In this document: one piece after another, positions 1 to 64,000 of the stretch | How the letters are laid out: every line of letters starts with the position of its first letter | Numbering within the stretch: position 1 is the stretch's first letter | DNA from: Yersinia vastinensis | GTDB lineage: Bacteria; Pseudomonadota; Gammaproteobacteria; Enterobacterales; Enterobacteriaceae | Assembly: GCF_902726565.1 (NCBI RefSeq) | Contig: NZ_CACVAF010000001.1 | Span: 124,001 to 188,000 of the forward strand | Direction: 5' to 3' | DNA length: 64,000 nt | Translations under genes and position numbers: made by a program | The notes under the pieces: generated by a model | What the model was told of the DNA's origin: nothing | Databases searched by the model: none | Seen by the model: the letters and a program-made list of their open reading frames with translations, nothing else

Positions 1-73
1 AGATAATCTCATCATCATCGTCGTTTTTATCTTCTGGGACTTCATCTAGCCAGTCTTCGGGCTGTTTGTTCAT
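1..73 (-). CDS. darP: DarP (YjgA) ribosome-associated protein, N-terminal fragment
   Basis: Only the first 24 codons are inside the window. They read [16 protein letters not shown] followed by an Asp/Glu-rich stretch, which matches the start of the YjgA/DarP family. DarP binds late 50S precursors and helps assembly of the peptidyl-transferase centre (family knowledge). The gene is divergent from pmbA, as in E. coli, and that neighbour supports the call. The rest of the protein lies off the left edge. Confidence 0.85.
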
Positions 74-241
74 GGTCAAATTCCTTAAAAAGAGGCTAAT
101 CGTAGCAGGTTGTTGGCTTTCTGCGAAATTGTACAAAGATCTCTGATAGACTCAGAACTATGGAATCCTCTATTTTATCCGTGTAAGTCGTCGTATTACG
201 ACACTTTCCTGAACGATTATCTCATTAATTATGGCAGACTG

Positions 242-1582
242 ATGAAAGTAGTCACTCAAGTTGCACAACAGCGTAACACGCTGGAACAAGCAGTTGCACA
301 GGCTTTGGAATTGGCCCGCGCGGGTTCTGATGCGGCCGAAGTTGCCGTAAGCAAAACCACCGGAATCAGTGTCAGCACTCGCTTTGGTGAAGTGGAAAAC
401 GTGGAATTCAACAGCGATGGTGCGCTGGGGATTACTGTTTATCACCAGCAACGCAAAGGCAGCGCCTCCACCACAGACCTCAATCCAGATGCGGTCGCTC
501 GGACGGTTCAGGCGGCACTGGATATTGCCCGCTATACCTCACCCGATCCTTATGCAGGCCCGGCTGAAAAATCATTGTTGGCTTTCGATGCTCCCGATTT
601 GGATTTATTCCATCCGAGCGATTTGGATGCCGAACAGGGCATTTTGCTGGCTGCGCGTGCAGAGCAAGCGGCATTACAGGCAGATAAGCGGATTACCAAC
701 ACGGAAGGCGGCAGTTTTAACAGCCACTATGGCATTAAGGTCTTTGGTAATAGCCACGGTATGCTGCAAAGCTACTGCTCAAGCCGCCATTCACTCTCTA
801 GCAGTGTCATTGCTGAACACAATGGTGATATGGAGCGAGATTATGCTTACACCATTGGCCGGCGTATGGAAGATTTAGCCAGCCCGGAATGGGTGGGTGA
901 AGAGTGCGCTCGTCGTACCTTGTCCCGCTTGTCACCACGTAAATTACCGACCATGCAGTCGCCAGTTTTGTTTGCCGCCGAAGTTGCCACCGGTCTGTTC
1001 GGTCACTTGGTTTCGGCTATCAGCGGCGGCAATATCTACCGTAAGTCCACTTTCCTGCTTGACCACCTCGGCAAGCAAATTCTACCAGAGTGGCTGACTA
1101 TCGAAGAACATCCACATCTACTGCGTGGCTTGGCCTCAACGCCATTTGACAGTGAAGGTGTGCGCACCGTACAGCGAGAAATCGTGAAGGATGGGGTGCT
1201 GCAAACTTACCTGCTGACCAGTTATTCGGCCCGAAAATTGGGGCTACAAAGTACCGGGCACGCCGGTGGCATCCATAACTGGCGTATTGCTGGCCAAGGG
1301 CAAGATTTTGCGGGTATGCTCAAGCAGCTCGACAAAGGCTTGGTGGTCACTGAGCTGATGGGCCAAGGGGTGAGCACCGTGACTGGCGATTATTCGCGTG
1401 GCGCGGCCGGTTTCTGGGTTGAAAACGGTGAAATTCAGTATCCGGTGAGTGAAATAACCATCGCCGGTAACCTGAAAGATATGCTGCGCAATATCGTCAG
1501 TATTGGCAGTGATATTGAAACCCGCAGTAACATTCAATGTGGCTCTATTTTATTACCTGCGATGAAGATTGCAGGCGAATAA
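242..1582 (+). CDS. pmbA: Metalloprotease PmbA/TldE
   Basis: The product is 446 aa from the ATG at 242, close to the ~450 aa of E. coli PmbA. An in-frame start further upstream would add 44 unrelated residues, so it is rejected. PmbA (TldE) is the non-catalytic partner of TldD. The TldD/E heterodimer processes small peptides, for example microcin B17 precursor and unfolded CcdA (family knowledge). Consistent with TldE rather than TldD, I see no HExxH metal site. The glycine-rich C-terminal core ([17 protein letters not shown]) is typical. The divergent neighbour darP is conserved. Confidence 0.95.
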
Positions 1583-1779
1583 TAACCCTCCTGTTATATT
1601 CTCGTTCCATATACCGCCGGTAGAAATACGGGCGGTTGAGTGAGAAGAACGTGATCAGGGCTTGCGCACTATTTTATGAAGTTTTCGTGCTCAAGTGCGG
1701 CGTAATTTTAATGAGCGACAATCAACAATATGAAGCTGGTTAGGCGCCGTGGCAGAAAATTGCACGGAGGTCAGATAAG

Positions 1780-2256
1780 TTGGCCGTATTTATATTGGAT
1801 TCTGAAGTGGGTGGGTTTTACCCCTATAGCGGCGATCGAATTCCTTATAATGGTACTAGCATCCCAGAAGATAAAATCGGGAGTAAGCATCCTGATACGA
1901 CTCAATGGGGTGTTATTTTAATCGCGGAGAACAGAGAAAAAATTGCTGCTTATTGCCTATCTATACGTAATAGGTTTCGAGTTGCAGGTGACGATAATTT
2001 CATTCACCCAATGAGTTGGGTGAATGATGGTAGCCCACCACTCCGTGTCTTGAAAGATAGCGGGTGTATAGCCGCTCACTTCTTTGACTTATTTTCACAA
2101 TTCCTGCTTTTTTCAAATGGTAATAAAAAATCGTTGTCAGTTTTGCCGTCCATTGCCTATGTTAAGTATGAGCAATGTACTAATAATCTGATAACAATAA
2201 CGTTACCCAACGTCGAAGACCAAGGGTATATAAGGAAGGAGTGTGAGCATGGGTAA
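1780..2256 (+). CDS. Unrecognised small protein, possibly interrupted near its start
   Basis: The frame encodes 158 aa (MAVFILDSEVGGFYPYSG...) with no family I recognise. It has no signal peptide and no clear transmembrane segment. A strong ribosome site GGAGG at 1766-1770 sits 9 nt before a TTG start at 1780. The same frame is open further upstream from an ATG at 1711 (MSDNQQYEAG), but is closed by TAG at 1741-1743 and then reads on without further stops. The gene is therefore either a TTG-initiated intact gene or a longer gene with a recent amber mutation. Its last codons overlap the first 8 nt of cybC, which suggests translational coupling. It is absent between pmbA and cybC in E. coli as I recall. 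Confidence 0.5.
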   Translation: MAVFILDSEVGGFYPYSGDRIPYNGTSIPEDKIGSKHPDTTQWGVILIAENREKIAAYCLSIRNRFRVAGDDNFIHPMSWVNDGSPPLRVLKDSGCIAAHFFDLFSQFLLFSNGNKKSLSVLPSIAYVKYEQCTNNLITITLPNVEDQGYIRKECEHG

Positions 2257-2635
2257 GAAAATGATGGCATTAATGGCAGCAGTATTACTCAGCGCCAGTA
2301 CTGTAGCGCTGGCGGCCAGCGTGGCAGATAACATGGACACTATTGCTGAGAATTATGGCAAGGTGCTCAAAGCCGACTCCACTGATGTGATGAATAAAGG
2401 TTTAGCTGCGATGCGTGCGGCTGCTTTGGACGCGCAGAAAGGTATCCCAACGAAGTTAAAAAGTCTGGGAGAAGGCAGTGCAGAGGTGAAAGACTTTCGT
2501 CACGGCTTGGATCTGTTGATTGGCGAAATTGATCAGGCGAAAGCATTAGCGGATCAAGGCAAACTGGATGAGGCTAAAAAAGCGGCGCAGGGCTTTAAAG
2601 TCACCCGCGATACCTACCATAAGAAATACCGCTAA
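2249..2635 (+). CDS. cybC: Soluble cytochrome b562
   Basis: A 128-aa periplasmic four-helix haem protein. A 22-residue signal peptide ends in ALA, and the mature chain starts ASVADNM. The two axial haem ligands are at the expected mature positions, Met7 and His102 (TYHKKYR at the C-terminus). The ATG at 2249 is chosen because it follows AAGGAAGGAG at normal spacing. A GTG six bases upstream is less likely. The physiological role is still unclear in the family (electron carriage is presumed). The haem is bound non-covalently, and no CxxCH is present. Confidence 0.93.
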   Translation: MGKKMMALMAAVLLSASTVALAASVADNMDTIAENYGKVLKADSTDVMNKGLAAMRAAALDAQKGIPTKLKSLGEGSAEVKDFRHGLDLLIGEIDQAKALADQGKLDEAKKAAQGFKVTRDTYHKKYR

Positions 2636-2657
2636 TTTCAATACTGTCCAGCCATCA

Positions 2658-2688
2658 AGGGTAATAGCAAGCGCGATTACCCTCTTTT
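2658..2688 (+). terminator. Terminator after cybC
   Basis: AGGGTAAT (2658-2665) pairs perfectly with ATTACCCT (2676-2683), followed by CTTTT. It lies between the convergent cybC and rnk. The 8-bp stem and short T-run make it a moderate rho-independent terminator. Confidence 0.65.
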
Positions 2689-2729
2689 AGCTTAGTTATC
2701 AATAGGAGTGTGACTCTCCTACTTATGAC

Positions 2730-3140
2730 TTATCGGTGATATTCGCCAGCAGCTTCCGGCTGATATAACAGTTCCAGAACGATAATGCGGGCTTCATCCC
2801 CACCCGGCAATTTCCAACTGATCTCGTCATTGACGTGCAATCCGAGCAATGCAGCGCCTAAGGGAGCCATGACGGAGAGTTGCTCGTTGCTGTCTTTCAG
2901 CGACGCAGGGTAGACCAACGTGCGAGTGTGTTCTTCCTGACTGTTTAGATCGCGAAAACGCACGCGGCTGTTCATTGTCACTACATCCGCCGGAATGGCG
3001 TTAGGTGGCAGGATTTCTGCCCGATCCAGTTCTTCATTGAGCGCTGTTGCGACCACAGAACCGGCAAAGGCCGGTTGCGCCAGTAACGCATCCAAACGTT
3101 CAGCATCCAGCTCGTTAATCGTGATGGTTGGCTTGGTCAT
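2730..3140 (-). CDS. rnk: Nucleoside diphosphate kinase regulator Rnk
   Basis: 136 aa from the ATG at 3140, exactly the E. coli Rnk length. An in-frame upstream start would add 14 residues that do not belong to the family. The N-terminal part ([20 protein letters not shown]) forms the short coiled coil, and the C-terminal part is the GreA/GreB-like FKBP fold that docks at the RNA polymerase secondary channel. Rnk competes with Gre factors and DksA and affects NDP kinase levels (family knowledge). A terminator-like hairpin precedes the gene (3168-3208), so expression is probably set by premature termination. Confidence 0.93.
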
Positions 3141-3167
3141 ACCACTCTCCAATTCAATTTCAGCAAA

Positions 3168-3208
3168 ACATAAAAACAACACCCCCGCGCCATAGGAGCG
3201 GGGGTGTT
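3168..3208 (-). promoter_or_regulatory. rnk leader: intrinsic terminator (putative attenuator)
   Basis: On the minus strand AACACCCCCGC (3208-3198) pairs with GCGGGGGTGTT (3188-3178), an 11-bp stem, directly followed by GTTTTTATGTTTTG. This is a complete rho-independent terminator placed only ~28 nt before the rnk start, with no minus-strand gene upstream to terminate. It therefore fits an attenuator. I recall that a conserved 'rnk leader' attenuator has been described in enterobacteria. I infer that this is its counterpart. Confidence 0.75.
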
Positions 3209-3308
3209 AGAAAATAGCTTAATATTAATCTGATATTAGGCGCTTCCGGCTAGAAAAGAAAGAGATCCGGATCACGAACTTTTTTCCACTGCGGGCTTTC
3301 ACGGAACA

Positions 3309-3335
3309 TTTATATAAAAGTTATTTTGTTGTTAA
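3309..3335 (-). promoter_or_regulatory. Candidate promoter of the rnk leader
   Basis: On the minus strand TTAACA (3335-3330) and TATAAA (3314-3309) resemble -35 and -10 boxes, but the spacer is only 15 bp. Transcription from here would give a ~100-nt leader ending in the hairpin at 3178-3208. The remaining gap up to 3549 must also hold the promoter of the plus-strand island, for which I see no convincing boxes. Confidence 0.4.
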
Positions 3336-3549
3336 TGATTAAGTTAGCTATCTAACATGGGTATTTTGCGAAAGCGATCCCACTGACACATGACATTTCC
3401 ACTTTGAACTGGAAAAAATGCCGCTACACACCTATTCCACTAGCAGGTAGGGTGATGTCATAGCGCAGAGGCAAGGGACGACAGATAAATTACCGAACTT
3501 ATCTTTGCAGTCAGAAAGTTGTAGCAGCAAGGAATAGAGGATTGCCAGC

Positions 3550-3894
3550 GTGAATGATGTAGCCGCATTGAATGCAGCCGAGAACCCTGGAATGGAAGAG
3601 GCCATTATCATCACCGAGCGGGTATTAACTGAAATTACCGCGATGTTAAATGCCGAAAATATTTTCACCAATGCCGTACAACAGCAAATGTTGACATCAC
3701 ATATTCGGGCCATGGTGCTGCGCTCAATAACGGGTGAGCCATTACCTGAAGTGGATAAATCATTATTTGATGAGATTTCAGCTCATTCGATGAACATGGC
3801 GCAACAAGTGGTCGATAAGTTTGCCAATTTACCCATTGAGGAAGCTTATTTACTGTCAGTGCATTTTGAAGTCGCGAAAGATAATAACCCATAA
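3550..3894 (+). CDS. Stand-alone PRD-domain protein (EF_0829/AHA_3910-type)
   Basis: A 114-aa protein with a GTG start at 3550, preceded by GAGG at 3537-3540. It has the all-helical character of a PTS regulation domain (PRD) and no DNA-binding part. His residues such as TSHIRAM and SVHFEVA could be phosphorylation sites. PRDs are normally phosphorylated by HPr or EII components and are found inside antiterminators and activators. A free PRD as first gene of an operon is the signature of the EF_083x/AHA_391x gene set named in protein-family databases (recalled). It probably senses PTS state and acts with the regulator at the far end of the island. An ATG at 3592 is a less likely start. Confidence 0.75.
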   Translation: MNDVAALNAAENPGMEEAIIITERVLTEITAMLNAENIFTNAVQQQMLTSHIRAMVLRSITGEPLPEVDKSLFDEISAHSMNMAQQVVDKFANLPIEEAYLLSVHFEVAKDNNP

Positions 3895-3917
3895 AATTCT
3901 GATCTGGAGAAGAGACT

Positions 3918-4283
3918 ATGAGTCAAATTACCGTTGTGATTGGTGACCGTTTAGGAAAAGGCCAGAAAGTTGGGCAGGGTGTTGAATTAGCCGGTGGCCG
4001 TGTGGTGGTTATTCCCGGTGTTGCCGCAGATATGAAGTTAGGTGATGTGATGAATAGCGAAAAGGCAGACTTCGGTATTTCATTCTGTGGTAGCGGTGGT
4101 GCAGGCGCAATTACGGCGCAAAATAAATATGGTTACAAAGCAAAATATGGCATGCGTTCAATCGAAGAAGGAGTGACAGCAATAAACGAAGGCTGCAAGG
4201 TATTGGGCTTCGGATTTATGGATAAAGAAGAGCTAGGGCAGAAATTAGTGGAAGCCTATATCAAGAAATATGGTCAACCGTAA
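3918..4283 (+). CDS. Glycine-rich SFCGS-family protein
   Basis: A 121-aa soluble protein starting at the ATG at 3918 behind GGAG. It carries the family signature ISFCGSGGAG at residues 54-63, with Cys57 in a glycine-rich loop, and a second Cys at 93. There is no signal peptide or membrane segment. Molecular function is unknown. It always travels with DUF4312, DUF4311 and DUF4310 genes (recalled). Its size, position before two membrane proteins and exposed Cys resemble a PTS EIIB subunit, but that is inference from layout, not from sequence homology I can demonstrate. The stop codon overlaps the ATG of the next gene by one base. Confidence 0.85.
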   Translation: MSQITVVIGDRLGKGQKVGQGVELAGGRVVVIPGVAADMKLGDVMNSEKADFGISFCGSGGAGAITAQNKYGYKAKYGMRSIEEGVTAINEGCKVLGFGFMDKEELGQKLVEAYIKKYGQP

Positions 4284-4579
4284 TGAAAGAGCAATATACC
4301 ACCCAGGTGCAGGTAAAGGGCAACGGCGATACTAAAGCTAAAGCTTTCGCCAATGCACTTGGTCATGTCCAAAATACAGTGTTGAAGTCGACACAAAATA
4401 TTTTACTGCGAATTGAACCGCAGGACGTCAAAGTATTAAAAGCAGAATTATCAGTAAAAAATGAAAAGTTTTTATTCTTTTTTCTGCCTCGGGAAAGAAA
4501 GACATATAGCGTTGAACTCGATATTACCGTGAGCGTGACAATCATTAATACAGATAAGGTTGATTTCGTTTCTAAATAA
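4283..4579 (+). CDS. DUF4312 family protein
   Basis: A 98-aa soluble protein translated by TAATG overlap with the SFCGS gene, hence tightly coupled. It is predicted alpha/beta, with a basic, aromatic stretch FLFFFLPRERK at residues ~64-74. There are no Cys or His residues in obvious catalytic contexts. Function is unknown. It belongs to the EF_0831/AHA_3912 group (recalled). Given the strict stoichiometric coupling with the SFCGS protein and the adjacent membrane pair, it is probably a cytoplasmic subunit of the same complex. Confidence 0.85.
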   Translation: MKEQYTTQVQVKGNGDTKAKAFANALGHVQNTVLKSTQNILLRIEPQDVKVLKAELSVKNEKFLFFFLPRERKTYSVELDITVSVTIINTDKVDFVSK

Positions 4580-4655
4580 AAACAGAGCAACCTTCATTCT
4601 TGAAGCCGCATTACCAAGACATTAGGTTAATGCGATTAGCGAAAAGGATATACTG

Positions 4656-5432
4656 ATGTTTCTAATCATTCTTTTTAAGTCGATTATTATCGGCGGACTG
4701 GTTGGCGTGGGGGTTGGCGTTGGGGCCGCCCGTATGTTCCATGCGCCTACCATACAGGGAATGGGTGCGTTTCGTACCTTGGGCGAGTTGAACTCGTGCG
4801 AGGGGGATCCCGCTTCGCACTTCTCCTTTGGGCTTGGATTCTTCTTCAACGCTTGGGCTTCTTCGGTCGCCGCAGGTGCTTTTACTCAGGACGTTGACCA
4901 CCGCATTATTCCTAACTGGGGTGCTGCAGCATTGATGATTAAAAATCGCAATGTGGCGGAAACCATGCATAACCCGAAAAAAATGGCGATTGCCTGCGGG
5001 ATTATTGGTGTCATTGTTGTCAGCTTCTTAAATACCACAGCATCAGCCGTTCCAGCTGCATTACAGGTTACAGCAATTAAAGTATTGGTCCCCGCGGCAA
5101 ATATTCTGGTTAACACCGTGATGCCCGTTATTTTCTGGTTAGCTGCAATTGATGCAGGACGACGTTCCGGTTTCTGGGCCACTATTTTTGGTGGGTTGGC
5201 ACAGTTAATTATGGGCAACGCCGTACCGGGTCTGGTTTTGGGTATTTTAATTGGTAAAGGTGTTGAAGAAAGCGGCTGGAATAAAGTAACTAAAATCATG
5301 ATGACAGTCATTGTTCTGTTATTCGTGCTCAGTGGTTTCTTCCGCGGATTCGACATGAAATTCCTGGAGTCATTCAGTCTGAGTGCACCAGTATGGCTTG
5401 AAACTATTCATAACGCATTGAGCGGAAAATAA
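4656..5432 (+). CDS. DUF4311 family membrane protein
   Basis: 258 aa, strongly hydrophobic, with about six to seven predicted membrane segments (roughly residues 2-24, 55-76, 108-130, 133-160, 170-200 and 212-232). The first segment contains a glycine zipper (GGLVGVGVGVGAAR). A conserved-looking polar loop follows (GAFRTLGELNSCEGDPASHF). It belongs to the EF_0832/AHA_3913 group (recalled) and has no assigned function. It lies 15-22 bp upstream of DUF4310, another membrane protein. The two together look like the membrane part of a transporter. Confidence 0.87.
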   Translation: MFLIILFKSIIIGGLVGVGVGVGAARMFHAPTIQGMGAFRTLGELNSCEGDPASHFSFGLGFFFNAWASSVAAGAFTQDVDHRIIPNWGAAALMIKNRNVAETMHNPKKMAIACGIIGVIVVSFLNTTASAVPAALQVTAIKVLVPAANILVNTVMPVIFWLAAIDAGRRSGFWATIFGGLAQLIMGNAVPGLVLGILIGKGVEESGWNKVTKIMMTVIVLLFVLSGFFRGFDMKFLESFSLSAPVWLETIHNALSGK

Positions 5433-5453
5433 CACAGCGAGAGGAGCTTGATG

Positions 5454-6104
5454 ATGGATGAACAAACCAAGAATAATTTCTGGTATGCCGACTGGTCATT
5501 TCCGATCTTTGTAGGATTATTATCCTCTGGCGTATTTGCTGGTACCCATATGTATTATCTTTATGGTATCGGTGCATTTAACGAAGTGGCCTTTGTTTCG
5601 ATGTTACGGGCGGGAATGGATACCGGTGTTTATGGCGCAGTGGCTGCGTTTGGTGCCAGTTTCTTATTTGCCCGTATTATTGAAGGCTCACTGGTGGGTA
5701 TTTTAGATATCGGTGGTGCCATTCAGACGGGGGTTGGTCTGGGTGTGCCTGCATTATTACTGGGTGCGGGATTTGTATTCCCTGTCGCTAACTTTGCTGC
5801 CTCTTTGGTGACTGGCCTGATTATTGGTTTAGCCATCGGTTATCTGATTATTTTGGCGCGTAAATTTACGATTAACCAAAGTAATTCGACTTACGGTGCA
5901 GATGTCATGATGGGCGCAGGTAATTCATCTGGTCGTTTCTTGGGGCCATTGATTATTTTGTCAGCCATTACGGCATCAATTCCAATTGGAATTGGCTCTT
6001 TAGCTGGCGCATTACTGTTTTATCTGTGGAATAAGCCTATTACCGGTGGCGCGATCCTTGGCGCGATGATTTTAGGATCTATTTTCCCAGTCGCCATTTC
6101 TTAA
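5454..6104 (+). CDS. DUF4310 family membrane protein
   Basis: 216 aa and mostly hydrophobic, with about six membrane segments. After a short charged N-terminus (MDEQTKNNFWYADWSFP), glycine-rich helices follow, and the motif GADVMMGAGNSSGRFLGP lies in the C-terminal half. The start is taken at the second of two adjacent ATGs (5454) because GAGGAG at 5441-5446 is then 7 nt away. The ATG at 5451 is also possible. It belongs to the EF_0833/AHA_3914 group (recalled) and its function is unknown. It is the partner of DUF4311 and is followed by a large hairpin. Confidence 0.87.
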   Translation: MDEQTKNNFWYADWSFPIFVGLLSSGVFAGTHMYYLYGIGAFNEVAFVSMLRAGMDTGVYGAVAAFGASFLFARIIEGSLVGILDIGGAIQTGVGLGVPALLLGAGFVFPVANFAASLVTGLIIGLAIGYLIILARKFTINQSNSTYGADVMMGAGNSSGRFLGPLIILSAITASIPIGIGSLAGALLFYLWNKPITGGAILGAMILGSIFPVAIS

Positions 6105-6108
6105 TCTA

Positions 6109-6144
6109 CAGGGTAAATATCCAAATATCTGGATATTTACCCTG
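6109..6144 (+). other. Intercistronic hairpin after DUF4310
   Basis: A perfect 14-bp stem: CAGGGTAAATATCC (6109-6122) with GGATATTTACCCTG (6131-6144), 8-nt loop. It is followed by CCTAATTTTCG, which is only a weak T-tract. The hairpin separates the transport-like genes from the enzyme genes of the same operon, so it may be a partial terminator or an mRNA-stabilising structure. Confidence 0.8.
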
Positions 6145-6201
6145 CCTAATTTTCGCAAATAACGTCTCGTTAACCCAGATGTTTAATGGAGAATAAAGAT
6201 A

Positions 6202-7344
6202 ATGCATGACTTTATTATCAAACGAGCAGCGTTGGTTGATGGCCGTCAGGTCGATATTGCCATTAATGATGGAAAAATAGTGTCAGTTAATGAGACTCAG
6301 TCATCTTCTGAGCTAGCCAAAAAAATCATCGATTTGGCAGGGAAATATTACCTCAGCGCAGGTTGGATTGACTCTCATGTTCACTGTTACCCAGCGTCTC
6401 CGATTTATCATGATGAAGCTGATTTGGTCGGTGTTGCCAGTGGTGTCACTACGGTCGTTGACGCAGGCAGTACCGGCTCCAATGATGTGGATGATTTTTA
6501 CCGCTTAACAAGGGCAGCAAAAACCCACGTTTACGCATTTTTGAATATTGCGAAAACCGGCATTGTGACGCAAAACGAATTAGCGGATATGACGCAAATC
6601 GATAAGCAAGCGGTCAGTGAGGCAATTGCCCGCAACCCCGGTTTTATTATTGGCATTAAAGCGCGTATGAGCAGCAGTGTGGTGGGTAAAAATGGCATCA
6701 AGCCACTGGTGCGCGCTAAAGAAATTCAACAAGAAAATAATCAGTTACCTCTTATGGTGCATATTGGCAATAACCCGCCAGATCTGGATGAAATTGCCGA
6801 CTTATTAACACAGGGTGACATTATTACCCATTGCTACAATGGCAAGCCAAATCGGATTCTGACGCCAGCGGGGACGTTGCGTGAGTCTATCCAACGTGCA
6901 CTTAAACGTGGTGTGCGACTTGACGTTGGCCACGGCAGTGCCAGCTTCAGTTTTGATGTTGCAGAACTTGCCATCAAACAAGGCATTTACCCGCACACTA
7001 TCAGCTCCGATATTTATTGTCGCAACCGTCTAAATGGGCCGGTACATAGCCTTGCAACGGTCATGTCCAAATTTTTCTCCATCGGTTTGAGCCTTGAGCA
7101 AGTTATTCGTTGTGTGACAGAAAATGCCGCTCAGGCCCTGCGTTTGACCCATAAAGGGGTATTGGGTGTGGGTTATGACGCTGACTTGACCATTTTTGAG
7201 CTGAAACAGCAGCCTCAAGTCTTCAGTGATTCAGAGGGCAAATCGGTTACTGGTGAACAATATCTGGTGCCACTGGCTGCGTTTGTTGCCGGTGACTTAG
7301 TATTAACTGACGAAGGGAAGTTAAAAGATGTCTTCAGTCTATGA
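6202..7344 (+). CDS. Amidohydrolase/deacetylase-type metallohydrolase
   Basis: 380 aa from the ATG at 6202. It is an amidohydrolase-superfamily TIM barrel of the EF_0837/AHA_3915 type (recalled). The metal motif HxH is at residues 59-61 (DSHVHC), followed by the likely bridging carboxylated Lys in GIKARM (~residue 154), His in MVHIGNN and THCYNG, and Asp in SSDIYC. The family includes N-acyl amino-acid and amino-sugar deacetylases, so cleavage of an amide or cyclic amide on the island's substrate is likely. The exact substrate cannot be read. The 3' end overlaps the next gene by 17 nt. Confidence 0.85.
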   Translation: MHDFIIKRAALVDGRQVDIAINDGKIVSVNETQSSSELAKKIIDLAGKYYLSAGWIDSHVHCYPASPIYHDEADLVGVASGVTTVVDAGSTGSNDVDDFYRLTRAAKTHVYAFLNIAKTGIVTQNELADMTQIDKQAVSEAIARNPGFIIGIKARMSSSVVGKNGIKPLVRAKEIQQENNQLPLMVHIGNNPPDLDEIADLLTQGDIITHCYNGKPNRILTPAGTLRESIQRALKRGVRLDVGHGSASFSFDVAELAIKQGIYPHTISSDIYCRNRLNGPVHSLATVMSKFFSIGLSLEQVIRCVTENAAQALRLTHKGVLGVGYDADLTIFELKQQPQVFSDSEGKSVTGEQYLVPLAAFVAGDLVLTDEGKLKDVFSL

Positions 7345-8440
7345 AAAATACCAGTTAAAGCAGGTTATTAATGCTTCAGGTCGTATGACGATGCTGGGGG
7401 TTTCGACGCCACGGCAAGATGTGGTTGATGCTGTGGAGCTGGGCCTGAACCATTACTTTGAAATGAAAGATCTGGTGAATAAAACCGGCGCTTACATTGC
7501 TAAATTACTGAATGTTGAAAGCGCGGTAGTTGTCGCCTGTGCTTCTGCCGGTATTGCTCAATCAGTTGCGGCAGTGATCGTCAAAGACGATGCCAATTTA
7601 TTGGTTAACTTGCATGCTGCCCCACGTACCGTGCCTCATGAGATTGTGCTGCCGAAAGGCCATAACGTTAACTTTGGTGCACCAGTCGATACCATGGTCA
7701 CGCTGGGTGGCGGTAAAGTGGTGGAGGCCGGTTATGCCAACGAGTGTTTACCTGAGCAGTTGGAAGCGGCTATCACATCAAATACTGCGGCGATCTTGTA
7801 TATAAAATCCCATCATTGTGTACAAAAAAGCATTCTCTCTGTTGAGCAGGCCGTCGTCATTGCTCGCAAGCATCAATTGCCATTAATTGTTGATGCGGCG
7901 GCGGAAGAAGACTTGCAGTGTTATTACCAAATGGGTGCTGATTTGGTGATATACAGCGGTGCTAAGGCCATTGAAGGGCCAACCAGTGGCTTGGTGTTGG
8001 GTAAGAAAACTTATGTTGAATGGGTGAAGTTGCAATCCAGCGGTATTGGTCGAGCCATGAAAGTCGGCAAAGAGGGTATTCTCGGTCTGACCCGTGCCAT
8101 TGAAAGCTACATGACGCTGGAGAAAGAGACTGGCCAACAGATGGTCGCGAAAATGACACCATTTATCAGCCAGTTGAATACTATTGATGGTGTCTCAGCC
8201 AAAGTGGTGTGGGATGCGGCTGGGCGCGATATTGCTCGCACTGAAATCAGTTTTGATGAAGCTAAAATTGGCCGTTCGACACCCGATTTGGTCGATGCAC
8301 TTAAAAATGGCGATATTGCAATTTATTTCCGCGCTTATAAAGCCAACGAAGGCAAGATTGAAGTCGATGTACGCAGTGTGACGTCATCACAGCTTGAAAC
8401 CATTTATACCTGCATTAACCGTTTGGTTCAGGGAGCCTAA
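7328..8440 (+). CDS. DgaE-like PLP-dependent ammonia-lyase (SelA-related)
   Basis: 370 aa. The fold-type I PLP enzyme signature YSGAKAIEGPTSG carries the Schiff-base Lys, with the preceding Asp in LIVDAAAEED. It is related to selenocysteine synthase SelA and to Salmonella DgaE, which removes ammonia from D-glucosaminate-6-phosphate to give 2-keto-3-deoxygluconate-6-phosphate (family knowledge). The next gene is a KDGP aldolase, exactly the partner DgaE needs, which strongly supports a similar reaction here. Translation is coupled to the amidohydrolase by the 17-nt overlap. Confidence 0.85.
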   Translation: MSSVYEKYQLKQVINASGRMTMLGVSTPRQDVVDAVELGLNHYFEMKDLVNKTGAYIAKLLNVESAVVVACASAGIAQSVAAVIVKDDANLLVNLHAAPRTVPHEIVLPKGHNVNFGAPVDTMVTLGGGKVVEAGYANECLPEQLEAAITSNTAAILYIKSHHCVQKSILSVEQAVVIARKHQLPLIVDAAAEEDLQCYYQMGADLVIYSGAKAIEGPTSGLVLGKKTYVEWVKLQSSGIGRAMKVGKEGILGLTRAIESYMTLEKETGQQMVAKMTPFISQLNTIDGVSAKVVWDAAGRDIARTEISFDEAKIGRSTPDLVDALKNGDIAIYFRAYKANEGKIEVDVRSVTSSQLETIYTCINRLVQGA

Positions 8441-8443
8441 GTC

Positions 8444-9184
8444 ATGAAATTAACGCCAAATTATTACCGTGACCGGGTATGCCTGAATGTGCTGGCCGGT
8501 TCAAAAGAGAATGCGAAAGAGATTTATCAGGCCGCGGAAGGCCATGTGCTGGTGGGCGTATTATCGAAAAATTATCCGGATGTCGACAGTGCAGTCAAAG
8601 ACATGCGTGAGTACGCCGCACTTATCGATAATGCGCTGTCCGTCGGGCTGGGTGCCGGTTGTCCGAAGCAATCGGCGATGGTCAGCCAGATTTCGCAGCA
8701 GGTTCAGCCACAGCATGTGAATCAGGTATTTACTGGTGTTGGTACTAGTCGTGCCTTGCTGGGCCAAAAAGATACCGTCGTCAACGGCTTGATTTCACCT
8801 ACCGGCACAGTGGGATATGTGAAAATTTCGACTGGCCCGCTCAGTTCACAACAAGAAGATGCGATTGTCCCAGTCACTACTGCCATTGCCATGTTGAAAG
8901 ACATGGGCGGCAGCTCGGTGAAATTCTTCCCGATGAATGGACTGGATTCTATCGAAGAATACCGTTGTGTCGCGGAGGCGTGCGCTGCTACCGGTTTCTG
9001 GCTGGAACCCACTGGTGGCATTGATCTGGAGAATTTCGAGGAAATCCTGCAAATCGCGTTGGATGCGGGTGTAACAAAAATTATTCCGCATATTTATAGC
9101 TCAATCATTGATAGTCAGAGTGGTAATACGCGCCCAGAAGATGTGAACACTTTACTGGATATCATGAAGAGGATTGTACCGTAA
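8444..9184 (+). CDS. KDGP aldolase family protein (DgaF-like)
   Basis: 246 aa, starting 3 nt after the DgaE-like gene. It belongs to the EF_0839/AHA_3917 aldolase group (recalled), a class I TIM barrel. The probable Schiff-base Lys is in GGSSVKFFPMNGL, with the phosphate-site motif EPTGGIDLENF near the C-terminus. The predicted reaction cleaves 2-keto-3-deoxy-6-phosphogluconate (or an isomer) to pyruvate and glyceraldehyde-3-phosphate. With the preceding gene it forms the lower pathway of the island. Confidence 0.87.
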   Translation: MKLTPNYYRDRVCLNVLAGSKENAKEIYQAAEGHVLVGVLSKNYPDVDSAVKDMREYAALIDNALSVGLGAGCPKQSAMVSQISQQVQPQHVNQVFTGVGTSRALLGQKDTVVNGLISPTGTVGYVKISTGPLSSQQEDAIVPVTTAIAMLKDMGGSSVKFFPMNGLDSIEEYRCVAEACAATGFWLEPTGGIDLENFEEILQIALDAGVTKIIPHIYSSIIDSQSGNTRPEDVNTLLDIMKRIVP

Positions 9185-9226
9185 CTGGCTGATTTATTGA
9201 CTATAAATTGAAATAAGTGTGAAAGC

Positions 9227-9260
9227 ACCGTCAGGGCCATGCTCTGTATGCCCTGACGGT
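9227..9260 (+). other. Intercistronic hairpin after the aldolase gene
   Basis: A perfect 11-bp inverted repeat, ACCGTCAGGGC (9227-9237) with GCCCTGACGGT (9250-9260). No T-run follows (AAACGG). It lies in the 173-bp gap before the exported lactonase gene. It is probably an mRNA 3'-stabilising hairpin or rho-assisted stop rather than an intrinsic terminator. Confidence 0.75.
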
Positions 9261-9357
9261 AAACGGTATGTGTCGCACTATTTTACCTGTGAGTCTGGAT
9301 GTTAGGTTGGATAGCTCTCCATACCCTCTGATAGCCATTCCCTGTGAGAAAAATAAT

Positions 9358-10578
9358 ATGCCTAACCCAACACATTCCGCAGTAAAAAGCCTGTCAGCGG
9401 GCATCGCACTGGCGATGGTCACGTTGATAAACCCGCTGGCGCATGCCGAACAGATGGCCGATAAATCATTCGCTTATGTCGGCACCTATCATCCGAACGG
9501 TGAAGGCGTTTATCGCCTACAAGTCGATGCCAAGACTGGTGAGTTGACGGAGAAAACCTTGGTCAGTTCACTGGCTAATCCAGCACAATTAGTGGTGGAT
9601 GCTCAGGGTAAAACGCTGTATGTCGCCAGCGAAGTGGCTGATTACAACGGCGGTAAACATGGGGCGATTGCGGCATACAGCATTAACTCTGCTGACGGCA
9701 ATTTGACGCTGATAAATCAGGTGGACTCTCAAGGCGCGGGGCCAGTGTTCCTCTCATTGACGCCGTCTGGCAGCCATTTACTGGTGGCAAACTATATCAG
9801 TGGGTCGGTGGCCGTTTTCCCGGTGCAAAGTGGTGGCAAACTTTCTGATGCCAGTTCGGTACAGCAAGATGAAGGCCCCGCGGGCGCGGCTAAACCGGCG
9901 GCCGCAGTGGAGGGGAGCTTTGCTATTAGTGATCACAATGGGCCACATGCACATATGATTGCCAGTGATCCGAGCGGTAAATTTGTATTTTCTACTGATT
10001 TGGGGTTGGATCGAATTTATCAATACCGCTTTGATGCAGACAATGGCAAGTTGATACCTAATGATCCCCCCTACATCAGTGCATCCTCTGCGGGAGCAGG
10101 CCCACGTCATTTTGTATTCCATCCTAACGGCAAGACGCTATTCTTAATCAACGAAGAAGCCTCAACCTTGACCAGTTATGAGTTGGACTTGCAGAAAGGC
10201 ACGTTGAAACCGCTAAATACCTTGTCGTCGTTACCGGCAGATTATCGTGGCACGAGCTTCGCTGCGGGTTTGACGCTCTCAAAGGACGGAAAATTTCTGT
10301 ACGTAGCAAACCGTCTGCATAACAGTATTGGCCAGTTTGCTGTGACAGCCGATGGCAAATTTAAGCCTGTGGAAGATGTCTGGACGCGGGGAGATTATCC
10401 GCGCACGTTGGTACTTGATCCGACAGGTCACTACCTGTATGCCATGAATCAACGCAGCGATAACATAACTCGCTTTAAAGTTGATCCGCAAAGTGGCAAA
10501 TTGACCTTTGTACCCGGCTATACCGCGGTTGGCAGCCCATCACAAATGGTGTTTGTACCTTCAGCACAGAAAAAGTGA
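9358..10578 (+). CDS. Exported lactonase-family beta-propeller (6-phosphogluconolactonase-like)
   Basis: 406 aa from the ATG at 9358. In-frame codons upstream do not encode a better start. A signal peptide covers residues 1-~27 (hydrophobic SAGIALAMVTLINPLAHA-EQ). The mature part has the repeating strands of the 7-bladed lactonase propeller (YVGTYHPNGEGVYRL..., YVASEVADYNGG..., DHNGPHAHMI, GAGPRHFVFHPNGK, YVANRLHNSIGQF). Cytoplasmic members such as Pgl/YbhE hydrolyse 6-phosphogluconolactone. The export signal suggests action on a non-phosphorylated sugar lactone in the periplasm. Its position between the aldolase and the regulator ties it to the island. Confidence 0.83.
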   Translation: MPNPTHSAVKSLSAGIALAMVTLINPLAHAEQMADKSFAYVGTYHPNGEGVYRLQVDAKTGELTEKTLVSSLANPAQLVVDAQGKTLYVASEVADYNGGKHGAIAAYSINSADGNLTLINQVDSQGAGPVFLSLTPSGSHLLVANYISGSVAVFPVQSGGKLSDASSVQQDEGPAGAAKPAAAVEGSFAISDHNGPHAHMIASDPSGKFVFSTDLGLDRIYQYRFDADNGKLIPNDPPYISASSAGAGPRHFVFHPNGKTLFLINEEASTLTSYELDLQKGTLKPLNTLSSLPADYRGTSFAAGLTLSKDGKFLYVANRLHNSIGQFAVTADGKFKPVEDVWTRGDYPRTLVLDPTGHYLYAMNQRSDNITRFKVDPQSGKLTFVPGYTAVGSPSQMVFVPSAQKK

Positions 10579-10654
10579 TGTGAGGAGCGCGCCCCGTCGG
10601 TAATGCTGGCGGGGAATGCCTCGATAACTATCTTCTAAATAACGGAGTGGAGCA

Positions 10655-12583
10655 GTGAGATTTCCCTATCAACGTCTGGCCTATATGTTCGATGCGCTGC
10701 AATCGGAAACGCTGCCTCAGGAGGAGTTGGCGAAACGTTTTGCGGTCTCGACACGTACAGTACGGGCAGATATTACGGCGTTGAATGAGATTCTTGAGCA
10801 TTATGGTGCGCATTTTATACATAACCGTGGCTTTGGTTATCGACTGATGATTGATGATGCCGAGCGCTTTCGTGCTCTACAGCAACAAAATCGTAAAATG
10901 CACCTAACCCCGCGTACTGCCAATGAGCGGGTGCACTATCTATTAATCCGTTTTCTGACCTCTGCCTTTTCATTAAAGCTGGAAGATTTAGCTGACGAAT
11001 GGTTTGTTAGCCGTGGCACATTGCAAAATGATATGGCTGAGGTGAGAGAAAGGCTAAATCGCTATCATCTGACGATTGAAACCAAACCCCGTTATGGCAT
11101 GAAATTGTTTGGTACAGAACTGGCTATCCGTACTTGTCTGACGGATTTATTGTTCCAGTTACAATTGCAGGATGCCGATAACCCATTATTAAAGAATGAG
11201 TTTCTTAGCATCCAAACCATGCCGGAATTGACGGGGTTGCTGCATGAATTATTAGCGCAATATGCGGTGCGGTTGACTGATGAAGGAGAGCAATACCTGA
11301 TTTTCTACTGCGCAGTGGCAATAAAACGCATCACTGATGGTTATCCATTATCTGATTTTGATGCAGAAGATGTGGATGAGGCGGTGAAGTTGGCCTCAGG
11401 CCGTTTAGCAAATGAGCTTAAGTTGTTATCAGGTAAAGATATTTCAGCAGCAGAAGAGGCTTATCTTCGTGTGAATATTGCGGCTCGCCGGGTTCAGGCC
11501 AGTCAGCCTAGCACCAGTCGGCCTAGTGAAATCAATGCTGATGACGAAGAGACGCTAGTGGACTACATCCTCTCGTATATCAATGCTCACTATAACTATA
11601 ATTTGCAGAGTGATAAGCAGCTGCGGATTGATTTACTGACCCATATCAAGACCATGATAACTCGGGTGAAATATCAGATTACGATTCCTAACCCACTGTT
11701 ATCTAATATTAAACAGCATTATCCCATGGCCTATGATGTGACATTGGCCGCGGTTTCCAGTTGGGGAAAATACACTCCTTATAGCTTGAGTGAAAACGAA
11801 ATTGGCTATTTGGTGCTGCATATTGGGGTTGGGTTGGAGCGCCATTATAATATCGGTTATCAACGCCATCCACAGGTGATGCTGGTGTGTGACACGGGCA
11901 ATTCCACTACTCGTATGATTCAGGCGCAAATTTCTCGTAAGTATCCACAGATCGTGATGACACAGACAATTTCCCTGCGTGATTACGAAAATCTTGAGCA
12001 TATCGACGAAGATTTCATTATTTCTAATTCGCGATTAGCGGAAAAAAATAAGCCAGTGGTGGTGATGTCACCCTTCCCGACGGAATATCAGTTGGAGCAA
12101 TTGGGTAAGCTGGTCTTGGTGGATCGCACGCGGCCTTACATGCTGGAAAAGTTTTTTGATAGCAATCACTTTATGATTATCGACCAACCGATGACTCAAG
12201 AGCAGTTGTTCAAGAAAGTGTGTACTCAGTTAGAAGAAGAGGGGTTTGTCGATGCGGATTTCTACCCGTCAGTGGTGGAGCGCGAGGCGATTGTCTCCAC
12301 TATGCTGGGTGAGGGGATCGCGCTGCCGCATTCACTGGGTCTATTAGCCAAGAAAACGGTGGTCGTCACTTTACTGGCACCTAATGGAATCGCTTGGGGT
12401 GACGGTGAGGTAGCCCATGTTATTTTCTTGCTGGCTATCAGTAAAACCGATTATGAAGAAGCGATGGCCATTTATGATTTGTTCGTGACCTTTGTGCGCG
12501 AGCGCTCTATGAGCCGTTTATTGAGCAGTCAACATTTTGATAGTTTTAAGGCTATTGCGATTGATTGTTTGAGTCGCATTTAG
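10655..12583 (+). CDS. PTS-regulated transcriptional activator (BglG/MtlR type)
   Basis: 642 aa with a GTG start at 10655 behind GGAGTGGAG. Domains in order: DeoR/HTH_11-like helix-turn-helix (residues ~5-65, FAVSTRTVRADITAL), a second Mga-like HTH (~85-160), PRD1 (~170-280), PRD2 (~295-400, YLVLHIGVGLERH), EIIB-like domain with Cys412 in VCDTGNST, and EIIA (fructose/mannitol type) with His559 in GIALPHSLG. Such regulators are activated or silenced by PTS phosphorylation and substrate supply (family knowledge). As the last gene of the island, it most likely controls it. No AAA+ domain is present, so it is not a LevR-type sigma-54 activator. Confidence 0.88.
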   Translation: MRFPYQRLAYMFDALQSETLPQEELAKRFAVSTRTVRADITALNEILEHYGAHFIHNRGFGYRLMIDDAERFRALQQQNRKMHLTPRTANERVHYLLIRFLTSAFSLKLEDLADEWFVSRGTLQNDMAEVRERLNRYHLTIETKPRYGMKLFGTELAIRTCLTDLLFQLQLQDADNPLLKNEFLSIQTMPELTGLLHELLAQYAVRLTDEGEQYLIFYCAVAIKRITDGYPLSDFDAEDVDEAVKLASGRLANELKLLSGKDISAAEEAYLRVNIAARRVQASQPSTSRPSEINADDEETLVDYILSYINAHYNYNLQSDKQLRIDLLTHIKTMITRVKYQITIPNPLLSNIKQHYPMAYDVTLAAVSSWGKYTPYSLSENEIGYLVLHIGVGLERHYNIGYQRHPQVMLVCDTGNSTTRMIQAQISRKYPQIVMTQTISLRDYENLEHIDEDFIISNSRLAEKNKPVVVMSPFPTEYQLEQLGKLVLVDRTRPYMLEKFFDSNHFMIIDQPMTQEQLFKKVCTQLEEEGFVDADFYPSVVEREAIVSTMLGEGIALPHSLGLLAKKTVVVTLLAPNGIAWGDGEVAHVIFLLAISKTDYEEAMAIYDLFVTFVRERSMSRLLSSQHFDSFKAIAIDCLSRI

Positions 12584-12608
12584 GTTTTTGTTTTTTTTTA
12601 TGGTGATG

Positions 12609-12823
12609 GGTTCGGTTGACAATGGATACCGAACGAGCCGTGTTTGAGCAGGAGCGAATCACGGCGGTCCATCAACGAAACGATGAGTCGAGGGTCACCC
12701 ACGAAGTGGGCTAGCGATGCGTGCGCAAGCGCGGGGATTCCACAAGGGGTCACGCGCTTGTGACCCCTTTGGCGGTTGAGGTATCGGAGGAGAGGCCGTC
12801 GCTAATCTTATGTCAACCGAACC
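12609..12823 (+). repeat. Dispersed repeat with terminal inverted repeats, copy 1
   Basis: 215 bp bounded by perfect 13-bp inverted repeats: GGTTCGGTTGACA at 12609-12621 and its complement at 12811-12823. It shares an ~75-bp core (12661-12735, with CGAAACGATGAGTCGAGGGT) with copy 2 at 20525-20735. A 10-bp hairpin, AAGGGGTCAC (12744-12753) with GTGACCCCTT (12760-12769), follows the core. There is no coding capacity, so it resembles a miniature non-autonomous insertion. It fills the convergent gap between the island regulator and mgtA. Confidence 0.85.
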
Positions 12824-12871
12824 AGATAACTGAACTGAATCTCTCCCTGTAAATTTGAAATAAAACTCAAA

Positions 12872-15604
12872 TCACTGCCATCCATATCTCCTGACAAACC
12901 ACCCTTTCACTAGCTGTGTCGTCACCATGTATCCTGTCAAAATCACAATCAACCATGGGAAGTAAGAAAGTGGTAGCGCTTGTAATTGTAAGAACCCGGC
13001 CAGTGGTGAGAAGGTCAGCCCGATACCAACGATAACGACGGCTAAGGTCATCAGACACAATGGCCATGAGGCGCGGCTTTGGATAAATGGAATCTTGCGG
13101 GTACGAATCATATGCACAATCAAGGTCTGTGATAGCAGCCCCTCAATGAACCAACCAGATTGGAATAACGTCTGCATTTCTGGCGTGTTAGCCTTAAATA
13201 CCCACCACATCAAACAGAACGTTAAAACATCAAAAATGGAACTTATCGGGCCAAAGAACACCATAAAACGCCCCAGATCTCCGGCGTTCCAACGTTGTGG
13301 CTTAGTCAGTTGATCTTCATCGACATTATCAAATGGGATAGCAATCTGAGAAATATCGTACAGCAAATTCTGGATCAACAGATGCAGTGGTAGCATCGGC
13401 AGGAAGGGTAAAAATGCGCTGGCAATCAGTACGCTAAAGACATTACCAAAGTTAGAACTGGCGGTCATTTTGATGTATTTCAGCATGTTGGCAAAGGTAC
13501 GGCGGCCCTCAATGACCCCTTGTTCCAGTACCATCAGACTTTTTTCCAATAAAATAATATCGGCAGCTTCTTTGGCGATATCCACCGCTGAATCGACAGA
13601 AATGCCAATATCAGCCGCTCGCAGTGCTGGGGCATCGTTGATGCCATCCCCCATAAAACCGACTACATGACCCGCTTCTCGCATGTTTTGCACGATGCGT
13701 TCTTTGTGCATCGGTGTCAACTTGGCGAACACGGTCGTGGTGCGAGTAGCTTCGGTTAGCTCTGCTTCAGTCATCTGTTCAATGTCACTGCCCCGCAAGA
13801 CTTGCTCGACAGACAGCCCAACATCTTTACAGACTTTACGTGCCACTAACTCATTGTCACCCGTCAGGATTTTGACGTTAACGCCATTGTTCTTCAATGC
13901 CAAAAGCGCGGGAGCTGTGCTCTCTTTCGGTGGGTCGAGGAAAGCGATATATCCTTCAAGAATGAGGTCATATTCATCAATAACAGCATAATTTCGCTGA
14001 TAAACAGGCAAAATACGTGTGGCGACGGCGACTACGCGTAACCCTTGCTGATTTTGCTCATCCGTAATACGACGGATACGGGCCATCAATGCCTCCGTCA
14101 TTGGAATAACGTCATCTCCTTGGCGGACATGGCGACAAATAGACAGCATCTCTTCCAGTGCGCCTTTACAGATAAGCTCGTGATAATCCGACTTGTCGCT
14201 GACGACGACCGACATGCGGCGGCGCTCAAAATCGAAGGGAATTTCATCGATTTTACGGTAACCCGCCAATGTATCAGCGGACTGAGATTCAGCCAGAGCG
14301 GAGTCCGTCATGGAGGAAAGTACCGCCACATCCAGCAGATTTTTTAGTCCGGTTTGGTAGTAACTGTTAAGCCAAGCATAGCGCAGCACGCGCTCGCAGT
14401 TGGCACCAAACACATCGGTATGGCTCTCCAACACAATCTTGTCTTGTGTCAGTGTGCCGGTCTTATCGGTGCACAGTACATCCATCGCACCAAAGTTTTG
14501 GATAGCATCCAGCCGCTTGACGATAACCTTTTGTTTCGACAGCTTGACTGCCCCTTTTGCCAATGTCGATGTGACAATCATTGGCAGCATTTCCGGGGTT
14601 AAACCCACAGCGACAGAGAGCGCGAAGAGTGCCGCTTCCCACCAGTCACCTTTAGTAAACCCGTTGATCAATAACACAATTGGTGTCATGACCAGCATAA
14701 AGCGAATCAACAACCAACTAACTTTACTGATACCACTTTGAAAAGCATTTGGTTGTTCATCCTGATGAGTTACGCGCTCGGCCAGCAAACCAAAATAGGT
14801 TTGGTTACCTGTGCCGATGACCATCGCCAGCGCAGAACCACTCACCACATTGGTGCCCATAAAACACAGCGTATCTCGCTCAAGTGGGTTTTGCTCATCA
14901 CACTCACGACATTGTGCGACTTTCTCCACCGGCAGCGATTCACCCGTCAAAGCGGCTTGGCTGATAAACAGGTCTTTGGCGACCAGAATACGTAAATCCG
15001 CCGGGATCATGTCTCCCGCCGCGAGTTTGATAATGTCGCCGGGGACGAGTTGAGAGATGGGCAGTTCGAGATGTGCGCTTTTTCCGGTATGAGCATCGCT
15101 GCGAACTACAGTGGCGGTGTTGCTGACCATGGCTTTTAAAGCATCGGCAGCACGGTTGGAGCGCGCTTCCTGAATAAAATGCATCAGAGTAGAGATGAGC
15201 ACCATAGCACCAATCACCAGCGCGGCAGTGAGGTCTTCGGTGGCATAGGAAATCAGTGCCAGAATAGTCAATAGTAAGTTAAACGGGTTGCGGTAGCAGT
15301 GCCATAAATGAATCCACCCACTGACAGCTTGCTGATTTTCAATCAGATTACTGCCACTGCGCTGGCGAATCGTCTCAGCTTCCTGTTCTGTCAGCCCTTC
15401 AGGATGGCTCTGAAAACGTTGGTAAAGTTGCTGTGGGGTTTCATTAGCGCATAGCAAACGCTGCCGGGCCAGATCTGCCGGGATATCTTTAGCCGTGACG
15501 CCAGTCGTCACCCCATCGAGCATGGTTTCCCGACGGATTAAACGGCGAGGCAGATTACGGCTCAACACATTGAGCAATTGCCGGGTGAAATTTTTAACTT
15601 GCAT
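12872..15604 (-). CDS. mgtA: Mg2+-importing P-type ATPase
   Basis: 910 aa, a P3B-type ATPase of the inner membrane that imports Mg2+ at low external magnesium. The phosphorylated Asp380 is in LCTDKTGTLTQ. The A-domain TGES motif (ALTGESLPVEK), MVGDGxND-type hinge (GFMGDGINDAPA) and paired membrane segments are all present. It is collinear with E. coli MgtA (898 aa), with a slightly longer N-terminus. MgtB is similar, but no mgtC is adjacent and treR follows, as in E. coli mgtA. Start ATG at 15604 behind AAGG. A PhoP-box-like site and a structured leader precede it. Confidence 0.92.
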   Translation of the reverse strand: MQVKNFTRQLLNVLSRNLPRRLIRRETMLDGVTTGVTAKDIPADLARQRLLCANETPQQLYQRFQSHPEGLTEQEAETIRQRSGSNLIENQQAVSGWIHLWHCYRNPFNLLLTILALISYATEDLTAALVIGAMVLISTLMHFIQEARSNRAADALKAMVSNTATVVRSDAHTGKSAHLELPISQLVPGDIIKLAAGDMIPADLRILVAKDLFISQAALTGESLPVEKVAQCRECDEQNPLERDTLCFMGTNVVSGSALAMVIGTGNQTYFGLLAERVTHQDEQPNAFQSGISKVSWLLIRFMLVMTPIVLLINGFTKGDWWEAALFALSVAVGLTPEMLPMIVTSTLAKGAVKLSKQKVIVKRLDAIQNFGAMDVLCTDKTGTLTQDKIVLESHTDVFGANCERVLRYAWLNSYYQTGLKNLLDVAVLSSMTDSALAESQSADTLAGYRKIDEIPFDFERRRMSVVVSDKSDYHELICKGALEEMLSICRHVRQGDDVIPMTEALMARIRRITDEQNQQGLRVVAVATRILPVYQRNYAVIDEYDLILEGYIAFLDPPKESTAPALLALKNNGVNVKILTGDNELVARKVCKDVGLSVEQVLRGSDIEQMTEAELTEATRTTTVFAKLTPMHKERIVQNMREAGHVVGFMGDGINDAPALRAADIGISVDSAVDIAKEAADIILLEKSLMVLEQGVIEGRRTFANMLKYIKMTASSNFGNVFSVLIASAFLPFLPMLPLHLLIQNLLYDISQIAIPFDNVDEDQLTKPQRWNAGDLGRFMVFFGPISSIFDVLTFCLMWWVFKANTPEMQTLFQSGWFIEGLLSQTLIVHMIRTRKIPFIQSRASWPLCLMTLAVVIVGIGLTFSPLAGFLQLQALPLSYFPWLIVILTGYMVTTQLVKGWFVRRYGWQ

Positions 15605-15880
15605 GGTTCAAACCTTACTGTCATGCCCTGAAAACGTTTATTGAACGATCTTCAGGTTGCGCCCACGGCAAACCTGCCGCAGAAATGGCAAAAACATCAT
15701 CAGCAGAAACCAACGCGAGGAACGTGCGGGTGACTGCCTATCAGATTGTTATCCGATAAGGCAACCACGTCAGACGGGGAATAACCTTACCGGTCCACCC
15801 AAAGGGTGTCGGTTATGGGAACAGGGTCCACTGGGTCATTAACCTCCGGTAAGTGAAAAACAATTTGTTTGAGGCTAAAA
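15605..15880 (-). promoter_or_regulatory. mgtA 5' leader region (Mg2+-responsive type)
   Basis: About 270 nt between the likely promoter and the mgtA start. Minus-strand structures include CACCC-TTT-GGGTG (centred near 15800), nested inside ATAACC/GGTTAT, and GCCTTATC...GATAGGC near 15745-15772. This length and layout (mini-ORF first, then alternative stems) match the enterobacterial mgtA leader, in which Mg2+ and proline act through a leader peptide to control transcription elongation. No detailed alignment was possible, so equivalence of individual stems is inferred. Confidence 0.6.
15787..15831 (-). CDS. Candidate MgtL-like leader peptide
   Basis: A GTG-started frame encodes V(M)-DPVPITDTLWVDR (14 aa). 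GGAGG at 15847-15843 lies 11 nt upstream, a slightly long spacing. Its start resembles E. coli MgtL (MEPDPTPLP...), where Asp/Glu-Pro runs make the ribosome sensitive to low Mg2+ and low proline-tRNA. A competing frame from an ATG at 15839 gives only MTQWTLFP, and its spacing to GGAGG is just 3 nt. Which frame is translated cannot be decided by eye. Confidence 0.4.
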   Translation of the reverse strand: MDPVPITDTLWVDR

Positions 15881-15892
15881 CACTCAAACAGC

Positions 15893-15909
15893 TATACAAA
15901 CTATAAACC
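15893..15909 (-). promoter_or_regulatory. PhoP-box-like site upstream of mgtA
   Basis: On the minus strand GGTTTA-TAGTT-TGTATA (15909-15893) matches the direct-repeat PhoP box (T/G)GTTTA-N5-(T/G)GTTTA in one half fully and in the other with one or two changes. Placement ~50 nt before the leader mini-ORF is right for PhoPQ activation of mgtA, which is known in Salmonella and Yersinia. The remaining gap up to treR (15910-16105) holds the treR promoter. I see no clear boxes there. Confidence 0.65.
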
Positions 15910-16105
15910 GCATTACTATAGTGACCACGACAGAAATCACCCTGACGGCAATATCATCCGTTAGGGTAACAATATGTTGCTGGTCATGGGGATATCATGC
16001 GCTGGGTCTGATTCTGCACATGCAAGACTTCCCAGAACTCACAACTTCCGCAAATATAAATAATCAGTTTATTATATGTATTTGAACCTAAACATTAGGT
16101 AAACC

Positions 16106-17053
16106 ATGCAAAACCGTTTGACCATTAAGGATATTGCCCGCATGAGTGGAGTTGGAAAATCCACGGTTTCGCGGGTACTGAATAACGAAGGAAGTGTCAG
16201 CCCGCAGACGCGTGAGCGGGTCGAGGCGGTTATTCGCCAGCATGGGTTTACCCCGTCGAAATCCGCTCGTGCGATGCGAGGGCAGAGCGATAAAGTGGTG
16301 GGGATTATCGTCTCCCGCTTGGATTCTCCGTCTGAAAATCAGGCGGTACGCACCATGTTGCCGCTGTTCTACCAGCAAGGTTACGATCCTATCTTGATGG
16401 AGAGCCAGTTTGATCCCGCTCTGGTCAGTGAACATCTGCATATTCTGCAACAGCGTCATGTCGATGGTGTGATTCTGTTTGGTTTCACCGGGTTAACTGC
16501 TGAAATGCTTTCACCGTGGCAGGAAAAAATGGTGGTGTTAGCGCGAGAATATACGGGTTTCTCTTCGGTTTGTTATGACGATGAAGGAGCAGTGCGCTTA
16601 TTGATGGATAAGCTGCGTCAGGCCGGGCATCGCCATATCAGCTATATCGGTGTGCAACCAACCGATGCCACGACCGGCCTACGCCGTCACCAATCTTATC
16701 TTGATTACAGCCAGAAACACGGCCTGATACCGACAGTCGCGCTGGGTGAGTTGAGCTATCAAAGTGGGTTTCAGCTTGCACCGCAAGTGATAAAACCAGA
16801 TACCTCGGCGATAGTCTGTGCCTCCGACACCATCGCTCTGGGGGTAAGCAAGTATTTGCAGCAGCAAGGGCAGCAACATATTCAGGTCTGCGGCATCGGT
16901 AATACACCACTGCTGCATTTTTTGTTCCCCAATAGTCTTTCCGTTGAGCTGGGGTATGGCAGTGCCGGAGTCCAAGCGGCGCAACAGTTGCTAGGACAGC
17001 TCAATAATAATAAAGAAATTCAACAAATTATCATTCCTGGTCAGCTTGCCTAG
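16106..17053 (+). CDS. treR: Trehalose operon repressor TreR
   Basis: 315 aa, LacI/GalR family. The N-terminal HTH is LTIKDIARMSGVGKSTVSRVL (residues ~5-25) with hinge helix PSKSARAMRG, then the periplasmic-binding-protein-like effector domain. TreR binds trehalose-6-phosphate as inducer and represses treBC (E. coli knowledge). The gene lies directly upstream of treB in the same orientation, as in E. coli. A perfect LacI-type palindrome before treB (17182-17195) is the likely operator. Confidence 0.95.
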   Translation: MQNRLTIKDIARMSGVGKSTVSRVLNNEGSVSPQTRERVEAVIRQHGFTPSKSARAMRGQSDKVVGIIVSRLDSPSENQAVRTMLPLFYQQGYDPILMESQFDPALVSEHLHILQQRHVDGVILFGFTGLTAEMLSPWQEKMVVLAREYTGFSSVCYDDEGAVRLLMDKLRQAGHRHISYIGVQPTDATTGLRRHQSYLDYSQKHGLIPTVALGELSYQSGFQLAPQVIKPDTSAIVCASDTIALGVSKYLQQQGQQHIQVCGIGNTPLLHFLFPNSLSVELGYGSAGVQAAQQLLGQLNNNKEIQQIIIPGQLA

Positions 17054-17158
17054 TTCCCCTTTCTAAGCGTGATGTAACTGATGCCTCATCCTAAATGATG
17101 GGGGCGTCGATGAGCAGCGCTGCCGTTTCTGTGATGAAAAAACGTACATAAAATTGTC

Positions 17159-17180
17159 AAATTGTGATCTTCAACTCAAG
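17159..17180 (+). promoter_or_regulatory. Candidate CRP site upstream of treB
   Basis: AAATTGTGATCTTCAACTCA fits the CRP consensus AAATGTGA-N6-TCACATTT in its left half (TGTGA at 17163-17167) and poorly in its right half. Catabolite control of treBC is known in E. coli. It lies immediately before the TreR operator. Confidence 0.5.
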
Positions 17181-17181
17181 T

Positions 17182-17195
17182 TGGGAACGTTCCCA
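17182..17195 (+). promoter_or_regulatory. TreR operator palindrome
   Basis: TGGGAACGTTCCCA is a perfect 14-bp palindrome with the central CG typical of LacI/GalR operators. It lies ~155 nt before treB and just downstream of the CRP-like site. The rest of the gap to treB (17196-17351) is AT-rich with no further feature that I can support. Confidence 0.8.
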
Positions 17196-17351
17196 TTTCA
17201 TAAAAATAAATACATAGCTAATCTTTAATGAGCTGAATATTTAATCGGCTATTGTTTCTAATTTGTTTTTTCATTCAAGAAAGATTGGACAGGTTTCAAA
17301 AAAAACTTACAACTCAGCACGCTATCCCACCTTTACGAAAGGTACGTTGAA

Positions 17352-18767
17352 ATGAGCAAAGTAAAACAACAAGACATCGATCAATTGATCGTACTGGTGG
17401 GAGGCAGAGAGAATATTGCCACCGTCAGCCACTGTATTACCCGGCTACGTTTTGTATTAAATGACCCCTCTAAAGCATCACCGAAAGAGATCGAAAATTT
17501 GCCAATGGTCAAAGGCTGCTTTACCAATGCCGGGCAATTTCAAGTGGTTATCGGGCCGGAAGTCGATGATTACTACAAAGCATTAATTGCCACCATTGGC
17601 TTGAATGAAGCGGATAAAGAGCAAACCAAGCTGGCCGCACGGCAGAACATGACGTGGTTTGAGCGCGGAATTTCTCACTTTGCCGAGATCTTCTTCCCGC
17701 TGTTACCGGCACTGATAAGCGGGGGGTTAATCCTTGGCTTTCGTAATGTGATCGGTGACATTCCGATGTCTGACGGTAAAACGCTGGCGCAGATGTATCC
17801 GGCATGGAAAACCATTTACGATTTCCTTTGGTTACTGGGCGAAGCCATCTTCTTTTACCTGCCTGTTGCTATCTGTTGGTCAACCGTGAAGAAAATGGGT
17901 GGCACGCCGGTGTTGGGGATTGTATTAGGTATCACCTTGGTGTCGCCGCAGTTAATGAACTCCTATCTGCTGGGGCAACAAATTCCTGAAGTATGGAATT
18001 TTGGCTGGTTCACCATTGAAAAAGTGGGTTATCAGGCGCAGGTCATTCCTTCTATTTTGGCGGGGTTAGCACTGGGTTGGATTGAAACCAATCTGAAAAA
18101 AATCATTCCCGCTTACCTTTATTTGGTGATAGTGCCGGTCGTTTCTCTGCTGCTGGCAGTATTCCTTGCTCACACTCTGATTGGGCCCTTTGGCCGTATG
18201 ATTGGTGACGGTGTGGCGTGGGGGGTGAAAGCGGTGATGACGGGCAGTTTCGCGCCAATAGGGGCGGCATTGTTTGGCTTCCTGTATGCGCCGTTAGTCA
18301 TTACCGGGGTGCATCAGACCACGCTGGCTATTGATATGCAGATGATTCAGAGCATGGGGGGGACACCTGTTTGGCCCCTGATTGCGTTGTCGAACATCGC
18401 GCAGGCGTCTGCGGTACTGGGCATTATCATCATCAGCCGCAAGGTTAACGAACGTGAAATCTCCGTTCCGGCCGCTATTTCGGCTTATCTCGGTGTGACG
18501 GAGCCTGCCATGTACGGTATTAACTTGAAATACCGCTTCCCGATGCTGTGCGCCATGATTGGTTCTGCTCTGGCAGGTCTGATTTGTGGGTTGACTGGCG
18601 TGATGGCGAACGGAATTGGTGTCGGGGGCCTGCCGGGTATTTTGTCCATCAAGCCACAGTTCTGGGCGATTTATGCCGTGGCAATGTTAGTGGCCATTGT
18701 GGTGCCACTGGTGCTGACCATCTTGGTTTATAAACGTAAAGACAGTCGCGGTGAACTGCCGGTCTAA
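17352..18767 (+). CDS. treB: PTS trehalose-specific EIIBC
   Basis: 471 aa. The N-terminal EIIB domain carries the phospho-Cys28 in SHCITRLRF. The C-terminal EIIC domain has about ten membrane segments and the substrate-loop motif GVHQTTLAIDMQM. TreB takes up trehalose with phosphorylation to trehalose-6-phosphate. The phosphate comes from EIIA-Glc, since the protein lacks its own EIIA. Length equals E. coli TreB (473 aa) within two residues. Start ATG behind GAAAGG at 17336-17341. Confidence 0.96.
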   Translation: MSKVKQQDIDQLIVLVGGRENIATVSHCITRLRFVLNDPSKASPKEIENLPMVKGCFTNAGQFQVVIGPEVDDYYKALIATIGLNEADKEQTKLAARQNMTWFERGISHFAEIFFPLLPALISGGLILGFRNVIGDIPMSDGKTLAQMYPAWKTIYDFLWLLGEAIFFYLPVAICWSTVKKMGGTPVLGIVLGITLVSPQLMNSYLLGQQIPEVWNFGWFTIEKVGYQAQVIPSILAGLALGWIETNLKKIIPAYLYLVIVPVVSLLLAVFLAHTLIGPFGRMIGDGVAWGVKAVMTGSFAPIGAALFGFLYAPLVITGVHQTTLAIDMQMIQSMGGTPVWPLIALSNIAQASAVLGIIIISRKVNEREISVPAAISAYLGVTEPAMYGINLKYRFPMLCAMIGSALAGLICGLTGVMANGIGVGGLPGILSIKPQFWAIYAVAMLVAIVVPLVLTILVYKRKDSRGELPV

Positions 18768-18776
18768 GCCATAACC

Positions 18777-18812
18777 GCCGCCAGCGACGAGTGCCTGGCG
18801 GCTTTATTTTTC
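18777..18812 (+). terminator. Intercistronic terminator between treB and treC
   Basis: GCCGCCAG (18777-18784) pairs with CTGGCGGC (18795-18802), followed by TTTATTTTTC. This is a full intrinsic-terminator layout inside the treBC unit, 35 nt before treC. It would reduce treC transcription relative to treB, or act as a processing signal. Confidence 0.75.
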
Positions 18813-18847
18813 AATTCTTTCGGTTTCTCTACAAAAAAGAGTCAGCT

Positions 18848-20509
18848 ATGAATAATCCTATCCCTTGGTGGCAAAACGGCGTCATTTATCAGATTTACCC
18901 GAAGAGTTTTCAGGACACTACCGGCAATGGCTACGGTGACTTGGCGGGGGTGACGCTACGGCTAGATTATCTGCAAAAGCTGGGTGTTGATGCGATTTGG
19001 TTGACGCCGGTTTATGTCTCGCCACAAGTGGATAACGGCTACGACGTGGCGGACTACTGTGCTATTGATCCCGCTTATGGCACTTTGGATGATTTTAAAC
19101 ACTTGGTGGCACAAGCTCATCAACGTGGCATTCGTATCGTGATGGATATGGTGTTCAACCATACATCCACTGAACATGCTTGGTTTAAAGCATCGCAAGA
19201 TAGCAGCAGCCCTTATCGCCAGTTCTACATTTGGCGCGATGGCAAGGGTGATAATTTACCTAATAATTGGCGCTCTAAATTTGGCGGTAATGCTTGGCAA
19301 TGGCACGCCGCCAGTGGTCAGTATTATCTGCATTTATTCGCCACCGAGCAGGCTGACCTGAACTGGGAGCATCAGCCGGTACGTGATGAACTGAAAAAAG
19401 TGTGTGAATTTTGGGCGGATATCGGTGTGGATGGCCTGCGGTTGGATGTGATAAATCTGGTCTCTAAACAGCAGGATTTCCCCGATGATTTTGAAGGCGA
19501 TGGCCGCCGGTTCTATACCGATGGCCCACGTATCCACGAATTTCTACAAGAAATGAGCCGCGATGTGTTTCAGCCGCGTGGCCTGATGACGGTGGGCGAA
19601 ATGTCCTCTACCCGTCTTGAACATTGTCAGCGTTATGCCGCATTAGGGGGCGATGAACTGTCAATGACCTTTAATTTTCATCATTTGAAAGTGGACTATC
19701 TCAATGGCGAAAAGTGGTCATTGATGCCACCAGATCGTGTTGAGTTAAAGCAAATTTTTAAGCAGTGGCAGCAAGGTATGCATAACCGTGCCTGGAATGC
19801 GTTGTTCTGGTGTAATCATGACCAGCCGCGCATTGTGTCGCGTTTTGGTGACGAGGGGGGATTGCGCTTGCCTGCGGCCAAGATGCTGGCAATGGTGCTG
19901 CACGGTATGCAGGGCACGCCCTATATTTATCAAGGCGAAGAGATTGGGATGACCAATCCAAACTTCAGCTCTATTGATCAATATCGCGATGTTGAAAGTT
20001 TGAATATGTTTGCAGAGTTGAGTGCAGAAGGGCGTGATGCTGATGAGTTACTCACCATTTTGGCAACGAAATCACGCGATAATGGCCGCACACCAATGCA
20101 GTGGGATCACAGCCGCAATGCGGGATTTAGCCAAGGAACACCGTGGATTGAACCTTGCAGTAATTATGGTGAGATTAACGTTGATGCCGCGCTGGCAGAT
20201 GCCGACTCCGTGTTTTATGCCTATCAATATCTCATCGCTCTGCGTAAACAACATGATGTATTCACTTTGGGTGACTATCAGGATCTCTGTCCACAACATC
20301 CTGATTTATGGTGCTATTTACGCCGTTGGCAAGATAAGCAGTTACTGGTGGTAGCGAATTTGAGTGGCGAACCGCAACAATGGTCACCTGAGGGAATTGA
20401 ACGCGATGGTTGCTGGCAATTGTTGATGAGCAGCTATGGTGAAAGCGCTTTCCAGCCACAAGAGATGACATTGCGGGCCTATGAGGGGGTTTATTGGGTT
20501 CGCGATTAA
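18848..20509 (+). CDS. treC: Trehalose-6-phosphate hydrolase TreC
   Basis: 553 aa from the ATG at 18848 (MNNPIPWWQNGVIYQIYPKS), close to the 551 aa of E. coli TreC. An upstream in-frame start is rejected because it reads through the terminator hairpin. It is a GH13 alpha-amylase-family enzyme: DMVFNHTS (region I), GLRLDVINL with the nucleophile Asp, VGEMSS with the acid/base Glu, and NHDQPR (region IV). It splits cytoplasmic trehalose-6-phosphate to glucose and glucose-6-phosphate. It forms the tre unit with treB. Confidence 0.95.
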   Translation: MNNPIPWWQNGVIYQIYPKSFQDTTGNGYGDLAGVTLRLDYLQKLGVDAIWLTPVYVSPQVDNGYDVADYCAIDPAYGTLDDFKHLVAQAHQRGIRIVMDMVFNHTSTEHAWFKASQDSSSPYRQFYIWRDGKGDNLPNNWRSKFGGNAWQWHAASGQYYLHLFATEQADLNWEHQPVRDELKKVCEFWADIGVDGLRLDVINLVSKQQDFPDDFEGDGRRFYTDGPRIHEFLQEMSRDVFQPRGLMTVGEMSSTRLEHCQRYAALGGDELSMTFNFHHLKVDYLNGEKWSLMPPDRVELKQIFKQWQQGMHNRAWNALFWCNHDQPRIVSRFGDEGGLRLPAAKMLAMVLHGMQGTPYIYQGEEIGMTNPNFSSIDQYRDVESLNMFAELSAEGRDADELLTILATKSRDNGRTPMQWDHSRNAGFSQGTPWIEPCSNYGEINVDAALADADSVFYAYQYLIALRKQHDVFTLGDYQDLCPQHPDLWCYLRRWQDKQLLVVANLSGEPQQWSPEGIERDGCWQLLMSSYGESAFQPQEMTLRAYEGVYWVRD

Positions 20510-20524
20510 TTCCGTTTAATTCAG

Positions 20525-20735
20525 ATCAGGTTTCGATTGATGTGGGATTTGCTTTCTTTGCGGGCTAATCGGGCCGGTCCGTCAGCGAAACGATGAGTCG
20601 AGGGTTACCCACCAAGTGAGCTCGCGATATGTGCGTAAGCGCGGGGTTGTCAAGGGTGTGTGCGCTCACACACTCTTGACCGGTTGTGGCTCGCGAAGTT
20701 AAGTAAACAGAAATGCTTTAACAACCGAACTTGAT
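20525..20735 (+). repeat. Dispersed repeat with terminal inverted repeats, copy 2
   Basis: About 211 bp. The ends ATCAGGTTTCGATTGA (20525-20540) and, in inverse, ATCAAGTTCGGTTGTT (20735-20720) are imperfect inverted repeats, related to those of copy 1 at 12609-12823. The shared core CGAAACGATGAGTCGAGGGT lies near 20587-20606. A 14-bp hairpin with one G-T pair, GTCAAGGGTGTGTG (20649-20662) with CACACACTCTTGAC (20667-20680), stands at the place of the different hairpin of copy 1. It fills the convergent gap between treC and the Anbu operon. Confidence 0.83.
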
Positions 20736-20770
20736 TACCATCACTAAACTCTTGTGGTCTTGCCTCCAAA

Positions 20771-21505
20771 TCACGCCCCCAGTTTCAATGCGGGTAGCTG
20801 GGAAAAGATACTGATCAGACCTTCACCCCAGCCTTTGCGGATCATCATAAAATAAGGGTGATCTTCGGTGATCCGATACTGTTGATCGGTGCTGAAACTG
20901 TTGATTGGGTAGATCATCACATCCAGTGGTAACCCGACCGACAAATTACTACGTAAGGTCGAATCCATTGAGATCAACGCGCACTGCATCGCTTGATCCA
21001 AGGGGGTATCGTAGCCCAATACGCGATCAATAATTGGCTTACCATACTTGCTTTCGCCAATCTGAAAATAGGGCGTATCCTGTGTGGCTTCAATGAAATT
21101 ACCTTGTGGGTAAATATGAAATAGCCGCGAGCCTTCGCCTTTAATCTGACCACCTAACAATAGGTTACAGTTAAAATCTGTTCCGCCACTGTTTTGCTGT
21201 GCGCCACTGTCACGGTTAATGACTTCTCTTACTGTCTCACCCAATAAAGTAGCCGCGTCGTACAGTGAATGTACATTCATCAGGTTCGTTTGTTCCGGGT
21301 CCAGACAGCGGCGCTGTAGCAGACTGATAATGCTCTGTGTGGTGGCCAGATTACCTGCGCTTTGCACGACCAGCGTCCGTTCGCCATCCTGCTGAAAGAG
21401 ATGCAATTTTCGGAATGTGGAAATATGATCCACTCCGGCATTGGTCCGGGAATCTGAAGCAAACACTAACCCGGACGACAGTCGCATGGCCACACAGTAG
21501 GTCAT
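20771..21505 (-). CDS. Anbu (ancestral beta-subunit) proteasome-type peptidase
   Basis: 244 aa of the Ntn-hydrolase proteasome beta-subunit fold. The catalytic Thr2 follows Met directly (MTYCVAMRL), with Asp in FASDSRTN and Lys in FRKLHLF. Anbu (COG3484, 'proteasome-type protease') assembles into rings or lock-washer oligomers. Its substrates are not known, and peptidase activity has been hard to show (family knowledge). It is the last gene of a four-gene operon with a transglutaminase-like protein, an alpha-E protein and an ATP-grasp enzyme. That fixed partnership suggests it trims a peptide or peptide tag made by those enzymes. Confidence 0.93.
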   Translation of the reverse strand: MTYCVAMRLSSGLVFASDSRTNAGVDHISTFRKLHLFQQDGERTLVVQSAGNLATTQSIISLLQRRCLDPEQTNLMNVHSLYDAATLLGETVREVINRDSGAQQNSGGTDFNCNLLLGGQIKGEGSRLFHIYPQGNFIEATQDTPYFQIGESKYGKPIIDRVLGYDTPLDQAMQCALISMDSTLRSNLSVGLPLDVMIYPINSFSTDQQYRITEDHPYFMMIRKGWGEGLISIFSQLPALKLGA

Positions 21506-21528
21506 AACACAGTATCCTTAGAGCCGAG

Positions 21529-22350
21529 TTATTGCGACATATCGTGTCGCGGACGAGATAACATATGCACAGCTGCAATAGTTTGCATATCTTCATAGCC
21601 ACCACCACGGCGAATACCACGCACCGGGCAAGCGTCCAGATAATCGATACCCACAGCTAGCTTCAAATGCTGATTAGGTTTGCAGGTATTGTTGGTGACG
21701 TCAAAACTCTGCCAATGCCCATTTAGCCACACTTCCGCCCAAGCGTGAGTAGCGACATGGCTTGAGGACTCTGTATAAAGATAGCCGCTGACGTAACGTG
21801 CCGGGATATTTAAACTTCGACAACAGGCAAGAAAGACGTGAGTGTGATCCTGACAGACCCCTTGTTCGGCAGCAAAAGCTTGAGCAGCACTGTCTTGCAC
21901 AGTCGTAGTGCCCGGGCTGTAGGGCATTTTAGCCAACAATTCCCCCATCATTTGGGTTAGGCAATCCAATTGTGTTTCCCCACAGCTCATCCCCGGATAA
22001 TAACTTAAAGCAAATTGGCGAATAGCAGCATCCGGTTGCGTCAGCGGGCTATGGCGTAGAAAAACCAATGGGGAGAGTGTATCTCCACTGTCATCTTCCA
22101 CGTTATCTTCAATCTCGACTACCCCTTGGGCCTGAATAGTAATGGCCTGATGCGGCTTATCCAATGTCAGTACATGCAGTACATTACCAAAGGCATCGGT
22201 GGTGCAAATGGCGTCTTCCGGCAAGGTCAGTTGCCAAGATAAAATTCGCTGATGAGCCGAGTTCTGCGGCGTTAGACGTAAATATTGAGTGCTGTGCTGC
22301 ACCAATTGAGCATAGGTGTAGTGGGTGCAGTGATCGACATTCAGTCTCAT
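21529..22350 (-). CDS. Transglutaminase-like cysteine peptidase of the Anbu operon
   Basis: 273 aa. The N-terminal beta domain (MRLNVDHCTHYTYAQLVQHSTQYLRLTP) is of the bacterial transglutaminase N-terminal type. The transglutaminase core has Cys in EQGVCQDHTH, His in ATHAWAEVW and Asp in SFDVTNN, a complete catalytic triad. Such proteins usually act as proteases or amidases rather than cross-linkers. It overlaps the alpha-E gene by ATGA (22347-22350) and lies 23 nt before the Anbu gene, so the operon is tightly coupled. Confidence 0.92.
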   Translation of the reverse strand: MRLNVDHCTHYTYAQLVQHSTQYLRLTPQNSAHQRILSWQLTLPEDAICTTDAFGNVLHVLTLDKPHQAITIQAQGVVEIEDNVEDDSGDTLSPLVFLRHSPLTQPDAAIRQFALSYYPGMSCGETQLDCLTQMMGELLAKMPYSPGTTTVQDSAAQAFAAEQGVCQDHTHVFLACCRSLNIPARYVSGYLYTESSSHVATHAWAEVWLNGHWQSFDVTNNTCKPNQHLKLAVGIDYLDACPVRGIRRGGGYEDMQTIAAVHMLSRPRHDMSQ

Positions 22351-23273
22351 TGGACCTCCAGATAGGTTTGACGAATGCTGTCAGCGATAGCATTTATCTT
22401 GCCTAAAAAATCCATCAAATAGACGTGTAAGCCATCGGCCATCACATCCGTGATGCTGCTAAAACGCAGCTCGGCAAGCAAAATACTGACCAACCGTCGG
22501 GGGTGGTTTGCGGCCCCACCAATCAATGCCAACTGCTGTTCCATATCATTGATACAAGCCAACAGAGAGCGGGGGATTTCATTGCGTAAAATCAGTAGCT
22601 CAGCAATGGCCTCTCGACTCAGTTGTTGTTTATACAAGCTGTGGTATGCCTCGCGAGCACTGACTGCTCGCAACAGGGTGTCCATTCGGTAGTATTCGCG
22701 CACCGGGTCATCATCGTTATCCAATAATTGGTTTTTCACATCAAGCAGGCGGGCGGTACTGTCAGCTCGCTCAATCAAGGTGCCGAGGCGAATAAAATAG
22801 AGCGCATCGCTACGCAGCAACGTGCCATAGACTGCACCACGAAACAGGTGTGAGCGCTCTTTAACCCAGTCAAAAAAGGCATCAATTCCAGCGGCGCTGA
22901 TCCCTTGGCGACGCCGCTGTTTCATTTCAATCCAAGTGGCATTTATGCTTTCCCATACCTCGGACGATAAACTGCCTCGCACTGCATGGGCGTTATTCCA
23001 AGCCATTTGTAAGCAACTGAAAATACTGCTGGGATTATGACTATCGAATACAAAAAAATTCAGCAGGTGAGTCATCGAAACCTGCGGATAGTGCTCGGCA
23101 AATAGCGTTTGAGTATTACTCAAGCTAAGGGGCACCAGTAAATCAAAATTTACCCGCGTGCTGGTGGGCATCATCGATAGTCTGTTAGTGACATCCAGAA
23201 CGCGGGTGATGTTTTCTGCCCGTTCAAGATAGCGGGCCATCCAATAAAGCTCGCTGGCAGTTCGACTTAGCAT
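22347..23273 (-). CDS. Alpha-E domain protein (DUF403)
   Basis: 308 aa, almost entirely alpha-helical (MLSRTASELYWMARYLERAENITRVLDV...). This is the alpha-E domain that accompanies circularly permuted ATP-grasp enzymes, either as a neighbour or as a fusion. No catalytic residues are assigned. It is proposed to be a partner of a peptide-bond-forming amidoligase (recalled from comparative genomics). It overlaps the ATP-grasp gene by 7 nt and the transglutaminase gene by 4 nt. Confidence 0.92.
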   Translation of the reverse strand: MLSRTASELYWMARYLERAENITRVLDVTNRLSMMPTSTRVNFDLLVPLSLSNTQTLFAEHYPQVSMTHLLNFFVFDSHNPSSIFSCLQMAWNNAHAVRGSLSSEVWESINATWIEMKQRRRQGISAAGIDAFFDWVKERSHLFRGAVYGTLLRSDALYFIRLGTLIERADSTARLLDVKNQLLDNDDDPVREYYRMDTLLRAVSAREAYHSLYKQQLSREAIAELLILRNEIPRSLLACINDMEQQLALIGGAANHPRRLVSILLAELRFSSITDVMADGLHVYLMDFLGKINAIADSIRQTYLEVQ

Positions 23274-24709
23274 GCATCATCCTCCAATACCCAGGTGTCC
23301 TTGGTTCCGCCGCCTTGCGAGGAGTTCACCACGAGTGACCCCGCGCCCAGTGCCACGCGTGTCAGGCCACCGGGAACTAAGCGGATCTCCGCACCTGATA
23401 GGGCGAAAGGGCGTAAGTCAATGTGACGAGGGGCTAGCCTATTGTTAACAAAGGTTGGGCAGGTAGAGAGGGCGAGAGTCTCTTGTGCAATGTAGTTTTG
23501 TGGTCGAGCCAGCAATAATTGGCGGAATTGAGCTATTTCAGCTTGTGTTGCCGCAGGGCCAATCAACATGCCATAGCCTCCGGCACCATGGACTTCTTTC
23601 ACCACCATCTTCTCAAGGTTGGCTAATACATAAGAAAGTTCAGCAGGTTGGCGGCATTGCCAAGTGGGAACATTAGCTAAAATAGGCTCTTCGGAAAGAT
23701 AAAAACGAATCATCTCCGGTACATAAGGATAGATAGATTTATCATCTGCCACACCAGTACCAATAGCATTAGCCAATACCACCCCGCCAGCGCGATAGAC
23801 CGATAACAGGCCAGGAATCCCCAGCATGGAGTCTGGTCGGAAGGCAAGTGGGTCAAGAAAGGCATCATCCACTCGCCGATAGATGACATCAATCTTGCAG
23901 GGGCCGGCGGTGGTACGCATGAATACAGCTCCCTCTTTAACGAACAAGTCCGCACTTTCGACCAGTTCGACGCCCATTTGTTGTGCCAGAAAACTGTGCT
24001 CGAAATAGGCACTGTTAAAACGACCGGGGGTGAGTACCACTACGGTAGGCGAGTTAACGGGCGTACTTTCACGCAAGGTTTGCAACAGGTGGGAAGGGTA
24101 GCGCTCAACAGGTGCAATACGCTGTTCGGCAAACAGTTCCGGGTAGAGTCGCATCATCATTTTGCGATTCTCCAGCATATAAGAGACGCCGGATGGGGTA
24201 CGCAGGTTATCCTCCAACACGTAGTAGAGACCATCGCTATTACGCACCATATCGACACCAATAATATGAGCGTAGATATCTCGGTGCAGATTTACGCCTT
24301 GCATGCAGGGTTGGTATTGGTCGTTTGCTAAAACTTGTTCTGCCGGAATAATGCCCGCTTTGAGAATATGTTGTTCGTGGTAAATATCATGCAGAAAAGC
24401 ATTGAGCGCCTGAACACGTTGGCGAATGCCACGGTCAAGCATTTGCCATTCGCTGGCGGGAATAATGCGCGGCACACTGTCAAACGGGATTAATCGCTCT
24501 GCGCCGTCGTCGTCTCCATACACATTAAAGGTAATGCCCACCCGGTGAAACAGCAGCGCAGCTTCTTCGCGTTTGCGTGCAATGGTGAGCTGATCGGCCT
24601 GTTGCAGCCATTGCCAGTAGGCGTCGTAATGGCCGCGATGTTTCCCCTCAGCCAATAACATTTCATCGAAAAATCTGGATACGGAAAGGTCGATGTTCAG
24701 CATTCTCAC
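23267..24709 (-). CDS. Circularly permuted ATP-grasp amidoligase (DUF407/DUF404-type)
   Basis: 480 aa, first gene of the Anbu operon. It contains the permuted ATP-grasp core: RVDDAFLDPL, ANAIGTGVADDKSIYPYVPEMIRFYL, KEVHGAGGYGMLIGP and the C-terminal DLRPFALSG. These enzymes are predicted to form amide bonds, probably adding residues to a small peptide or protein end (comparative-genomics inference). No substrate is known. Start ATG at 24709 follows GCGAGGTGAGA. A sigma-54-type promoter match lies 33-49 nt upstream. Confidence 0.92.
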   Translation of the reverse strand: MRMLNIDLSVSRFFDEMLLAEGKHRGHYDAYWQWLQQADQLTIARKREEAALLFHRVGITFNVYGDDDGAERLIPFDSVPRIIPASEWQMLDRGIRQRVQALNAFLHDIYHEQHILKAGIIPAEQVLANDQYQPCMQGVNLHRDIYAHIIGVDMVRNSDGLYYVLEDNLRTPSGVSYMLENRKMMMRLYPELFAEQRIAPVERYPSHLLQTLRESTPVNSPTVVVLTPGRFNSAYFEHSFLAQQMGVELVESADLFVKEGAVFMRTTAGPCKIDVIYRRVDDAFLDPLAFRPDSMLGIPGLLSVYRAGGVVLANAIGTGVADDKSIYPYVPEMIRFYLSEEPILANVPTWQCRQPAELSYVLANLEKMVVKEVHGAGGYGMLIGPAATQAEIAQFRQLLLARPQNYIAQETLALSTCPTFVNNRLAPRHIDLRPFALSGAEIRLVPGGLTRVALGAGSLVVNSSQGGGTKDTWVLEDDAC

Positions 24710-24740
24710 CTCGCTAACAGAACAGACTGTCTTTGAGATT

Positions 24741-24758
24741 ACGCATAAACTGTGCCAG
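24741..24758 (-). promoter_or_regulatory. Sigma-54 promoter candidate for the Anbu operon
   Basis: On the minus strand CTGGCACAGTTTATGCGT (24758-24741) has TGGCAC at -24 and TGC at -12, with exactly 10 bp between the invariant GG and GC. The consensus is TGGCAC-N5-TTGC(A/T), so only one core base differs. Start of transcription would be near 24731, about 22 nt before the ATG at 24709. The stretch 24759-24957 toward ridA holds no gene I can support. Confidence 0.65.
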
Positions 24759-24957
24759 CTCGTAAAGCAGGCAAAATAAGGGGGATTAGAGGGATTTCAG
24801 CACTATTAGGGTGCAATAAGTGAGCAGGGTGCTTTATTACTGAGCAGAAAATTGCCACATATTGCGTATTATGATCGGCAATAGCGCATAGGGAAAGGGC
24901 GGGGGAAAGTTGGATTGAATGGCTGGCAATCATATCACCAGCCATATGACATCGAGA

Positions 24958-25344
24958 TTAACGACGTACTGCGATAGCTTCTATTTCGATTTTGACATCT
25001 TTTGGCAAACGGGCAACTTCAACGCATGAGCGCGCAGGGAATGGCGCATTATGCTCAGTAAAGAAAGCTTCGTAAGTCGCGTTTACGGTACTGAAATCAT
25101 TCAGATCTTTAACAAACACAGTTGTTTTTACGATATCGGCAACTTTCAGACCCGCAGCTTCGACAATGGCTTTCACATTTTCCAGTGACTGACGCGCCTG
25201 AGCGGAGACGTCATCGGCAACCAGACCCGTTTTTGGATCAACCGGGATCTGGCCGGAAGTGATGATCATACTGCCCAGATCGACACCCTGAACATAAGGG
25301 CCGATAGCGGCAGGGGCAAGCTCAGTGCTGATAATGCGTGACAT
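24958..25344 (-). CDS. ridA: 2-iminobutanoate/2-iminopropanoate deaminase RidA
   Basis: 128 aa, the length of E. coli RidA (YjgF). The trimeric chorismate-mutase-like fold has the active-site Arg in FPARSCVEVARLPKDVKIEIEAIA at the C-terminus. It hydrolyses reactive enamine/imine intermediates released by PLP dehydratases, protecting PLP enzymes (family knowledge). It stands just downstream of pyrI, as in E. coli. The start behind AGGAGTCTAC is clear. Confidence 0.96.
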   Translation of the reverse strand: MSRIISTELAPAAIGPYVQGVDLGSMIITSGQIPVDPKTGLVADDVSAQARQSLENVKAIVEAAGLKVADIVKTTVFVKDLNDFSTVNATYEAFFTEHNAPFPARSCVEVARLPKDVKIEIEAIAVRR

Positions 25345-25491
25345 GTAGACTCCTGGTTTACGTAATGGTAGGGGTAAGAATTATCCCCACCATTATAAAG
25401 ATGGGGGGGATTACAGCAACCTACTCACTCAGTTTGCTTTAGCCCGCCACTGTAAATATTGACGGGCAGCCATATTTATCTGAGCAATGGA

Positions 25492-25956
25492 TTAATCTGC
25501 TTGAAGAACAACTTGATGATCGAACTCTTTTTCGCAATATTTGCATTTAAGGTAGATCTCACCCTGCTTGGCAGTCACTTTGAAGCTGGAATCTACCGGC
25601 TCGTTATGGCTAATACAGTTACTGTTAGGGCAGGTGAGTACCGCATCAATATGTTCTGGTAGGCTAAGGGTTAGCTTTTTCACAACTTCATAGTTGTCGA
25701 TACGGTTAACTGTCGCATCTGGTGCATACATTGCCAATTGGTTGGCTTGCTGCTCTGTCAGGAAAGTATTTTCTATTTTAATCAAATCTTTACGGCCTGA
25801 GCGTTTAGACGGTAAATTTAGCCCAATAGTGATGCGTTGATCAGTTGCGGTCAGTTTGAACAACGATAACAATTTGAACCCGATTTGCGCCGGAATATGG
25901 TCAATCACAGTGCCACATTTAATCGCTTCAACCTGTAGTTTATAATCCTGAGTCAT
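25492..25956 (-). CDS. pyrI: Aspartate carbamoyltransferase regulatory chain
   Basis: 154 aa from the ATG at 25956, with AGGGGGA at normal distance. A TTG two codons upstream is rejected. The N-terminal nucleotide-binding domain ([21 protein letters not shown]) and the C-terminal zinc domain with four Cys (CPNSNC...CKYC) are present. It binds CTP/ATP and assembles with PyrB trimers into the allosteric holoenzyme. It follows pyrB by 13 nt. Confidence 0.97.
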
Positions 25957-25969
25957 GTTCAATTCCCCC

Positions 25970-26905
25970 TTACAGAGCTAATTCTTCGTTTAATACCAGT
26001 GCCAACAGCGCCTGACGTGCAAAAATCCCATTACCTGCTTGTTGGAAATAGTAGGCATAAGGGGTTTTGTCGACATCCGTGGTAATTTCATCAATACGCG
26101 GTAGCGGATGCAGCACTTTGAGATTATCTCGCGCTCCATTCAAATCAGCGGCGCGTAGGACGAACTGTGCTTTGACATTGGCGTACTCTGATGGGTCAAG
26201 GCGCTCTTTTTGTACGCGGGTCATATAGAGAATGTCCAACTCAGGCACCACTTCTTCAATGCTTTCGTGCAGGCTGTATTCAATGCCTTTTTCTTCCAGC
26301 ATTTGCAGGATATAAGCCGGCATTGCCAGAGCATCTGGGGCAATAAAGAAGAAACGGTTACCATTGAATTTAGCCAGTGCTTGCGTTAACGAATGCACAG
26401 TGCGGCCATATTTCAGGTCACCGACCATGGCGATATTGATGTTATCCAGCCGCCCTTGAGTTTCTTGGATAGTGAATAAATCGAGCAGTGTTTGAGTTGG
26501 GTGCTGGTTTGCGCCGTCACCGGCATTGACGACGGGAACATGGCCAGAGAATTGAGCCGCCAGACGGGAAGCACCTTCTTGCGGGTGACGCATGACGATG
26601 GCATCAACATAAGTGCTGATAACAGACATGGTATCGGCTAGCGTTTCCCCTTTTTTCCCCAGCGAAGTATTGCTGCTGTCAGAAAAGCCGACGACTGAGG
26701 CACCGAGCCGGTGAATAGAGGTTTCAAACGACAAACGAGTGCGGGTGGAGGCTTCAAAAAAGCAACTGGCGATCACTTTATGTTTTAACAACTCAGGTTG
26801 CGGATGACTTTTCAGACTGGCGGCAGTACGCAGCACCAGTTCCAGTTCCTCGCGGCATAAGTCGTTAATTGAGATGATGTGCTTGTGATACAACGGGTTG
26901 GCCAT
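25970..26905 (-). CDS. pyrB: Aspartate carbamoyltransferase catalytic chain
   Basis: 311 aa. The carbamoyl-phosphate loop STRTRLS is at residues 53-59, with [12 protein letters not shown] and the C-terminal HPLPRIDEI motif. It catalyses carbamoyl phosphate + aspartate to N-carbamoyl-aspartate, the committed step of pyrimidine synthesis. Expression is controlled by UTP-sensitive attenuation in the pyrL leader upstream. Forms the pyrLBI unit. Confidence 0.98.
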
Positions 26906-26995
26906 TTTCGCTCTCCTCTGCGGCTGCCCGTGATCTCGGGCACCTTAATTTTTAATCAGTTGTAATGATGTTGAATTTGGCACCGATCAACAGAC

Positions 26996-27020
26996 AAAAA
27001 AAAGCCCCTCAATGAGGGGC
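26996..27020 (-). terminator. pyrBI attenuator terminator
   Basis: On the minus strand GCCCCTC (27020-27014) and GAGGGGC (27010-27004) form the hairpin, followed by eight T (27003-26996). It overlaps the stop codon of the pyrL leader peptide (27009), which is the arrangement needed for UTP-dependent attenuation, where a closely following ribosome prevents hairpin formation. Confidence 0.93.
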
Positions 27021-27137
27021 CTTACAGGATCGGTTTAGCAACAGGAGAAAGAACGGCAGTTGGCTGCCTGCTGGCAGGCCATTTTGTCGACCATCGATAG
27101 GGTCATTTTCAACAAAACGCGCTTGGCTTTTCATCAT
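27009..27137 (-). CDS. pyrL: pyrBI leader peptide PyrL
   Basis: 42 aa, starting at the first of two adjacent ATGs behind GGGAGAT. The second ATG (27134) is also possible. The U-rich codons PFFLLLL precede the attenuator, as in E. coli PyrL (44 aa), where polymerase pausing at low UTP lets the ribosome catch up. Sequence identity outside this stretch is low, as usual for leader peptides. An in-frame extension further upstream lacks a ribosome site. Confidence 0.85.
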
Positions 27138-27293
27138 ATCTCCCGGCAAATTGTGGCGAATTATACTCGCGTGTGATTTCTCTGCAAGGGGAAAAGGCCG
27201 CATTTTTTATGATTAGCAAACGATTACTTAGTATGTTTTGATTTTAAATATATTTAATGAAGGAGAGAGGGAAGACCGGATATTAGATATTGG

Positions 27294-27352
27294 ATCAGGT
27301 TTCGGTTGATATTCGTTCTGTGATTACCTGTTTCCCGCAGCCTCAACCGAGC
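27294..27352 (+). repeat. Short relative of the inverted-repeat element
   Basis: ATCAGGTTTCGGTTGA (27294-27309) matches the left end of the element at 20525 in 15 of 16 bases. CTCAACCGAGC (27341-27351) is a partial inverse. The 75-bp core is missing. The stretch 27138-27475 otherwise has no gene. It also contains GCGAAAG/CTTTCGC (27389-27409) and other weak hairpins downstream of ptsO. Confidence 0.45.
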
Positions 27353-27475
27353 TAAAGGGCAGGCCGGCCCTCGTGTCCCTACAGATTGCGCGAAAGATGG
27401 CTGCTTTCGCAGTGCTCTCCGGCAGTTACAGAGGCTGTCTTGCTCCAAGCTCGACAGCGCCTTTGCCGACAAGAC

Positions 27476-27748
27476 TTAATCCTCATCAAACCCTGAGTTG
27501 AACAACTCAATAACCGCAGCGAGCGCTTGAATTTCATCAGGCCCGGTGGCTTCCACTTCAATCTGGCGGCCTTTTGCAGAATCAAGCATCAGCAGCGCAA
27601 TCACGCTGCTGGCTTCTGCTTCAGTACCACTGTCATTACGTAACATCACTTCAGCATCAAAACTCTGAACCAGCTCGAACAATTTCATCGCGGGTCTGGC
27701 ATGCATTCCCAACTTGTTTTTGATCTCAACGGTCTGTTTGACGGTCAT
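27476..27748 (-). CDS. ptsO: Nitrogen PTS phosphocarrier NPr
   Basis: 90 aa, HPr fold. The phosphorylated His16 is in [11 protein letters not shown], and the regulatory-Ser region is DSAKG. NPr passes phosphate from EI-Ntr (PtsP) to EIIA-Ntr (PtsN), linking nitrogen status to potassium and envelope functions (family knowledge). Its ATG overlaps the rapZ stop (TAATG). It is the last gene of the rpoN-hpf-ptsN-rapZ-ptsO block. Confidence 0.97.
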
Positions 27749-28599
27749 TATTTACGCTTTTCCAGGGTGCGATGGCGTGACTGGACGTTTTTGCCGCGAG
27801 CGCGGAAATAATCGGCCAGTTGTTCAGCGACATAGACTGAGCGGTGTTTACCGCCGGTACAGCCAATAGCAACAGTCAGATAACTGCGGTTATTGGTTTC
27901 CAGCATCGGTAACCACAATTCCAGATAGCTGCGGGTCTGATAAATAAAGTTATGGACTTCAGTATGGCGATCAAGGAAGGAGATGACGGGCTTATCCAAA
28001 CCTGTCATTGGACGTAATTTCGGGTCCCAGTGTGGGTTTGGCAAGAAGCGAACATCAAATACATAATCTGCATCAATAGGAATGCCGTGTTTAAAGCCAA
28101 AGGATTCAAACACCATAGTCAACTCGCGCTCACGTTTACCCAGCAGACGGGTTCGCAGCATCTCCGCTAACTCATGCACTGACATTTCTGACGTATCAAT
28201 AATCAGATCAGCCCGTGAGCGCAATGGCTCCAGTAGGGCACTTTCTTCATCAATGGCACTTTCTAATGACAGATTTTTGGTCGACAGTGGGTGCAGGCGA
28301 CGGGTGTCACTATAGCGACGAATCAGGGTATTGCGATCAGCATCCAAAAACAGCAACTGTGGTGAAAAGCTCTCTGGCAGTTGAGTCATGGCATGTTCAA
28401 ATACCTCAGGAGATTCAGGCATATTACGCACGTCAATGCTCACTGCGGCGGAGATATTCCTCTCGGCAAGTGTGCTTGCCAATTGCGGCAACAAAACCAC
28501 AGGCAAGTTATCAACGCAATAAAAGCCCATATCTTCCAATGCGCGCAAAGCAACAGACTTCCCTGAACCGGAACGGCCGCTGACAATCATCAGCACCAT
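27748..28599 (-). CDS. rapZ: RNase adapter RapZ
   Basis: 283 aa, nearly identical to E. coli RapZ (284 aa). Walker A is GRSGSGKS (residues 8-15). The C-terminal RNA-binding domain has [16 protein letters not shown] and the basic tail [10 protein letters not shown]. RapZ delivers the sRNA GlmZ to RNase E and senses glucosamine-6-phosphate, controlling GlmS synthesis. A 150-bp repeat separates it from ptsN upstream, which may uncouple the two genes. Confidence 0.97.
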
Positions 28600-28624
28600 G
28601 TGAGTGACTCCCCTATCTTATGTG

Positions 28625-28775
28625 CCCTGCGTACTTGAAGTGCAGGGTGTTAGCTGTGCTCTTTCACCCGAATCACTGACTTGAGTAAGCTCATCGGGAC
28701 TCATTTGCTTGCTGCCTACCCGCGACTCCAATGACTTTGGGCAATATCCTGCATACTTGAAGTGCAGGGTGTTTC
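28625..28775 (+). repeat. Second dispersed repeat family, copy A
   Basis: Order of blocks: TACTTGAAGTGCAGGGTGTT, then CACCCGAATCACTGACTTGA...CTCATCGGG (a CCCGA/TCGGG palindrome), then TGCTGCCTACCCGCGACTCC-AATGACTTTGG, then TACTTGAAGTGCAGGGTGTT again. The same order recurs at 62303-62455. The outer CCCTGC/GCAGGG can also pair. It lies between ptsN and rapZ inside a co-directional gene block. Confidence 0.85.
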
Positions 28776-28781
28776 ACGCGA

Positions 28782-29264
28782 TTACGCTGTCTCTGGCGGT
28801 AATTCAGTCATTATTTGATAAAGCTCTTCATCACTTTGTGCTGCTCGTAGACGGCGACACACTGTTTTATCAGCTAATCTCTTGGCCACTAAAGATAAAG
28901 TGTGTAAGTGAGTTTTACATTGATCTGCTGGAACCAACAAGGCAAATAATAGGTCAACCGGTTGGTTATCAATCGCATCGAAAGCAATAGGTTGCTCCAG
29001 ACGGATAAATACGCCCACAGCACGTAATGTATCTTCTTCCAACTTGCCATGAGGTATCGCGATACCACTGCCAATGCCAGTGCTGCCCATACGTTCGCGG
29101 GTTAATACAGCATCGAAAACGATCTGTGAGGGCAGGTTAAGCTGTTTGGCAGCTAACTCGCTGATAATTTCCAAAGCCCGTTTTTTACTTGAGCAATGTA
29201 CGGAGCTTTTGGTGCACTCGATATTTAATACCGAGCTTAATTGCAATGCTGGATCGTTGATCAT
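28782..29264 (-). CDS. ptsN: Nitrogen PTS EIIA-Ntr
   Basis: 160 aa from the ATG at 29264, chosen because MINDPALQLSSVL aligns with the E. coli start. A GTG four codons upstream (29276) is possible. It is a PTS EIIA domain of the fructose class with phosphorylated His72 in GIAIPHGKL. The unphosphorylated form affects K+ transport (TrkA, KdpD) and other targets. It receives phosphate from NPr encoded two genes downstream. Confidence 0.96.
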   Translation of the reverse strand: MINDPALQLSSVLNIECTKSSVHCSSKKRALEIISELAAKQLNLPSQIVFDAVLTRERMGSTGIGSGIAIPHGKLEEDTLRAVGVFIRLEQPIAFDAIDNQPVDLLFALLVPADQCKTHLHTLSLVAKRLADKTVCRRLRAAQSDEELYQIMTELPPETA

Positions 29265-29385
29265 CTCATCTTTCACTTAAGCGCTGTTTTAGACCTGATG
29301 CCAGCGGGGAATTTATCTCCACCGCTGGCTCAGGCTATGTAGCGAGTGTAGAACCTTTATTGGTGAATTTCAGCTACAAGGATTC

Positions 29386-29673
29386 TTAATGTTGTTTCAA
29401 TTTATCTTTATGTTTGTTCAACTGGCGGGCCAGTTTATCAACCAAAATATCAATGGCAGCGTACATATCCTCCTGCTCTGAACTAGCGTGCAACTCGCCT
29501 CCATTCACATGTACCGTGGCTTCTGCAATTTGTTTTACTTTTTCGACACTTAAAACCACATACACTTGGTTAATTCGATCAAAATATTGCTCAAGTTTGG
29601 CAAATTTAGTGGTAACAAACTCGCGTAATGCTTCGGTTATTTCGACATGATGTCCGGTAATATTGAGCTGCAT
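29386..29673 (-). CDS. hpf: Ribosome hibernation promoting factor HPF (short form)
   Basis: 95 aa, identical in length to E. coli HPF (YhbH). It has the beta-alpha-beta-beta-beta-alpha fold with the basic helix LVDKLARQLNKHKDKLKQH at the end. It binds the 30S decoding region and promotes 100S ribosome dimers with RMF in stationary phase. It lies 23 nt after rpoN, in the conserved block. Confidence 0.97.
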   Translation of the reverse strand: MQLNITGHHVEITEALREFVTTKFAKLEQYFDRINQVYVVLSVEKVKQIAEATVHVNGGELHASSEQEDMYAAIDILVDKLARQLNKHKDKLKQH

Positions 29674-29696
29674 AGTGTCTTCCTTCTCAGTTCAGG

Positions 29697-31130
29697 TCAA
29701 ACCAACTGTTTACGCTGATTCGACGGCGGGATGGATAACGACTCTCGGTACTTTGCGACAGTTCGCCGTGCCACCATAATGCCTTGTTCACATAATAGTG
29801 TGGTCAGCTTGCTGTCACTAAGTGGTTTGGCAGGGTTTTCTGCCGCAACCAATTTTTTCACCAGTGCACGAATGGCAGTAGAGGAAGCTTCACCTCCGCT
29901 TTCTGTGTTGACGTGACTGGAGAAGAAATATTTCAGCTCGAAAATACCCCGAGGACTGTGCAGGAACTTCTGCGTGGTCACACGGGAAATTGTCGATTCA
30001 TGCATATCCACGGCCTGAGCAATGTCTGCCAGTACCATAGGTTTCATAAATTCAGGCCCATTCTCAAAAAATGCGACTTGCTGCTCGACAATGCAACGCG
30101 CTACTTTCAGCAGCGTTTCATTACGGCTTTCAAGGCTTTTTATCAGCCATTTCGCCTCTTGCAGATTGCTACGGATAAACTGCCCATCGCTATCATTACG
30201 GGTGTTGCTGCCCATTGCTGCATATTGCTGATTAATTTTCAGGCGTGGAATGCTATCGGCATTCAGCTCGACCGTCCAGTGTCCTTTGTCTTTACGTACC
30301 AGAACATCCGGAATGACATACTCGGATTCCCCGGTATTGATAGATTGACCTGGGCGCGGGTCCAGTGACTGAATCAGGGCGATTGCTTCTTTAAGTGTAT
30401 CTTCTTTTAGCCGACTTAAGCGGATCATCGTGCGGAAATCATGGTTACCCAGCAAGTCCAGATATTCACTGATAATTAAGCGTGCTTCGGCAAGATAAGG
30501 CGTGTCTTTGGTATATTGTGATAACTGAACCAGCAAACATTCACGTAGGTTACGAGCAGCAACACCAATAGGATCAAAGTGTTGTATCCGTTTAAGCACG
30601 GCCTCGACTTCATCCAGCGCAACGTTCTCATCCCCCATGCTTTCCAGAATATCTTCCAGTGGAACAGTGAGATAGCCGGTGTCATCCACCGCATCAACAA
30701 TAGAGGTTGCTATCGCGGCATCTGTTTCGGAGAAAGGGGTTAAATCCACTTGCCACATCAGATAATCTTGCAGCGTTTGGGTGGTTTCCCCCTGATAGAC
30801 CGGCAGTTCGTCATCACTGTAATCATTGCCCATACCTGATGGCGTACCTGCGGTGTAAATCTCATCCCAGGTGGCATCCAACGGCAACTCTTCCGGCATA
30901 TCTTTTTGTTCTAGCGCCTCGCGAGTATCAAGCGATTCACTGTCTACCGTTTCTTTAGCATCTATTTCTTCATGAAGATCAGTCTGCTCAAGCAGGGGGT
31001 TGCTCTCCAGCGCTAACTGAATCTCCTGTTGGAGTTCAAGTGTAGAGAGCTGCAGCAAGCGAATTGCCTGCTGTAGCTGCGGAGTCATTGCCAGTTGTTG
31101 GCTGAACTTGAGTTGCAAACCTTGCTTCAT
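29697..31130 (-). CDS. rpoN: RNA polymerase sigma-54 factor
   Basis: 477 aa, the E. coli length. The Gln/Leu-rich activator-response region I ([26 protein letters not shown]) is at the N-terminus, an acidic region II at ~45-110, then the core-binding region. The RpoN box [15 protein letters not shown] near the C-terminus recognises the -24 element. It serves nitrogen and other promoters that need AAA+ activators. One likely target in this window is the Anbu operon. Confidence 0.98.
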
Positions 31131-31182
31131 AATACGGTATCAATTTTCCTTAATGGATGACGAAACGTCTTTCGAGTGAAAA

Positions 31183-31908
31183 TTAGAGCCGGAACTCTTC
31201 ACCCAAATAAACACGTTTAACTTGTTCGTCAGCCAAAATTTCCTGTGGTGTGCCGTGAGCAATTAGATGCCCTTGGCTTACAATATAAGCCCGTTCACAA
31301 ACGTCTAGTGTTTCACGCACGTTATGATCGGTAATCAGGACGCCGAGCCCGCTGTCACGCAGATGCTCAATAATTTTTTTAATATCAATAACAGAGATCG
31401 GATCAACCCCGGCAAAAGGCTCATCCAACAAGATAAATTTAGGATTTGCCGCCAGCGCACGGGCGATTTCTACACGGCGACGTTCACCACCGGAAAGCGA
31501 CTGGCCTAGACTGTCACGTAAATGAGTAATATGGAACTCTTCCATTAACTCTTCTGCGCGCTCTTGGCGTTGCTCAGACGAAAGGTCTTTACGGATTTCC
31601 AGTACCGCCATCAGATTGTTAAACACACTCAGGCGGCGGAAGATAGAGGCTTCTTGCGGCAAGTAACCAATCCCGCGCAGGGCGCGTTCATGCAGTGGCA
31701 AGAGGCTGATATCTTCCTCATCAATCACAATACGCCCGGCGTCACGTTGGACAATGCCGACGACCATATAAAAAGTGGTGGTTTTACCCGCACCATTCGG
31801 CCCAAGCAGGCCGACAATTTCACCGGACTTCACTTTCAGGCTAACGTCTTCGACCACTTTACGGCCTTTGTACGCCTTAGCCAGTTTTTCTGCGATTAAT
31901 GTTGCCAT
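31183..31908 (-). CDS. lptB: LPS export ABC transporter ATPase LptB
   Basis: 241 aa. Walker A is GPNGAGKTT, the signature [15 protein letters not shown], Walker [14 protein letters not shown], and the H-loop [10 protein letters not shown]. It powers LptB2FG extraction of LPS from the inner membrane into the LptC-A-D bridge. It follows lptA by 6 nt and precedes rpoN, as in E. coli. Confidence 0.98.
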
Positions 31909-31914
31909 AAATGA

Positions 31915-32460
31915 TTACTTACTCTTTTTTTGGCCTGATGCTGCTGGCCCTTTGTCTTGTAATTGGGACGGTAATAGCACGGTTGTGACGCGGTTGCCTT
32001 TATTACTGAAGGCTTCCATCTGCTGTTTTTTCACCAGATAAGTGATGCGATCACCTTTAATATTGCTATCAAGCTGCTCCAGATAAGCATCACCGGTCAA
32101 GATGACCAGATCGTTAGCGACTTCGTAACGCAGCTTCTGGCCGTGGCCTTTGACAGGTTTACCGCTATCTTGCATCTGATAGAAGGTGACGGGGTTACCG
32201 AAACCTTCGATGACCATTTTGTTTTGATCCCCTCCGGGGCGAGTCACCACAACTTTATCAGCTTTAATCTCAATGGTGCCTTGCTTGATAACCACATTAT
32301 CAGTAAATGTGACGGTATTCGCGGCCATATCTAACGCTTGTTTGACCGAATCGACCAGAACAGGCTGGTCCGAATCGCCGGTCAAAGCCAATGCAGGCAA
32401 ACTTGCGGCCAAAAGCGAACTGGCAAGCAAAAAATGGCGAATTTTATTTTTGGATTTCAT
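31915..32460 (-). CDS. lptA: LPS transport periplasmic protein LptA
   Basis: 181 aa from the ATG at 32460 (MKSKNKIRHFLLASSLLAASLPALA signal peptide, cleavage after ALA). The mature jelly-roll forms the periplasmic bridge for LPS. The conserved TRPGGDQNKMVIEGFGNPVTFYQ stretch is present. The gene starts inside the last 17 nt of lptC, so translation is coupled. Confidence 0.97.
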   Translation of the reverse strand: MKSKNKIRHFLLASSLLAASLPALALTGDSDQPVLVDSVKQALDMAANTVTFTDNVVIKQGTIEIKADKVVVTRPGGDQNKMVIEGFGNPVTFYQMQDSGKPVKGHGQKLRYEVANDLVILTGDAYLEQLDSNIKGDRITYLVKKQQMEAFSNKGNRVTTVLLPSQLQDKGPAASGQKKSK

Positions 32461-33007
32461 AAGAGGTTTTAACCTTTTCAATCAGCTCGGCGGTTTTATC
32501 CCGCAAGTTCCCACGCATTTTCATGCCGTTAGATGTAAATCCAACACCAAAGAGGGTAACTTCATCGTCTGAGGATACATCCTGAGTGATCAAATTAACC
32601 TGGGCGTTATCAGTTTTAATTTTTTGTAACTGGGCATCTGGGGTCAGGCTATCAACCTCAACATGACCATACAAATAAAGCATCTTATCATTGGTCAGCT
32701 TGGCGCGGTCTGCCCGTACTGTCCAAGTGGCGACAGCATTCTCGTCAAACATGGTCATGACGGGTCTGGTGAACCATGTTAGTTCTTGCGTACTAAAGTT
32801 CTGAACCTCTTCAGCCACCAATTTATAGCTTAGTTGCCCGACCGGATTAAAAACCACCGTCACCGTATGCTGGCTTTGTGAAGAAGGTTCGTTATCATCA
32901 GCGACTATTTGGCTACTCTGCTGATTAAAGCCAGACATATTCCAGCCAATGAGTGCCAAAGCAATCAGTGCTAAGGATATCGTTATCCATAGTCTTGTTT
33001 TACTCAT
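32444..33007 (-). CDS. lptC: LPS export protein LptC
   Basis: 187 aa. One N-terminal membrane anchor (residues ~7-25, LWITISLALIALALIGW) is followed by a periplasmic jelly-roll domain (YLYGHVEVDSLT..., VTLFGVGFTSNGMKMRGNL). It connects LptB2FG to LptA. It overlaps kdsC by 4 nt (ATGA) and lptA by 17 nt. Confidence 0.97.
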   Translation of the reverse strand: MSKTRLWITISLALIALALIGWNMSGFNQQSSQIVADDNEPSSQSQHTVTVVFNPVGQLSYKLVAEEVQNFSTQELTWFTRPVMTMFDENAVATWTVRADRAKLTNDKMLYLYGHVEVDSLTPDAQLQKIKTDNAQVNLITQDVSSDDEVTLFGVGFTSNGMKMRGNLRDKTAELIEKVKTSYEIQK

Positions 33008-33567
33008 ATCGACAATCCTTTGGCACCGTCGAGTTTACCTTGGGCCAATAATATCAAATCGCATATCTCGCGTACTGCACCGCGCCCGCCATTGATCTGC
33101 GTAACATAATGCGCCTTGGGAATGAGCAGTGGATGGGCATCCGCCACGGCGACAGATAACCCAACTTCCGCCATCACAGGCCAATCAATCAGGTCATCAC
33201 CAATATAAGCCACCTGTTCAGGCGAGCATTTTAATGTTTTCAATAATTCTTTATAAGCGATCAGCTTATCAGATTGCCCTTGATAAAGGTGGGTAATCCC
33301 TAAGGTATTGGCGCGGTCTTCTACTAATTTTGCGCGGCGACCAGTAATAATAGCCACTTCAACCCCTGAGGTTATCAGGCAGCGGATACCATAGCCATCA
33401 CGCACGTTGAAAGCTTTCAGCTCTTCGCCCTGATTACCCATATAAATCAGGCCATCAGACATGACGCCATCAACATCACAAATCAGTAGACGAATATTTT
33501 CCGCGCGTTGCATGACGCTGCTCGCTACTGGCCCATAGCATGTGTCCTGATAAACATTACTGCTCAT
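33004..33567 (-). CDS. kdsC: KDO-8-phosphate phosphatase KdsC
   Basis: 187 aa, C0-type HAD phosphatase. The nucleophile and acid/base are Asp31 and Asp33 in ICDVDGVMSDG, with Lys in QGQSDKLIAYKELL and the third motif YIGDDLIDWPVM. It removes phosphate from KDO-8-P to give KDO for inner-core LPS. It lies between kdsD and lptC in a tightly spaced LPS operon. Confidence 0.97.
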   Translation of the reverse strand: MSSNVYQDTCYGPVASSVMQRAENIRLLICDVDGVMSDGLIYMGNQGEELKAFNVRDGYGIRCLITSGVEVAIITGRRAKLVEDRANTLGITHLYQGQSDKLIAYKELLKTLKCSPEQVAYIGDDLIDWPVMAEVGLSVAVADAHPLLIPKAHYVTQINGGRGAVREICDLILLAQGKLDGAKGLSI

Positions 33568-33580
33568 AACTTACCCTTAA

Positions 33581-34603
33581 TTAAACCACTCCGGCTCTCA
33601 GCATGTCGTGCATATGCACCACGCCCAGCAATTGATCACCGTCGGCGACTAACACCGCGGTAATATGACGTGACTCCATCAGATTAAGTGCATCGACCGC
33701 CAACATTGTTGGCCGAACCCGAATACCGCCACTGGTCATCACATCGGCGATTTTCGCATTATTCAAGTCCACACCCATATCGAATACCCGGCGTAAGTCA
33801 CCGTCGGTAAAGATACCTTTAATCATCATCAAGTCGTCACAAATGACAGTTAAACCCAGATTTTTCCGAGTAATCTCCAATAAGGCATCGCGCAATGAGG
33901 CATCGGGGCTGACATGTGGAATATCTGCGCCAGTGTGCATGATATCGCTGATACGTAATAGCAGTTTACGCCCCAGTGCACCACCGGGATGAGACAGTGC
34001 AAAATCTTCTTGAGTGAAGCCCCGCGCCTGCAAGAGTGCAACGGCGAGGGCATCACCCATCACTAATGTGGCGGTAGTGCTGGTAGTGGGTGCCAGTCCT
34101 AACGGGCATGCCTCTTGTGGCACTTTAATACACAAATGAATATCGGCGGCTTTGCCCATGGTGCTTTCTGGATTATTACTCATGCAGATAAGCTGGATTT
34201 TCTGGCGTTTGAGCACCGGAATCAAGGCGAGAATTTCGTTGGACTCGCCCGAATTGGAAATGGCTAACACAATATCTTGTGGTGTGATCATGCCCAAATC
34301 GCCATGACTGGCTTCACCGGGATGGACAAAGAATGACGGCGTGCCCGTGCTAGCAAAGGTTGCGGCAATTTTGCACCCAATATGGCCCGACTTTCCCATC
34401 CCCATAACGACAACTTTGCCGTGGCAATTAAATATTGCCTCGCAGGCTTGGGTAAAATCGTCATTAATGTATTGATCGAGCTGTGCCAGACCTTCGCGCT
34501 CAATCTGTAGTACTTGTTTACCCGCCTGCTGAAAATCCACCCTTGGTTGTGAATCCACAACTGATTGTGAATTAACATCCGGCTGTAAATTAGAAGAAGA
34601 CAT
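33581..34603 (-). CDS. kdsD: Arabinose-5-phosphate isomerase KdsD
   Basis: 340 aa. The SIS domain (VVVMGMGKSGHIGCKIAATFASTGTP, SNSGESNEI) is followed by two CBS domains (IMHTGADIPHV..., VMTSGGIRVRP...). It converts ribulose-5-P to arabinose-5-P, the first step to KDO. It is 12 residues longer than E. coli KdsD because the N-terminus carries an imperfect 18-nt tandem duplication (NSQSVV/DSQPRV). Start ATG at 34603 is preceded by GAACCAAG. Confidence 0.96.
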   Translation of the reverse strand: MSSSNLQPDVNSQSVVDSQPRVDFQQAGKQVLQIEREGLAQLDQYINDDFTQACEAIFNCHGKVVVMGMGKSGHIGCKIAATFASTGTPSFFVHPGEASHGDLGMITPQDIVLAISNSGESNEILALIPVLKRQKIQLICMSNNPESTMGKAADIHLCIKVPQEACPLGLAPTTSTTATLVMGDALAVALLQARGFTQEDFALSHPGGALGRKLLLRISDIMHTGADIPHVSPDASLRDALLEITRKNLGLTVICDDLMMIKGIFTDGDLRRVFDMGVDLNNAKIADVMTSGGIRVRPTMLAVDALNLMESRHITAVLVADGDQLLGVVHMHDMLRAGVV

Positions 34604-34646
34604 ACTTGGTTCCCGCTCAATGCTAAATTTTGATAAGCAACATGGG

Positions 34647-35621
34647 TTACGCTGCGCTTAAGGGCACCCAAAACAGTACCGCCAGATACGCGATAAACCC
34701 ACATAATAACAGAGCGCCCGCCACATGACCGATTCTATGTTTACGCCCCAGGCAAAGAACGGTAAATATCACACTGACACCGAGCATGACCCAGTAATCA
34801 CGCTGGAACGCCTCGGGGTTGATATCCCCCGGAGAGAGCAGTGCGGGAACACCAAGCACAATCACAATATTAAAAATATTTGAGCCGATGATATTGCCCA
34901 CCGCCATATCATTTTCCCCTTTCATTGCGCCGGCAATGAAAGTTGCTAATTCTGGCAAACTGGTTCCGATGGCAATCACGGTCAGCCCGATAACCAATTC
35001 ACTGACACCCGCGACTCGGGCAATGACAGTGGCATTGTCGATAATCATTTTGGCCGAGAGTGGCAAAATAATGAATGCCAGTACCAACCACAATAATGCA
35101 ACGGTATTGCTGCTGTCCTGAGGTAATTCCGCTAGCTGTTCACGGGTCAGAATGTCATTCCCCTCCGCATGGGCCAAACGTGCAATTTTTAGCATCAGGA
35201 TAATAAAAGCCGCCGCGGCAAACAGTAAAATGACCCCATCTCCACGACTGAGATGATTATCTGCCAGCAGAAGACCACACAGCACCGTCACGACCAACAT
35301 TAAAGGTAACTCACGACGTAAAATCTCAGAACGCACAGTCAGTGGGCGTATCAGGGCCGCGCCGCCAATAATCAATAACAGATTAGTAATATTGGAACCC
35401 AGCACATTGCCAACAGCCATATCAGTTTGGTTATTCAGGGCCGCAGTGACCGACACAATCAGTTCTGGCAATGAGGTGCCAATGCCGACGATGGTCATCC
35501 CGATAATCAGTGGCGGAATGCCGAGAGAACGGGATAACACAGCCGCGCCATAGACTAATCGATCAGCGCCGTATACGAGGAGAACCAATCCAATGATTAA
35601 TAGTGTTATCGCAAGAAACAT
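34647..35621 (-). CDS. yrbG: Inner-membrane Na+/Ca2+ exchanger-family protein YrbG
   Basis: 324 aa with about ten membrane segments in two inverted halves. Each half has the alpha-repeat motif of the CaCA family: GIGTSLPELIVS...GNVLGSNITNLLLIIG and AIGTSLPELATF...GNIIGSNIFNIVIVLG. It probably exchanges Ca2+ for Na+ or H+. The physiological role is unclear. Divergent from mlaF, first gene of the kdsD-lpt-rpoN direction as in E. coli. Confidence 0.95.
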   Translation of the reverse strand: MFLAITLLIIGLVLLVYGADRLVYGAAVLSRSLGIPPLIIGMTIVGIGTSLPELIVSVTAALNNQTDMAVGNVLGSNITNLLLIIGGAALIRPLTVRSEILRRELPLMLVVTVLCGLLLADNHLSRGDGVILLFAAAAFIILMLKIARLAHAEGNDILTREQLAELPQDSSNTVALLWLVLAFIILPLSAKMIIDNATVIARVAGVSELVIGLTVIAIGTSLPELATFIAGAMKGENDMAVGNIIGSNIFNIVIVLGVPALLSPGDINPEAFQRDYWVMLGVSVIFTVLCLGRKHRIGHVAGALLLCGFIAYLAVLFWVPLSAA

Positions 35622-35854
35622 GCAGAGTCCTTTATTAGGTATAATCCCGGTCCGTTGGCAAAAATCACTGAAAATGCTTTACGTTTACATCCTAATTTTG
35701 ACTGTGAGTGCCAGAAAAGTAAAACTTATGGCAACTTTGGCTACGAAAAAGCGTTAATAAGTTGCCAAAATACTTCCCAATTGCGCTCATTGCCGCTATT
35801 TGCTGTAGCATTGGCGGGTATATGAGTCACGAAAGGCCTAAGGGACAAATGATA

Positions 35855-36658
35855 ATGAACCAACTGGCGCCGAATTTAATCGAGATCCGCGGGATGAGTT
35901 TTACCCGTGGCGAGCGTCCGATATTTACCGATATCAACATGACCGTCCCCCGTGGCAAAGTCACTGCGATTATGGGGCCGTCAGGGATCGGTAAAACCAC
36001 ATTGTTGCGCCTGATTGGCGGGCAATTGGCTCCAGATAGCGGTGAAATCTGGTTCGATGGTGATAATATTCCTACGCTTTCACGCCAGCGTTTGTATGAT
36101 GTTCGCAAAAAAATGAGCATGCTGTTTCAATCTGGCGCGTTATTTACCGATTTAACCGTATTTGAGAACGTTGCTTTTCCATTACGTGAGCATAGTCATT
36201 TGCCGGAAGAGTTGCTGCACAGCACCGTGATGATGAAGCTAGAAGCGGTGGGGTTGCGGGGGGCCGCCAACTTGATGCCTGCAGAGCTTTCAGGTGGTAT
36301 GGCGCGTCGTGCTGCCTTGGCGCGGGCAATTGCTCTTGATCCTGAACTCATTATGTTTGATGAGCCTTTTGTCGGCCAAGATCCTATTACCATGGGAGTG
36401 CTGGTAAAACTGATTGATGAGCTAAATCATGCGCTAGGCGTCACCTGTGTGGTGGTTTCCCATGATGTGCCTGAAGTACTCAGTATTGCTGATTATGCAT
36501 ATATTGTTGCCGATCAGCATGTTATTGCTGAAGGAACACCTGAGCAATTACAAGTCAATGACGATAGGCGAGTGCGTCAGTTCCTCGATGGTATTGCCGA
36601 CGGGCCGGTGCCTTTCCGTTTCCCCGCAGGGGATTATAAAACCGAGCTATTAGGTTGA
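35855..36658 (+). CDS. mlaF: Phospholipid transport ATP-binding protein MlaF
   Basis: 267 aa from the ATG at 35855 ([20 protein letters not shown]), aligned to the E. coli start. In-frame starts up to 93 nt upstream are rejected. Walker A is GPSGIGKTT, signature [14 protein letters not shown], Walker [14 protein letters not shown]. It energises the MlaFEDB complex that moves phospholipids between inner and outer membranes to keep outer-membrane asymmetry. First gene of mlaFEDCB. Confidence 0.96.
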
Positions 36659-36668
36659 TGGAGTATTC

Positions 36669-37451
36669 ATGTTAGTACAGGCATTAGCGTCTTTAGGTCG
36701 CCGGGGCATTAATGTCTGCGCCTCCTTTGGTCGCGCAGGTTTAATGTTGTTCAATGCGCTGGTTGGGCGACCTGAACCGCGGAAACAGTGGCCGTTGCTG
36801 GTCAAGCAACTGTATAGCGTTGGGGTGCAATCCTTACTGATCATCGTGGTTTCCGGCCTGTTTATCGGCATGGTTCTGGGATTGCAGGGCTTTTTGATTC
36901 TCACGACCTACAGTGCAGAAGCCAGTCTTGGGATGATGGTCTCTTTATCACTGTTACGTGAGCTAGGGCCGGTCGTGACGGCACTGCTATTTGCCGGTCG
37001 AGCCGGGTCTGCCTTGACGGCAGAAATTGGCCTGATGAAAGCCACTGAACAGATTTCTAGCTTAGAAATGATGGCAATTGACCCCCTTCGGCGTGTTGTT
37101 GCTCCTCGTTTTTGGGCGGGTCTTATCAGCATGCCATTGCTGACGGCTATCTTTGTCGCTGTGGGTATTTGGGGCGGCTCGGTAGTCGGTGTTGACTGGA
37201 AAGGGATAGATGGCGGGTTCTTCTGGTCGGCGATGCAAAGTGCCGTTGAATGGCGAACAGATTTACTGAATTGCCTGATTAAGAGTCTGGTATTTGCTAT
37301 TACCGTGACCTGGATTGCGCTGTTCAATGGTTATGATGCGGTCCCAACATCTGAAGGGATTAGCCGGGCAACGACCCGTACTGTGGTGCATTCGTCACTG
37401 GCGGTATTGGGATTAGATTTTGTGCTGACAGCACTGATGTTTGGGAACTGA
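36669..37451 (+). CDS. mlaE: Phospholipid transport permease MlaE
   Basis: 260 aa, the E. coli length. It is the MlaE-family permease with about five to six membrane segments. It carries the conserved [22 protein letters not shown] region that contacts MlaF. It forms the membrane channel of MlaFEDB. Its stop is 5 nt before the mlaD ATG. Confidence 0.97.
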
Positions 37452-37455
37452 GTCG

Positions 37456-38004
37456 ATGCAAACGAAGAAAAGTGAAGTCTGGGTCGGAGTGTTTATACTG
37501 ATTGCTATTCTGGCTATCGTATTCCTCTGCCTGAAAGTTGCGGATATCAAATCAGTGGGCAACCAGCCAACTTACCGAATTTACGCAAACTTTGACAATA
37601 TTGGTGGCCTGAAAACTAATTCACCGGTCAAAATTGGCGGTGTGGTGGTTGGGCGGGTGGCAGATATCACCCTCGACACTAAAAATTACAGCCCGCGTGT
37701 GGCGATAGATATACAGCAACGCTATAACCATATCCCAGACACCAGTTCATTGGCGGTACGTACTTCCGGGTTATTGGGGGAACAGTTTTTGGCGTTGAAT
37801 GTCGGTTTTGAAGACCCTGATATGGGGACGAGTATTTTGAAAGATGGCGGCGTTATTCAAGACACCAAATCGGCATTAGTTCTGGAAGACTTGATCGGCC
37901 AGTTCTTGTACAAAAGCGGCGGTGATGGTAATTCTGACGCACCAGCAAGTGAGCCGGCAACACCAACAGTTGCGGCACCGGCCACTGCAACTCAACATCC
38001 TTAA
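37456..38004 (+). CDS. mlaD: Phospholipid-binding MCE protein MlaD
   Basis: 182 aa from the ATG at 37456. One N-terminal anchor (residues ~8-25) and one MCE domain (YRIYANFDNIGGLKTNSPVKIGGVVVGRV...), with a variable Ala/Pro/Thr-rich tail. It forms a hexameric ring whose central pore carries lipids between MlaE and MlaC. Confidence 0.97.
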   Translation: MQTKKSEVWVGVFILIAILAIVFLCLKVADIKSVGNQPTYRIYANFDNIGGLKTNSPVKIGGVVVGRVADITLDTKNYSPRVAIDIQQRYNHIPDTSSLAVRTSGLLGEQFLALNVGFEDPDMGTSILKDGGVIQDTKSALVLEDLIGQFLYKSGGDGNSDAPASEPATPTVAAPATATQHP

Positions 38005-38016
38005 GAGGGTATCTGA

Positions 38017-38643
38017 ATGTTTAAACGCTTACTTATGATCGCCTTGTTAGTGGTTGCTCCGTTGGCAAATGCTGTCGATCAAACTAACCCATACCGTCTG
38101 ATGGATGAAGCCGCGCAAAGAACTTTCACGCGCCTGAAAACCGAGCAGCCAAAGATTAAGCAGAACCCTGACTATCTGCGCACCATCGTGCGTGAAGAAT
38201 TGTTGCCGTTTGTCCAGATTAAATATGCGGGGGCACTGGTGCTGGGAAGTTATTACAAAGGTGCCACACCAGCGCAGCGCGAAGCGTATTTCAATGCCTT
38301 CAGTCAATATCTGGAGCAAGCCTATGGTCAGGCATTGGCGTTGTATCACGGTCAAACTTACGACGTAGCACCCGATCAACCGCTGGGTGATGCCAATATT
38401 GTCGCCATTCGCGTTACTATCTTCGACCCTAATGGCCGCCCACCAGTGCGTTTAGATTTCCAGTGGCGTAAAAATAGCCAAACAGGTGCCTGGCAGGCCT
38501 ATGACATGATAGCTGAAGGGGTCAGCATGATCAGCACCAAGCAGAATGAGTGGGCTTCCATCCTGCGCCAGAAAGGTGTTGATGGCTTGACTCAACAACT
38601 GCTGGCGGCGGCGAAGCAGCCGATCACATTAGATAAACAGTAA
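38017..38643 (+). CDS. mlaC: Periplasmic phospholipid-binding protein MlaC
   Basis: 208 aa with a signal peptide ([21 protein letters not shown]). The mature NTF2-like lipid-binding domain includes VGLSYYKG-type region [22 protein letters not shown]. It shuttles phospholipid between outer-membrane MlaA-OmpC and MlaD. Stop overlaps a possible early ATG of mlaB. Confidence 0.97.
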
Positions 38644-38654
38644 TGATGGATATT

Positions 38655-38978
38655 ATGGCGGACGCACTGAGCTGGCAGTCGCAGCAAGAAACGCTGGTAC
38701 TGCGAGGTGAATTAGATCGTGAAACGCTGTTACCGTTGTGGCAACAGCGTGAAGCCTTGTTGGCGGATAAGACGCGTATTGATGTCAGTCAATTGCAGCG
38801 CGTCGATTCATCCGGTCTGGCGCTGCTTGTTCATTTTCGTGAATTGCGTAGCAAGCAGGGTGTTTCATTGGCGATTACTGGTGTCAGTGACCGGCTATCA
38901 ACCTTGATTGATCTGTACAACCTTCGGCAAGTCATACCGGTGGAAGAGGTTAACTCAATGAAATCGGCTAGCGTATAG
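38655..38978 (+). CDS. mlaB: Phospholipid transport STAS-domain protein MlaB
   Basis: 107 aa from the ATG at 38655 (MADALSWQSQQETLVLRGELD), aligned with E. coli MlaB. ATGs at 38643 and 38646 are alternatives coupled to the mlaC stop. STAS domain with the conserved VDSSGLALL around the helix that contacts MlaF. It stabilises the MlaF dimer and its ATPase activity. It is slightly longer at the C-terminus than E. coli MlaB (97 aa). Confidence 0.93.
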   Translation: MADALSWQSQQETLVLRGELDRETLLPLWQQREALLADKTRIDVSQLQRVDSSGLALLVHFRELRSKQGVSLAITGVSDRLSTLIDLYNLRQVIPVEEVNSMKSASV

Positions 38979-39059
38979 TCATTGAATTTAAGGCGGCCCT
39001 CTGTGGTGTCGCCAATCTCTGAAGCAAAAACACAGTTTTTTAAAAAACTAAAGTTTTCA

Positions 39060-39097
39060 AGCCCCTGTGCGTAATAGCAAAACAGGGGCTTTTCTTT
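39060..39097 (+). terminator. Terminator after mlaB
   Basis: AGCCCCTGT (39060-39068) pairs with ACAGGGGCT (39082-39090), followed by TTTCTTT. It ends the mlaFEDCB unit before ibaG. Confidence 0.85.
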
Positions 39098-39168
39098 AGT
39101 TTCAGAGAAAGCCGTATTCCACTAATATGTTCAGCTGATTACTATCCCTTTAAAATAGAATGAATCTT

Positions 39169-39423
39169 ATGGATACCAACGAAATTAAAGACGTGCTGAT
39201 GCAAGCATTAGCATTACAAGAAGCGCATGTTACTGGTGACGGCAGCCACTTTCAGGTGATTGCTGTGGGTGAGCTATTTGCCGATATGAGCCGGGTGAAA
39301 AAACAGCAAGCTGTGTATGCGCCTTTGATGGAGTATATCGCTGATAACCGTATTCATGCCTTATCCATTAAGGCCTATACGCCACAAGAGTGGCAGCGGG
39401 ATCGCAAACTAAACGGCTTTTAA
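39169..39423 (+). CDS. ibaG: BolA-family iron-sulfur/acid stress protein IbaG
   Basis: 84 aa from the ATG at 39169, the E. coli length. BolA fold with [14 protein letters not shown] and the FRLNGF-like end KLNGF. A Cys is absent, so cluster ligation relies on His. It partners monothiol glutaredoxin GrxD in binding [2Fe-2S] clusters, and it is acid inducible in E. coli. It precedes murA as in other enterobacteria. Confidence 0.95.
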
Positions 39424-39494
39424 TGCTGTTGGCTCCAAAATTGTCTAGCGGTCTGTTAGGCGGTTTCTAAAGCGGGCAGTGAATTCGAATTTGA

Positions 39495-40778
<1,284 letters not shown>

Positions 40779-40805
40779 GATTTCTTTACTCACTGAATAT
40801 ACTGC

Positions 40806-40843
40806 AAAAAATGCCAGCCGACATTCTCAGGCTGGCATTTTTT
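40806..40843. terminator. Bidirectional terminator between murA and degS
   Basis: AAAAAATGCCAGCC (40806-40819) pairs with GGCTGGCATTTTTT (40830-40843). A-tract and T-tract flank the stem, so it can stop both murA and the convergent degS. Confidence 0.92.
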
Positions 40844-40883
40844 ATGGGGGTAGTGAGCGCGTTATCGAGAGCAGTGGCTGGGA

Positions 40884-41975
40884 TTATGGTGCTGGTTGCT
40901 GCTGACCAAGGACTTCATTCTGGTCTAACTCGGTGATGGTAATTTGCGCTGTAACTTGTTGACCATTACGCAATAGCAGTACCGGGATCGTGGTGCCGGG
41001 GCGAATTTCAGCCACCTGATCCATCGTCTCTATCACGGATGTCGCAGGTTTGTTATTGACGCTCAGAATAATATCACCCACTTGTAAATCCGCATTCGCT
41101 GCCGGGCCGTTAGGGGATATTTTATTCACTTTGATGCCATGAATCCGATCGCCACCATTACCACTGGCATTGAATGGCGGGTATTCCTCACCGGTAATGC
41201 CAATATAGCCGCGGATGACTCGGCCATCACGAATCAGTTTTTCCATCACTTTAGTCGCCAGCGCCGTCGGGATAGCAAAACCAATGCCTTCTGGGGTTTC
41301 GCCGTTACTGCTTTTGTCAAAGGAGAGGGTATTAATCCCCATCAACTCGCCCAACGTATTTACCAACGCTCCGCCAGAATTTCCTTGGTTGATTGACGCA
41401 TCAGTCTGGAGAAAGTTTTGCCGCCCGGAGTCACTTAAACCAATACGCCCGGTGGCGCTGATAATCCCCTGAGTCACCGTCTGCCCAAGGTTATAAGGGT
41501 TGCCGATGGCCAGCACCACATCACCAATATGGGGGGTGCGATTAATATTGATGGGAATGACGGGGAGGTTAACTGCATCGATTTTCAGCACCGCTAAATC
41601 AGTCAGATTATCCGAGCCGACCAGAAGGGCTTCCGATATTCGACCATTTTGTAATGCCACAATGATCTGTTCGGCGTTATTGATAACGTGTTTATTCGTC
41701 AGAATATAACCTTTATCACTCATGATAACGCCAGAGCCCAATGTCCGAATGGCTAACCCATCTTGAGTCGGGCTAAGGCTACGGTTATAGACATTAACAA
41801 CCGCTGGAGCGGCCCGGCGCACGGCTTGGTTATAACTGGCGGGTGTCTCTTCATCTGCACTACTAGCGCTGCCGGAAAAAAAGTGACCCGGATTACGGAG
41901 CATAGGCATTGCGACCAGCAAGATGCCAGCAACAATTAGCCCCAAAATAATAGAACGCAATAGCTTAAGAAACAT
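40884..41975 (-). CDS. degS: Site-1 protease DegS
   Basis: 363 aa from the ATG at 41975 (MFLKLLRSIILGLIV). An in-frame start 87 nt upstream is rejected. One N-terminal membrane anchor (residues ~5-23) is followed by a trypsin-like domain with His96, Asp126 and Ser200 (INQGNSGGAL), then a single PDZ domain. It senses unfolded outer-membrane porin C-termini and cuts RseA to release sigma-E. It lies 88 bp downstream of degQ. Confidence 0.96.
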   Translation of the reverse strand: MFLKLLRSIILGLIVAGILLVAMPMLRNPGHFFSGSASSADEETPASYNQAVRRAAPAVVNVYNRSLSPTQDGLAIRTLGSGVIMSDKGYILTNKHVINNAEQIIVALQNGRISEALLVGSDNLTDLAVLKIDAVNLPVIPININRTPHIGDVVLAIGNPYNLGQTVTQGIISATGRIGLSDSGRQNFLQTDASINQGNSGGALVNTLGELMGINTLSFDKSSNGETPEGIGFAIPTALATKVMEKLIRDGRVIRGYIGITGEEYPPFNASGNGGDRIHGIKVNKISPNGPAANADLQVGDIILSVNNKPATSVIETMDQVAEIRPGTTIPVLLLRNGQQVTAQITITELDQNEVLGQQQPAP

Positions 41976-42063
41976 GAAGTTCAAGACATGAATGAATAGA
42001 TAGCGCGAGGATAGCATGAGTTTGGCGGACACAGCATTGTGCTGTGTCCGATTTTTCTGCAAA

Positions 42064-43437
42064 TTAGCGTATTAACAGGTAAATATTCTCTTCACCGCGC
42101 ACAATATTCAGCGCAATGACAGCCGGCTTAGCTTCGATAGCTTTGCGCAACTGGGCGATATCCTGGACTCGCTCACGGTTGACGGCAATAATCACATCAT
42201 CTTTCTGCAAGCCAGACTGCGCCGCAGGTGAACCTTTTGTCACGCTCTCAACTTTGACCCCTTTGCTGCCACCTTTGATTTCACCATTGCTCAGGGATGC
42301 GCCTTGCAATGATGGAGATAAGGTGTCCGCGCTGGTTGACGTTGGGCTGCTGTTTTCCAGTGTGACGGTAACTTCAAGTGGTTTACCGTCACGCAGCAAG
42401 CCAACTTTAATGGCTTTGCCCGGCCCGGTAGTCCCAACTTTCGCGCGCAACTCCGCAAAGCTGCTAATGGGTTTACCATCAACGGAAACTAACACATCGC
42501 CAGCTTTTATCCCTGCTTTAGAGGCCGCAGATTTTGGCATAACTTCGCTGACAAACGCACCACGTTGAGCATCAATATTAAAGGCTTTAGCCATATCAGC
42601 GGTCATTTCGCTGCCACGAATACCCAGCAGCCCGCGTTTCACTTCACCAAACTCAATCAGTTGCTGGCTGAGGTTCTGCGCCATGTTACTTGGGATAGCG
42701 AAGCCGATACCAATGTTGCCACCACCTGGCGCGAGAATCGCGGTGTTAATTCCGATCAATTCGCCATTCAGGTTAACCAAAGCACCGCCCGAGTTCCCCC
42801 GGTTAATTGAGGCATCGGTCTGAATAAAGTTTTCTAACCCTTCCAGATTCAAGCCACTACGACCTAAGGCTGAAATAATACCTGAAGTTGCTGTCTGCCC
42901 CAGACCAAATGGGTTACCCACCGCAACGGCAAAGTCACCTACGCGGAGATTATCGGAGTCTGCCATTTTGATTGCGGTCAGATTTTTGGCATCAGTAAGT
43001 TGCAATAGCGCGATATCGGTCTGCTCATCGCGGCCAAGCAACTTGGCATCATATTCACGACCATCATTGAGCTGGACACGTATTTTATCTGCGTTATTAA
43101 TCACATGGTTATTTGTTAGCACATAGCCTTTTTCAGCGTTAATGATAACGCCAGAACCCAAGCCTTCGAATGGACGATTGCTCTCTTTGCCTGTTGGCGC
43201 ATTCGGGCCGAAGAAGAACTTAAACTCTTCCGGCAAACGTTGCTGTTGTGCCTGCGTACCAGAGACGTGAACGCTAACGACGGCGGGCAATACTTTTTCC
43301 AGCATGGGTGCTAGGCTCGGAACTGATTGCCCTGCCACGGCTGCTGGGAGTGCTGCTGCGTTCACCATAGGAACAGAAGCGAGACCTAAGCCGACACTCA
43401 TGGCCAGCGCACTAAGAAATAATGACTTTTTCTTCAT
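42064..43437 (-). CDS. degQ: Periplasmic serine protease DegQ
   Basis: 457 aa from the ATG at 43437. Signal peptide residues 1-~27 (ending VNA). Catalytic His111 (TNNHVIN), Asp141 and Ser216 (INRGNSGGAL), then two PDZ domains. It is a DegP-like periplasmic protease and chaperone with the short LA loop typical of DegQ. Followed by degS. The 260-bp gap toward zapG (43438-43700) shows no gene. Confidence 0.96.
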   Translation of the reverse strand: MKKKSLFLSALAMSVGLGLASVPMVNAAALPAAVAGQSVPSLAPMLEKVLPAVVSVHVSGTQAQQQRLPEEFKFFFGPNAPTGKESNRPFEGLGSGVIINAEKGYVLTNNHVINNADKIRVQLNDGREYDAKLLGRDEQTDIALLQLTDAKNLTAIKMADSDNLRVGDFAVAVGNPFGLGQTATSGIISALGRSGLNLEGLENFIQTDASINRGNSGGALVNLNGELIGINTAILAPGGGNIGIGFAIPSNMAQNLSQQLIEFGEVKRGLLGIRGSEMTADMAKAFNIDAQRGAFVSEVMPKSAASKAGIKAGDVLVSVDGKPISSFAELRAKVGTTGPGKAIKVGLLRDGKPLEVTVTLENSSPTSTSADTLSPSLQGASLSNGEIKGGSKGVKVESVTKGSPAAQSGLQKDDVIIAVNRERVQDIAQLRKAIEAKPAVIALNIVRGEENIYLLIR

Positions 43438-43700
43438 TGATTTAAACTCTCTCAATACCTAACGGTGAATGAATAGGGTGGATGGCTGTTACAGGCCCGG
43501 TGTAAATTCAGACTCTGAGTTAGCTAAAAAATTCACTTATTTCAAAAGGCTACTGCTGTTCTAAAAATAAGCATCCTAAGATATCGCTTGATATAAGGGC
43601 CGCAGTTAAGCAATTCAAGGAGAGGTAAGTATAGAAGTGTAAATGTGCTGAACACGATAGAGCAGGAGGCTCTACCGTAGTCAGCATCATAGGTCTGTGC

Positions 43701-44105
43701 TTAGTCGCGTGTCTGATGTTCTGGGCGTAACAAACCTGATGCGCCTTCAGAATAATCGCGAGGTGGCATTTTAACCGGTGCTTGATCATTATCCGCTTCA
43801 GATTCTGTCAGACGGTAACGGAACGGATTATCCTGCAACGGTAAGTCCGGTAATAAGTTGTTGGAGCTTTTCGCCATATGCTGATAGAGCTGGCGATAAT
43901 CGCGAGCCATGTTATCAAGCAGCTCGGCACTGCGGGCAAAATGCCCAACAAGTTCCTGGCGGTACTCTTCCAAATCTGTTTTGCTCTTCTCCAGCTCGTT
44001 TTGCAGCACTTGCTGCTGACGCAATTTGCGGTTGCCAAAGCGCATAGCGACCGCGCCAATCACGATACCAACAACCAACCCAATAAGCGCATACTCCCAG
44101 GTCAT
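43701..44105 (-). CDS. zapG: Cell-division protein ZapG (YhcB)
   Basis: 134 aa (DUF1043). One N-terminal membrane segment (YALIGLVVGIVIGAVAMRF, residues ~4-22) precedes a long cytoplasmic coiled coil (RKLRQQQVLQNELEKSKTDL...) and a proline-rich tail. It interacts with divisome and elongasome proteins. Divergent from zapE, as in E. coli. Confidence 0.96.
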   Translation of the reverse strand: MTWEYALIGLVVGIVIGAVAMRFGNRKLRQQQVLQNELEKSKTDLEEYRQELVGHFARSAELLDNMARDYRQLYQHMAKSSNNLLPDLPLQDNPFRYRLTESEADNDQAPVKMPPRDYSEGASGLLRPEHQTRD

Positions 44106-44327
44106 GATGACTCCTTTTTTGACTTCATTGTTCAGCAGGACTTTTCACTTAATAATACCCACTATAACCGTTAACCTTGTCTGAGTGGAATCCTGATACA
44201 ACTTTGCCTATGGTTATCAGGCTTTTTCCGCACAGGCAGAGTCGGTAAATGCTGCGATTAGCCTATAAATCAGCAAGAAAGTACCGTAAAAAGTAGATAA
44301 CTATTTTATCAGGGATTGTTGATAAAC

Positions 44328-45455
44328 ATGCGACCGAGTTCACCTATAGCACTTTACCAGCAGGCACTTGATGCCGGCGATTACCAACCTGATGATGTGC
44401 AGCGGCGTACCGTAGCACGGCTGGACACGATTTATCAGGAACTGAATCAACGCCAAAATACTCCGCCAGCGCGTGCTGGCTTGCGCGGGCGTTTGGGCCG
44501 TTTACTGGGGCGTACCGCGGAACAGGCATCCATACGCCCAATTCAGGGCCTTTATATGTGGGGTGGTGTTGGGCGGGGTAAAACCTGGCTGATGGATATG
44601 TTTTTCCACAGTTTGCCTAGCGAACGTAAACTTCGCCTGCATTTTCACCGTTTTATGCTGCGAGTACATCAAGAGCTAACTACATTGCAAGGCCATGAAG
44701 ATCCATTAGAAATCATTGCTGATGGATTTAAAGCGCAGACAGATGTGTTGTGTTTTGATGAATTCTTTGTTTCGGACATCACTGACGCCATGTTGTTGGC
44801 AACGCTATTGGATGCATTATTTGCGCGCGGCATCACATTGGTTGCCACGTCCAATATTCCACCGGATGATTTGTATCACAACGGTTTACAGCGCGCTCGC
44901 TTCCTGCCTGCCATTGCACTTATTAAGCAATATTGTGATGTGATGAATGTTGATGCCGGGATTGACTACCGCTTACGAACCCTGACTCAGGCAAATCTCT
45001 ATCTGACACCATTGAATGCGCAAACGGGGCAAACGATGGAGGAGATCTTCGTCAAACTGGCTGGTAACGAAGGTGAACAGGCTCCTGTACTGGAGGTCAA
45101 TCATCGGCCTTTGCCTGCGATTTGTTCAGCACAGGGCGTTCTGGCGGTTGATTTCCACACGTTGTGCGAAGAGGCACGCAGCCAACTGGATTATATTGCG
45201 CTCTCCAAGCTCTATCACACGGTATTACTGCATAATGTTCATCGGATGGAGACTAAGGATGAGAATACAGCTCGGCGTTTTCTGGCGCTAGTCGATGAGT
45301 TTTATGAGCGGCGGGTAAAATTGATTATTGCCGCAGAAGCATCGATGTTCGAGATTTATTGCGGTGAGCGCCTTAAGTTTGAATATCAGCGCTGTTTATC
45401 GCGGCTACAAGAGATGCAGAGTGAAGAATATCTCTCTTTACCGCATCTGCCGTAA
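44328..45455 (+). CDS. zapE: Cell-division ATPase ZapE (YhcM)
   Basis: 375 aa from the ATG at 44328, the E. coli length. AFG1-like P-loop ATPase: Walker A WGGVGRGKTWLMD, Walker B VLCFDEFFVSDI, and sensor TLVATSNIPPDDLY. It binds FtsZ and destabilises Z-rings late in division and under low oxygen. A TTG four codons upstream lacks a proper ribosome site. Confidence 0.95.
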   Translation: MRPSSPIALYQQALDAGDYQPDDVQRRTVARLDTIYQELNQRQNTPPARAGLRGRLGRLLGRTAEQASIRPIQGLYMWGGVGRGKTWLMDMFFHSLPSERKLRLHFHRFMLRVHQELTTLQGHEDPLEIIADGFKAQTDVLCFDEFFVSDITDAMLLATLLDALFARGITLVATSNIPPDDLYHNGLQRARFLPAIALIKQYCDVMNVDAGIDYRLRTLTQANLYLTPLNAQTGQTMEEIFVKLAGNEGEQAPVLEVNHRPLPAICSAQGVLAVDFHTLCEEARSQLDYIALSKLYHTVLLHNVHRMETKDENTARRFLALVDEFYERRVKLIIAAEASMFEIYCGERLKFEYQRCLSRLQEMQSEEYLSLPHLP

Positions 45456-46609
<1,154 letters not shown>

Positions 46610-46643
46610 TTTTTTGCCTTTATGGCAGCAGATTAATGGTAAA

Positions 46644-46670
46644 AACCCGGTGTCTCACCGGGTTTTTTTA
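46644..46670 (+). terminator. Terminator after rpsI
   Basis: AACCCGGTG (46644-46652) pairs with CACCGGGTT (46656-46664), followed by TTTTTA. It is a classic intrinsic terminator. The rest of the gap to sspA (46671-46983, 313 bp) must hold the sspA promoter. TAAACT near 46789 is a possible -10, and nothing else is evident. Confidence 0.93.
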
Positions 46671-46983
46671 TGCCTAAAAAATACCCTTTCACTGTTTTAT
46701 ACATTATTTTTTTACCGCTAAACTGTTGTCTGATAGACAATTGTTTATGAAATCGCTGCTCCGTCCCCACAAAACATGCAAAATCTGGTAAACTATCACC
46801 CACTTTTGTGCCTGTTCGGCGAACTGTTGGCGTCCGTGTATCTCCCTGGCTGAATTATTTTCTCGACCAAGGCTTATTTACGGCAGCAGCTGCCTTGATT
46901 GCGAACCGGCGGTAAAACGACTCAGGATAGCAACGTAACCGTGGGCTATTCGCATTGTTTTCTAGATAAACTTGGAGGTTTTC

Positions 46984-47625
46984 ATGGCTGTCGCTGCCAA
47001 CAAACGTTCGGTAATGACGCTGTTTTCCGGCCCGACCGACATTTTTAGCCATCAAGTACGTATCGTACTGGCGGAAAAAGGTGTCAGTGTTGAGATTGAG
47101 CAGGTTGAAGCTGATAATCTGCCGCAGGACCTGATTGACCTCAATCCCTACCGTACCGTCCCTACTTTGGTTGATCGCGAGCTGACTCTATATGAATCCC
47201 GCATCATCATGGAATATTTGGATGAGCGTTTCCCACATCCGCCATTGATGCCGGTATACCCTGTTGCACGTGGTAGCAGCCGTTTGATGATGAACCGCAT
47301 TGAGCAGGACTGGTACTCCTTGCTAAACAAAATCGAGAAAGGCAACGCGCAGGAAGCTGATGCTGCCCGTAAGCAGTTACGTGAAGAACTGCTGTCTATC
47401 GCGCCGGTTTTTAATGAAATGCCTTTCTTTATGAGCGAAGAGTTTAGCCTGGTTGATTGCTATCTGGCTCCGTTGTTGTGGCGTTTGCCAGTACTGGGCA
47501 TTGAGTTCACTGGCGCGGGTTCTAAAGAGCTGAAAGGCTATATGACTCGTGTGTTTGAGCGCGATGCATTTTTGGCTTCTCTGACCGAAGCTGAACGCGA
47601 AATGCACCTGAGCACTCGGGGTTAA
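46984..47625 (+). CDS. sspA: Stringent starvation protein A
   Basis: 213 aa from the ATG at 46984, with GGAGG at 46974-46978. Glutathione-S-transferase fold without GST activity (RSVMTLFSGPTDIFSHQVRIVL). It is an RNA-polymerase-associated regulator that lowers H-NS in stationary phase and supports acid tolerance. In Yersinia it is linked to virulence control. sspB follows after 5 nt. Confidence 0.97.
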   Translation: MAVAANKRSVMTLFSGPTDIFSHQVRIVLAEKGVSVEIEQVEADNLPQDLIDLNPYRTVPTLVDRELTLYESRIIMEYLDERFPHPPLMPVYPVARGSSRLMMNRIEQDWYSLLNKIEKGNAQEADAARKQLREELLSIAPVFNEMPFFMSEEFSLVDCYLAPLLWRLPVLGIEFTGAGSKELKGYMTRVFERDAFLASLTEAEREMHLSTRG

Positions 47626-47630
47626 TTGTT

Positions 47631-48146
47631 ATGGAGATGTCTGATATGTCTCCGCGCCGCCCTTACCTGTTGCGCGCATTTTATGAGTGGTTGATTGATA
47701 ATCAACTGACTCCGCATCTGGTTGTGGATGTTACCCGGCCAGGTGTTTCGGTGCCGATGGAGTTTGCTCGTGATGGGCAGATTGTCTTGAATGTGGCACC
47801 GCGCGCTGTAGGTAATCTGGAACTGGGCAATGATGGCGTCAGCTTCAATGCCCGTTTCGGTGGTGTTCCCCGTCAGGTTACCGTGCCTATGGGGGCGGTG
47901 ATGGCAATCTATGCGCGTGAAAATGGTTCAGGCACTATGTTTGAGCCTGAAGAAGCTTACGATTCTGATGCTGATGGCAATTTTGTGGGCATCGAAGAAG
48001 AAGATAGCGAGACTGCGCCGACTGAGAGCCTGACACTGGTAACGGATGACACTCAGGCACCTGAGGGTGAGGGGCATTCACCTGATGACGAGCCACCGCA
48101 GCCGCCGCGCAGTGGTGGTCGTCCAGCATTACGGGTTGTTAAGTAA
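47631..48146 (+). CDS. sspB: ClpXP specificity factor SspB
   Basis: 171 aa. The folded N-terminal domain (RRPYLLRAFYEWLIDNQLTPH...) binds the ssrA tag and RseA fragment. A long acidic flexible linker leads to the ClpX-docking tail RGRPALRVVK-type end (GGRPALRVVK). It delivers tagged substrates to ClpXP. Slightly longer linker than E. coli SspB (165 aa). Confidence 0.97.
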   Translation: MEMSDMSPRRPYLLRAFYEWLIDNQLTPHLVVDVTRPGVSVPMEFARDGQIVLNVAPRAVGNLELGNDGVSFNARFGGVPRQVTVPMGAVMAIYARENGSGTMFEPEEAYDSDADGNFVGIEEEDSETAPTESLTLVTDDTQAPEGEGHSPDDEPPQPPRSGGRPALRVVK

Positions 48147-48179
48147 CGACCTGTTTTTCTGACAAAAAAGTACATATCC

Positions 48180-48202
48180 AAAGGGCGGCATTGACCGCCC
48201 TT
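48180..48202. terminator. Hairpin between sspB and the convergent orphan gene
   Basis: AAGGGCGG (48180-48188 region) pairs with CCGCCCTT (48195-48202), with a short TTATCATTT after it. Possible weak bidirectional terminator. Confidence 0.6.
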
Positions 48203-48226
48203 ATCATTTCTAGCTAATTCACCATA

Positions 48227-48712
48227 TCAACCAATCTTTTTCAATTCTGCCAGACAGCTATCACGCTGGTTCATCATGTCGCTATTTCTGATAGTCGATA
48301 GGGTATGCGTCGCGCGTTGTTGGAAACTGGCTTTGGCCGCGCTGTCTTTGGCATCGGCGGGTGCCGTGCAAATTTCTGATAACGTCAGTGTTTTACTGTC
48401 ACTCACTGCTTTGAGTACTGCGGCAGGGTTATAAATTAGCGCGGAAGAGAGTGCGGACTTTATGCCTGCAGTGAAACTCGCATTTCCACCATCAGCCAGC
48501 TTAGGGGCCATAGCAATCCAGTTATCATCACCGAGTTTAATATTATTCTCTACTGCGGGCAGTTGCCCAGCTCGAGCCAGCTCTGCGACGACTGTGCGCG
48601 CGCCACGTGCTTCAATGTTATAGCCAACTTCTTGATAGTTAAGAGACATAGCAAATGTACTGCCACTTATCGCCAGCAAGCCGCCAGCAATGAAAAGTAA
48701 GTGAGATTTCAT
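48227..48712 (-). CDS. Unrecognised secreted protein
   Basis: 161 aa from the ATG at 48712, with AAAGGA 12 nt upstream. Longer frames upstream add 29 non-signal residues and are rejected. A clear signal peptide, MKSHLLFIAGGLLAISGSTFA, precedes a mature chain rich in Ala and Ser with two Cys (EICTAPAD and DSCLAELKK) that could form a disulfide. I do not recognise the family. Predicted mainly helical, periplasmic. It stands alone between sspB and gltD, a place with no such gene in E. coli as I recall. Confidence 0.75.
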   Translation of the reverse strand: MKSHLLFIAGGLLAISGSTFAMSLNYQEVGYNIEARGARTVVAELARAGQLPAVENNIKLGDDNWIAMAPKLADGGNASFTAGIKSALSSALIYNPAAVLKAVSDSKTLTLSEICTAPADAKDSAAKASFQQRATHTLSTIRNSDMMNQRDSCLAELKKIG

Positions 48713-48916
48713 ATCAGATGATCCTTTCTTTAAAACAAGGCGTAATAAACGTGCAAGAAAATCGCTGTGTGGAGCCATGTGAGTTGGCCCAAAAAACATA
48801 AGTAAAGATGAACTCGGGCTTTACTATAGCGCTTCACGTATAAAATGCTGCAAATAAGGCAGATTGAGATTGTTACAAAATTTTGAGTGGGCGTAGATAG
48901 GCGAAAAAGAAGCAAT

Positions 48917-48941
48917 AAAAAAGGGCTGGATAACCAGCCCT
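48917..48941 (-). terminator. Terminator after gltD
   Basis: On the minus strand AGGGCTGG (48941-48934) pairs with CCAGCCCT (48929-48922), followed by TTTTTTATTG. It ends gltBD transcription. Confidence 0.9.
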
Positions 48942-48974
48942 GAGTAATGTGGAGTCCCTTCCCATTTCTGGTTT

Positions 48975-50402
<1,428 letters not shown>

Positions 50403-53400
50403 TTACTGCGCTTGAACCCGCAGCTCTGCTGCGGAACGGCTACGGTGGCCCAACAGTGCTTTCACATCGCTGGATTTCGGTTTAACCAAAGCAAACTTGG
50501 TCACCCACTCTGGCCAGTTAGCCAGAATTTCTTCGCCACGGCTAGAACCTGTCAACTGAACATGTTCAGTGATAAGCCCACGCAGATGCTCTTCATGGAT
50601 AGCCAGTTGATCGACATCCAAGACTTCTACCAGCTCAGGGTTAACACGTTTACGGAATTCACCATCTTCATCAAGGACGTAAGCAAAACCACCCGTCATG
50701 CCAGCACCGAAGTTAATCCCAGTGCGACCCAGCACGCAAACAATCCCGCCAGTCATATATTCACAACCGTTATCGCCGATACCTTCAACTACCGTGATAG
50801 CACCGGAGTTACGTACTGCGAAACGTTCACCAGCACGGCCTGCGGCGAATAATTTGCCGCCAGTTGCACCATACAGGCAGGTGTTACCGACAATGCTGGC
50901 TTCGTGGCTGCGGAAGTTAGACCCCACAGGAGGGCGCACTGCAATGCGGCCACCGGCCATACCTTTACCAACATAGTCATTGGCATCGCCCGTCAGCGTC
51001 AGCTCTACACCACCGGCATTCCAAACCCCGAAGCTCTGCCCGGCAGTACCGGAGAAGTAAGCTTTGATAGGATCGGTAGCCAAGCCTTGGTCACCATGTT
51101 TAGTGGCGATGGCACCGGACAACGCTGCCCCTACTGAACGGTCAGTGTTGCGGATATCGAAGTAAAACGTCTTGCTGTGTTTTGCTTCAATATGGGGTTC
51201 AGCTTGTGTCAGTAACTCTTTGTTCAATAAACCTTTATCGAACGGAGGGTTGCTTTCGGTGCAATACAGCGCTTTACCCGGATGCGGCGTGGCTGTTTTC
51301 AGCATTGGCGACAAGTCCAGTTTGTTTTGTTTGGCTGAGATACCGTCTAGCTCAATCAGCATGTCAGTACGGCCAATCAAATCAACCAATTGGCTAACGC
51401 CCAACTCGGCCATAATTTCACGGGTTTCACGGGCGATGAACTGGAAGTAGTTCACCACGCGTTCAGGTAGACCGTGATAATGGTCGCGCCGCAGCTTTTC
51501 ATCCTGAGTTGCCACACCGGTTGCGCAGTTATTCAGGTGGCAAATACGTAGGTATTTACAACCGAGCGCCACCATAGGACCAGTACCAAAACCGAAGCTT
51601 TCAGCGCCCAGAATAGCGGCTTTAACAATATCGACGCCCGTTTTCAGGCCACCATCCACTTGCAAGCGGATTTTATGGCGCAGACCGTTGGCAACTAAAG
51701 CTTGCTGAGTTTCAACCAGCCCCAGCTCCCACGGACAACCGGCATATTTCACGGAAGACAGTGGGCTGGCGCCAGTACCGCCGTCGTAACCCGCAATGGT
51801 AATCAAGTCAGCGTAAGCTTTCGCGACACCAGTGGCAATGGTGCCCACACCCGGTTCAGAAACCAGTTTCACCGAAATCAGTGCCTTCGGATTAACTTGC
51901 TTCAAGTCGAAAATGAGCTGCGCCAAATCTTCGATGGAATAAATATCATGGTGCGGTGGTGGGGAAATCAATGTCACGCCCGGCACGGAGTAACGCAGTT
52001 TGGCAATATACGGCGTGACTTTATCACCCGGTAATTGGCCACCTTCGCCAGGTTTTGCCCCTTGCGCGACTTTGATCTGAATAACATCGGCATTGACCAG
52101 ATATGCCGGTGTGACACCGAAACGACCCGAAGCGACCTGCTTGATGCGAGAGACTTTATTGGTGCCGTAACGCGCGGGGTCTTCGCCACCTTCACCGGAG
52201 TTCGAGAATCCACCGAGGCTGTTCATCGCGATAGCCAAGGATTCATGGGCTTCCGGGCTTAATGCGCCGATAGACATAGCCGCAGTATCAAAGCGGGTAA
52301 ACAAGGACTCAGCCGGTTCCACCTGATCCACCGGGATCGGTGTACCTTGCGGTTTAATCGCCAGCAAGTCACGCAGAGTGGCAACCGGGCGCTCATTAAC
52401 TAGCTTGGCATAAGCCTGATAATCACTGTATTCGCCGCTGTGAACCGCAGTCTGTAAAGTGCTGACCACATCCGGGTTATACGCGTGATATTCACCGTTA
52501 TGGACAAATTTTAGTAAACCGCCCTGATCCAGTGGTTTGCGTTTCAGCCAAGCTCGTTTGGACAGGTTCTGTAAATCCTGTTGGAAATCACTGAAGCTGG
52601 CCCCGCCAATACGGCTGACGACCCCTTGGAAACAGAGATCAGACAGGTCACGATGCAGACCAACGGCTTCAAACAATTTAGCGCAACGGTACGAGGCCAC
52701 TGTTGAGATGCCCATTTTGGACATGATCTTGTACAGCCCTTTATTGATACCGTTGCGATAATTCAGCATCACATCGCGATACTTTTTATCAATCGCTTGG
52801 GTATCAACTAATTTAGCCAATGATTCATAAGCTAAATAAGGGTAAATGGCGGTAGCACCAAAACCGAGCAACACAGCGAAGTGGTGCGGGTCACGGGCGC
52901 TGGCCGTTTCAACAATAATGTTGGCATCGCAACGCAGATTTTTTTCCACCAGACGGGTCTGAACGGCACCGACAGCCATTGGCGCAGGAACCGGTAAACG
53001 ATTTGGCGCGATAGCGCGGTCTGATAGCACCAACATTACGGCACCATCACGTACTTTTCGCTCTGCTTCGTCACACAGGGCCAGCACCGCGTGCTCCAAA
53101 TCAATTTCAGTTGGATCAAAGGTCAGATCCAACCTATCTGCGCGGTAATGTTCCCCCTCCAGCGTGGTGAGCTGTTGAAAGTCGGAGAACAGCAAAATAG
53201 GGGATTTAAAGCTCAGACGGTGTGCCTGACCTTCAGCTTCGCAGAACACGTTCATTTCACGGCCAATACTGGTCGCCAGTGACATGACATGCGCTTCACG
53301 CAGCGGATCGATTGGCGGGTTAGTCACCTGCGCAAATTGCTGGCGGAAGTAATCGTAAATGATACGCGGACCACTGGAGAGCACGGCAAACGGGGTATCG

Positions 53401-54863
53401 TCACCCATTGAACCGGTTGCTTCCTGACCAATTTCACCCAAGACACGGATAACTTGATCCAGTTCTTCACTACTGTAGCCGAACTGCTTCTGATAGGTTT
53501 CCAACTGAGAGTCGTCTAGCTGACGGCTACCCACTTGATCCTCCGGCAGATCTTCGAACGGCACCAAGCGTTTAACGTTCTTCTCCATCCACTCTTTATA
53601 AGGGTGGCGGCTTTTCAAATCGTTATCAGTTTCGGCTGAGTGCAGGATCTTGCCACTGCGGGTGTCAATCACCATCAGCTCGCCCGGCCCGACACGGCCT
53701 TTTTCTACCACTTCATCGGGCTGATAATCCCAGATACCGACTTCAGAGGCACAGGTGATCAATTTATCTTTGGTGATAACGTAGCGCGCGGGGCGCAGGC
53801 CATTACGGTCAAGGTTACAGGCAGCATAACGACCATCTGACATTACGATCCCGGCAGGGCCATCCCATGGTTCCATATGCATGGAGTTAAAGTCAAAGAA
53901 GGCTCGCAGGTCGGTGTCCATATCCGGGTTGTTCTGCCAAGCTGGTGGCACTAACAAGCGCATGGCACGAATCAGGTCCATACCGCCGCTGAGGAACAGC
54001 TCGAGCATATTATCCAGTGAACTGGAGTCAGAGCCGGTCTCATTGACGAAAGGAGCTGCATCCTGCAAATCGGGGATTAATGGCGTTTTGAATTTATACG
54101 CACGTGCACGCGCCCATTGGCGGTTACCGGCGATGGTATTGATTTCACCGTTATGTGCCAAATAGCGGAACGGCTGAGCCAGTGGCCAGCGTGGCACGGT
54201 GTTGGTTGAGAAGCGCTGGTGGAACAGGCAGATTGCCGATTCAAGGCGCAAGTCAGCTAAATCGAGATAAAAGCGTGGCAGATCCGCAGGCATACATAAG
54301 CCTTTATAGATCGTGACCAAGTTAGAGAAGCTACAAACGTAGAAATCTTTGTCGTTTGAAATGCGCTTCTCGATACGGCGACGCGCGACAAATAGGCGGC
54401 GTTCCATATCACGTGGACGCCAGCCCGCAGGGGCGTTCACAAAAATTTGTTCAATCCGAGGCAGGGAGGAGAGGGCGATTTCACCAAGAACGTCAGGATT
54501 CGTCGGCACTTCACGCCAGCCAATGATCGACAGCGTTTCGTTTTGCAATTCTTCTTCTACAATGCGGCGGCTTGCCTTGGCGAGTTCTTCATCCTGACTG
54601 AGAAACATCATGCCTACGGCGTAGTTTTTGGCCAAACGCCATCCGCGTTCTTCTGCGACCATCCGGAAAAAGCGATCCGGTTTTTGTAAAAGTAGACCAC
54701 AACCATCGCCGGTTTTACCATCGGCGAGTATTGCTCCACGGTGCTGCATGCGGGCCAGTGCGTGTATCGCGGTACGCACAACTTTATGGCTTGGTTCGCC
54801 TTCTATGTGGGCGATGAGACCAAAACCGCAATTGTCCTTCTCTTGGGATTTATCGTACAACAT
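50403..54863 (-). CDS. gltB: Glutamate synthase large subunit GltB
   Basis: 1486 aa from the ATG at 54863, which has GGGGAGG at good spacing. A GTG 12 codons upstream is rejected. The first 11 residues are a propeptide, and Cys12 (KDNCGFGLIAH) becomes the N-terminal nucleophile of the glutaminase domain. Central FMN-binding barrel, 3Fe-4S motif CKYLRICHLNNCATG, and C-terminal GXGXG beta-helix. Key enzyme of ammonia assimilation with GltD. Confidence 0.98.
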   Translation of the reverse strand: MLYDKSQEKDNCGFGLIAHIEGEPSHKVVRTAIHALARMQHRGAILADGKTGDGCGLLLQKPDRFFRMVAEERGWRLAKNYAVGMMFLSQDEELAKASRRIVEEELQNETLSIIGWREVPTNPDVLGEIALSSLPRIEQIFVNAPAGWRPRDMERRLFVARRRIEKRISNDKDFYVCSFSNLVTIYKGLCMPADLPRFYLDLADLRLESAICLFHQRFSTNTVPRWPLAQPFRYLAHNGEINTIAGNRQWARARAYKFKTPLIPDLQDAAPFVNETGSDSSSLDNMLELFLSGGMDLIRAMRLLVPPAWQNNPDMDTDLRAFFDFNSMHMEPWDGPAGIVMSDGRYAACNLDRNGLRPARYVITKDKLITCASEVGIWDYQPDEVVEKGRVGPGELMVIDTRSGKILHSAETDNDLKSRHPYKEWMEKNVKRLVPFEDLPEDQVGSRQLDDSQLETYQKQFGYSSEELDQVIRVLGEIGQEATGSMGDDTPFAVLSSGPRIIYDYFRQQFAQVTNPPIDPLREAHVMSLATSIGREMNVFCEAEGQAHRLSFKSPILLFSDFQQLTTLEGEHYRADRLDLTFDPTEIDLEHAVLALCDEAERKVRDGAVMLVLSDRAIAPNRLPVPAPMAVGAVQTRLVEKNLRCDANIIVETASARDPHHFAVLLGFGATAIYPYLAYESLAKLVDTQAIDKKYRDVMLNYRNGINKGLYKIMSKMGISTVASYRCAKLFEAVGLHRDLSDLCFQGVVSRIGGASFSDFQQDLQNLSKRAWLKRKPLDQGGLLKFVHNGEYHAYNPDVVSTLQTAVHSGEYSDYQAYAKLVNERPVATLRDLLAIKPQGTPIPVDQVEPAESLFTRFDTAAMSIGALSPEAHESLAIAMNSLGGFSNSGEGGEDPARYGTNKVSRIKQVASGRFGVTPAYLVNADVIQIKVAQGAKPGEGGQLPGDKVTPYIAKLRYSVPGVTLISPPPHHDIYSIEDLAQLIFDLKQVNPKALISVKLVSEPGVGTIATGVAKAYADLITIAGYDGGTGASPLSSVKYAGCPWELGLVETQQALVANGLRHKIRLQVDGGLKTGVDIVKAAILGAESFGFGTGPMVALGCKYLRICHLNNCATGVATQDEKLRRDHYHGLPERVVNYFQFIARETREIMAELGVSQLVDLIGRTDMLIELDGISAKQNKLDLSPMLKTATPHPGKALYCTESNPPFDKGLLNKELLTQAEPHIEAKHSKTFYFDIRNTDRSVGAALSGAIATKHGDQGLATDPIKAYFSGTAGQSFGVWNAGGVELTLTGDANDYVGKGMAGGRIAVRPPVGSNFRSHEASIVGNTCLYGATGGKLFAAGRAGERFAVRNSGAITVVEGIGDNGCEYMTGGIVCVLGRTGINFGAGMTGGFAYVLDEDGEFRKRVNPELVEVLDVDQLAIHEEHLRGLITEHVQLTGSSRGEEILANWPEWVTKFALVKPKSSDVKALLGHRSRSAAELRVQAQ

Positions 54864-55553
54864 ATCAGTGAACCTCCCCAGGCTCTGCGTGACTCTCACA
54901 ACCTACTGCGAGGGACAATTCACGGTGACGGGTGGGCTGACAGGCGCATATTTCGCGGCAAATCTGCTTTTCCGCCCTCCGCCAATGACCTCTCGTGACG
55001 GGTCTCACAAGTGGTATATGACTTGTTTTAAGAGGGTGTCTTAAATAACTGCATAATTATGACTAGACGTTTGCCCGTCTAGAAAGCTTCCAGCGGACCT
55101 CCAACTTAGCGAGAAAGAATACTCAGGTCAAATATAGGCTTAAGAACTATCTTTAAGGTAATAATGAGCTTTATATATATGAAAAATATAATTTTATCGG
55201 TATTTTTTCGCTGTTGGATACGCCATGCTATGCATACCAAAGTGTGAGCTGTCTCACTATAGTGCAATCGACAAATCTCTGCACCATGCTAGTGCTGGCG
55301 GGGATGTTGGAGTTACATGCTGTGTTTATTATATTTTCTGGTGTTTAAAACTATTTTTCACTGAATTGTAATAGAAGCGCTAAGAGGTTGGTAGAAATAA
55401 GAAAATTTAATCATCGGTCAAGTGATTTTATTTGCATTTATAGTGAATGGTTATGCGAATTTGCACCCAGGCTTGGGAGTTGATCTCTGTCATCGCACAC
55501 AATATCGTTGGCGGGTAGGCTGAAGCTCTTTTTTGACAGGCAGCGATAAGATT
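54864..55553. promoter_or_regulatory. Divergent control region of gltBD and yhcC
   Basis: 690 bp without a gene I can support. Contents: CTAGACG/CGTCTAG hairpin (55063-55082), a CACTATAGTG palindrome (55255-55264), and TGCACCATGCTAGTGCT (55279-55295), which resembles an NtrC dyad (TGCACY...GGTGCA). The AT-rich segment 55330-55460 probably holds promoters and Lrp-type sites. No boxes are certain. E. coli gltBD is Lrp-activated. Confidence 0.5.
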
Positions 55554-56480
55554 ATGCAGTTGCAGCAATTAGTCAATATGTTTGGTGCGGATTTACAGCG
55601 TCGCTATGGCGAAAAAATTCATAAACTCACGCTACACGGTGGGTTCAGTTGCCCTAATCGTGATGGCACCTTGGGGCGCGGTGGTTGTACATTTTGTCAG
55701 GTAGCCTCTTTTGCTGATGAACAAATGCAGCAGCAAAGTATTGCCCAGCAGCTCGCGGCGCAAGCCAAAAAAACCAATCGAGCCAAACGTTACCTCGCTT
55801 ACTTTCAGGCTTATACCAGTACTTATGCAGAAGTAAATGCATTGGCGGCAATGTATGAACAAGCGCTGGCCGAAGCGGATATTGTCGGTTTGTGTGTCGG
55901 TACTCGGCCTGATTGTGTGCCCGATGCGGTGCTGGATTTACTCAGTGGTTATCATCAACAAGGGTATGAAGTCTGGCTTGAATTGGGGCTACAGACGGCG
56001 AATGATAAAACGCTCAAACGTATCAACCGTGGTCATGATTTTGCCTGCTATCAGCAAACGGCACGGCGTGCGCGTGCCAGAGGCTTGAAAGTATGCTGCC
56101 ATTTAATTGTTGGCCTACCCGGAGAGGATAGGGCGCAGAGTATGGAAACGCTGGAAAAAGTGGTCACTACCGGGGTTGACGGCTTGAAACTGCATCCGCT
56201 GCATATTGTTGAAGGCAGCACCATGGCGAAAGCATGGCGAGCAGGGCGTTTGCCTGAATTGGCGCTGGATGAATATGTTGTTACTGCCGGTGAAATGATC
56301 CGCCATACCCCCCCCGAGATTGTTTATCACCGCATCTCGGCAAGTGCCCGTCGGCCAACGTTGCTTGCGCCATTATGGTGCGAGAACCGATGGACTGGTA
56401 TGAATGAGTTGAATAATTATATGCTGGTTCATGGGGGACAAGCTTCCGCATTGTCAGTGGCGGCGCGCAATATGCTCTGA
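55554..56480 (+). CDS. yhcC: Radical SAM protein YhcC
   Basis: 308 aa from the ATG at 55554 (MQLQQLVNMFGADLQRRYG), aligned to E. coli. The iron-sulfur motif CPNRDGTLGRGGCTFC has the unusual C-x12-C-x2-C spacing of the Elp3/YhcC group. The partial-barrel ends with ARRPTLLAPLWCENRW. Exact reaction is not established in the family. Gene order gltB-yhcC-arcB is conserved. Confidence 0.93.
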   Translation: MQLQQLVNMFGADLQRRYGEKIHKLTLHGGFSCPNRDGTLGRGGCTFCQVASFADEQMQQQSIAQQLAAQAKKTNRAKRYLAYFQAYTSTYAEVNALAAMYEQALAEADIVGLCVGTRPDCVPDAVLDLLSGYHQQGYEVWLELGLQTANDKTLKRINRGHDFACYQQTARRARARGLKVCCHLIVGLPGEDRAQSMETLEKVVTTGVDGLKLHPLHIVEGSTMAKAWRAGRLPELALDEYVVTAGEMIRHTPPEIVYHRISASARRPTLLAPLWCENRWTGMNELNNYMLVHGGQASALSVAARNML

Positions 56481-56689
56481 GTTTGGCGTAGCGCACTAAA
56501 CTGTAGAATTGATACTGGGGCGATAGTATTAGCTTTATCTATCGTCTGTTGACTCATCATTGCCACAAAATACTTCTTTCCCACTCTCACACCGTGATTT
56601 GCAATCTTTTCCACACTTCTGAGTAAGCCATCTTATCTCTTGGCGGTTTTACGGTATGATTTATCAGATAAACACAGACAGGGGTTGCT

Positions 56690-59026
56690 ATGAAGCAAAT
56701 CAGGGTATTAGCCCAGTACTACGTCGATTTAATGGTTAAGTTAGGACTGATTCGCTTTTCATTGTTACTGGCGTCTGTGCTGGTGTTGCTGGCCATGGTG
56801 GTTCAGATGGCGGTGACGTTTGTATTGAGAGGTTCTGTTGAAACCCTCGATTTAGTCCGCTCTATTTTCTTTGGTTTGTTGATAACTCCATGGGCTGTGT
56901 ATTTCCTGTCGGTTGTGGTTGAGCAATTGGAAGAGTCGCGTCAGCGCTTGTCGCGTTTGGTTGATAAGCTCGAAGTGATGCGTCATCGCGATTTAGAGCT
57001 AAATAAGCAACTGACTGAAAATATTGCCCAACTCAATCAGGAAATTGTTGAACGCGAGAAAGCAGAAAAAGCCCATTTGCAAGTGGTCGACAAATTGAAA
57101 GAAGAGATGGGCCACCGTGAACAGGCGCAGGTCGAATTGGGGCAGCAATCTGCTTTACTGCGCTCTTTTTTGGATGCCTCACCAGATCTGGTTTATTACC
57201 GTAATGAGGCCAATGAATTTTCTGGCTGCAATAGGGCCATGGAATTGCTCACGGGGAAAAGTGAGAAGCAATTAGTTGGTCTGACACCTAAAGACGTCTA
57301 TGCGCCTGATATCGCAGAAAAAGTGATGGAAACGGACGAAAAAGTCTTCCGTCACAACGTCTCCCTGACTTATGAACAATGGTTGGTCTATCCTGATGGT
57401 CGAAAAGCCTGCTTTGAATTACGCAAAGTACCGTTTTATGACCGAGTCGGTAAGCGTCATGGTTTGATGGGCTTTGGGCGCGATATAACGGAGCGTAAGC
57501 GCTATCAAGACGCGTTGGAAAATGCCAGCAGGGATAAGACCACTTTCATCTCAACTATCAGCCACGAGCTGCGTACGCCGCTTAATGGCATTGTGGGCTT
57601 GAGCCGTATCCTGTTAGATACTGAATTAGACAGCGAACAGTTAAAATACCTGAAAACTATTCATGTCAGTGCGATCACCTTAGGAAATATTTTCAACGAT
57701 ATCATTGAGATGGATAAACTGGAGCGACGGAAAGTTCAGCTTGATAATCAACCGATTGATTTTACAGGTTTTATGGCGGATCTGGAAAACCTTTCTGGCT
57801 TGCTGGTCCAGCCAAAAGGGCTGAAATTTATTATGGAACCGCAACTGCCGTTGCCGGAGAAAATCATTACCGATGGCACTCGTTTACGCCAGATTTTGTG
57901 GAACTTGATTGGTAACGCGGTGAAATTTACCCAGCAAGGCAAAATTGTCGTACGGGTACGGCGTGAGGCGACTGACCGCTTGATTTTTGAGGTGGAAGAC
58001 TCAGGAATGGGGATCCCTGAAGATGAGCAGGACAAGATTTTCGCCATGTATTATCAGGTCAAAGACAGCAATGGCGGCCGCCCTGCCACGGGGACGGGCA
58101 TTGGTTTAGCGGTTTCTAAACGTTTGGCCCAAAGCATGGGGGGCGATATCACCGTGAAAAGCACCCAAGGCGCGGGTTCATGCTTTACCCTGACCATCAA
58201 AGCACCGGCAGTACAAGCGACCTCAACCGCACCTTCTGGTGACGATATGCCACTGCCAGCTCTTCACGTATTGCTGGTGGAAGATATTGAGTTGAACGTC
58301 ATTGTCGCGCGCTCTGTACTGGAGAAACTGGGTAACAGCGTTGAAGTGGCGATGAATGGCCACGATGCATTAGCAATGTTCAAACCCGACGATTTTGATT
58401 TAGTGCTGCTGGATATTCAGTTGCCGGATATGAGTGGGCTGGATATCGCCCGTGAGATTCGGGCCAATTATGACAACCAGTCACTGCCGCCATTGGTGGC
58501 ATTGACCGCTAACGTCCTGAAGGACAAGAAAGAATATTTAGATGCGGGAATGGATGACGTGCTGAGTAAGCCATTATCTGTCCCTGCGCTCACGGCGATG
58601 ATTAAGCAATTCTGGGATCAGAAGCCCTCTTCCTCCGCTAAAAAACAGGAATATAAAGTGATGCAAACCCATGAATCGTTACTTGATACTGCAATGCTGG
58701 AACAATATATCGATTTGGTTGGCCCGCAATTGATTCATCAAAGCCTGGAAATGTTTGAACAAATGATGCCAGGTTATTTGGCAGTATTGGATTCAAATAT
58801 GACGGCGCGGGATCAAAAGGGCATTACTGAAGAGGCACATAAGATTAAAGGGGCGGCGGGTTCCGTTGGTTTGCGCCATATTCAGCAGCTTGCACAGCAA
58901 ATCCAAACTCCGACACTGCCGGCATGGTGGGATAACGTGCAAGATTGGGTCGATGAATTAAAATCAGAATGGCGTAATGATGTTCAGGTGTTGCGTGAGT
59001 GGGCAGCAGAAGCTGAAAAAAAATAA
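56690..59026 (+). CDS. arcB: Aerobic respiration sensor kinase ArcB
   Basis: 778 aa. Two membrane segments (residues ~20-42 and ~56-77), a leucine-rich linker, and a PAS domain (~150-260). The histidine-kinase core has His292 (TISHELRTPLNG), the receiver domain Asp575 (LLDIQLPDM), and the HPt domain His717 (EAHKIKGAAG). It responds to quinone redox state and phosphorylates ArcA. The 3' end is overlapped by the terminator of ArcZ on the other strand. Confidence 0.97.
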   Translation: MKQIRVLAQYYVDLMVKLGLIRFSLLLASVLVLLAMVVQMAVTFVLRGSVETLDLVRSIFFGLLITPWAVYFLSVVVEQLEESRQRLSRLVDKLEVMRHRDLELNKQLTENIAQLNQEIVEREKAEKAHLQVVDKLKEEMGHREQAQVELGQQSALLRSFLDASPDLVYYRNEANEFSGCNRAMELLTGKSEKQLVGLTPKDVYAPDIAEKVMETDEKVFRHNVSLTYEQWLVYPDGRKACFELRKVPFYDRVGKRHGLMGFGRDITERKRYQDALENASRDKTTFISTISHELRTPLNGIVGLSRILLDTELDSEQLKYLKTIHVSAITLGNIFNDIIEMDKLERRKVQLDNQPIDFTGFMADLENLSGLLVQPKGLKFIMEPQLPLPEKIITDGTRLRQILWNLIGNAVKFTQQGKIVVRVRREATDRLIFEVEDSGMGIPEDEQDKIFAMYYQVKDSNGGRPATGTGIGLAVSKRLAQSMGGDITVKSTQGAGSCFTLTIKAPAVQATSTAPSGDDMPLPALHVLLVEDIELNVIVARSVLEKLGNSVEVAMNGHDALAMFKPDDFDLVLLDIQLPDMSGLDIAREIRANYDNQSLPPLVALTANVLKDKKEYLDAGMDDVLSKPLSVPALTAMIKQFWDQKPSSSAKKQEYKVMQTHESLLDTAMLEQYIDLVGPQLIHQSLEMFEQMMPGYLAVLDSNMTARDQKGITEEAHKIKGAAGSVGLRHIQQLAQQIQTPTLPAWWDNVQDWVDELKSEWRNDVQVLREWAAEAEKK

Positions 59027-59131
59027 CCCCGACCGAGGCCGGGGTGCGCGAATACTGCGCCAACACCAGGGAAATCGTTAACCTGCGTATTATTTCGATT
59101 TCGAATGGATTCGCAGGTTGTAAGGATTCTT
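59016..59131 (-). ncRNA. arcZ: Small regulatory RNA ArcZ
   Basis: The minus strand reads ...GATTTCCCTGGTGTTGGC GCAGTATTCGCGCACCCC..., which is the conserved processed 3' half of enterobacterial ArcZ, here from ~59076 down. It ends in the hairpin CCCCG/CGGGG (59044-59027) and eight T (59023-59016). Promoter candidate: TTACAT (59167-59162), 18-bp spacer, TATGAT (59143-59138), giving a start near 59131 and an RNA of ~115 nt. ArcZ is an Hfq sRNA that activates rpoS and represses arcB and motility genes. Location between arcB and elbB is conserved. The 5' half diverges from E. coli, as is usual. Confidence 0.93.
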
Positions 59132-59266
59132 CCATACATCATACAAGCAACAACATAGCAAATGTAAGCGCTCTTGTTACAAGATTCATTAAAATTTGTG
59201 ATAGAGATTGGTCTTTGTCACTAGAACAGGTTAAGCGATTGACAGAGTGAGAAAAGGAGAGGTGTG

Positions 59267-59920
59267 ATGAAAACCGTCGGTGTCGTGCTGAGTGGATGTG
59301 GTGTTTTCGATGGCGCAGAAATACATGAATCTGTCTTAACAATACTGGCATTGGATCGCGCAGGTGTTGATATTTTATTCTTCGCACCCGACAAGCCGCA
59401 ACTCCATGTTATTAATCATTTTACTGGTGAAGAATCAACCGAGCAGCGGAATGTTTTAGTGGAGTCTGCACGCATTGCTCGTGGGCAAATAAAACCTCTT
59501 TCTTCAGCCAATTCAGAGCAGTTGGATGCCCTTATTGTTCCTGGTGGTTTTGGTGCTGCAAAGAACCTCAGTGATTTCGTGCTTAAGGGTTCTGAATGTA
59601 TTATTGATCCAGATTTAATGATGCTAATTCAATCAATGCATAAGTCTAGTAAACCAATTGGGTTTATGTGTATTTCTCCGGTGATGCTGCCTAAGTTATT
59701 GGGCAAACCTATCCGACTGACGATTGGTAACGATCCCGATCTCATTGATGTAATTGACACTATGGGGGGCGAGCATGTGATTTGCCCAGCTGATGATGTG
59801 GTTGTGGATATTGAAAATAAAGTGGTTACCACACCCGCTTACATGACAGCAACATCAATTTCTGAAGCCGCAAAAGGCATTGATAAACTCGTGGTGAAGG
59901 TGCTGGATTTAGCCAAATGA
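59267..59920 (+). CDS. elbB: Glyoxalase/isoprenoid-associated protein ElbB
   Basis: 217 aa from the ATG at 59267 behind AAAAGGAGAGG. A GTG just before is rejected. DJ-1/PfpI class I glutamine amidotransferase-like fold with the nucleophile-elbow region FMCISPVML. ElbB has weak glyoxalase III activity and was named for effects on isoprenoid pathways. It overlaps mtgA by ATGA. Confidence 0.95.
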
Positions 59921-60642
59921 TACCTGTCAGACGTGGATTAAGTTGGCTTTGGTATTGGGGAAAACGGTGTGCTCTTGGCATTGTGGCTCTGTGGTTGGCC
60001 GGTATTTTAATTTTTGCTTTTCTGCCAGTCCCGTTTTCCATGGTCATGCTTGAAAGGCAACTCGGGGCGTGGTTTACCGGCGATTTTTCGTATGTCGCGC
60101 ACTCTGACTGGGTGCCAATGGATGAAATCTCCCCTTATATGGCGCTGGCGGTGATGGCCGCTGAAGATCAAAAATTCCCAGACCATTGGGGATTTGATAT
60201 GGATGCTATTGAGTCGGCCTTATCTCATAATCAGCGCAATCAAAATCGTATCCGCGGTGCATCGACACTATCGCAACAAACGGCGAAAAATCTCTTCCTT
60301 TGGGATGGACGAAGCTGGGTACGTAAAGGGTTGGAGGTGGGGCTAACCGCAGGTATTGAGTTGATATGGACCAAACGGCGAATCTTGACGGTTTATCTGA
60401 ATATTGCTGAGTTTGGTGACGGTATTTTTGGTGTAGAAGCGGCAGCTCGCCATTTCTTTAATAAACCGGCTAGCAAATTGAGTGCCTCAGAAGCAGCTTT
60501 ATTGGCTGCAGTGCTGCCTAATCCGCATCGTTTCAAGGTGAATGCTCCCTCTGGTTATGTTATTTCCCGCCAACAGTGGATTTTGCGCCAGATGCGTCAG
60601 TTGGGTGGGAAAGAGTTCATTCAGGAGAATTCCCTCGATTAA
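59917..60642 (+). CDS. mtgA: Monofunctional biosynthetic peptidoglycan transglycosylase MtgA
   Basis: 241 aa, GT51 family. One N-terminal membrane anchor (residues ~17-37). Catalytic Glu in [15 protein letters not shown], then [17 protein letters not shown] and the [15 protein letters not shown] motif. It polymerises lipid II glycan chains and lacks a transpeptidase domain. Coupled to elbB by a 4-nt overlap. Confidence 0.97.
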
Positions 60643-60670
60643 AAAAGGGCTTAGATTGCTCTAAGCCCTT
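60641..60670 (-). terminator. Terminator after dolP (convergent with mtgA)
   Basis: An 11-bp stem, AAGGGCTTAGA (60645-60655) with TCTAAGCCCTT (60660-60670). The T-run is on the minus strand (TTTTTTAATC), so it mainly ends dolP, and the stem also follows mtgA. Confidence 0.88.
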
Positions 60671-60716
60671 AATAATCGGGTTCTATGCACATAATCTGGC
60701 TGATTTTACCGCCAGA

Positions 60717-61292
60717 TTACTTCACGATAGTAAACGCGGTTGTCACGTGTTTTACGCCACTCACTTGGCTGGCAATCTGCGCTGCGGACTGCCCTTCCTG
60801 TTGTGTTACCAGCCCCAAGAGGAAGACTTCACCATTTTCGGTGGTCACCTTCACATTGGAGGATTTGACTGAATCGGCGGTCAGCAGTTGTGAGCGAACT
60901 TTGGTGGTAATCCAGGTATCCATTGACGCCGTAGCGAGATCGACAGGTTTACCTAAGCGCATCTCGTTATACACTTCCGAAGCACCATCAACACCCGCTG
61001 CAATTTGTTTGGCACGATTCGACAACTCAGCCGTTGGTGATTGCCCCGTCAGCAAAACTTTCCCCTGATAAGCGGTGACCACAAAACGTGTTTGGCTTTT
61101 GATTTGCTGATCTTTACTCAGTGCATTGACGACTCTGGCTTCGAGTGTGCCATCGTCTACCTGAGTGCCAACAGAACGTGGGTCTGTGGCGGATTTAGTG
61201 GCGACTGCTGCGCTGCCAACAACGACGGCACCAACACAGCCTTGTAATAGCAGGGCGCTGAATAGCATGGCAAAAATATAACCAACCTTCAT
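60717..61292 (-). CDS. dolP: Outer-membrane lipoprotein DolP (YraP)
   Basis: 191 aa from the ATG at 61292. Lipoprotein signal with lipobox LLQGC (Cys19), then two BON domains (~residues 45-113 and 122-190). It binds anionic phospholipid at the division site and supports outer-membrane integrity and BAM function. It is 10 nt downstream of diaA. Confidence 0.96.
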   Translation of the reverse strand: MKVGYIFAMLFSALLLQGCVGAVVVGSAAVATKSATDPRSVGTQVDDGTLEARVVNALSKDQQIKSQTRFVVTAYQGKVLLTGQSPTAELSNRAKQIAAGVDGASEVYNEMRLGKPVDLATASMDTWITTKVRSQLLTADSVKSSNVKVTTENGEVFLLGLVTQQEGQSAAQIASQVSGVKHVTTAFTIVK

Positions 61293-61302
61293 TCGTGCTC
61301 CT

Positions 61303-61893
61303 TTAATCGTCCTGATGAGGAAATAGAGTGTTATCAATTAAGTCACACAAGCAATTCACTGTGAGCATGTGTAATTCTTGAACCCGGGCGCTACGGTGCG
61401 AAGGTATGCGGATTTCAACATCCTGCTGACCTAACAAGCCAGCCAGTTCTCCACCATCATAACCGGTAAGGGCAACAATGGTCATATCTCGGGTCACTGC
61501 CGCTTCGACCGCTTTCACAATATCACGGCTATTGCCGCGAGTGGAAATAGCGAGCAAAACATCGCCAGCATGACCAAGCGCACGTACCTGTTTGGCATAG
61601 ACTTCATCATGCAAACGGTCATTGGCAATTGCTGTGAGAACAACATTATCCGCGTTCAAAGCTATAGCGGGCAAGCTAGGCCGTTCTGTTTCAAAACGGT
61701 TTATCATGCTGGCAGCAAAGTGCTGCGCGTTAGCGGCAGAAGTCCCATTACCGCAGCAGAGAATTTTATTGCCGTTAAGCAGTGACTGAACCAATGTCAT
61801 TGCTGCACGGGATATGGCATCAGGCAGTGCCTCCGCCGCGGCAATCTGGGTTTGAATACTTTCAGTAAAGCAGCCTTTGATTCTATCCAGCAC
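61303..61893 (-). CDS. diaA: DnaA initiator-associating protein DiaA
   Basis: 196 aa, SIS-domain protein of the GmhA family ([36 protein letters not shown]). It forms a tetramer that binds DnaA and promotes ordered initiation at oriC. GmhA would be the alternative, but the neighbours yraN and dolP fix the identity. Confidence 0.96.
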
Positions 61894-61943
61894 GTTGATT
61901 TAACCCACTCAGTAATAATCCGGTATCAAACCGGAGAAAATCA

Positions 61944-62297
61944 TTAATCCGCATTGAAGGCGTTTGGCAGCCATTCTTCTTGGTTGCCCGTGATGGCAAA
62001 AACATCAAAACGGCACGGTGTTGTGGCAAAACTGGCATTCCGCTGCGCCAGCCAAAGTGCGGCGGCTCGAAGTAACCGTTGTTGCTTGCTGTAGGTGACA
62101 CTGGCGGCAGCGCCACCAAATAGTGCATTACGCCGAAAGCGAACCTCAACAAAAACCCAAGTAGCGCCATCGCGCATGATAAGGTCAATTTCGCCACTTT
62201 GATAGGTGACATTGGCCGCCTGAAAAAGTAAACCAGCCCGCTCAAGATAACTGCGGGCCTGATTTTCGTAATGTGTGCCTGTGTTCCGTCGGCTCAT
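61944..62297 (-). CDS. yraN: UPF0102 endonuclease-like protein YraN
   Basis: 117 aa. RecB/Holliday-resolvase-like fold with the metal motif E-x-D...E-x-K-type residues in [23 protein letters not shown]. Function is not established. It follows lpoA, but a 150-bp repeat separates the two here. Confidence 0.94.
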
Positions 62298-62302
62298 ATT
62301 TC

Positions 62303-62455
62303 CTTCGTCCTTGAAGTTGCAGGGGTGTTAGCTACATTCACTCACCCGAATCACTTACCTGAGTAAGCTCATCGGGATGTGTTCATTTGCTGCCTACCTG
62401 CAACACCAATGACTTTGGAAATGCCCTTCGTGCTTGAAGTTGCAGGAGATTCACT
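62303..62455 (+). repeat. Second dispersed repeat family, copy B
   Basis: It has the same block order as 28625-28775: CTTGAAGTTGCAGGGGTGTT, CACCCGAATCACTTACCTGA...CTCATCGGG, TTTGCTGCCTACCTGCAACA-CCAATGACTTTGG, CTTGAAGTTGCAGG. Internal palindromes CCCGA/TCGGG and CTTAC/GTAAG. It sits between yraN and lpoA within a co-directional block. Confidence 0.85.
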
Positions 62456-62468
62456 CACCCTAATCACT

Positions 62469-64000
62469 TTACGCCGCTGGTACCACCATACCCTGACGAT
62501 ATTGCAGCCAAGGTAATTTACGGGTGATAACACAATCAGCCGATGCGGTTAAGTCGCCCGTGGTGCCGCTTACCTGAAAACCAGGAATTTGGCGCATTTC
62601 AGCAAAATGATTTGATAATGTCCAAGCATCAATGCCCATGGCATATAAACGCACCAGCGAATAGTCGTTGGAATATTTGGCTGCAGCTTGCTGCATCAGC
62701 GCCGGGTTTGAGCCTGCCATCAATGGAATATCACTAAACTGAATGCCTTCCATCTCCAGACGGTAATCCGGGCCTGCACCTGCTTGATAGCTACGTGAGC
62801 TAGCAAACAGCGCCGGTTTAGTACGGGTGCTGGTAGCCATATCAATCATGGGTTTAATCAGTGTCAGCTCAGCGGGTGTTGCAATGATATACACCGCATC
62901 AATATTACCGCCGGCAGAGGTCGAAACGACTGGGGCATCAACAGGCGGAGCAGGAATGGTCAGACCGGCAATAGTCACTGATGCAGGGGCCGCCGCAGGG
63001 GTGCCTGAAACAGCAACAGGCTGACCCGTCAAGCGGATACCTGCACCACTGTTGATGGCTTGTTTCAACTCAGCAGTTGAACCGAAGTTTTGCTGCAATA
63101 CGGTTTGCCCACCTTGCTTCTGCCACTCTTCTGCGAAAGCTTTGGCGACGCGGTCACCAAAAGCACCACGTGGGGTGAGTAACAGCGGCATTCTTTTTTC
63201 CTGGCTCCACAGGTGATGAGCTGCATCGCGAGCTTCATCTTCTGGCGACAGGGCAAAGTAACAGATATTTGGGTTGTTGGTGCTGACTTCGGGCTGGTTC
63301 AACGCCAGAATATTCAGTGTACTAGGAGTGGCACTCAGTTGTTCAACATCAGGTTTCAACAGTGGACCCACAACCAATGTCGCGCCATCTTGTTGGGCTT
63401 GGGCCAGTAATGCTGCAACCGGTTGAGTGGTGGTGTCATAGACTTTCACCTGTGCATTACTGGTCGCAGCAGGAGCCACCACCGGGGTTGGCGTCTCAAT
63501 CGGCGCCACATCGGTGACAGGGGCTGCAGTGCCATCGGTTGCTGTGTTGGCCGTCACATCTGGTGTTACAGGTGCCGGTGGTGTCACCGGTAAACCATTC
63601 TGTGCGGCAGTGAAACCTTGCTGGATAGCATCAGCAAACACCTGTGCCGGGCCACTCAATGGTAACAACAGTGCAATTTTCGCCGTAGATGCCTGACTAA
63701 AATGACTAATTTGAGTTAACGCCGTTGGCAGGTTTTTCGCCGCTGGGTTTTGTGGATAACGATTTTGCCAGTCTTTAATCCCGGCTTTCAGCAAGTCGGG
63801 ATCTTGCTTGTTATCTTGATATACATGCAGCAAATCAAGCCAGCCTTGCAGAACATTTTCGTCTGCATTAATCACCATATTATTTAATTCTTGTGGTGTG
63901 AGCTGGGCCAGTGCTTGCCAAGTGCCATCAATATTGTCTTGATGTGCCTTATCTTTCAGTAATGGCTCTTGAGCAATAAAGGCGCGGATCAGGGGTAAGG
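62469..64000 (-). CDS. lpoA: Outer-membrane lipoprotein LpoA, activator of PBP1A (N-terminus off window)
   Basis: The frame is open to the window edge, so 510 of an expected ~650-680 residues are present and the lipoprotein signal lies outside. The visible part contains the end of the N-terminal TPR-like domain ([20 protein letters not shown]) and the periplasmic-binding-like C-domain ([22 protein letters not shown]..., [37 protein letters not shown]). A Pro/Ala/Thr/Val-rich linker of ~50 residues interrupts it, as in E. coli. It stimulates the transpeptidase of PBP1A. Confidence 0.96.

Follow-up and report, generated by a model that had tools for sequence, protein, structure and literature searches.

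Nine of the ten genes at positions 3550-12583 of the window (the 64,000-nucleotide stretch of Yersinia vastinensis DNA analysed here) form a conserved cassette, and our best reading of its four uncharacterised proteins, SFCGS, DUF4312, DUF4311, and DUF4310, is that they constitute a permease energised by the PTS, with no sequence relationship to any tested EII protein and probably with an N-acyl-glucosaminate as its cargo. The fuller proposal, that the cassette imports an N-acylated 2-amino-2-deoxy-aldonate by a PTS-coupled route and degrades it, the likeliest substrate being N-acetyl-D-glucosaminate (GlcNAc1A), we regard as evenly balanced between belief and doubt. In its favor are i) conservation of the cassette; ii) the active site of the DgaE-family lyase; iii) the failure to find a kinase family in the window cassette; iv) the PRD sites; v) an HPr-EI fusion beside the Bartonella copies; and vi) the likeness of SFCGS to RpiB. 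Against it are the absence of EII similarity, the lack of conserved His or Cys in DUF4312, and the fact that the sole EIIA seen belongs to the regulator.

Organization and conservation of the cassette

All ten genes were named by NCBIfam/Pfam, in the order and at the positions given in a preliminary description of this DNA:

3550..3894, + strand: lone PRD-domain protein (TIGR03582, EF_0829/AHA_3910 family)
3918..4283, + strand: SFCGS (TIGR03577/PF14272), small, without hydrophobic segments
4283..4579, + strand: DUF4312 (TIGR03578/PF14189), small, without hydrophobic segments
4656..5432, + strand: DUF4311 (TIGR03580/PF14188), polytopic membrane protein
5448..6104, + strand: DUF4310 (TIGR03579/PF14187), polytopic membrane protein
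6202..7344, + strand: amidohydrolase/deacetylase (TIGR03583, EF_0837 family)
7328..8440, + strand: DgaE-family PLP ammonia lyase (TIGR01437 subfamily), with 6-phosphate Arg cluster
8444..9184, + strand: KDGP aldolase, DgaF type (TIGR03581; exceeds the NF047796 cut-off)
9358..10578, + strand: seven-bladed lactonase, optional (33/80 loci)
10655..12583, + strand: HTH-Mga-PRD-EIIB-like-EIIA regulator (domain matches include EIIA_2)

The genes of SFCGS and DUF4312, described as translationally coupled, overlap by one base, the first ending and the second starting at 4283, and the amidohydrolase and DgaE genes overlap by 17 bases (7328-7344). Intergenic gaps measure 23 bases between PRD and SFCGS, 76 before DUF4311, 15 before DUF4310, 97 before the amidohydrolase, 3 before the aldolase, 76 before the regulator, and, if the lactonase starts at 9358, 173 before the lactonase, whose N-terminal stretch we read as a putative Sec signal peptide. 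NCBIfam/Pfam scans found no kinase family in the window cassette, and no recognised EIIC or EIID among the ten genes, confirming the earlier observation; the regulator does carry EIIA_2 and a putative EIIB-like stretch.

The nine genes other than the lactonase are complete in 78 of 80 genome loci, the remaining 2 being cut by contig ends, and chance is excluded because the gene order is identical in 76/80 loci and recurs beyond them. The cassette is also present in related families and in Bartonella. The order from PRD to DUF4310 is fixed, with the enzymes after; the regulator is shifted to the front in one locus (L104) and in E. faecalis. The suggestion that the substrate might be a lactone depends on the lactonase and, given the presence of that gene in fewer than half of the loci (33/80), falls outside the core.

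DUF4311 is matched in 117/246 sampled genomes of the window's family and also reaches Bartonella and Enterococcus, and megablast of the cassette against 5,426 E. coli genomes returned zero matches; the cassette was thus aptly called accessory. It was also called an island, which is not supported: the window and K. pneumoniae share the left neighbors (PmbA and cytochrome b562), though not the right ones, and G+C is 0.43-0.49 inside, compared with 0.46-0.51 elsewhere within the first 24 kb.

For the residue counts below, sequences with at least 95% identity to one already kept, and ORFs that covered less than 85% of the query, were dropped beforehand, as was locus L001 (the window's own); the resulting sets of representatives, with the window included, number 42, 82, 37, and 46 for the His/Cys counts, which also take in matched segments from additional related-family loci, and 47 and 50 for the others. 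A. caviae (L033), whose cassette reads as broken, was for that reason used in just part of the alignments.

SFCGS is distantly related to RpiB/LacAB isomerases

RpiB carries its active-site Cys in a Gly-rich loop, the Cys-Gly loop, which handles sugar phosphates, and the His of its 'RQHND' motif is catalytic. As judged by profile comparison, SFCGS is a distant relative of the RpiB/LacAB isomerases, and so is E. coli YhfU, a link that is new here: in each case the alignment with RpiB covers the Cys-Gly loop and scores well beyond shuffled controls (for SFCGS, 31.8 against 20.0 for the best of 20 shuffles). The SFCGS match is local, covering 74 columns in the first alignment and 31 in a wider one, and at 16.3 bits SFCGS lies below the PF02502 gathering score of 24.7. 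Only half of the RpiB/LacAB active-site pair is present: Cys57, invariant in 42/42 SFCGS sequences, aligns with the RpiB loop Cys, but Ile89 stands opposite the RQHND His (first alignment, 74 columns), so that the isomerase acid/base pair is missing from SFCGS.

Several other routes to or from this relationship were rejected. Direct homology between SFCGS and YhfU scored 20.8, below the 23.1 of the best of 60 shuffles, and their link stands via RpiB only. Pfam LacAB_rpiB matches (19/22 SFCGS members, best E 0.0012) are insufficient as sole proof because that scan also brings the unrelated DUF1685 and Cecropin families to E values of a few thousandths. Nor is SFCGS an ordinary EIIB, its profile falling within 20 shuffles against AgaB/AgaV, UlaB, GatB, SrlE, and ManX; YhfU likewise lacks resemblance to any EIIB tested. 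We predict an RpiB-like fold for SFCGS and propose that, within the permease, it may carry either the phosphoryl group or the substrate.

DUF4312, DUF4311, and DUF4310 do not resemble tested EII proteins

We propose DUF4311 and DUF4310 as candidate membrane halves of the permease. DUF4311 retains His29, His55, His82, and His105 in 37/37 sequences and DUF4310 retains His34 in 46/46; DUF4312, the least conserved of the four uncharacterised proteins, has no conserved His or Cys across the aligned sequences. Comparison with EIIA, EIIB, EIIC, and EIID proteins disclosed no likeness. Against the sorbitol, ascorbate, mannose, galactosamine, and galactitol EIIs, represented by one or two E. coli proteins per PTS system so that homology beyond such sensitivity is possible, none of the four outscored shuffled sequences across an alignment longer than 15 columns; a Pfam scan of 22, 22, 21, and 26 members of the four families found zero PTS families up to E 1; and a PDB sequence search with the four proteins found zero credible matches. 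AlphaFold models of DUF4311 and DUF4310 are of low confidence (pLDDT 45.8 and 54.0, respectively), and a fold search with the DUF4310 model was uninformative. Three individual candidates were discarded: DUF4310 as a mannose EIIC, where a score of 18.6 beats all 20 shuffles but spans 15 columns only; DUF4311 as DUF2232, where partial-length matches in 21/22 members (best E 0.0004) were taken as composition; and DUF4311/DUF4310 as parts of YhfT, where sequence comparison gave no signal.

The kinship of SFCGS to isomerases would also suit a membrane-bound enzyme complex, for example a sugar-acid isomerase or epimerase using SFCGS, with import left to a general porter, and so would the finding that DUF4311 (67%) and DUF4310 (70%) are more alike between Yersinia and Enterococcus than are the amidohydrolase (47%) and DgaE (54%). 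We consider such a complex quite improbable, since the RpiB acid/base pair is lost, the conserved cassette has no other permease, and identity between E. coli and Enterococcus also reaches 63% for ManY, a true EIIC (among 30 of 215 records listed); high conservation is therefore compatible with transport, and exceptional conservation is weakened as an argument.

The enzymes point to a phosphorylated substrate

The amidohydrolase is close to PDB 8wzy and 2ics, and we propose that it is an N-deacylase. The active-site residues of DgaE, including the 6-phosphate arginines, are given in available passages of PMC9529869; in the cassette enzymes, His163, the PLP lysine K213, and the phosphate arginines R304, R335, and R349 are kept in all 47 sequences, and His162 in 46 of them. 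Retention of the 6-phosphate arginines in this lyase is new here, and conservation of a phosphate-type site leads us to expect a phosphorylated substrate. DgaE passes the wider TIGR01437 model, but its 364.7 bits fall below the 600-bit cut-off of NF047797, the model of the tested enzyme, so the exact substrate may differ; the aldolase (398.1 bits) passes the 300-bit cut-off of the KDPG aldolase model NF047796, which favors the gluco series.

It is conceivable, if rather unlikely, that the mechanism is unchanged and the cargo differs: a different N-acyl 2-amino-2-deoxy-aldonate, such as N-acetylgalactosaminate, or a disaccharide ending in an aldonate, such as chitobionate in Enterococcus. The DgaE shortfall and the MupG-like phosphoglycosidase and extra EIIC of the E. 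faecalis operon would agree with this; the aldolase score (398 vs 300 bits) speaks against it.

Regulators and PTS context

PRD regulators report on PTS permeases. Profile comparison relates the lone PRD protein to the regulator's first PRD and, more weakly, to E. coli YhfY (32.0 against a best shuffle of 23.2 with four YhfY sequences; the same comparison from a single YhfY sequence, 26.1 against 26.9, was insignificant and set aside). In the regulator, PRD His330 and His389 and EIIA His559 are each kept in 50/50 sequences and Cys412 in 47/50, and we read the stretch around Cys412 as EIIB-like. In E. faecalis, the regulator that belongs to the cassette gave no EIIA match with E <= 0.01.

The gene next after the cassette on plasmids of Bartonella HY406 and HY761 encodes an HPr-EI fusion (domains read in HY406; the HY761 protein is 99.7% identical), an association that is new here. 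No other EII is named in the (incomplete) gene table of the HY406 plasmid; the scope of this search was the plasmid as distinct from the chromosome, and the cell may have another EII. Outside Bartonella, the HPr-EI has its closest relatives, among 15 of 193 records listed, in Caballeronia/Paraburkholderia (54-55%), and in the one neighborhood inspected such an HPr-EI directly precedes the EIIBC gene ptsG; the Bartonella cassette thus occupies the place of an EII.

The E. faecalis locus additionally encodes an ordinary PTS EIIC, a small uncharacterised protein, a MupG-like phosphoglycosidase, and, after DgaE, a PfkB kinase; with this EIIC and PfkB, phosphorylation there could be done otherwise. 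Alternatively, the four proteins might be a non-phosphorylating carrier, the 6-phosphate being made by a PfkB-type kinase encoded elsewhere and the PRDs sensing no more than the general PTS state. The absence of EII similarity and the E. faecalis kinase both suit this explanation, as does the known GlcNAc1A route, which combines an SSS carrier with a late kinase (available passages of PMC9537276); we nonetheless hold it doubtful, as no kinase was recognised in the window cassette and a dedicated HPr-EI accompanies the Bartonella copies.

The interpretation in the preliminary description is, on the whole, partly supported. Its central idea, that the four proteins are a permease and perhaps a phosphotransferase whose cargo is an N-acylated amino-sugar acid, stands and is strengthened by the DgaE site, the regulator residues, and the Bartonella HPr-EI, but the finding of zero similarity to EIIB, EIIC, or EIID and the low-confidence models of DUF4310/DUF4311 leave it unproven.

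Proposed mechanism and significance

In the PTS-coupled mechanism that we prefer, the membrane channel would consist of DUF4311 and DUF4310, with SFCGS and DUF4312 as its cytoplasmic subunits; import would be coupled to O6 phosphorylation through a PEP relay from EI to HPr, an EIIA, and SFCGS, with the invariant Cys57 as candidate phosphoryl carrier; the amidohydrolase would remove the acyl group; DgaE would eliminate ammonia from the 6-phosphate to give 2-keto-3-deoxygluconate-6-phosphate, which the aldolase would split into pyruvate and glyceraldehyde-3-phosphate; and the PRD protein and regulator would read the phosphorylation state of the permease and turn the operon on. A comparable route for GlcNAc1A, from deacetylase through PLP deaminase to KDG-6-P, is described for the unphosphorylated form in available passages of PMC9537276.

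We found little to suggest that the substrate comes from the carriers' own chitin LPMO: an LPMO is present in 28/115 carriers and 20/131 other genomes (Fisher p = 0.08, counting the weakest DUF4311 genomes, G381 and G480, as non-carriers and including small symbiont genomes), and none was found in the window's own genome. According to available passages of PMC11653859, Aeromonas on chitin yields mere traces of GlcNAc1A, the oxidative route being unconfirmed there.

We also entertain, as a tentative and on balance unlikely extension, that these four make up a PTS permease that evolved separately, in which an RpiB-family isomerase has become a phosphocysteine carrier in the role of EIIB; the E. 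coli pair YhfU/YhfT would then represent another, diverged branch of this PRD-linked class. Were phosphoryl transfer true, the independent origins of sugar phosphotransferase permeases would increase by one, with an isomerase converted to a phosphate carrier, and the uncharacterised yhf operon of E. coli would gain a mechanistic hypothesis. DUF4311 is common in the window's family and extends to Bartonella and Enterococcus, as accordingly does the cassette, and a single testable function, involving one cysteine and one sugar acid, would fix the annotation of four uncharacterised proteins.

Comparison with known systems

The window is a plain member of the EF_0829-EF_0839/AHA_3910-AHA_3917 cluster, eight of its genes exceeding the cut-offs of TIGR03577-TIGR03583 and TIGR01437. 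These families were previously defined as hypothetical equivalogs or as a subfamily, and the models assign no function to SFCGS, DUF4310, DUF4311, or DUF4312. Relative to the window, the Enterococcus cluster has the regulator in front and adds the EIIC, the small protein, and the MupG-like and PfkB proteins, whose genes are interspersed with or follow the shared ones. SFCGS itself shares the Cys-Gly loop alignment with RpiB/LacAB (PF02502), but loses the 'RQHND' His and scores below cut-off.

The E. coli operon yhfZYXW-php-yhfUTS resembles the window in having a lone PRD protein (YhfY), an RpiB-related protein (YhfU), a polytopic membrane protein, a phosphotriesterase-type hydrolase, and PLP-type enzymes; it differs in having one membrane protein (YhfT) rather than two, with undetectable sequence similarity to DUF4311/DUF4310, and in its enzymes. 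The Pseudoalteromonas ong chitin pathway (available passages of PMC9537276) likewise proceeds by deacetylation and then PLP-dependent deamination toward KDG-6-P, but an SSS carrier imports the substrate, which stays unphosphorylated until KDG, and OngC is placed beside D-amino-acid deaminases and D-threonine aldolases. Salmonella DgaABCDEF shares with the window enzymes of the DgaE and DgaF types, which act on a 6-phosphate; there the PTS proteins DgaABCD, placed in the mannose family of permeases by the title of a cited paper, take up D-glucosaminate (available passages of PMC9529869), whereas in the window four unrelated proteins replace DgaABCD and an amidohydrolase is added.

A conserved, probably catabolic cassette

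The ten genes at window 3550-12583, all on the + strand, probably make up a cassette for N-acyl-aldonate catabolism whose permease, unfamiliar in sequence, would be PTS-energised. Gene coordinates and NCBIfam names bear out the gene order and overlaps given in the preliminary description, and the cluster itself is already known, the NCBIfam models bearing the locus names EF_0829-EF_0839 and AHA_3910-AHA_3917. Passages in the literature mention E. faecalis versions of the cassette enzymes; no paper was found in the open-access literature on the SFCGS, DUF4312, DUF4311, and DUF4310 families, or on a phosphorylated route for N-acetyl-D-glucosaminate (GlcNAc1A).

Genes of the cluster (each within window 3550-12583, + strand)
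PRD protein, NCBIfam TIGR03582
SFCGS, NCBIfam TIGR03577
DUF4312, NCBIfam TIGR03578
DUF4311, NCBIfam TIGR03580
DUF4310, NCBIfam TIGR03579
amidohydrolase, NCBIfam TIGR03583
DgaE-family lyase, NCBIfam TIGR01437
KDGP aldolase, NCBIfam TIGR03581 and NF047796
seven-bladed lactonase, ninth of the ten genes, domain/family assignment
HTH-PRD-EIIA regulator, tenth of the ten genes, domain/family assignment

A scan of genome contigs yielded at least 541 DUF4311 relatives, of which we retained the best 80, all Enterobacterales by title. The PRD protein, SFCGS, DUF4312, DUF4311, and DUF4310 are present in all 80 of these best loci, the amidohydrolase, lyase, aldolase, and regulator also in 78 (the two exceptions are short loci), and the lactonase in 33; gene order is identical in 76, and in locus L104 the regulator is placed first. 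Twelve larger stretches comprise nine from outside the window's family, each with the nine core genes complete and in unchanged order, one cut by a contig end, one from the window's genus, and one decayed remnant. This remnant (L172:7579-11000, from a relative in the window's taxonomic order) keeps one DgaE-type frame at full length; of SFCGS, the amidohydrolase, the aldolase, and the regulator, short fragments remain around it. In another relative (L054, from 8120) the SFCGS and DUF4312 matches share one open frame, a fusion or a frameshift, and the SFCGS match is weaker than usual (144 bits); in one genome (L166:2541-7223) four ORFs of 319-320 aa (family f196), possibly paralogues, lie upstream of the cassette.

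Of 246 genomes in the window's family, 117 have a DUF4311 match (two of them weak), as does 1 of 274 genomes at class level, the window's own; DUF4310 is matched in 42 of 295 genomes at order level and in 12 of 398 at phylum level. Y. alsatica and Y. frederiksenii have a DUF4311 identical (100%) to the window's, which almost certainly places the window in Yersinia. Many family genomes (G438, G292, and G498 among them) also gave DUF4311 hits of ~40-60 residues at a second location (profile about 130-186), mostly below cut-off, and an E. coli control was likewise positive.

The gene set had been described as an accessory island; we drop the island label in favor of cassette: in K. pneumoniae its left-hand neighbors are pmbA and cybC, just as in the window, with different genes to its right, and its base composition is ordinary. 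Cassette DNA had a megablast match in 0 of 5,426 E. coli genomes. Some PLSDB "plasmids" that carry the cassette reach great sizes, 4.9 Mb in A. caviae, 5.4 Mb in K. pneumoniae, and 0.75 Mb in E. faecalis, the last with housekeeping genes, and the entries L033, L035, and CP125156 look like chromosome sequence under the wrong label; parts of the A. caviae cassette match weakly or give no match.

Catabolic enzymes and substrate

A structural and docking study of Salmonella DGL (PMC9529869) puts Arg301, 332, and 346 close to the phosphate of the substrate, and His162 and His163 on a loop; the aligned residues of the window lyase are R304, R335, and R349, and H162 and H163. Among 47 representatives the three arginines, His163, and the PLP lysine (numbered 217 in that study, 213 in the aligned chain) are invariant and His162 is found in 46; at Arg226, which lies near the carboxylate, 25 have Lys and 22 Arg. 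Judged by these residues, the cassette enzymes would expect a phosphorylated substrate. The lyase scores 364.7 bits against the 600-bit equivalog cut-off of the tested enzyme, so the substrate it uses may differ slightly from that of the tested enzyme, and the order of the two genes, amidohydrolase then D-amino-acid-type lyase, points to an N-acylated substrate. An unphosphorylated version of this chemistry has been demonstrated for N-acetylglucosaminate in Pseudoalteromonas (PMC9537276); as the substrate here, N-acetyl-D-glucosaminate is a tentative choice. Since no kinase family appears among the NCBIfam and Pfam assignments of the window cassette, the parsimonious assumption is that the substrate is phosphorylated as it enters. 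We are fairly confident that the cassette serves import and catabolism as such; that the permease phosphorylates its substrate we regard as an even call.

The proposed permease and its regulator

Of 89 E. coli proteins and domains, among them parts of the sorbitol, ascorbate, galactitol, mannose, and galactosamine PTSs, RpiB ranked first against the SFCGS profile. Specifically, i) SFCGS scored 33.1 over 74 columns against a four-sequence RpiB alignment (60 column shuffles, 12.3 +/- 2.4, highest 17.1); ii) a wider SFCGS alignment scored 31.8 over 31 columns (highest of 60 shuffles, 18.5); and iii) E. coli YhfU scored 33.4 over 28 columns against RpiB (highest of 60 shuffles, 17.7). Pfam alone would not establish the relationship, because LacAB_rpiB matches to SFCGS fall below cut-off and chance families reach similar scores. 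The Cys of the RpiB Cys-Gly loop and the RpiB histidine have catalytic roles; the former aligns with SFCGS Cys57, invariant in 42 of 42 sequences, and the latter faces Ile89, so that, on this alignment, isomerase activity of SFCGS appears unlikely.

DUF4311 and DUF4310 each have several hydrophobic segments, with invariant polar residues that include four histidines in DUF4311 and one in DUF4310. Profile comparison detected no similarity of either to mannose, sorbitol, or ascorbate EIIC/EIID proteins, and the Pfam scan revealed none to any PTS family. Regulators of the HTH-PRD-EIIA kind sense a cognate PTS permease, and SFCGS, DUF4312, DUF4311, and DUF4310 are the cassette's only candidate for it; among 50 representatives the regulator's EIIA His559 and PRD His330 and His389 are conserved in all, and its EIIB-like Cys412 in 47.

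The cassette copies of Bartonella sp. HY406 and HY761 lie on ~55 kb plasmids and are directly followed by a gene annotated ptsP, whose HY406 product joins an HPr domain (residues 9-86) to the three EI domains (99.7% identity to its HY761 counterpart). Among 15 listed of 193 records, the closest relatives outside Bartonella are proteins of Caballeronia and Paraburkholderia (54-55% identity); in C. grimmiae, the single neighborhood opened, the relative directly precedes the EIIBC gene ptsG, and thus the Bartonella cassette occupies the position of an EII gene. No further PTS permease part was found in the incomplete, plasmid-only gene table of HY406; for HY761, 21.6 kb of plasmid was examined. 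Much of the HY406 plasmid is a type VI secretion cluster, and its replication and ParA genes occur twice (L142:274-7254), inverted, with identical protein accessions.

Comparison with other systems

The E. faecalis locus begins with the regulator and keeps the order from PRD to DUF4310; after these come an EIIC of the ordinary kind, a small unknown protein, a MupG-like hydrolase, the amidohydrolase, DgaE, an aldolase stretch absent from the gene table, and a PfkB kinase, so two uptake routes may be combined there.

The window's genome has two yhf-type operons, one (L176, contig C7) with matches to yhfZ, Y, X, php, U, and T, the other (L177, contig C6) with matches to yhfY, X, W, U, and T and without php. 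The E. coli yhf operon likewise combines a stand-alone PRD protein (YhfY), the RpiB-related YhfU, a membrane protein (YhfT), a hydrolase, and a PLP-type enzyme. The cassette PRD protein scored 32.0 against four YhfY sequences (highest of 100 shuffles, 23.2) and 26.1 against a single one, not above shuffles (highest 26.9), and, at 40.7, stands nearer to the first PRD of the cassette's regulator than to YhfY. We propose, tentatively as regards the membrane part, that the cassette and the yhf operon are both PRD-linked uptake modules.

What the first reader, a model, noticed from the sequence alone, without database searches (positions are those of the whole stretch)
3550..12583. Accessory island pairing DgaE/KDGP-aldolase enzymes with a transport-like SFCGS/DUF4310-4312 set
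The island has the enzymes of an amino-sugar acid pathway (amidohydrolase, ammonia-lyase, KDGP aldolase) and PTS-sensing regulators at both ends, but no recognisable PTS EIIB/EIIC/EIID. In their usual place are two small soluble proteins (SFCGS, DUF4312) translationally coupled to each other and followed by two polytopic proteins (DUF4311, DUF4310). Seen: order, overlaps and motifs. Known: the DgaE/DgaF pair degrades D-glucosaminate-6-P. Inference: the four proteins form an uncharacterised permease, perhaps a phosphotransferase, for an N-acylated or lactone form of an amino-sugar acid.
Basis: partly seen in the sequence, partly recalled or inferred. Interest (0 to 1): 0.8.

Follow-up and report, generated by a model that had tools for sequence, protein, structure and literature searches.

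The report
RpiB-fold protein in putative sugar-acid permease
A conserved bacterial gene set that seems to import and break down an amino-sugar acid carries, where a normal sugar-phosphorylating importer would be, an unstudied set of proteins, one of which is predicted to have the fold of a sugar-phosphate isomerase.

The parts
3550..3894 (+). PRD-only protein (TIGR03582, EF_0829/AHA_3910 family), no DNA-binding domain found; H51 and H105 invariant
   Evidence: 131 bits, cut-off 69; 72 of 72 rows
3918..4283 (+). SFCGS protein (TIGR03577/PF14272), predicted RpiB/LacAB fold, invariant C57 in CGSGGAG
4283..4579 (+). DUF4312 protein (TIGR03578), 98 aa, no hydrophobic segment found, fold unknown; start overlaps SFCGS stop by one base
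4656..5432 (+). DUF4311 polytopic membrane protein (TIGR03580)
5448..6104 (+). DUF4310 polytopic membrane protein (TIGR03579); likelier start ATG at 5451 (by eye)
6202..7344 (+). Amidohydrolase/deacetylase (TIGR03583, EF_0837 family); solved relatives 8wzy, 2ics
7328..8440 (+). DgaE-family PLP ammonia lyase (TIGR01437), below the DgaE equivalog cut-off
   Evidence: only copy over cut-off in the genome
8444..9184 (+). KDGP aldolase (PF07071/NF047796, DgaF-like); solved relative 3lm7
9268..10578 (+). Lactonase-type beta-propeller with a hydrophobic, signal-peptide-like stretch near its N terminus; not a core gene (1 of 83 loci)
10655..12583 (+). Transcription regulator HTH-Mga-PRD-EIIA2; PRD histidines H330 and H389 conserved (80 and 79 of 80 rows), C412 in a loop that looks EIIB-like by eye (80 of 80), EIIA H559 in the 30 of 80 rows that have a residue there

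Best explanation
The five genes 3550-6104 encode an uptake system for an N-acylated amino-sugar acid, and 6202-9184 encode its catabolism (deacylation, ammonia elimination, aldol cleavage to pyruvate and glyceraldehyde-3-phosphate). DUF4311 and DUF4310 form the membrane channel. SFCGS, an RpiB-fold protein, binds the sugar acid in the cytoplasm at its Cys57/CGSGGAG loop. Because the downstream enzymes belong to 6-phosphate pathways and no kinase was seen in the operon, uptake is coupled to phosphorylation with PTS phosphoryl groups, probably HPr to the PRD-only protein (His51) to SFCGS (Cys57) to substrate. Shown here: gene content, conservation, predicted SFCGS fold, invariant Cys and His, a linked HPr-EI gene in Bartonella. 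Inferred: transport, the phosphoryl relay, the substrate.
Against: The DUF4311/4310 fusion model is poor (pLDDT 72, pTM 0.52) and Foldseek has no hit at E 0.001 or better. 18 of 83 loci also hold EIIC and MupG, and in the genomes of L033, L041 and L022 the DgaE-family enzyme cluster has its own EIIC on another contig. The HPr-EI gene might serve only the PRD regulator, and it is one case. The RpiB-fold proteins that the search returned are enzymes; none is known to me as a phosphocarrier. No biochemical data.
Confidence: 0.5

Rival explanations
1. The membrane pair is a plain (ion-driven) permease and SFCGS is a working isomerase/epimerase of the RpiB superfamily acting on the imported sugar acid; phosphorylation is done by a kinase elsewhere.
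For: RpiB, LacAB and DhuI relatives by fold are isomerases; the Cys and the CGS/CGT loop are kept; a PfkB-kinase reference is hit in 15 of 83 loci.
Against: RpiB His99 aligns to a variable position (N90 in the window) and the C-terminal Arg pair is missing (alignment, range; roles recalled). SFCGS stays with the membrane genes where the enzymes are elsewhere (L033, L041). 56 of 76 enzyme-bearing loci have no hit to the kinase, EIIC and MupG references used.
Confidence: 0.22
2. DUF4311 and DUF4310 are strongly diverged EIIC/EIID of the mannose family and the whole is a degenerate mannose-type PTS.
For: Two-protein membrane part of roughly the size of EIIC/EIID, same place in the operon as the EII genes of dga (recalled), PTS-type regulator.
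Against: No Pfam, PDB-sequence or pairwise profile match, though the profile test is insensitive: the comparison pairs EIIC-EIID and UlaA-EIICglc also failed (E 0.12, 0.44). SFCGS is nearer to RpiB than to mannose-type EIIB by profile (E 1.1e-4 against 0.049).
Confidence: 0.13
3. The five proteins are a membrane sensor that reports a sugar acid to the PRD regulator; the permease is another protein.
For: PRD-only protein and regulator at the locus; module plus regulator can stand without the enzymes (L033, L041); a separate EIIC exists in some genomes.
Against: Two large, highly conserved polytopic proteins are much for a sensor; in the window operon no other permease gene is present; the yhf-type PRD-YhfU-YhfT set occurs with a different regulator (YhfZ, L162).
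Confidence: 0.1

Closest known systems
Salmonella dgaABCDEF D-glucosaminate PTS (Miller et al. 2013, seen only as title in reference lists; described in PMC4987338, passages read)
   Same: DgaE-family lyase and DgaF-type KDGP aldolase; regulator with PRDs
   Different: dga has a mannose-family PTS permease (title of Miller et al.) and a LevR-like sigma-54 regulator; here PRD-only/SFCGS/DUF4312/DUF4311/DUF4310 stand instead, an amidohydrolase is added, and the lyase is below the DgaE equivalog cut-off
E. coli yhf operon (yhfS to yhfZ with php), two copies of the yhf type also in the window's own genome
   Same: lone PRD-type protein sharing Q44, H51, R58, D69, E75 with the window's, about 120-residue protein with a Cys-Gly-rich loop and weak RpiB similarity (YhfU), polytopic membrane protein (YhfT), PLP-type enzyme and, in E. 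coli, a putative hydrolase; no kinase or EII gene annotated between yhfS and yhfZ
   Different: One membrane protein instead of two; no DUF4312; different enzymes; YhfT has no significant profile match to DUF4311/4310
RpiB/LacAB sugar-phosphate isomerases
   Different: About 15% identity in the best structural match; below Pfam cut-off (16.3, cut-off 24.7 bits); no His99, no C-terminal Arg133/137; linked to membrane genes
EF_0829-EF_0839 / AHA_3910-3917 families of NCBIfam (TIGR03577-TIGR03583)
   Same: Seven proteins of this locus are over the cut-offs of these families
   Different: The four SFCGS/DUF families appear there as conserved hypothetical proteins; fold, yhf parallel and mechanism are proposed here

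Membership tests
EF_0829-EF_0839 gene set (TIGR03577-03583) | each protein over its curated cut-off | tested here: met
   all seven over cut-off
PTS enzyme II complex | EIIB and EIIC (EIID) families present among the module proteins | tested here: not met
   no EII family hit to E 1 by the five module proteins
PTS enzyme II complex | EIIB-like fold of the small soluble protein | tested here: inconclusive
   EIIB-lac 3nbm at rank 50, E 0.01, TM 0.43; RpiB fits far better
PTS enzyme II complex | EIIC/EIID fold of the membrane proteins | tested here: inconclusive
   model too poor; profiles insensitive
PTS enzyme II complex | PEP-dependent phosphorylation of the substrate | not testable with these tools
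   only linkage of a ptsP gene in Bartonella
RpiB/LacAB isomerases | fold | tested here: met
   (predicted model)
RpiB/LacAB isomerases | Pfam PF02502 cut-off | tested here: not met
   16.3 bits, cut-off 24.7
RpiB/LacAB isomerases | catalytic Cys at RpiB position 66 (role recalled) | tested here: met
   alignment; invariant in 42 of 42
RpiB/LacAB isomerases | His99 (ring opening; role recalled) | tested here: not met
   alignment puts N90 there; variable
RpiB/LacAB isomerases | C-terminal phosphate-binding Arg133/Arg137 (recalled) | tested here: not met
   SFCGS ends at about RpiB residue 131 (2vvr row)
[quoted passage not shown]
   364.7, cut-off 600
yhf-type system (PRD + YhfU + YhfT) | PRD-only protein related to YhfY beyond both being PRD-like | tested here: inconclusive
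   five invariant residues in 8 of 8; both below Pfam's PRD cut-off; hhalign E 0.005 but probability 3%
yhf-type system (PRD + YhfU + YhfT) | SFCGS homologous to YhfU | tested here: inconclusive
   hhalign E 5.6e-4 but probability 12%; both match RpiB at the same motif
yhf-type system (PRD + YhfU + YhfT) | DUF4311+DUF4310 homologous to YhfT | tested here: inconclusive
   E 0.23, 0.56, joined 0.14

The most novel reading that the evidence does not exclude
A new class of PTS-fed phosphorylating permease, with at least two branches (EF_0829-0833 type and yhf type, three clusters in this one genome), in which a PRD domain outside any regulator works as histidine phosphocarrier and an RpiB-fold protein has been recruited as cysteine phosphocarrier and substrate-binding subunit, with a membrane part unrelated to known EIIC.
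Probability: 0.27. Interest if true: 0.85.

Novelty: new variant of a known kind. Interest (0 to 1): 0.6.

Why it matters
Sugar PTS permeases are thought to come in a few fixed superfamilies. If a PRD-only protein and an RpiB-fold protein replace EIIA and EIIB, that is a new way of coupling uptake to phosphorylation. It would give functions to five poorly described families found in Enterobacterales, enterococci and lactobacilli, and would make the unassigned E. coli K-12 yhf operon testable in a laboratory strain. If false, it still names SFCGS as a predicted RpiB-fold protein and corrects the assumption that it sits in an EIIB slot.

Full report
Setting. The window is part of a genome of 4.52 Mb in 44 contigs; its closest named protein relatives are from Yersinia pekkanenii and Yersinia sp. 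Marseille-Q3913. All work on it here is descriptive.

Observation. Ten co-oriented genes lie at 3550-12583. Seven pass NCBIfam models of the EF_0829-EF_0839 / AHA_3910-3917 set: PRD-only protein, SFCGS, DUF4312, DUF4311, DUF4310, amidohydrolase, KDGP aldolase. [quoted passage not shown] The aldolase passes the DgaF equivalog (398, cut-off 300). None of the five module proteins hits an EIIB, EIIC or EIID family at E 1. The only EIIA domain found is in the regulator at 10655-12583. The left-hand PRD protein shows no DNA-binding domain and scores below Pfam's PRD cut-off (19.7, cut-off 23).

Conservation. With E. faecalis, Bartonella and Klebsiella records this made 83 loci. All five module genes are present in 80 of 83. 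Of the other three, L030 and L040 are cut by contig ends and in L045 the DUF4312 frame is interrupted by a stop. Within the fetched stretches, by BLAST to single references, the enzyme trio is complete in 76 of 83, EIIC is in 19, MupG in 18, the PfkB kinase in 15, the lactonase in 1. Successive module genes lie within 400 bases of each other in 82 of 82, 80 of 82, 81 of 81 and 82 of 82 pairs, measured to the upstream stop of the second frame. DUF4310 was in 21 of 197 genomes of the order, one of them a 31-residue fragment, and 1 of 274 of a class sample, the window's own. SFCGS was in 12 of 398 of a phylum sample, all 12 in the window's own family. A blastn search of E. coli genomes with 3918-7344 found nothing. 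Of 26 Enterobacterales loci (by record title), 23 have pmbA and cybC upstream, one (L082) pmbA alone, two (L081, L083) neither; Klebsiella has both, as has the window. So this is an old syntenic locus.

Parallel with yhf. E. coli K-12 yhf holds YhfY (PRD-only), YhfU and YhfT. YhfU matches RpiB at the same motif (E 2.7e-4, probability 42%) and has its own invariant Cys in 8 of 8; its direct match to SFCGS is suggestive only (E 5.6e-4, probability 12%), and it also touches ascorbate-type EIIB over 16 columns at the Cys loop (E 0.0086). Four YhfY-type and four EF_0829-type proteins share Q44, H51, R58, D69, E75 in 8 of 8; H105 is kept in the four EF_0829-type and missing in the four YhfY-type. 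Both types are PRD-like below the Pfam cut-off and their profile match is weak (E 0.005, probability 3%), so kinship beyond a shared PRD is not proved. The window's genome holds two yhf-type clusters, each with PRD-only, YhfX, YhfU and YhfT. YhfT shows no significant similarity to DUF4311/4310. I present the parallel as one of architecture.

Membrane part. DUF4311 and DUF4310 are polytopic with many invariant charged residues. Fused proteins exist in the databases (P0334, P0339, P0341), which fits a joint membrane unit, though some may be assembly or sequencing products. The fusion model is too weak to classify and matches nothing. Whether it is a transporter is not shown.

Phosphoryl supply. 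In the PRD-only family H51 and H105 are invariant in 72 of 72 rows (window plus 71 of 82 ORFs, 11 dropped by a length filter). Two Bartonella plasmids carry a ptsP gene next to the operon; Pfam finds HPr and EI domains in the one tested. The plasmids share several protein accessions, so this is one case, not two; the other locus with an HPr-EI hit, Enterococcus ratti L043, has two separate frames upstream and was not followed. None of the ten window proteins is a kinase by family. Among other loci 56 of the 76 with all three enzymes have no hit to the EIIC, MupG or PfkB references used; other kinases were not searched. The window's genome has three mannose-family EIID genes, which by the N-termini of their neighbours I read as man, aga and a third operon, and one DgaE-family gene over cut-off, the one in the window.

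Evidence that pulls the other way. In 18 of 83 loci EIIC and MupG are present too. In the genomes of L033, L041 and L022 the DgaE-family gene lies on another contig in a cluster with EIIC, MupG, amidohydrolase, KDGP aldolase and a relative of the PfkB-type kinase (PfkB by Pfam in L160), while the module of L033 and L041 stands with its regulator and no enzyme gene; L022 is cut by its contig end after an aldolase gene. DgaE was over cut-off in 9 of 10 genomes asked; the tenth, of L046, is a 1.7-Mb MAG. So the enzymes can be fed by a classical EIIC, and the module may carry the free acid while EIIC carries a glycoside; this division is inference.

Pathway. Expected order: N-acyl amino-sugar acid (6-phosphate), deacylation by the EF_0837-type amidohydrolase, ammonia elimination by the DgaE-type lyase, aldol cleavage. 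The dga system of Salmonella is described in PMC4987338 (passages read). D-Glucosaminate has the D-amino-acid configuration at C2 (recalled), which would suit an amidohydrolase of a family recalled to act on N-acetyl-D-amino acids (Ornelas et al. 2013; only its citation was seen). For E. [quoted passage not shown]

Verdict. The gene set is real and its families are already named, the SFCGS/DUF ones only as hypotheticals. What is added is the predicted RpiB fold of SFCGS with a conserved Cys, the PRD-only protein as a fixed part of the module with invariant histidines, the parallel with yhf, and the Bartonella ptsP link.

Noticed in passing
own genome G000 C7 about 226200-231600 (L162:4215-9604) and C6 about 160000-164700 (L163:7018-11700): Two yhf-type clusters (PRD-only, YhfX, YhfU, YhfT; with YhfZ and Php in one, with YhfW in the other) in the same genome as the window.
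   Followed up: partly
window 9268-10578: Lactonase-type beta-propeller with a signal-peptide-like stretch (likely start at the second Met, about residue 30, by eye); in the operon in the window and in Klebsiella only, among the loci seen.
   Followed up: partly
L004:8047-10062 and L135:15405-17420: Related Bartonella plasmids with the operon and a ptsP gene beside it (HPr and EI domains by Pfam in L004), next to type VI secretion genes; a PTS-type EI on a plasmid of an alphaproteobacterium.
   Followed up: partly
L045:3490-3900: DUF4312 frame interrupted by an in-frame stop in Lactiplantibacillus xiangfangensis while the neighbouring module genes are open.
   Followed up: no
L162:6777-7061 and L217:11458-11778: Similar short antisense ORFs between genes at two places in the genome, looking like copies of an intergenic repeat.
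   Followed up: no
L003:14166-14465: A 99-residue hydrophobic protein between EIIC and MupG in enterococcal loci, with no Pfam match at E 0.1.
   Followed up: no
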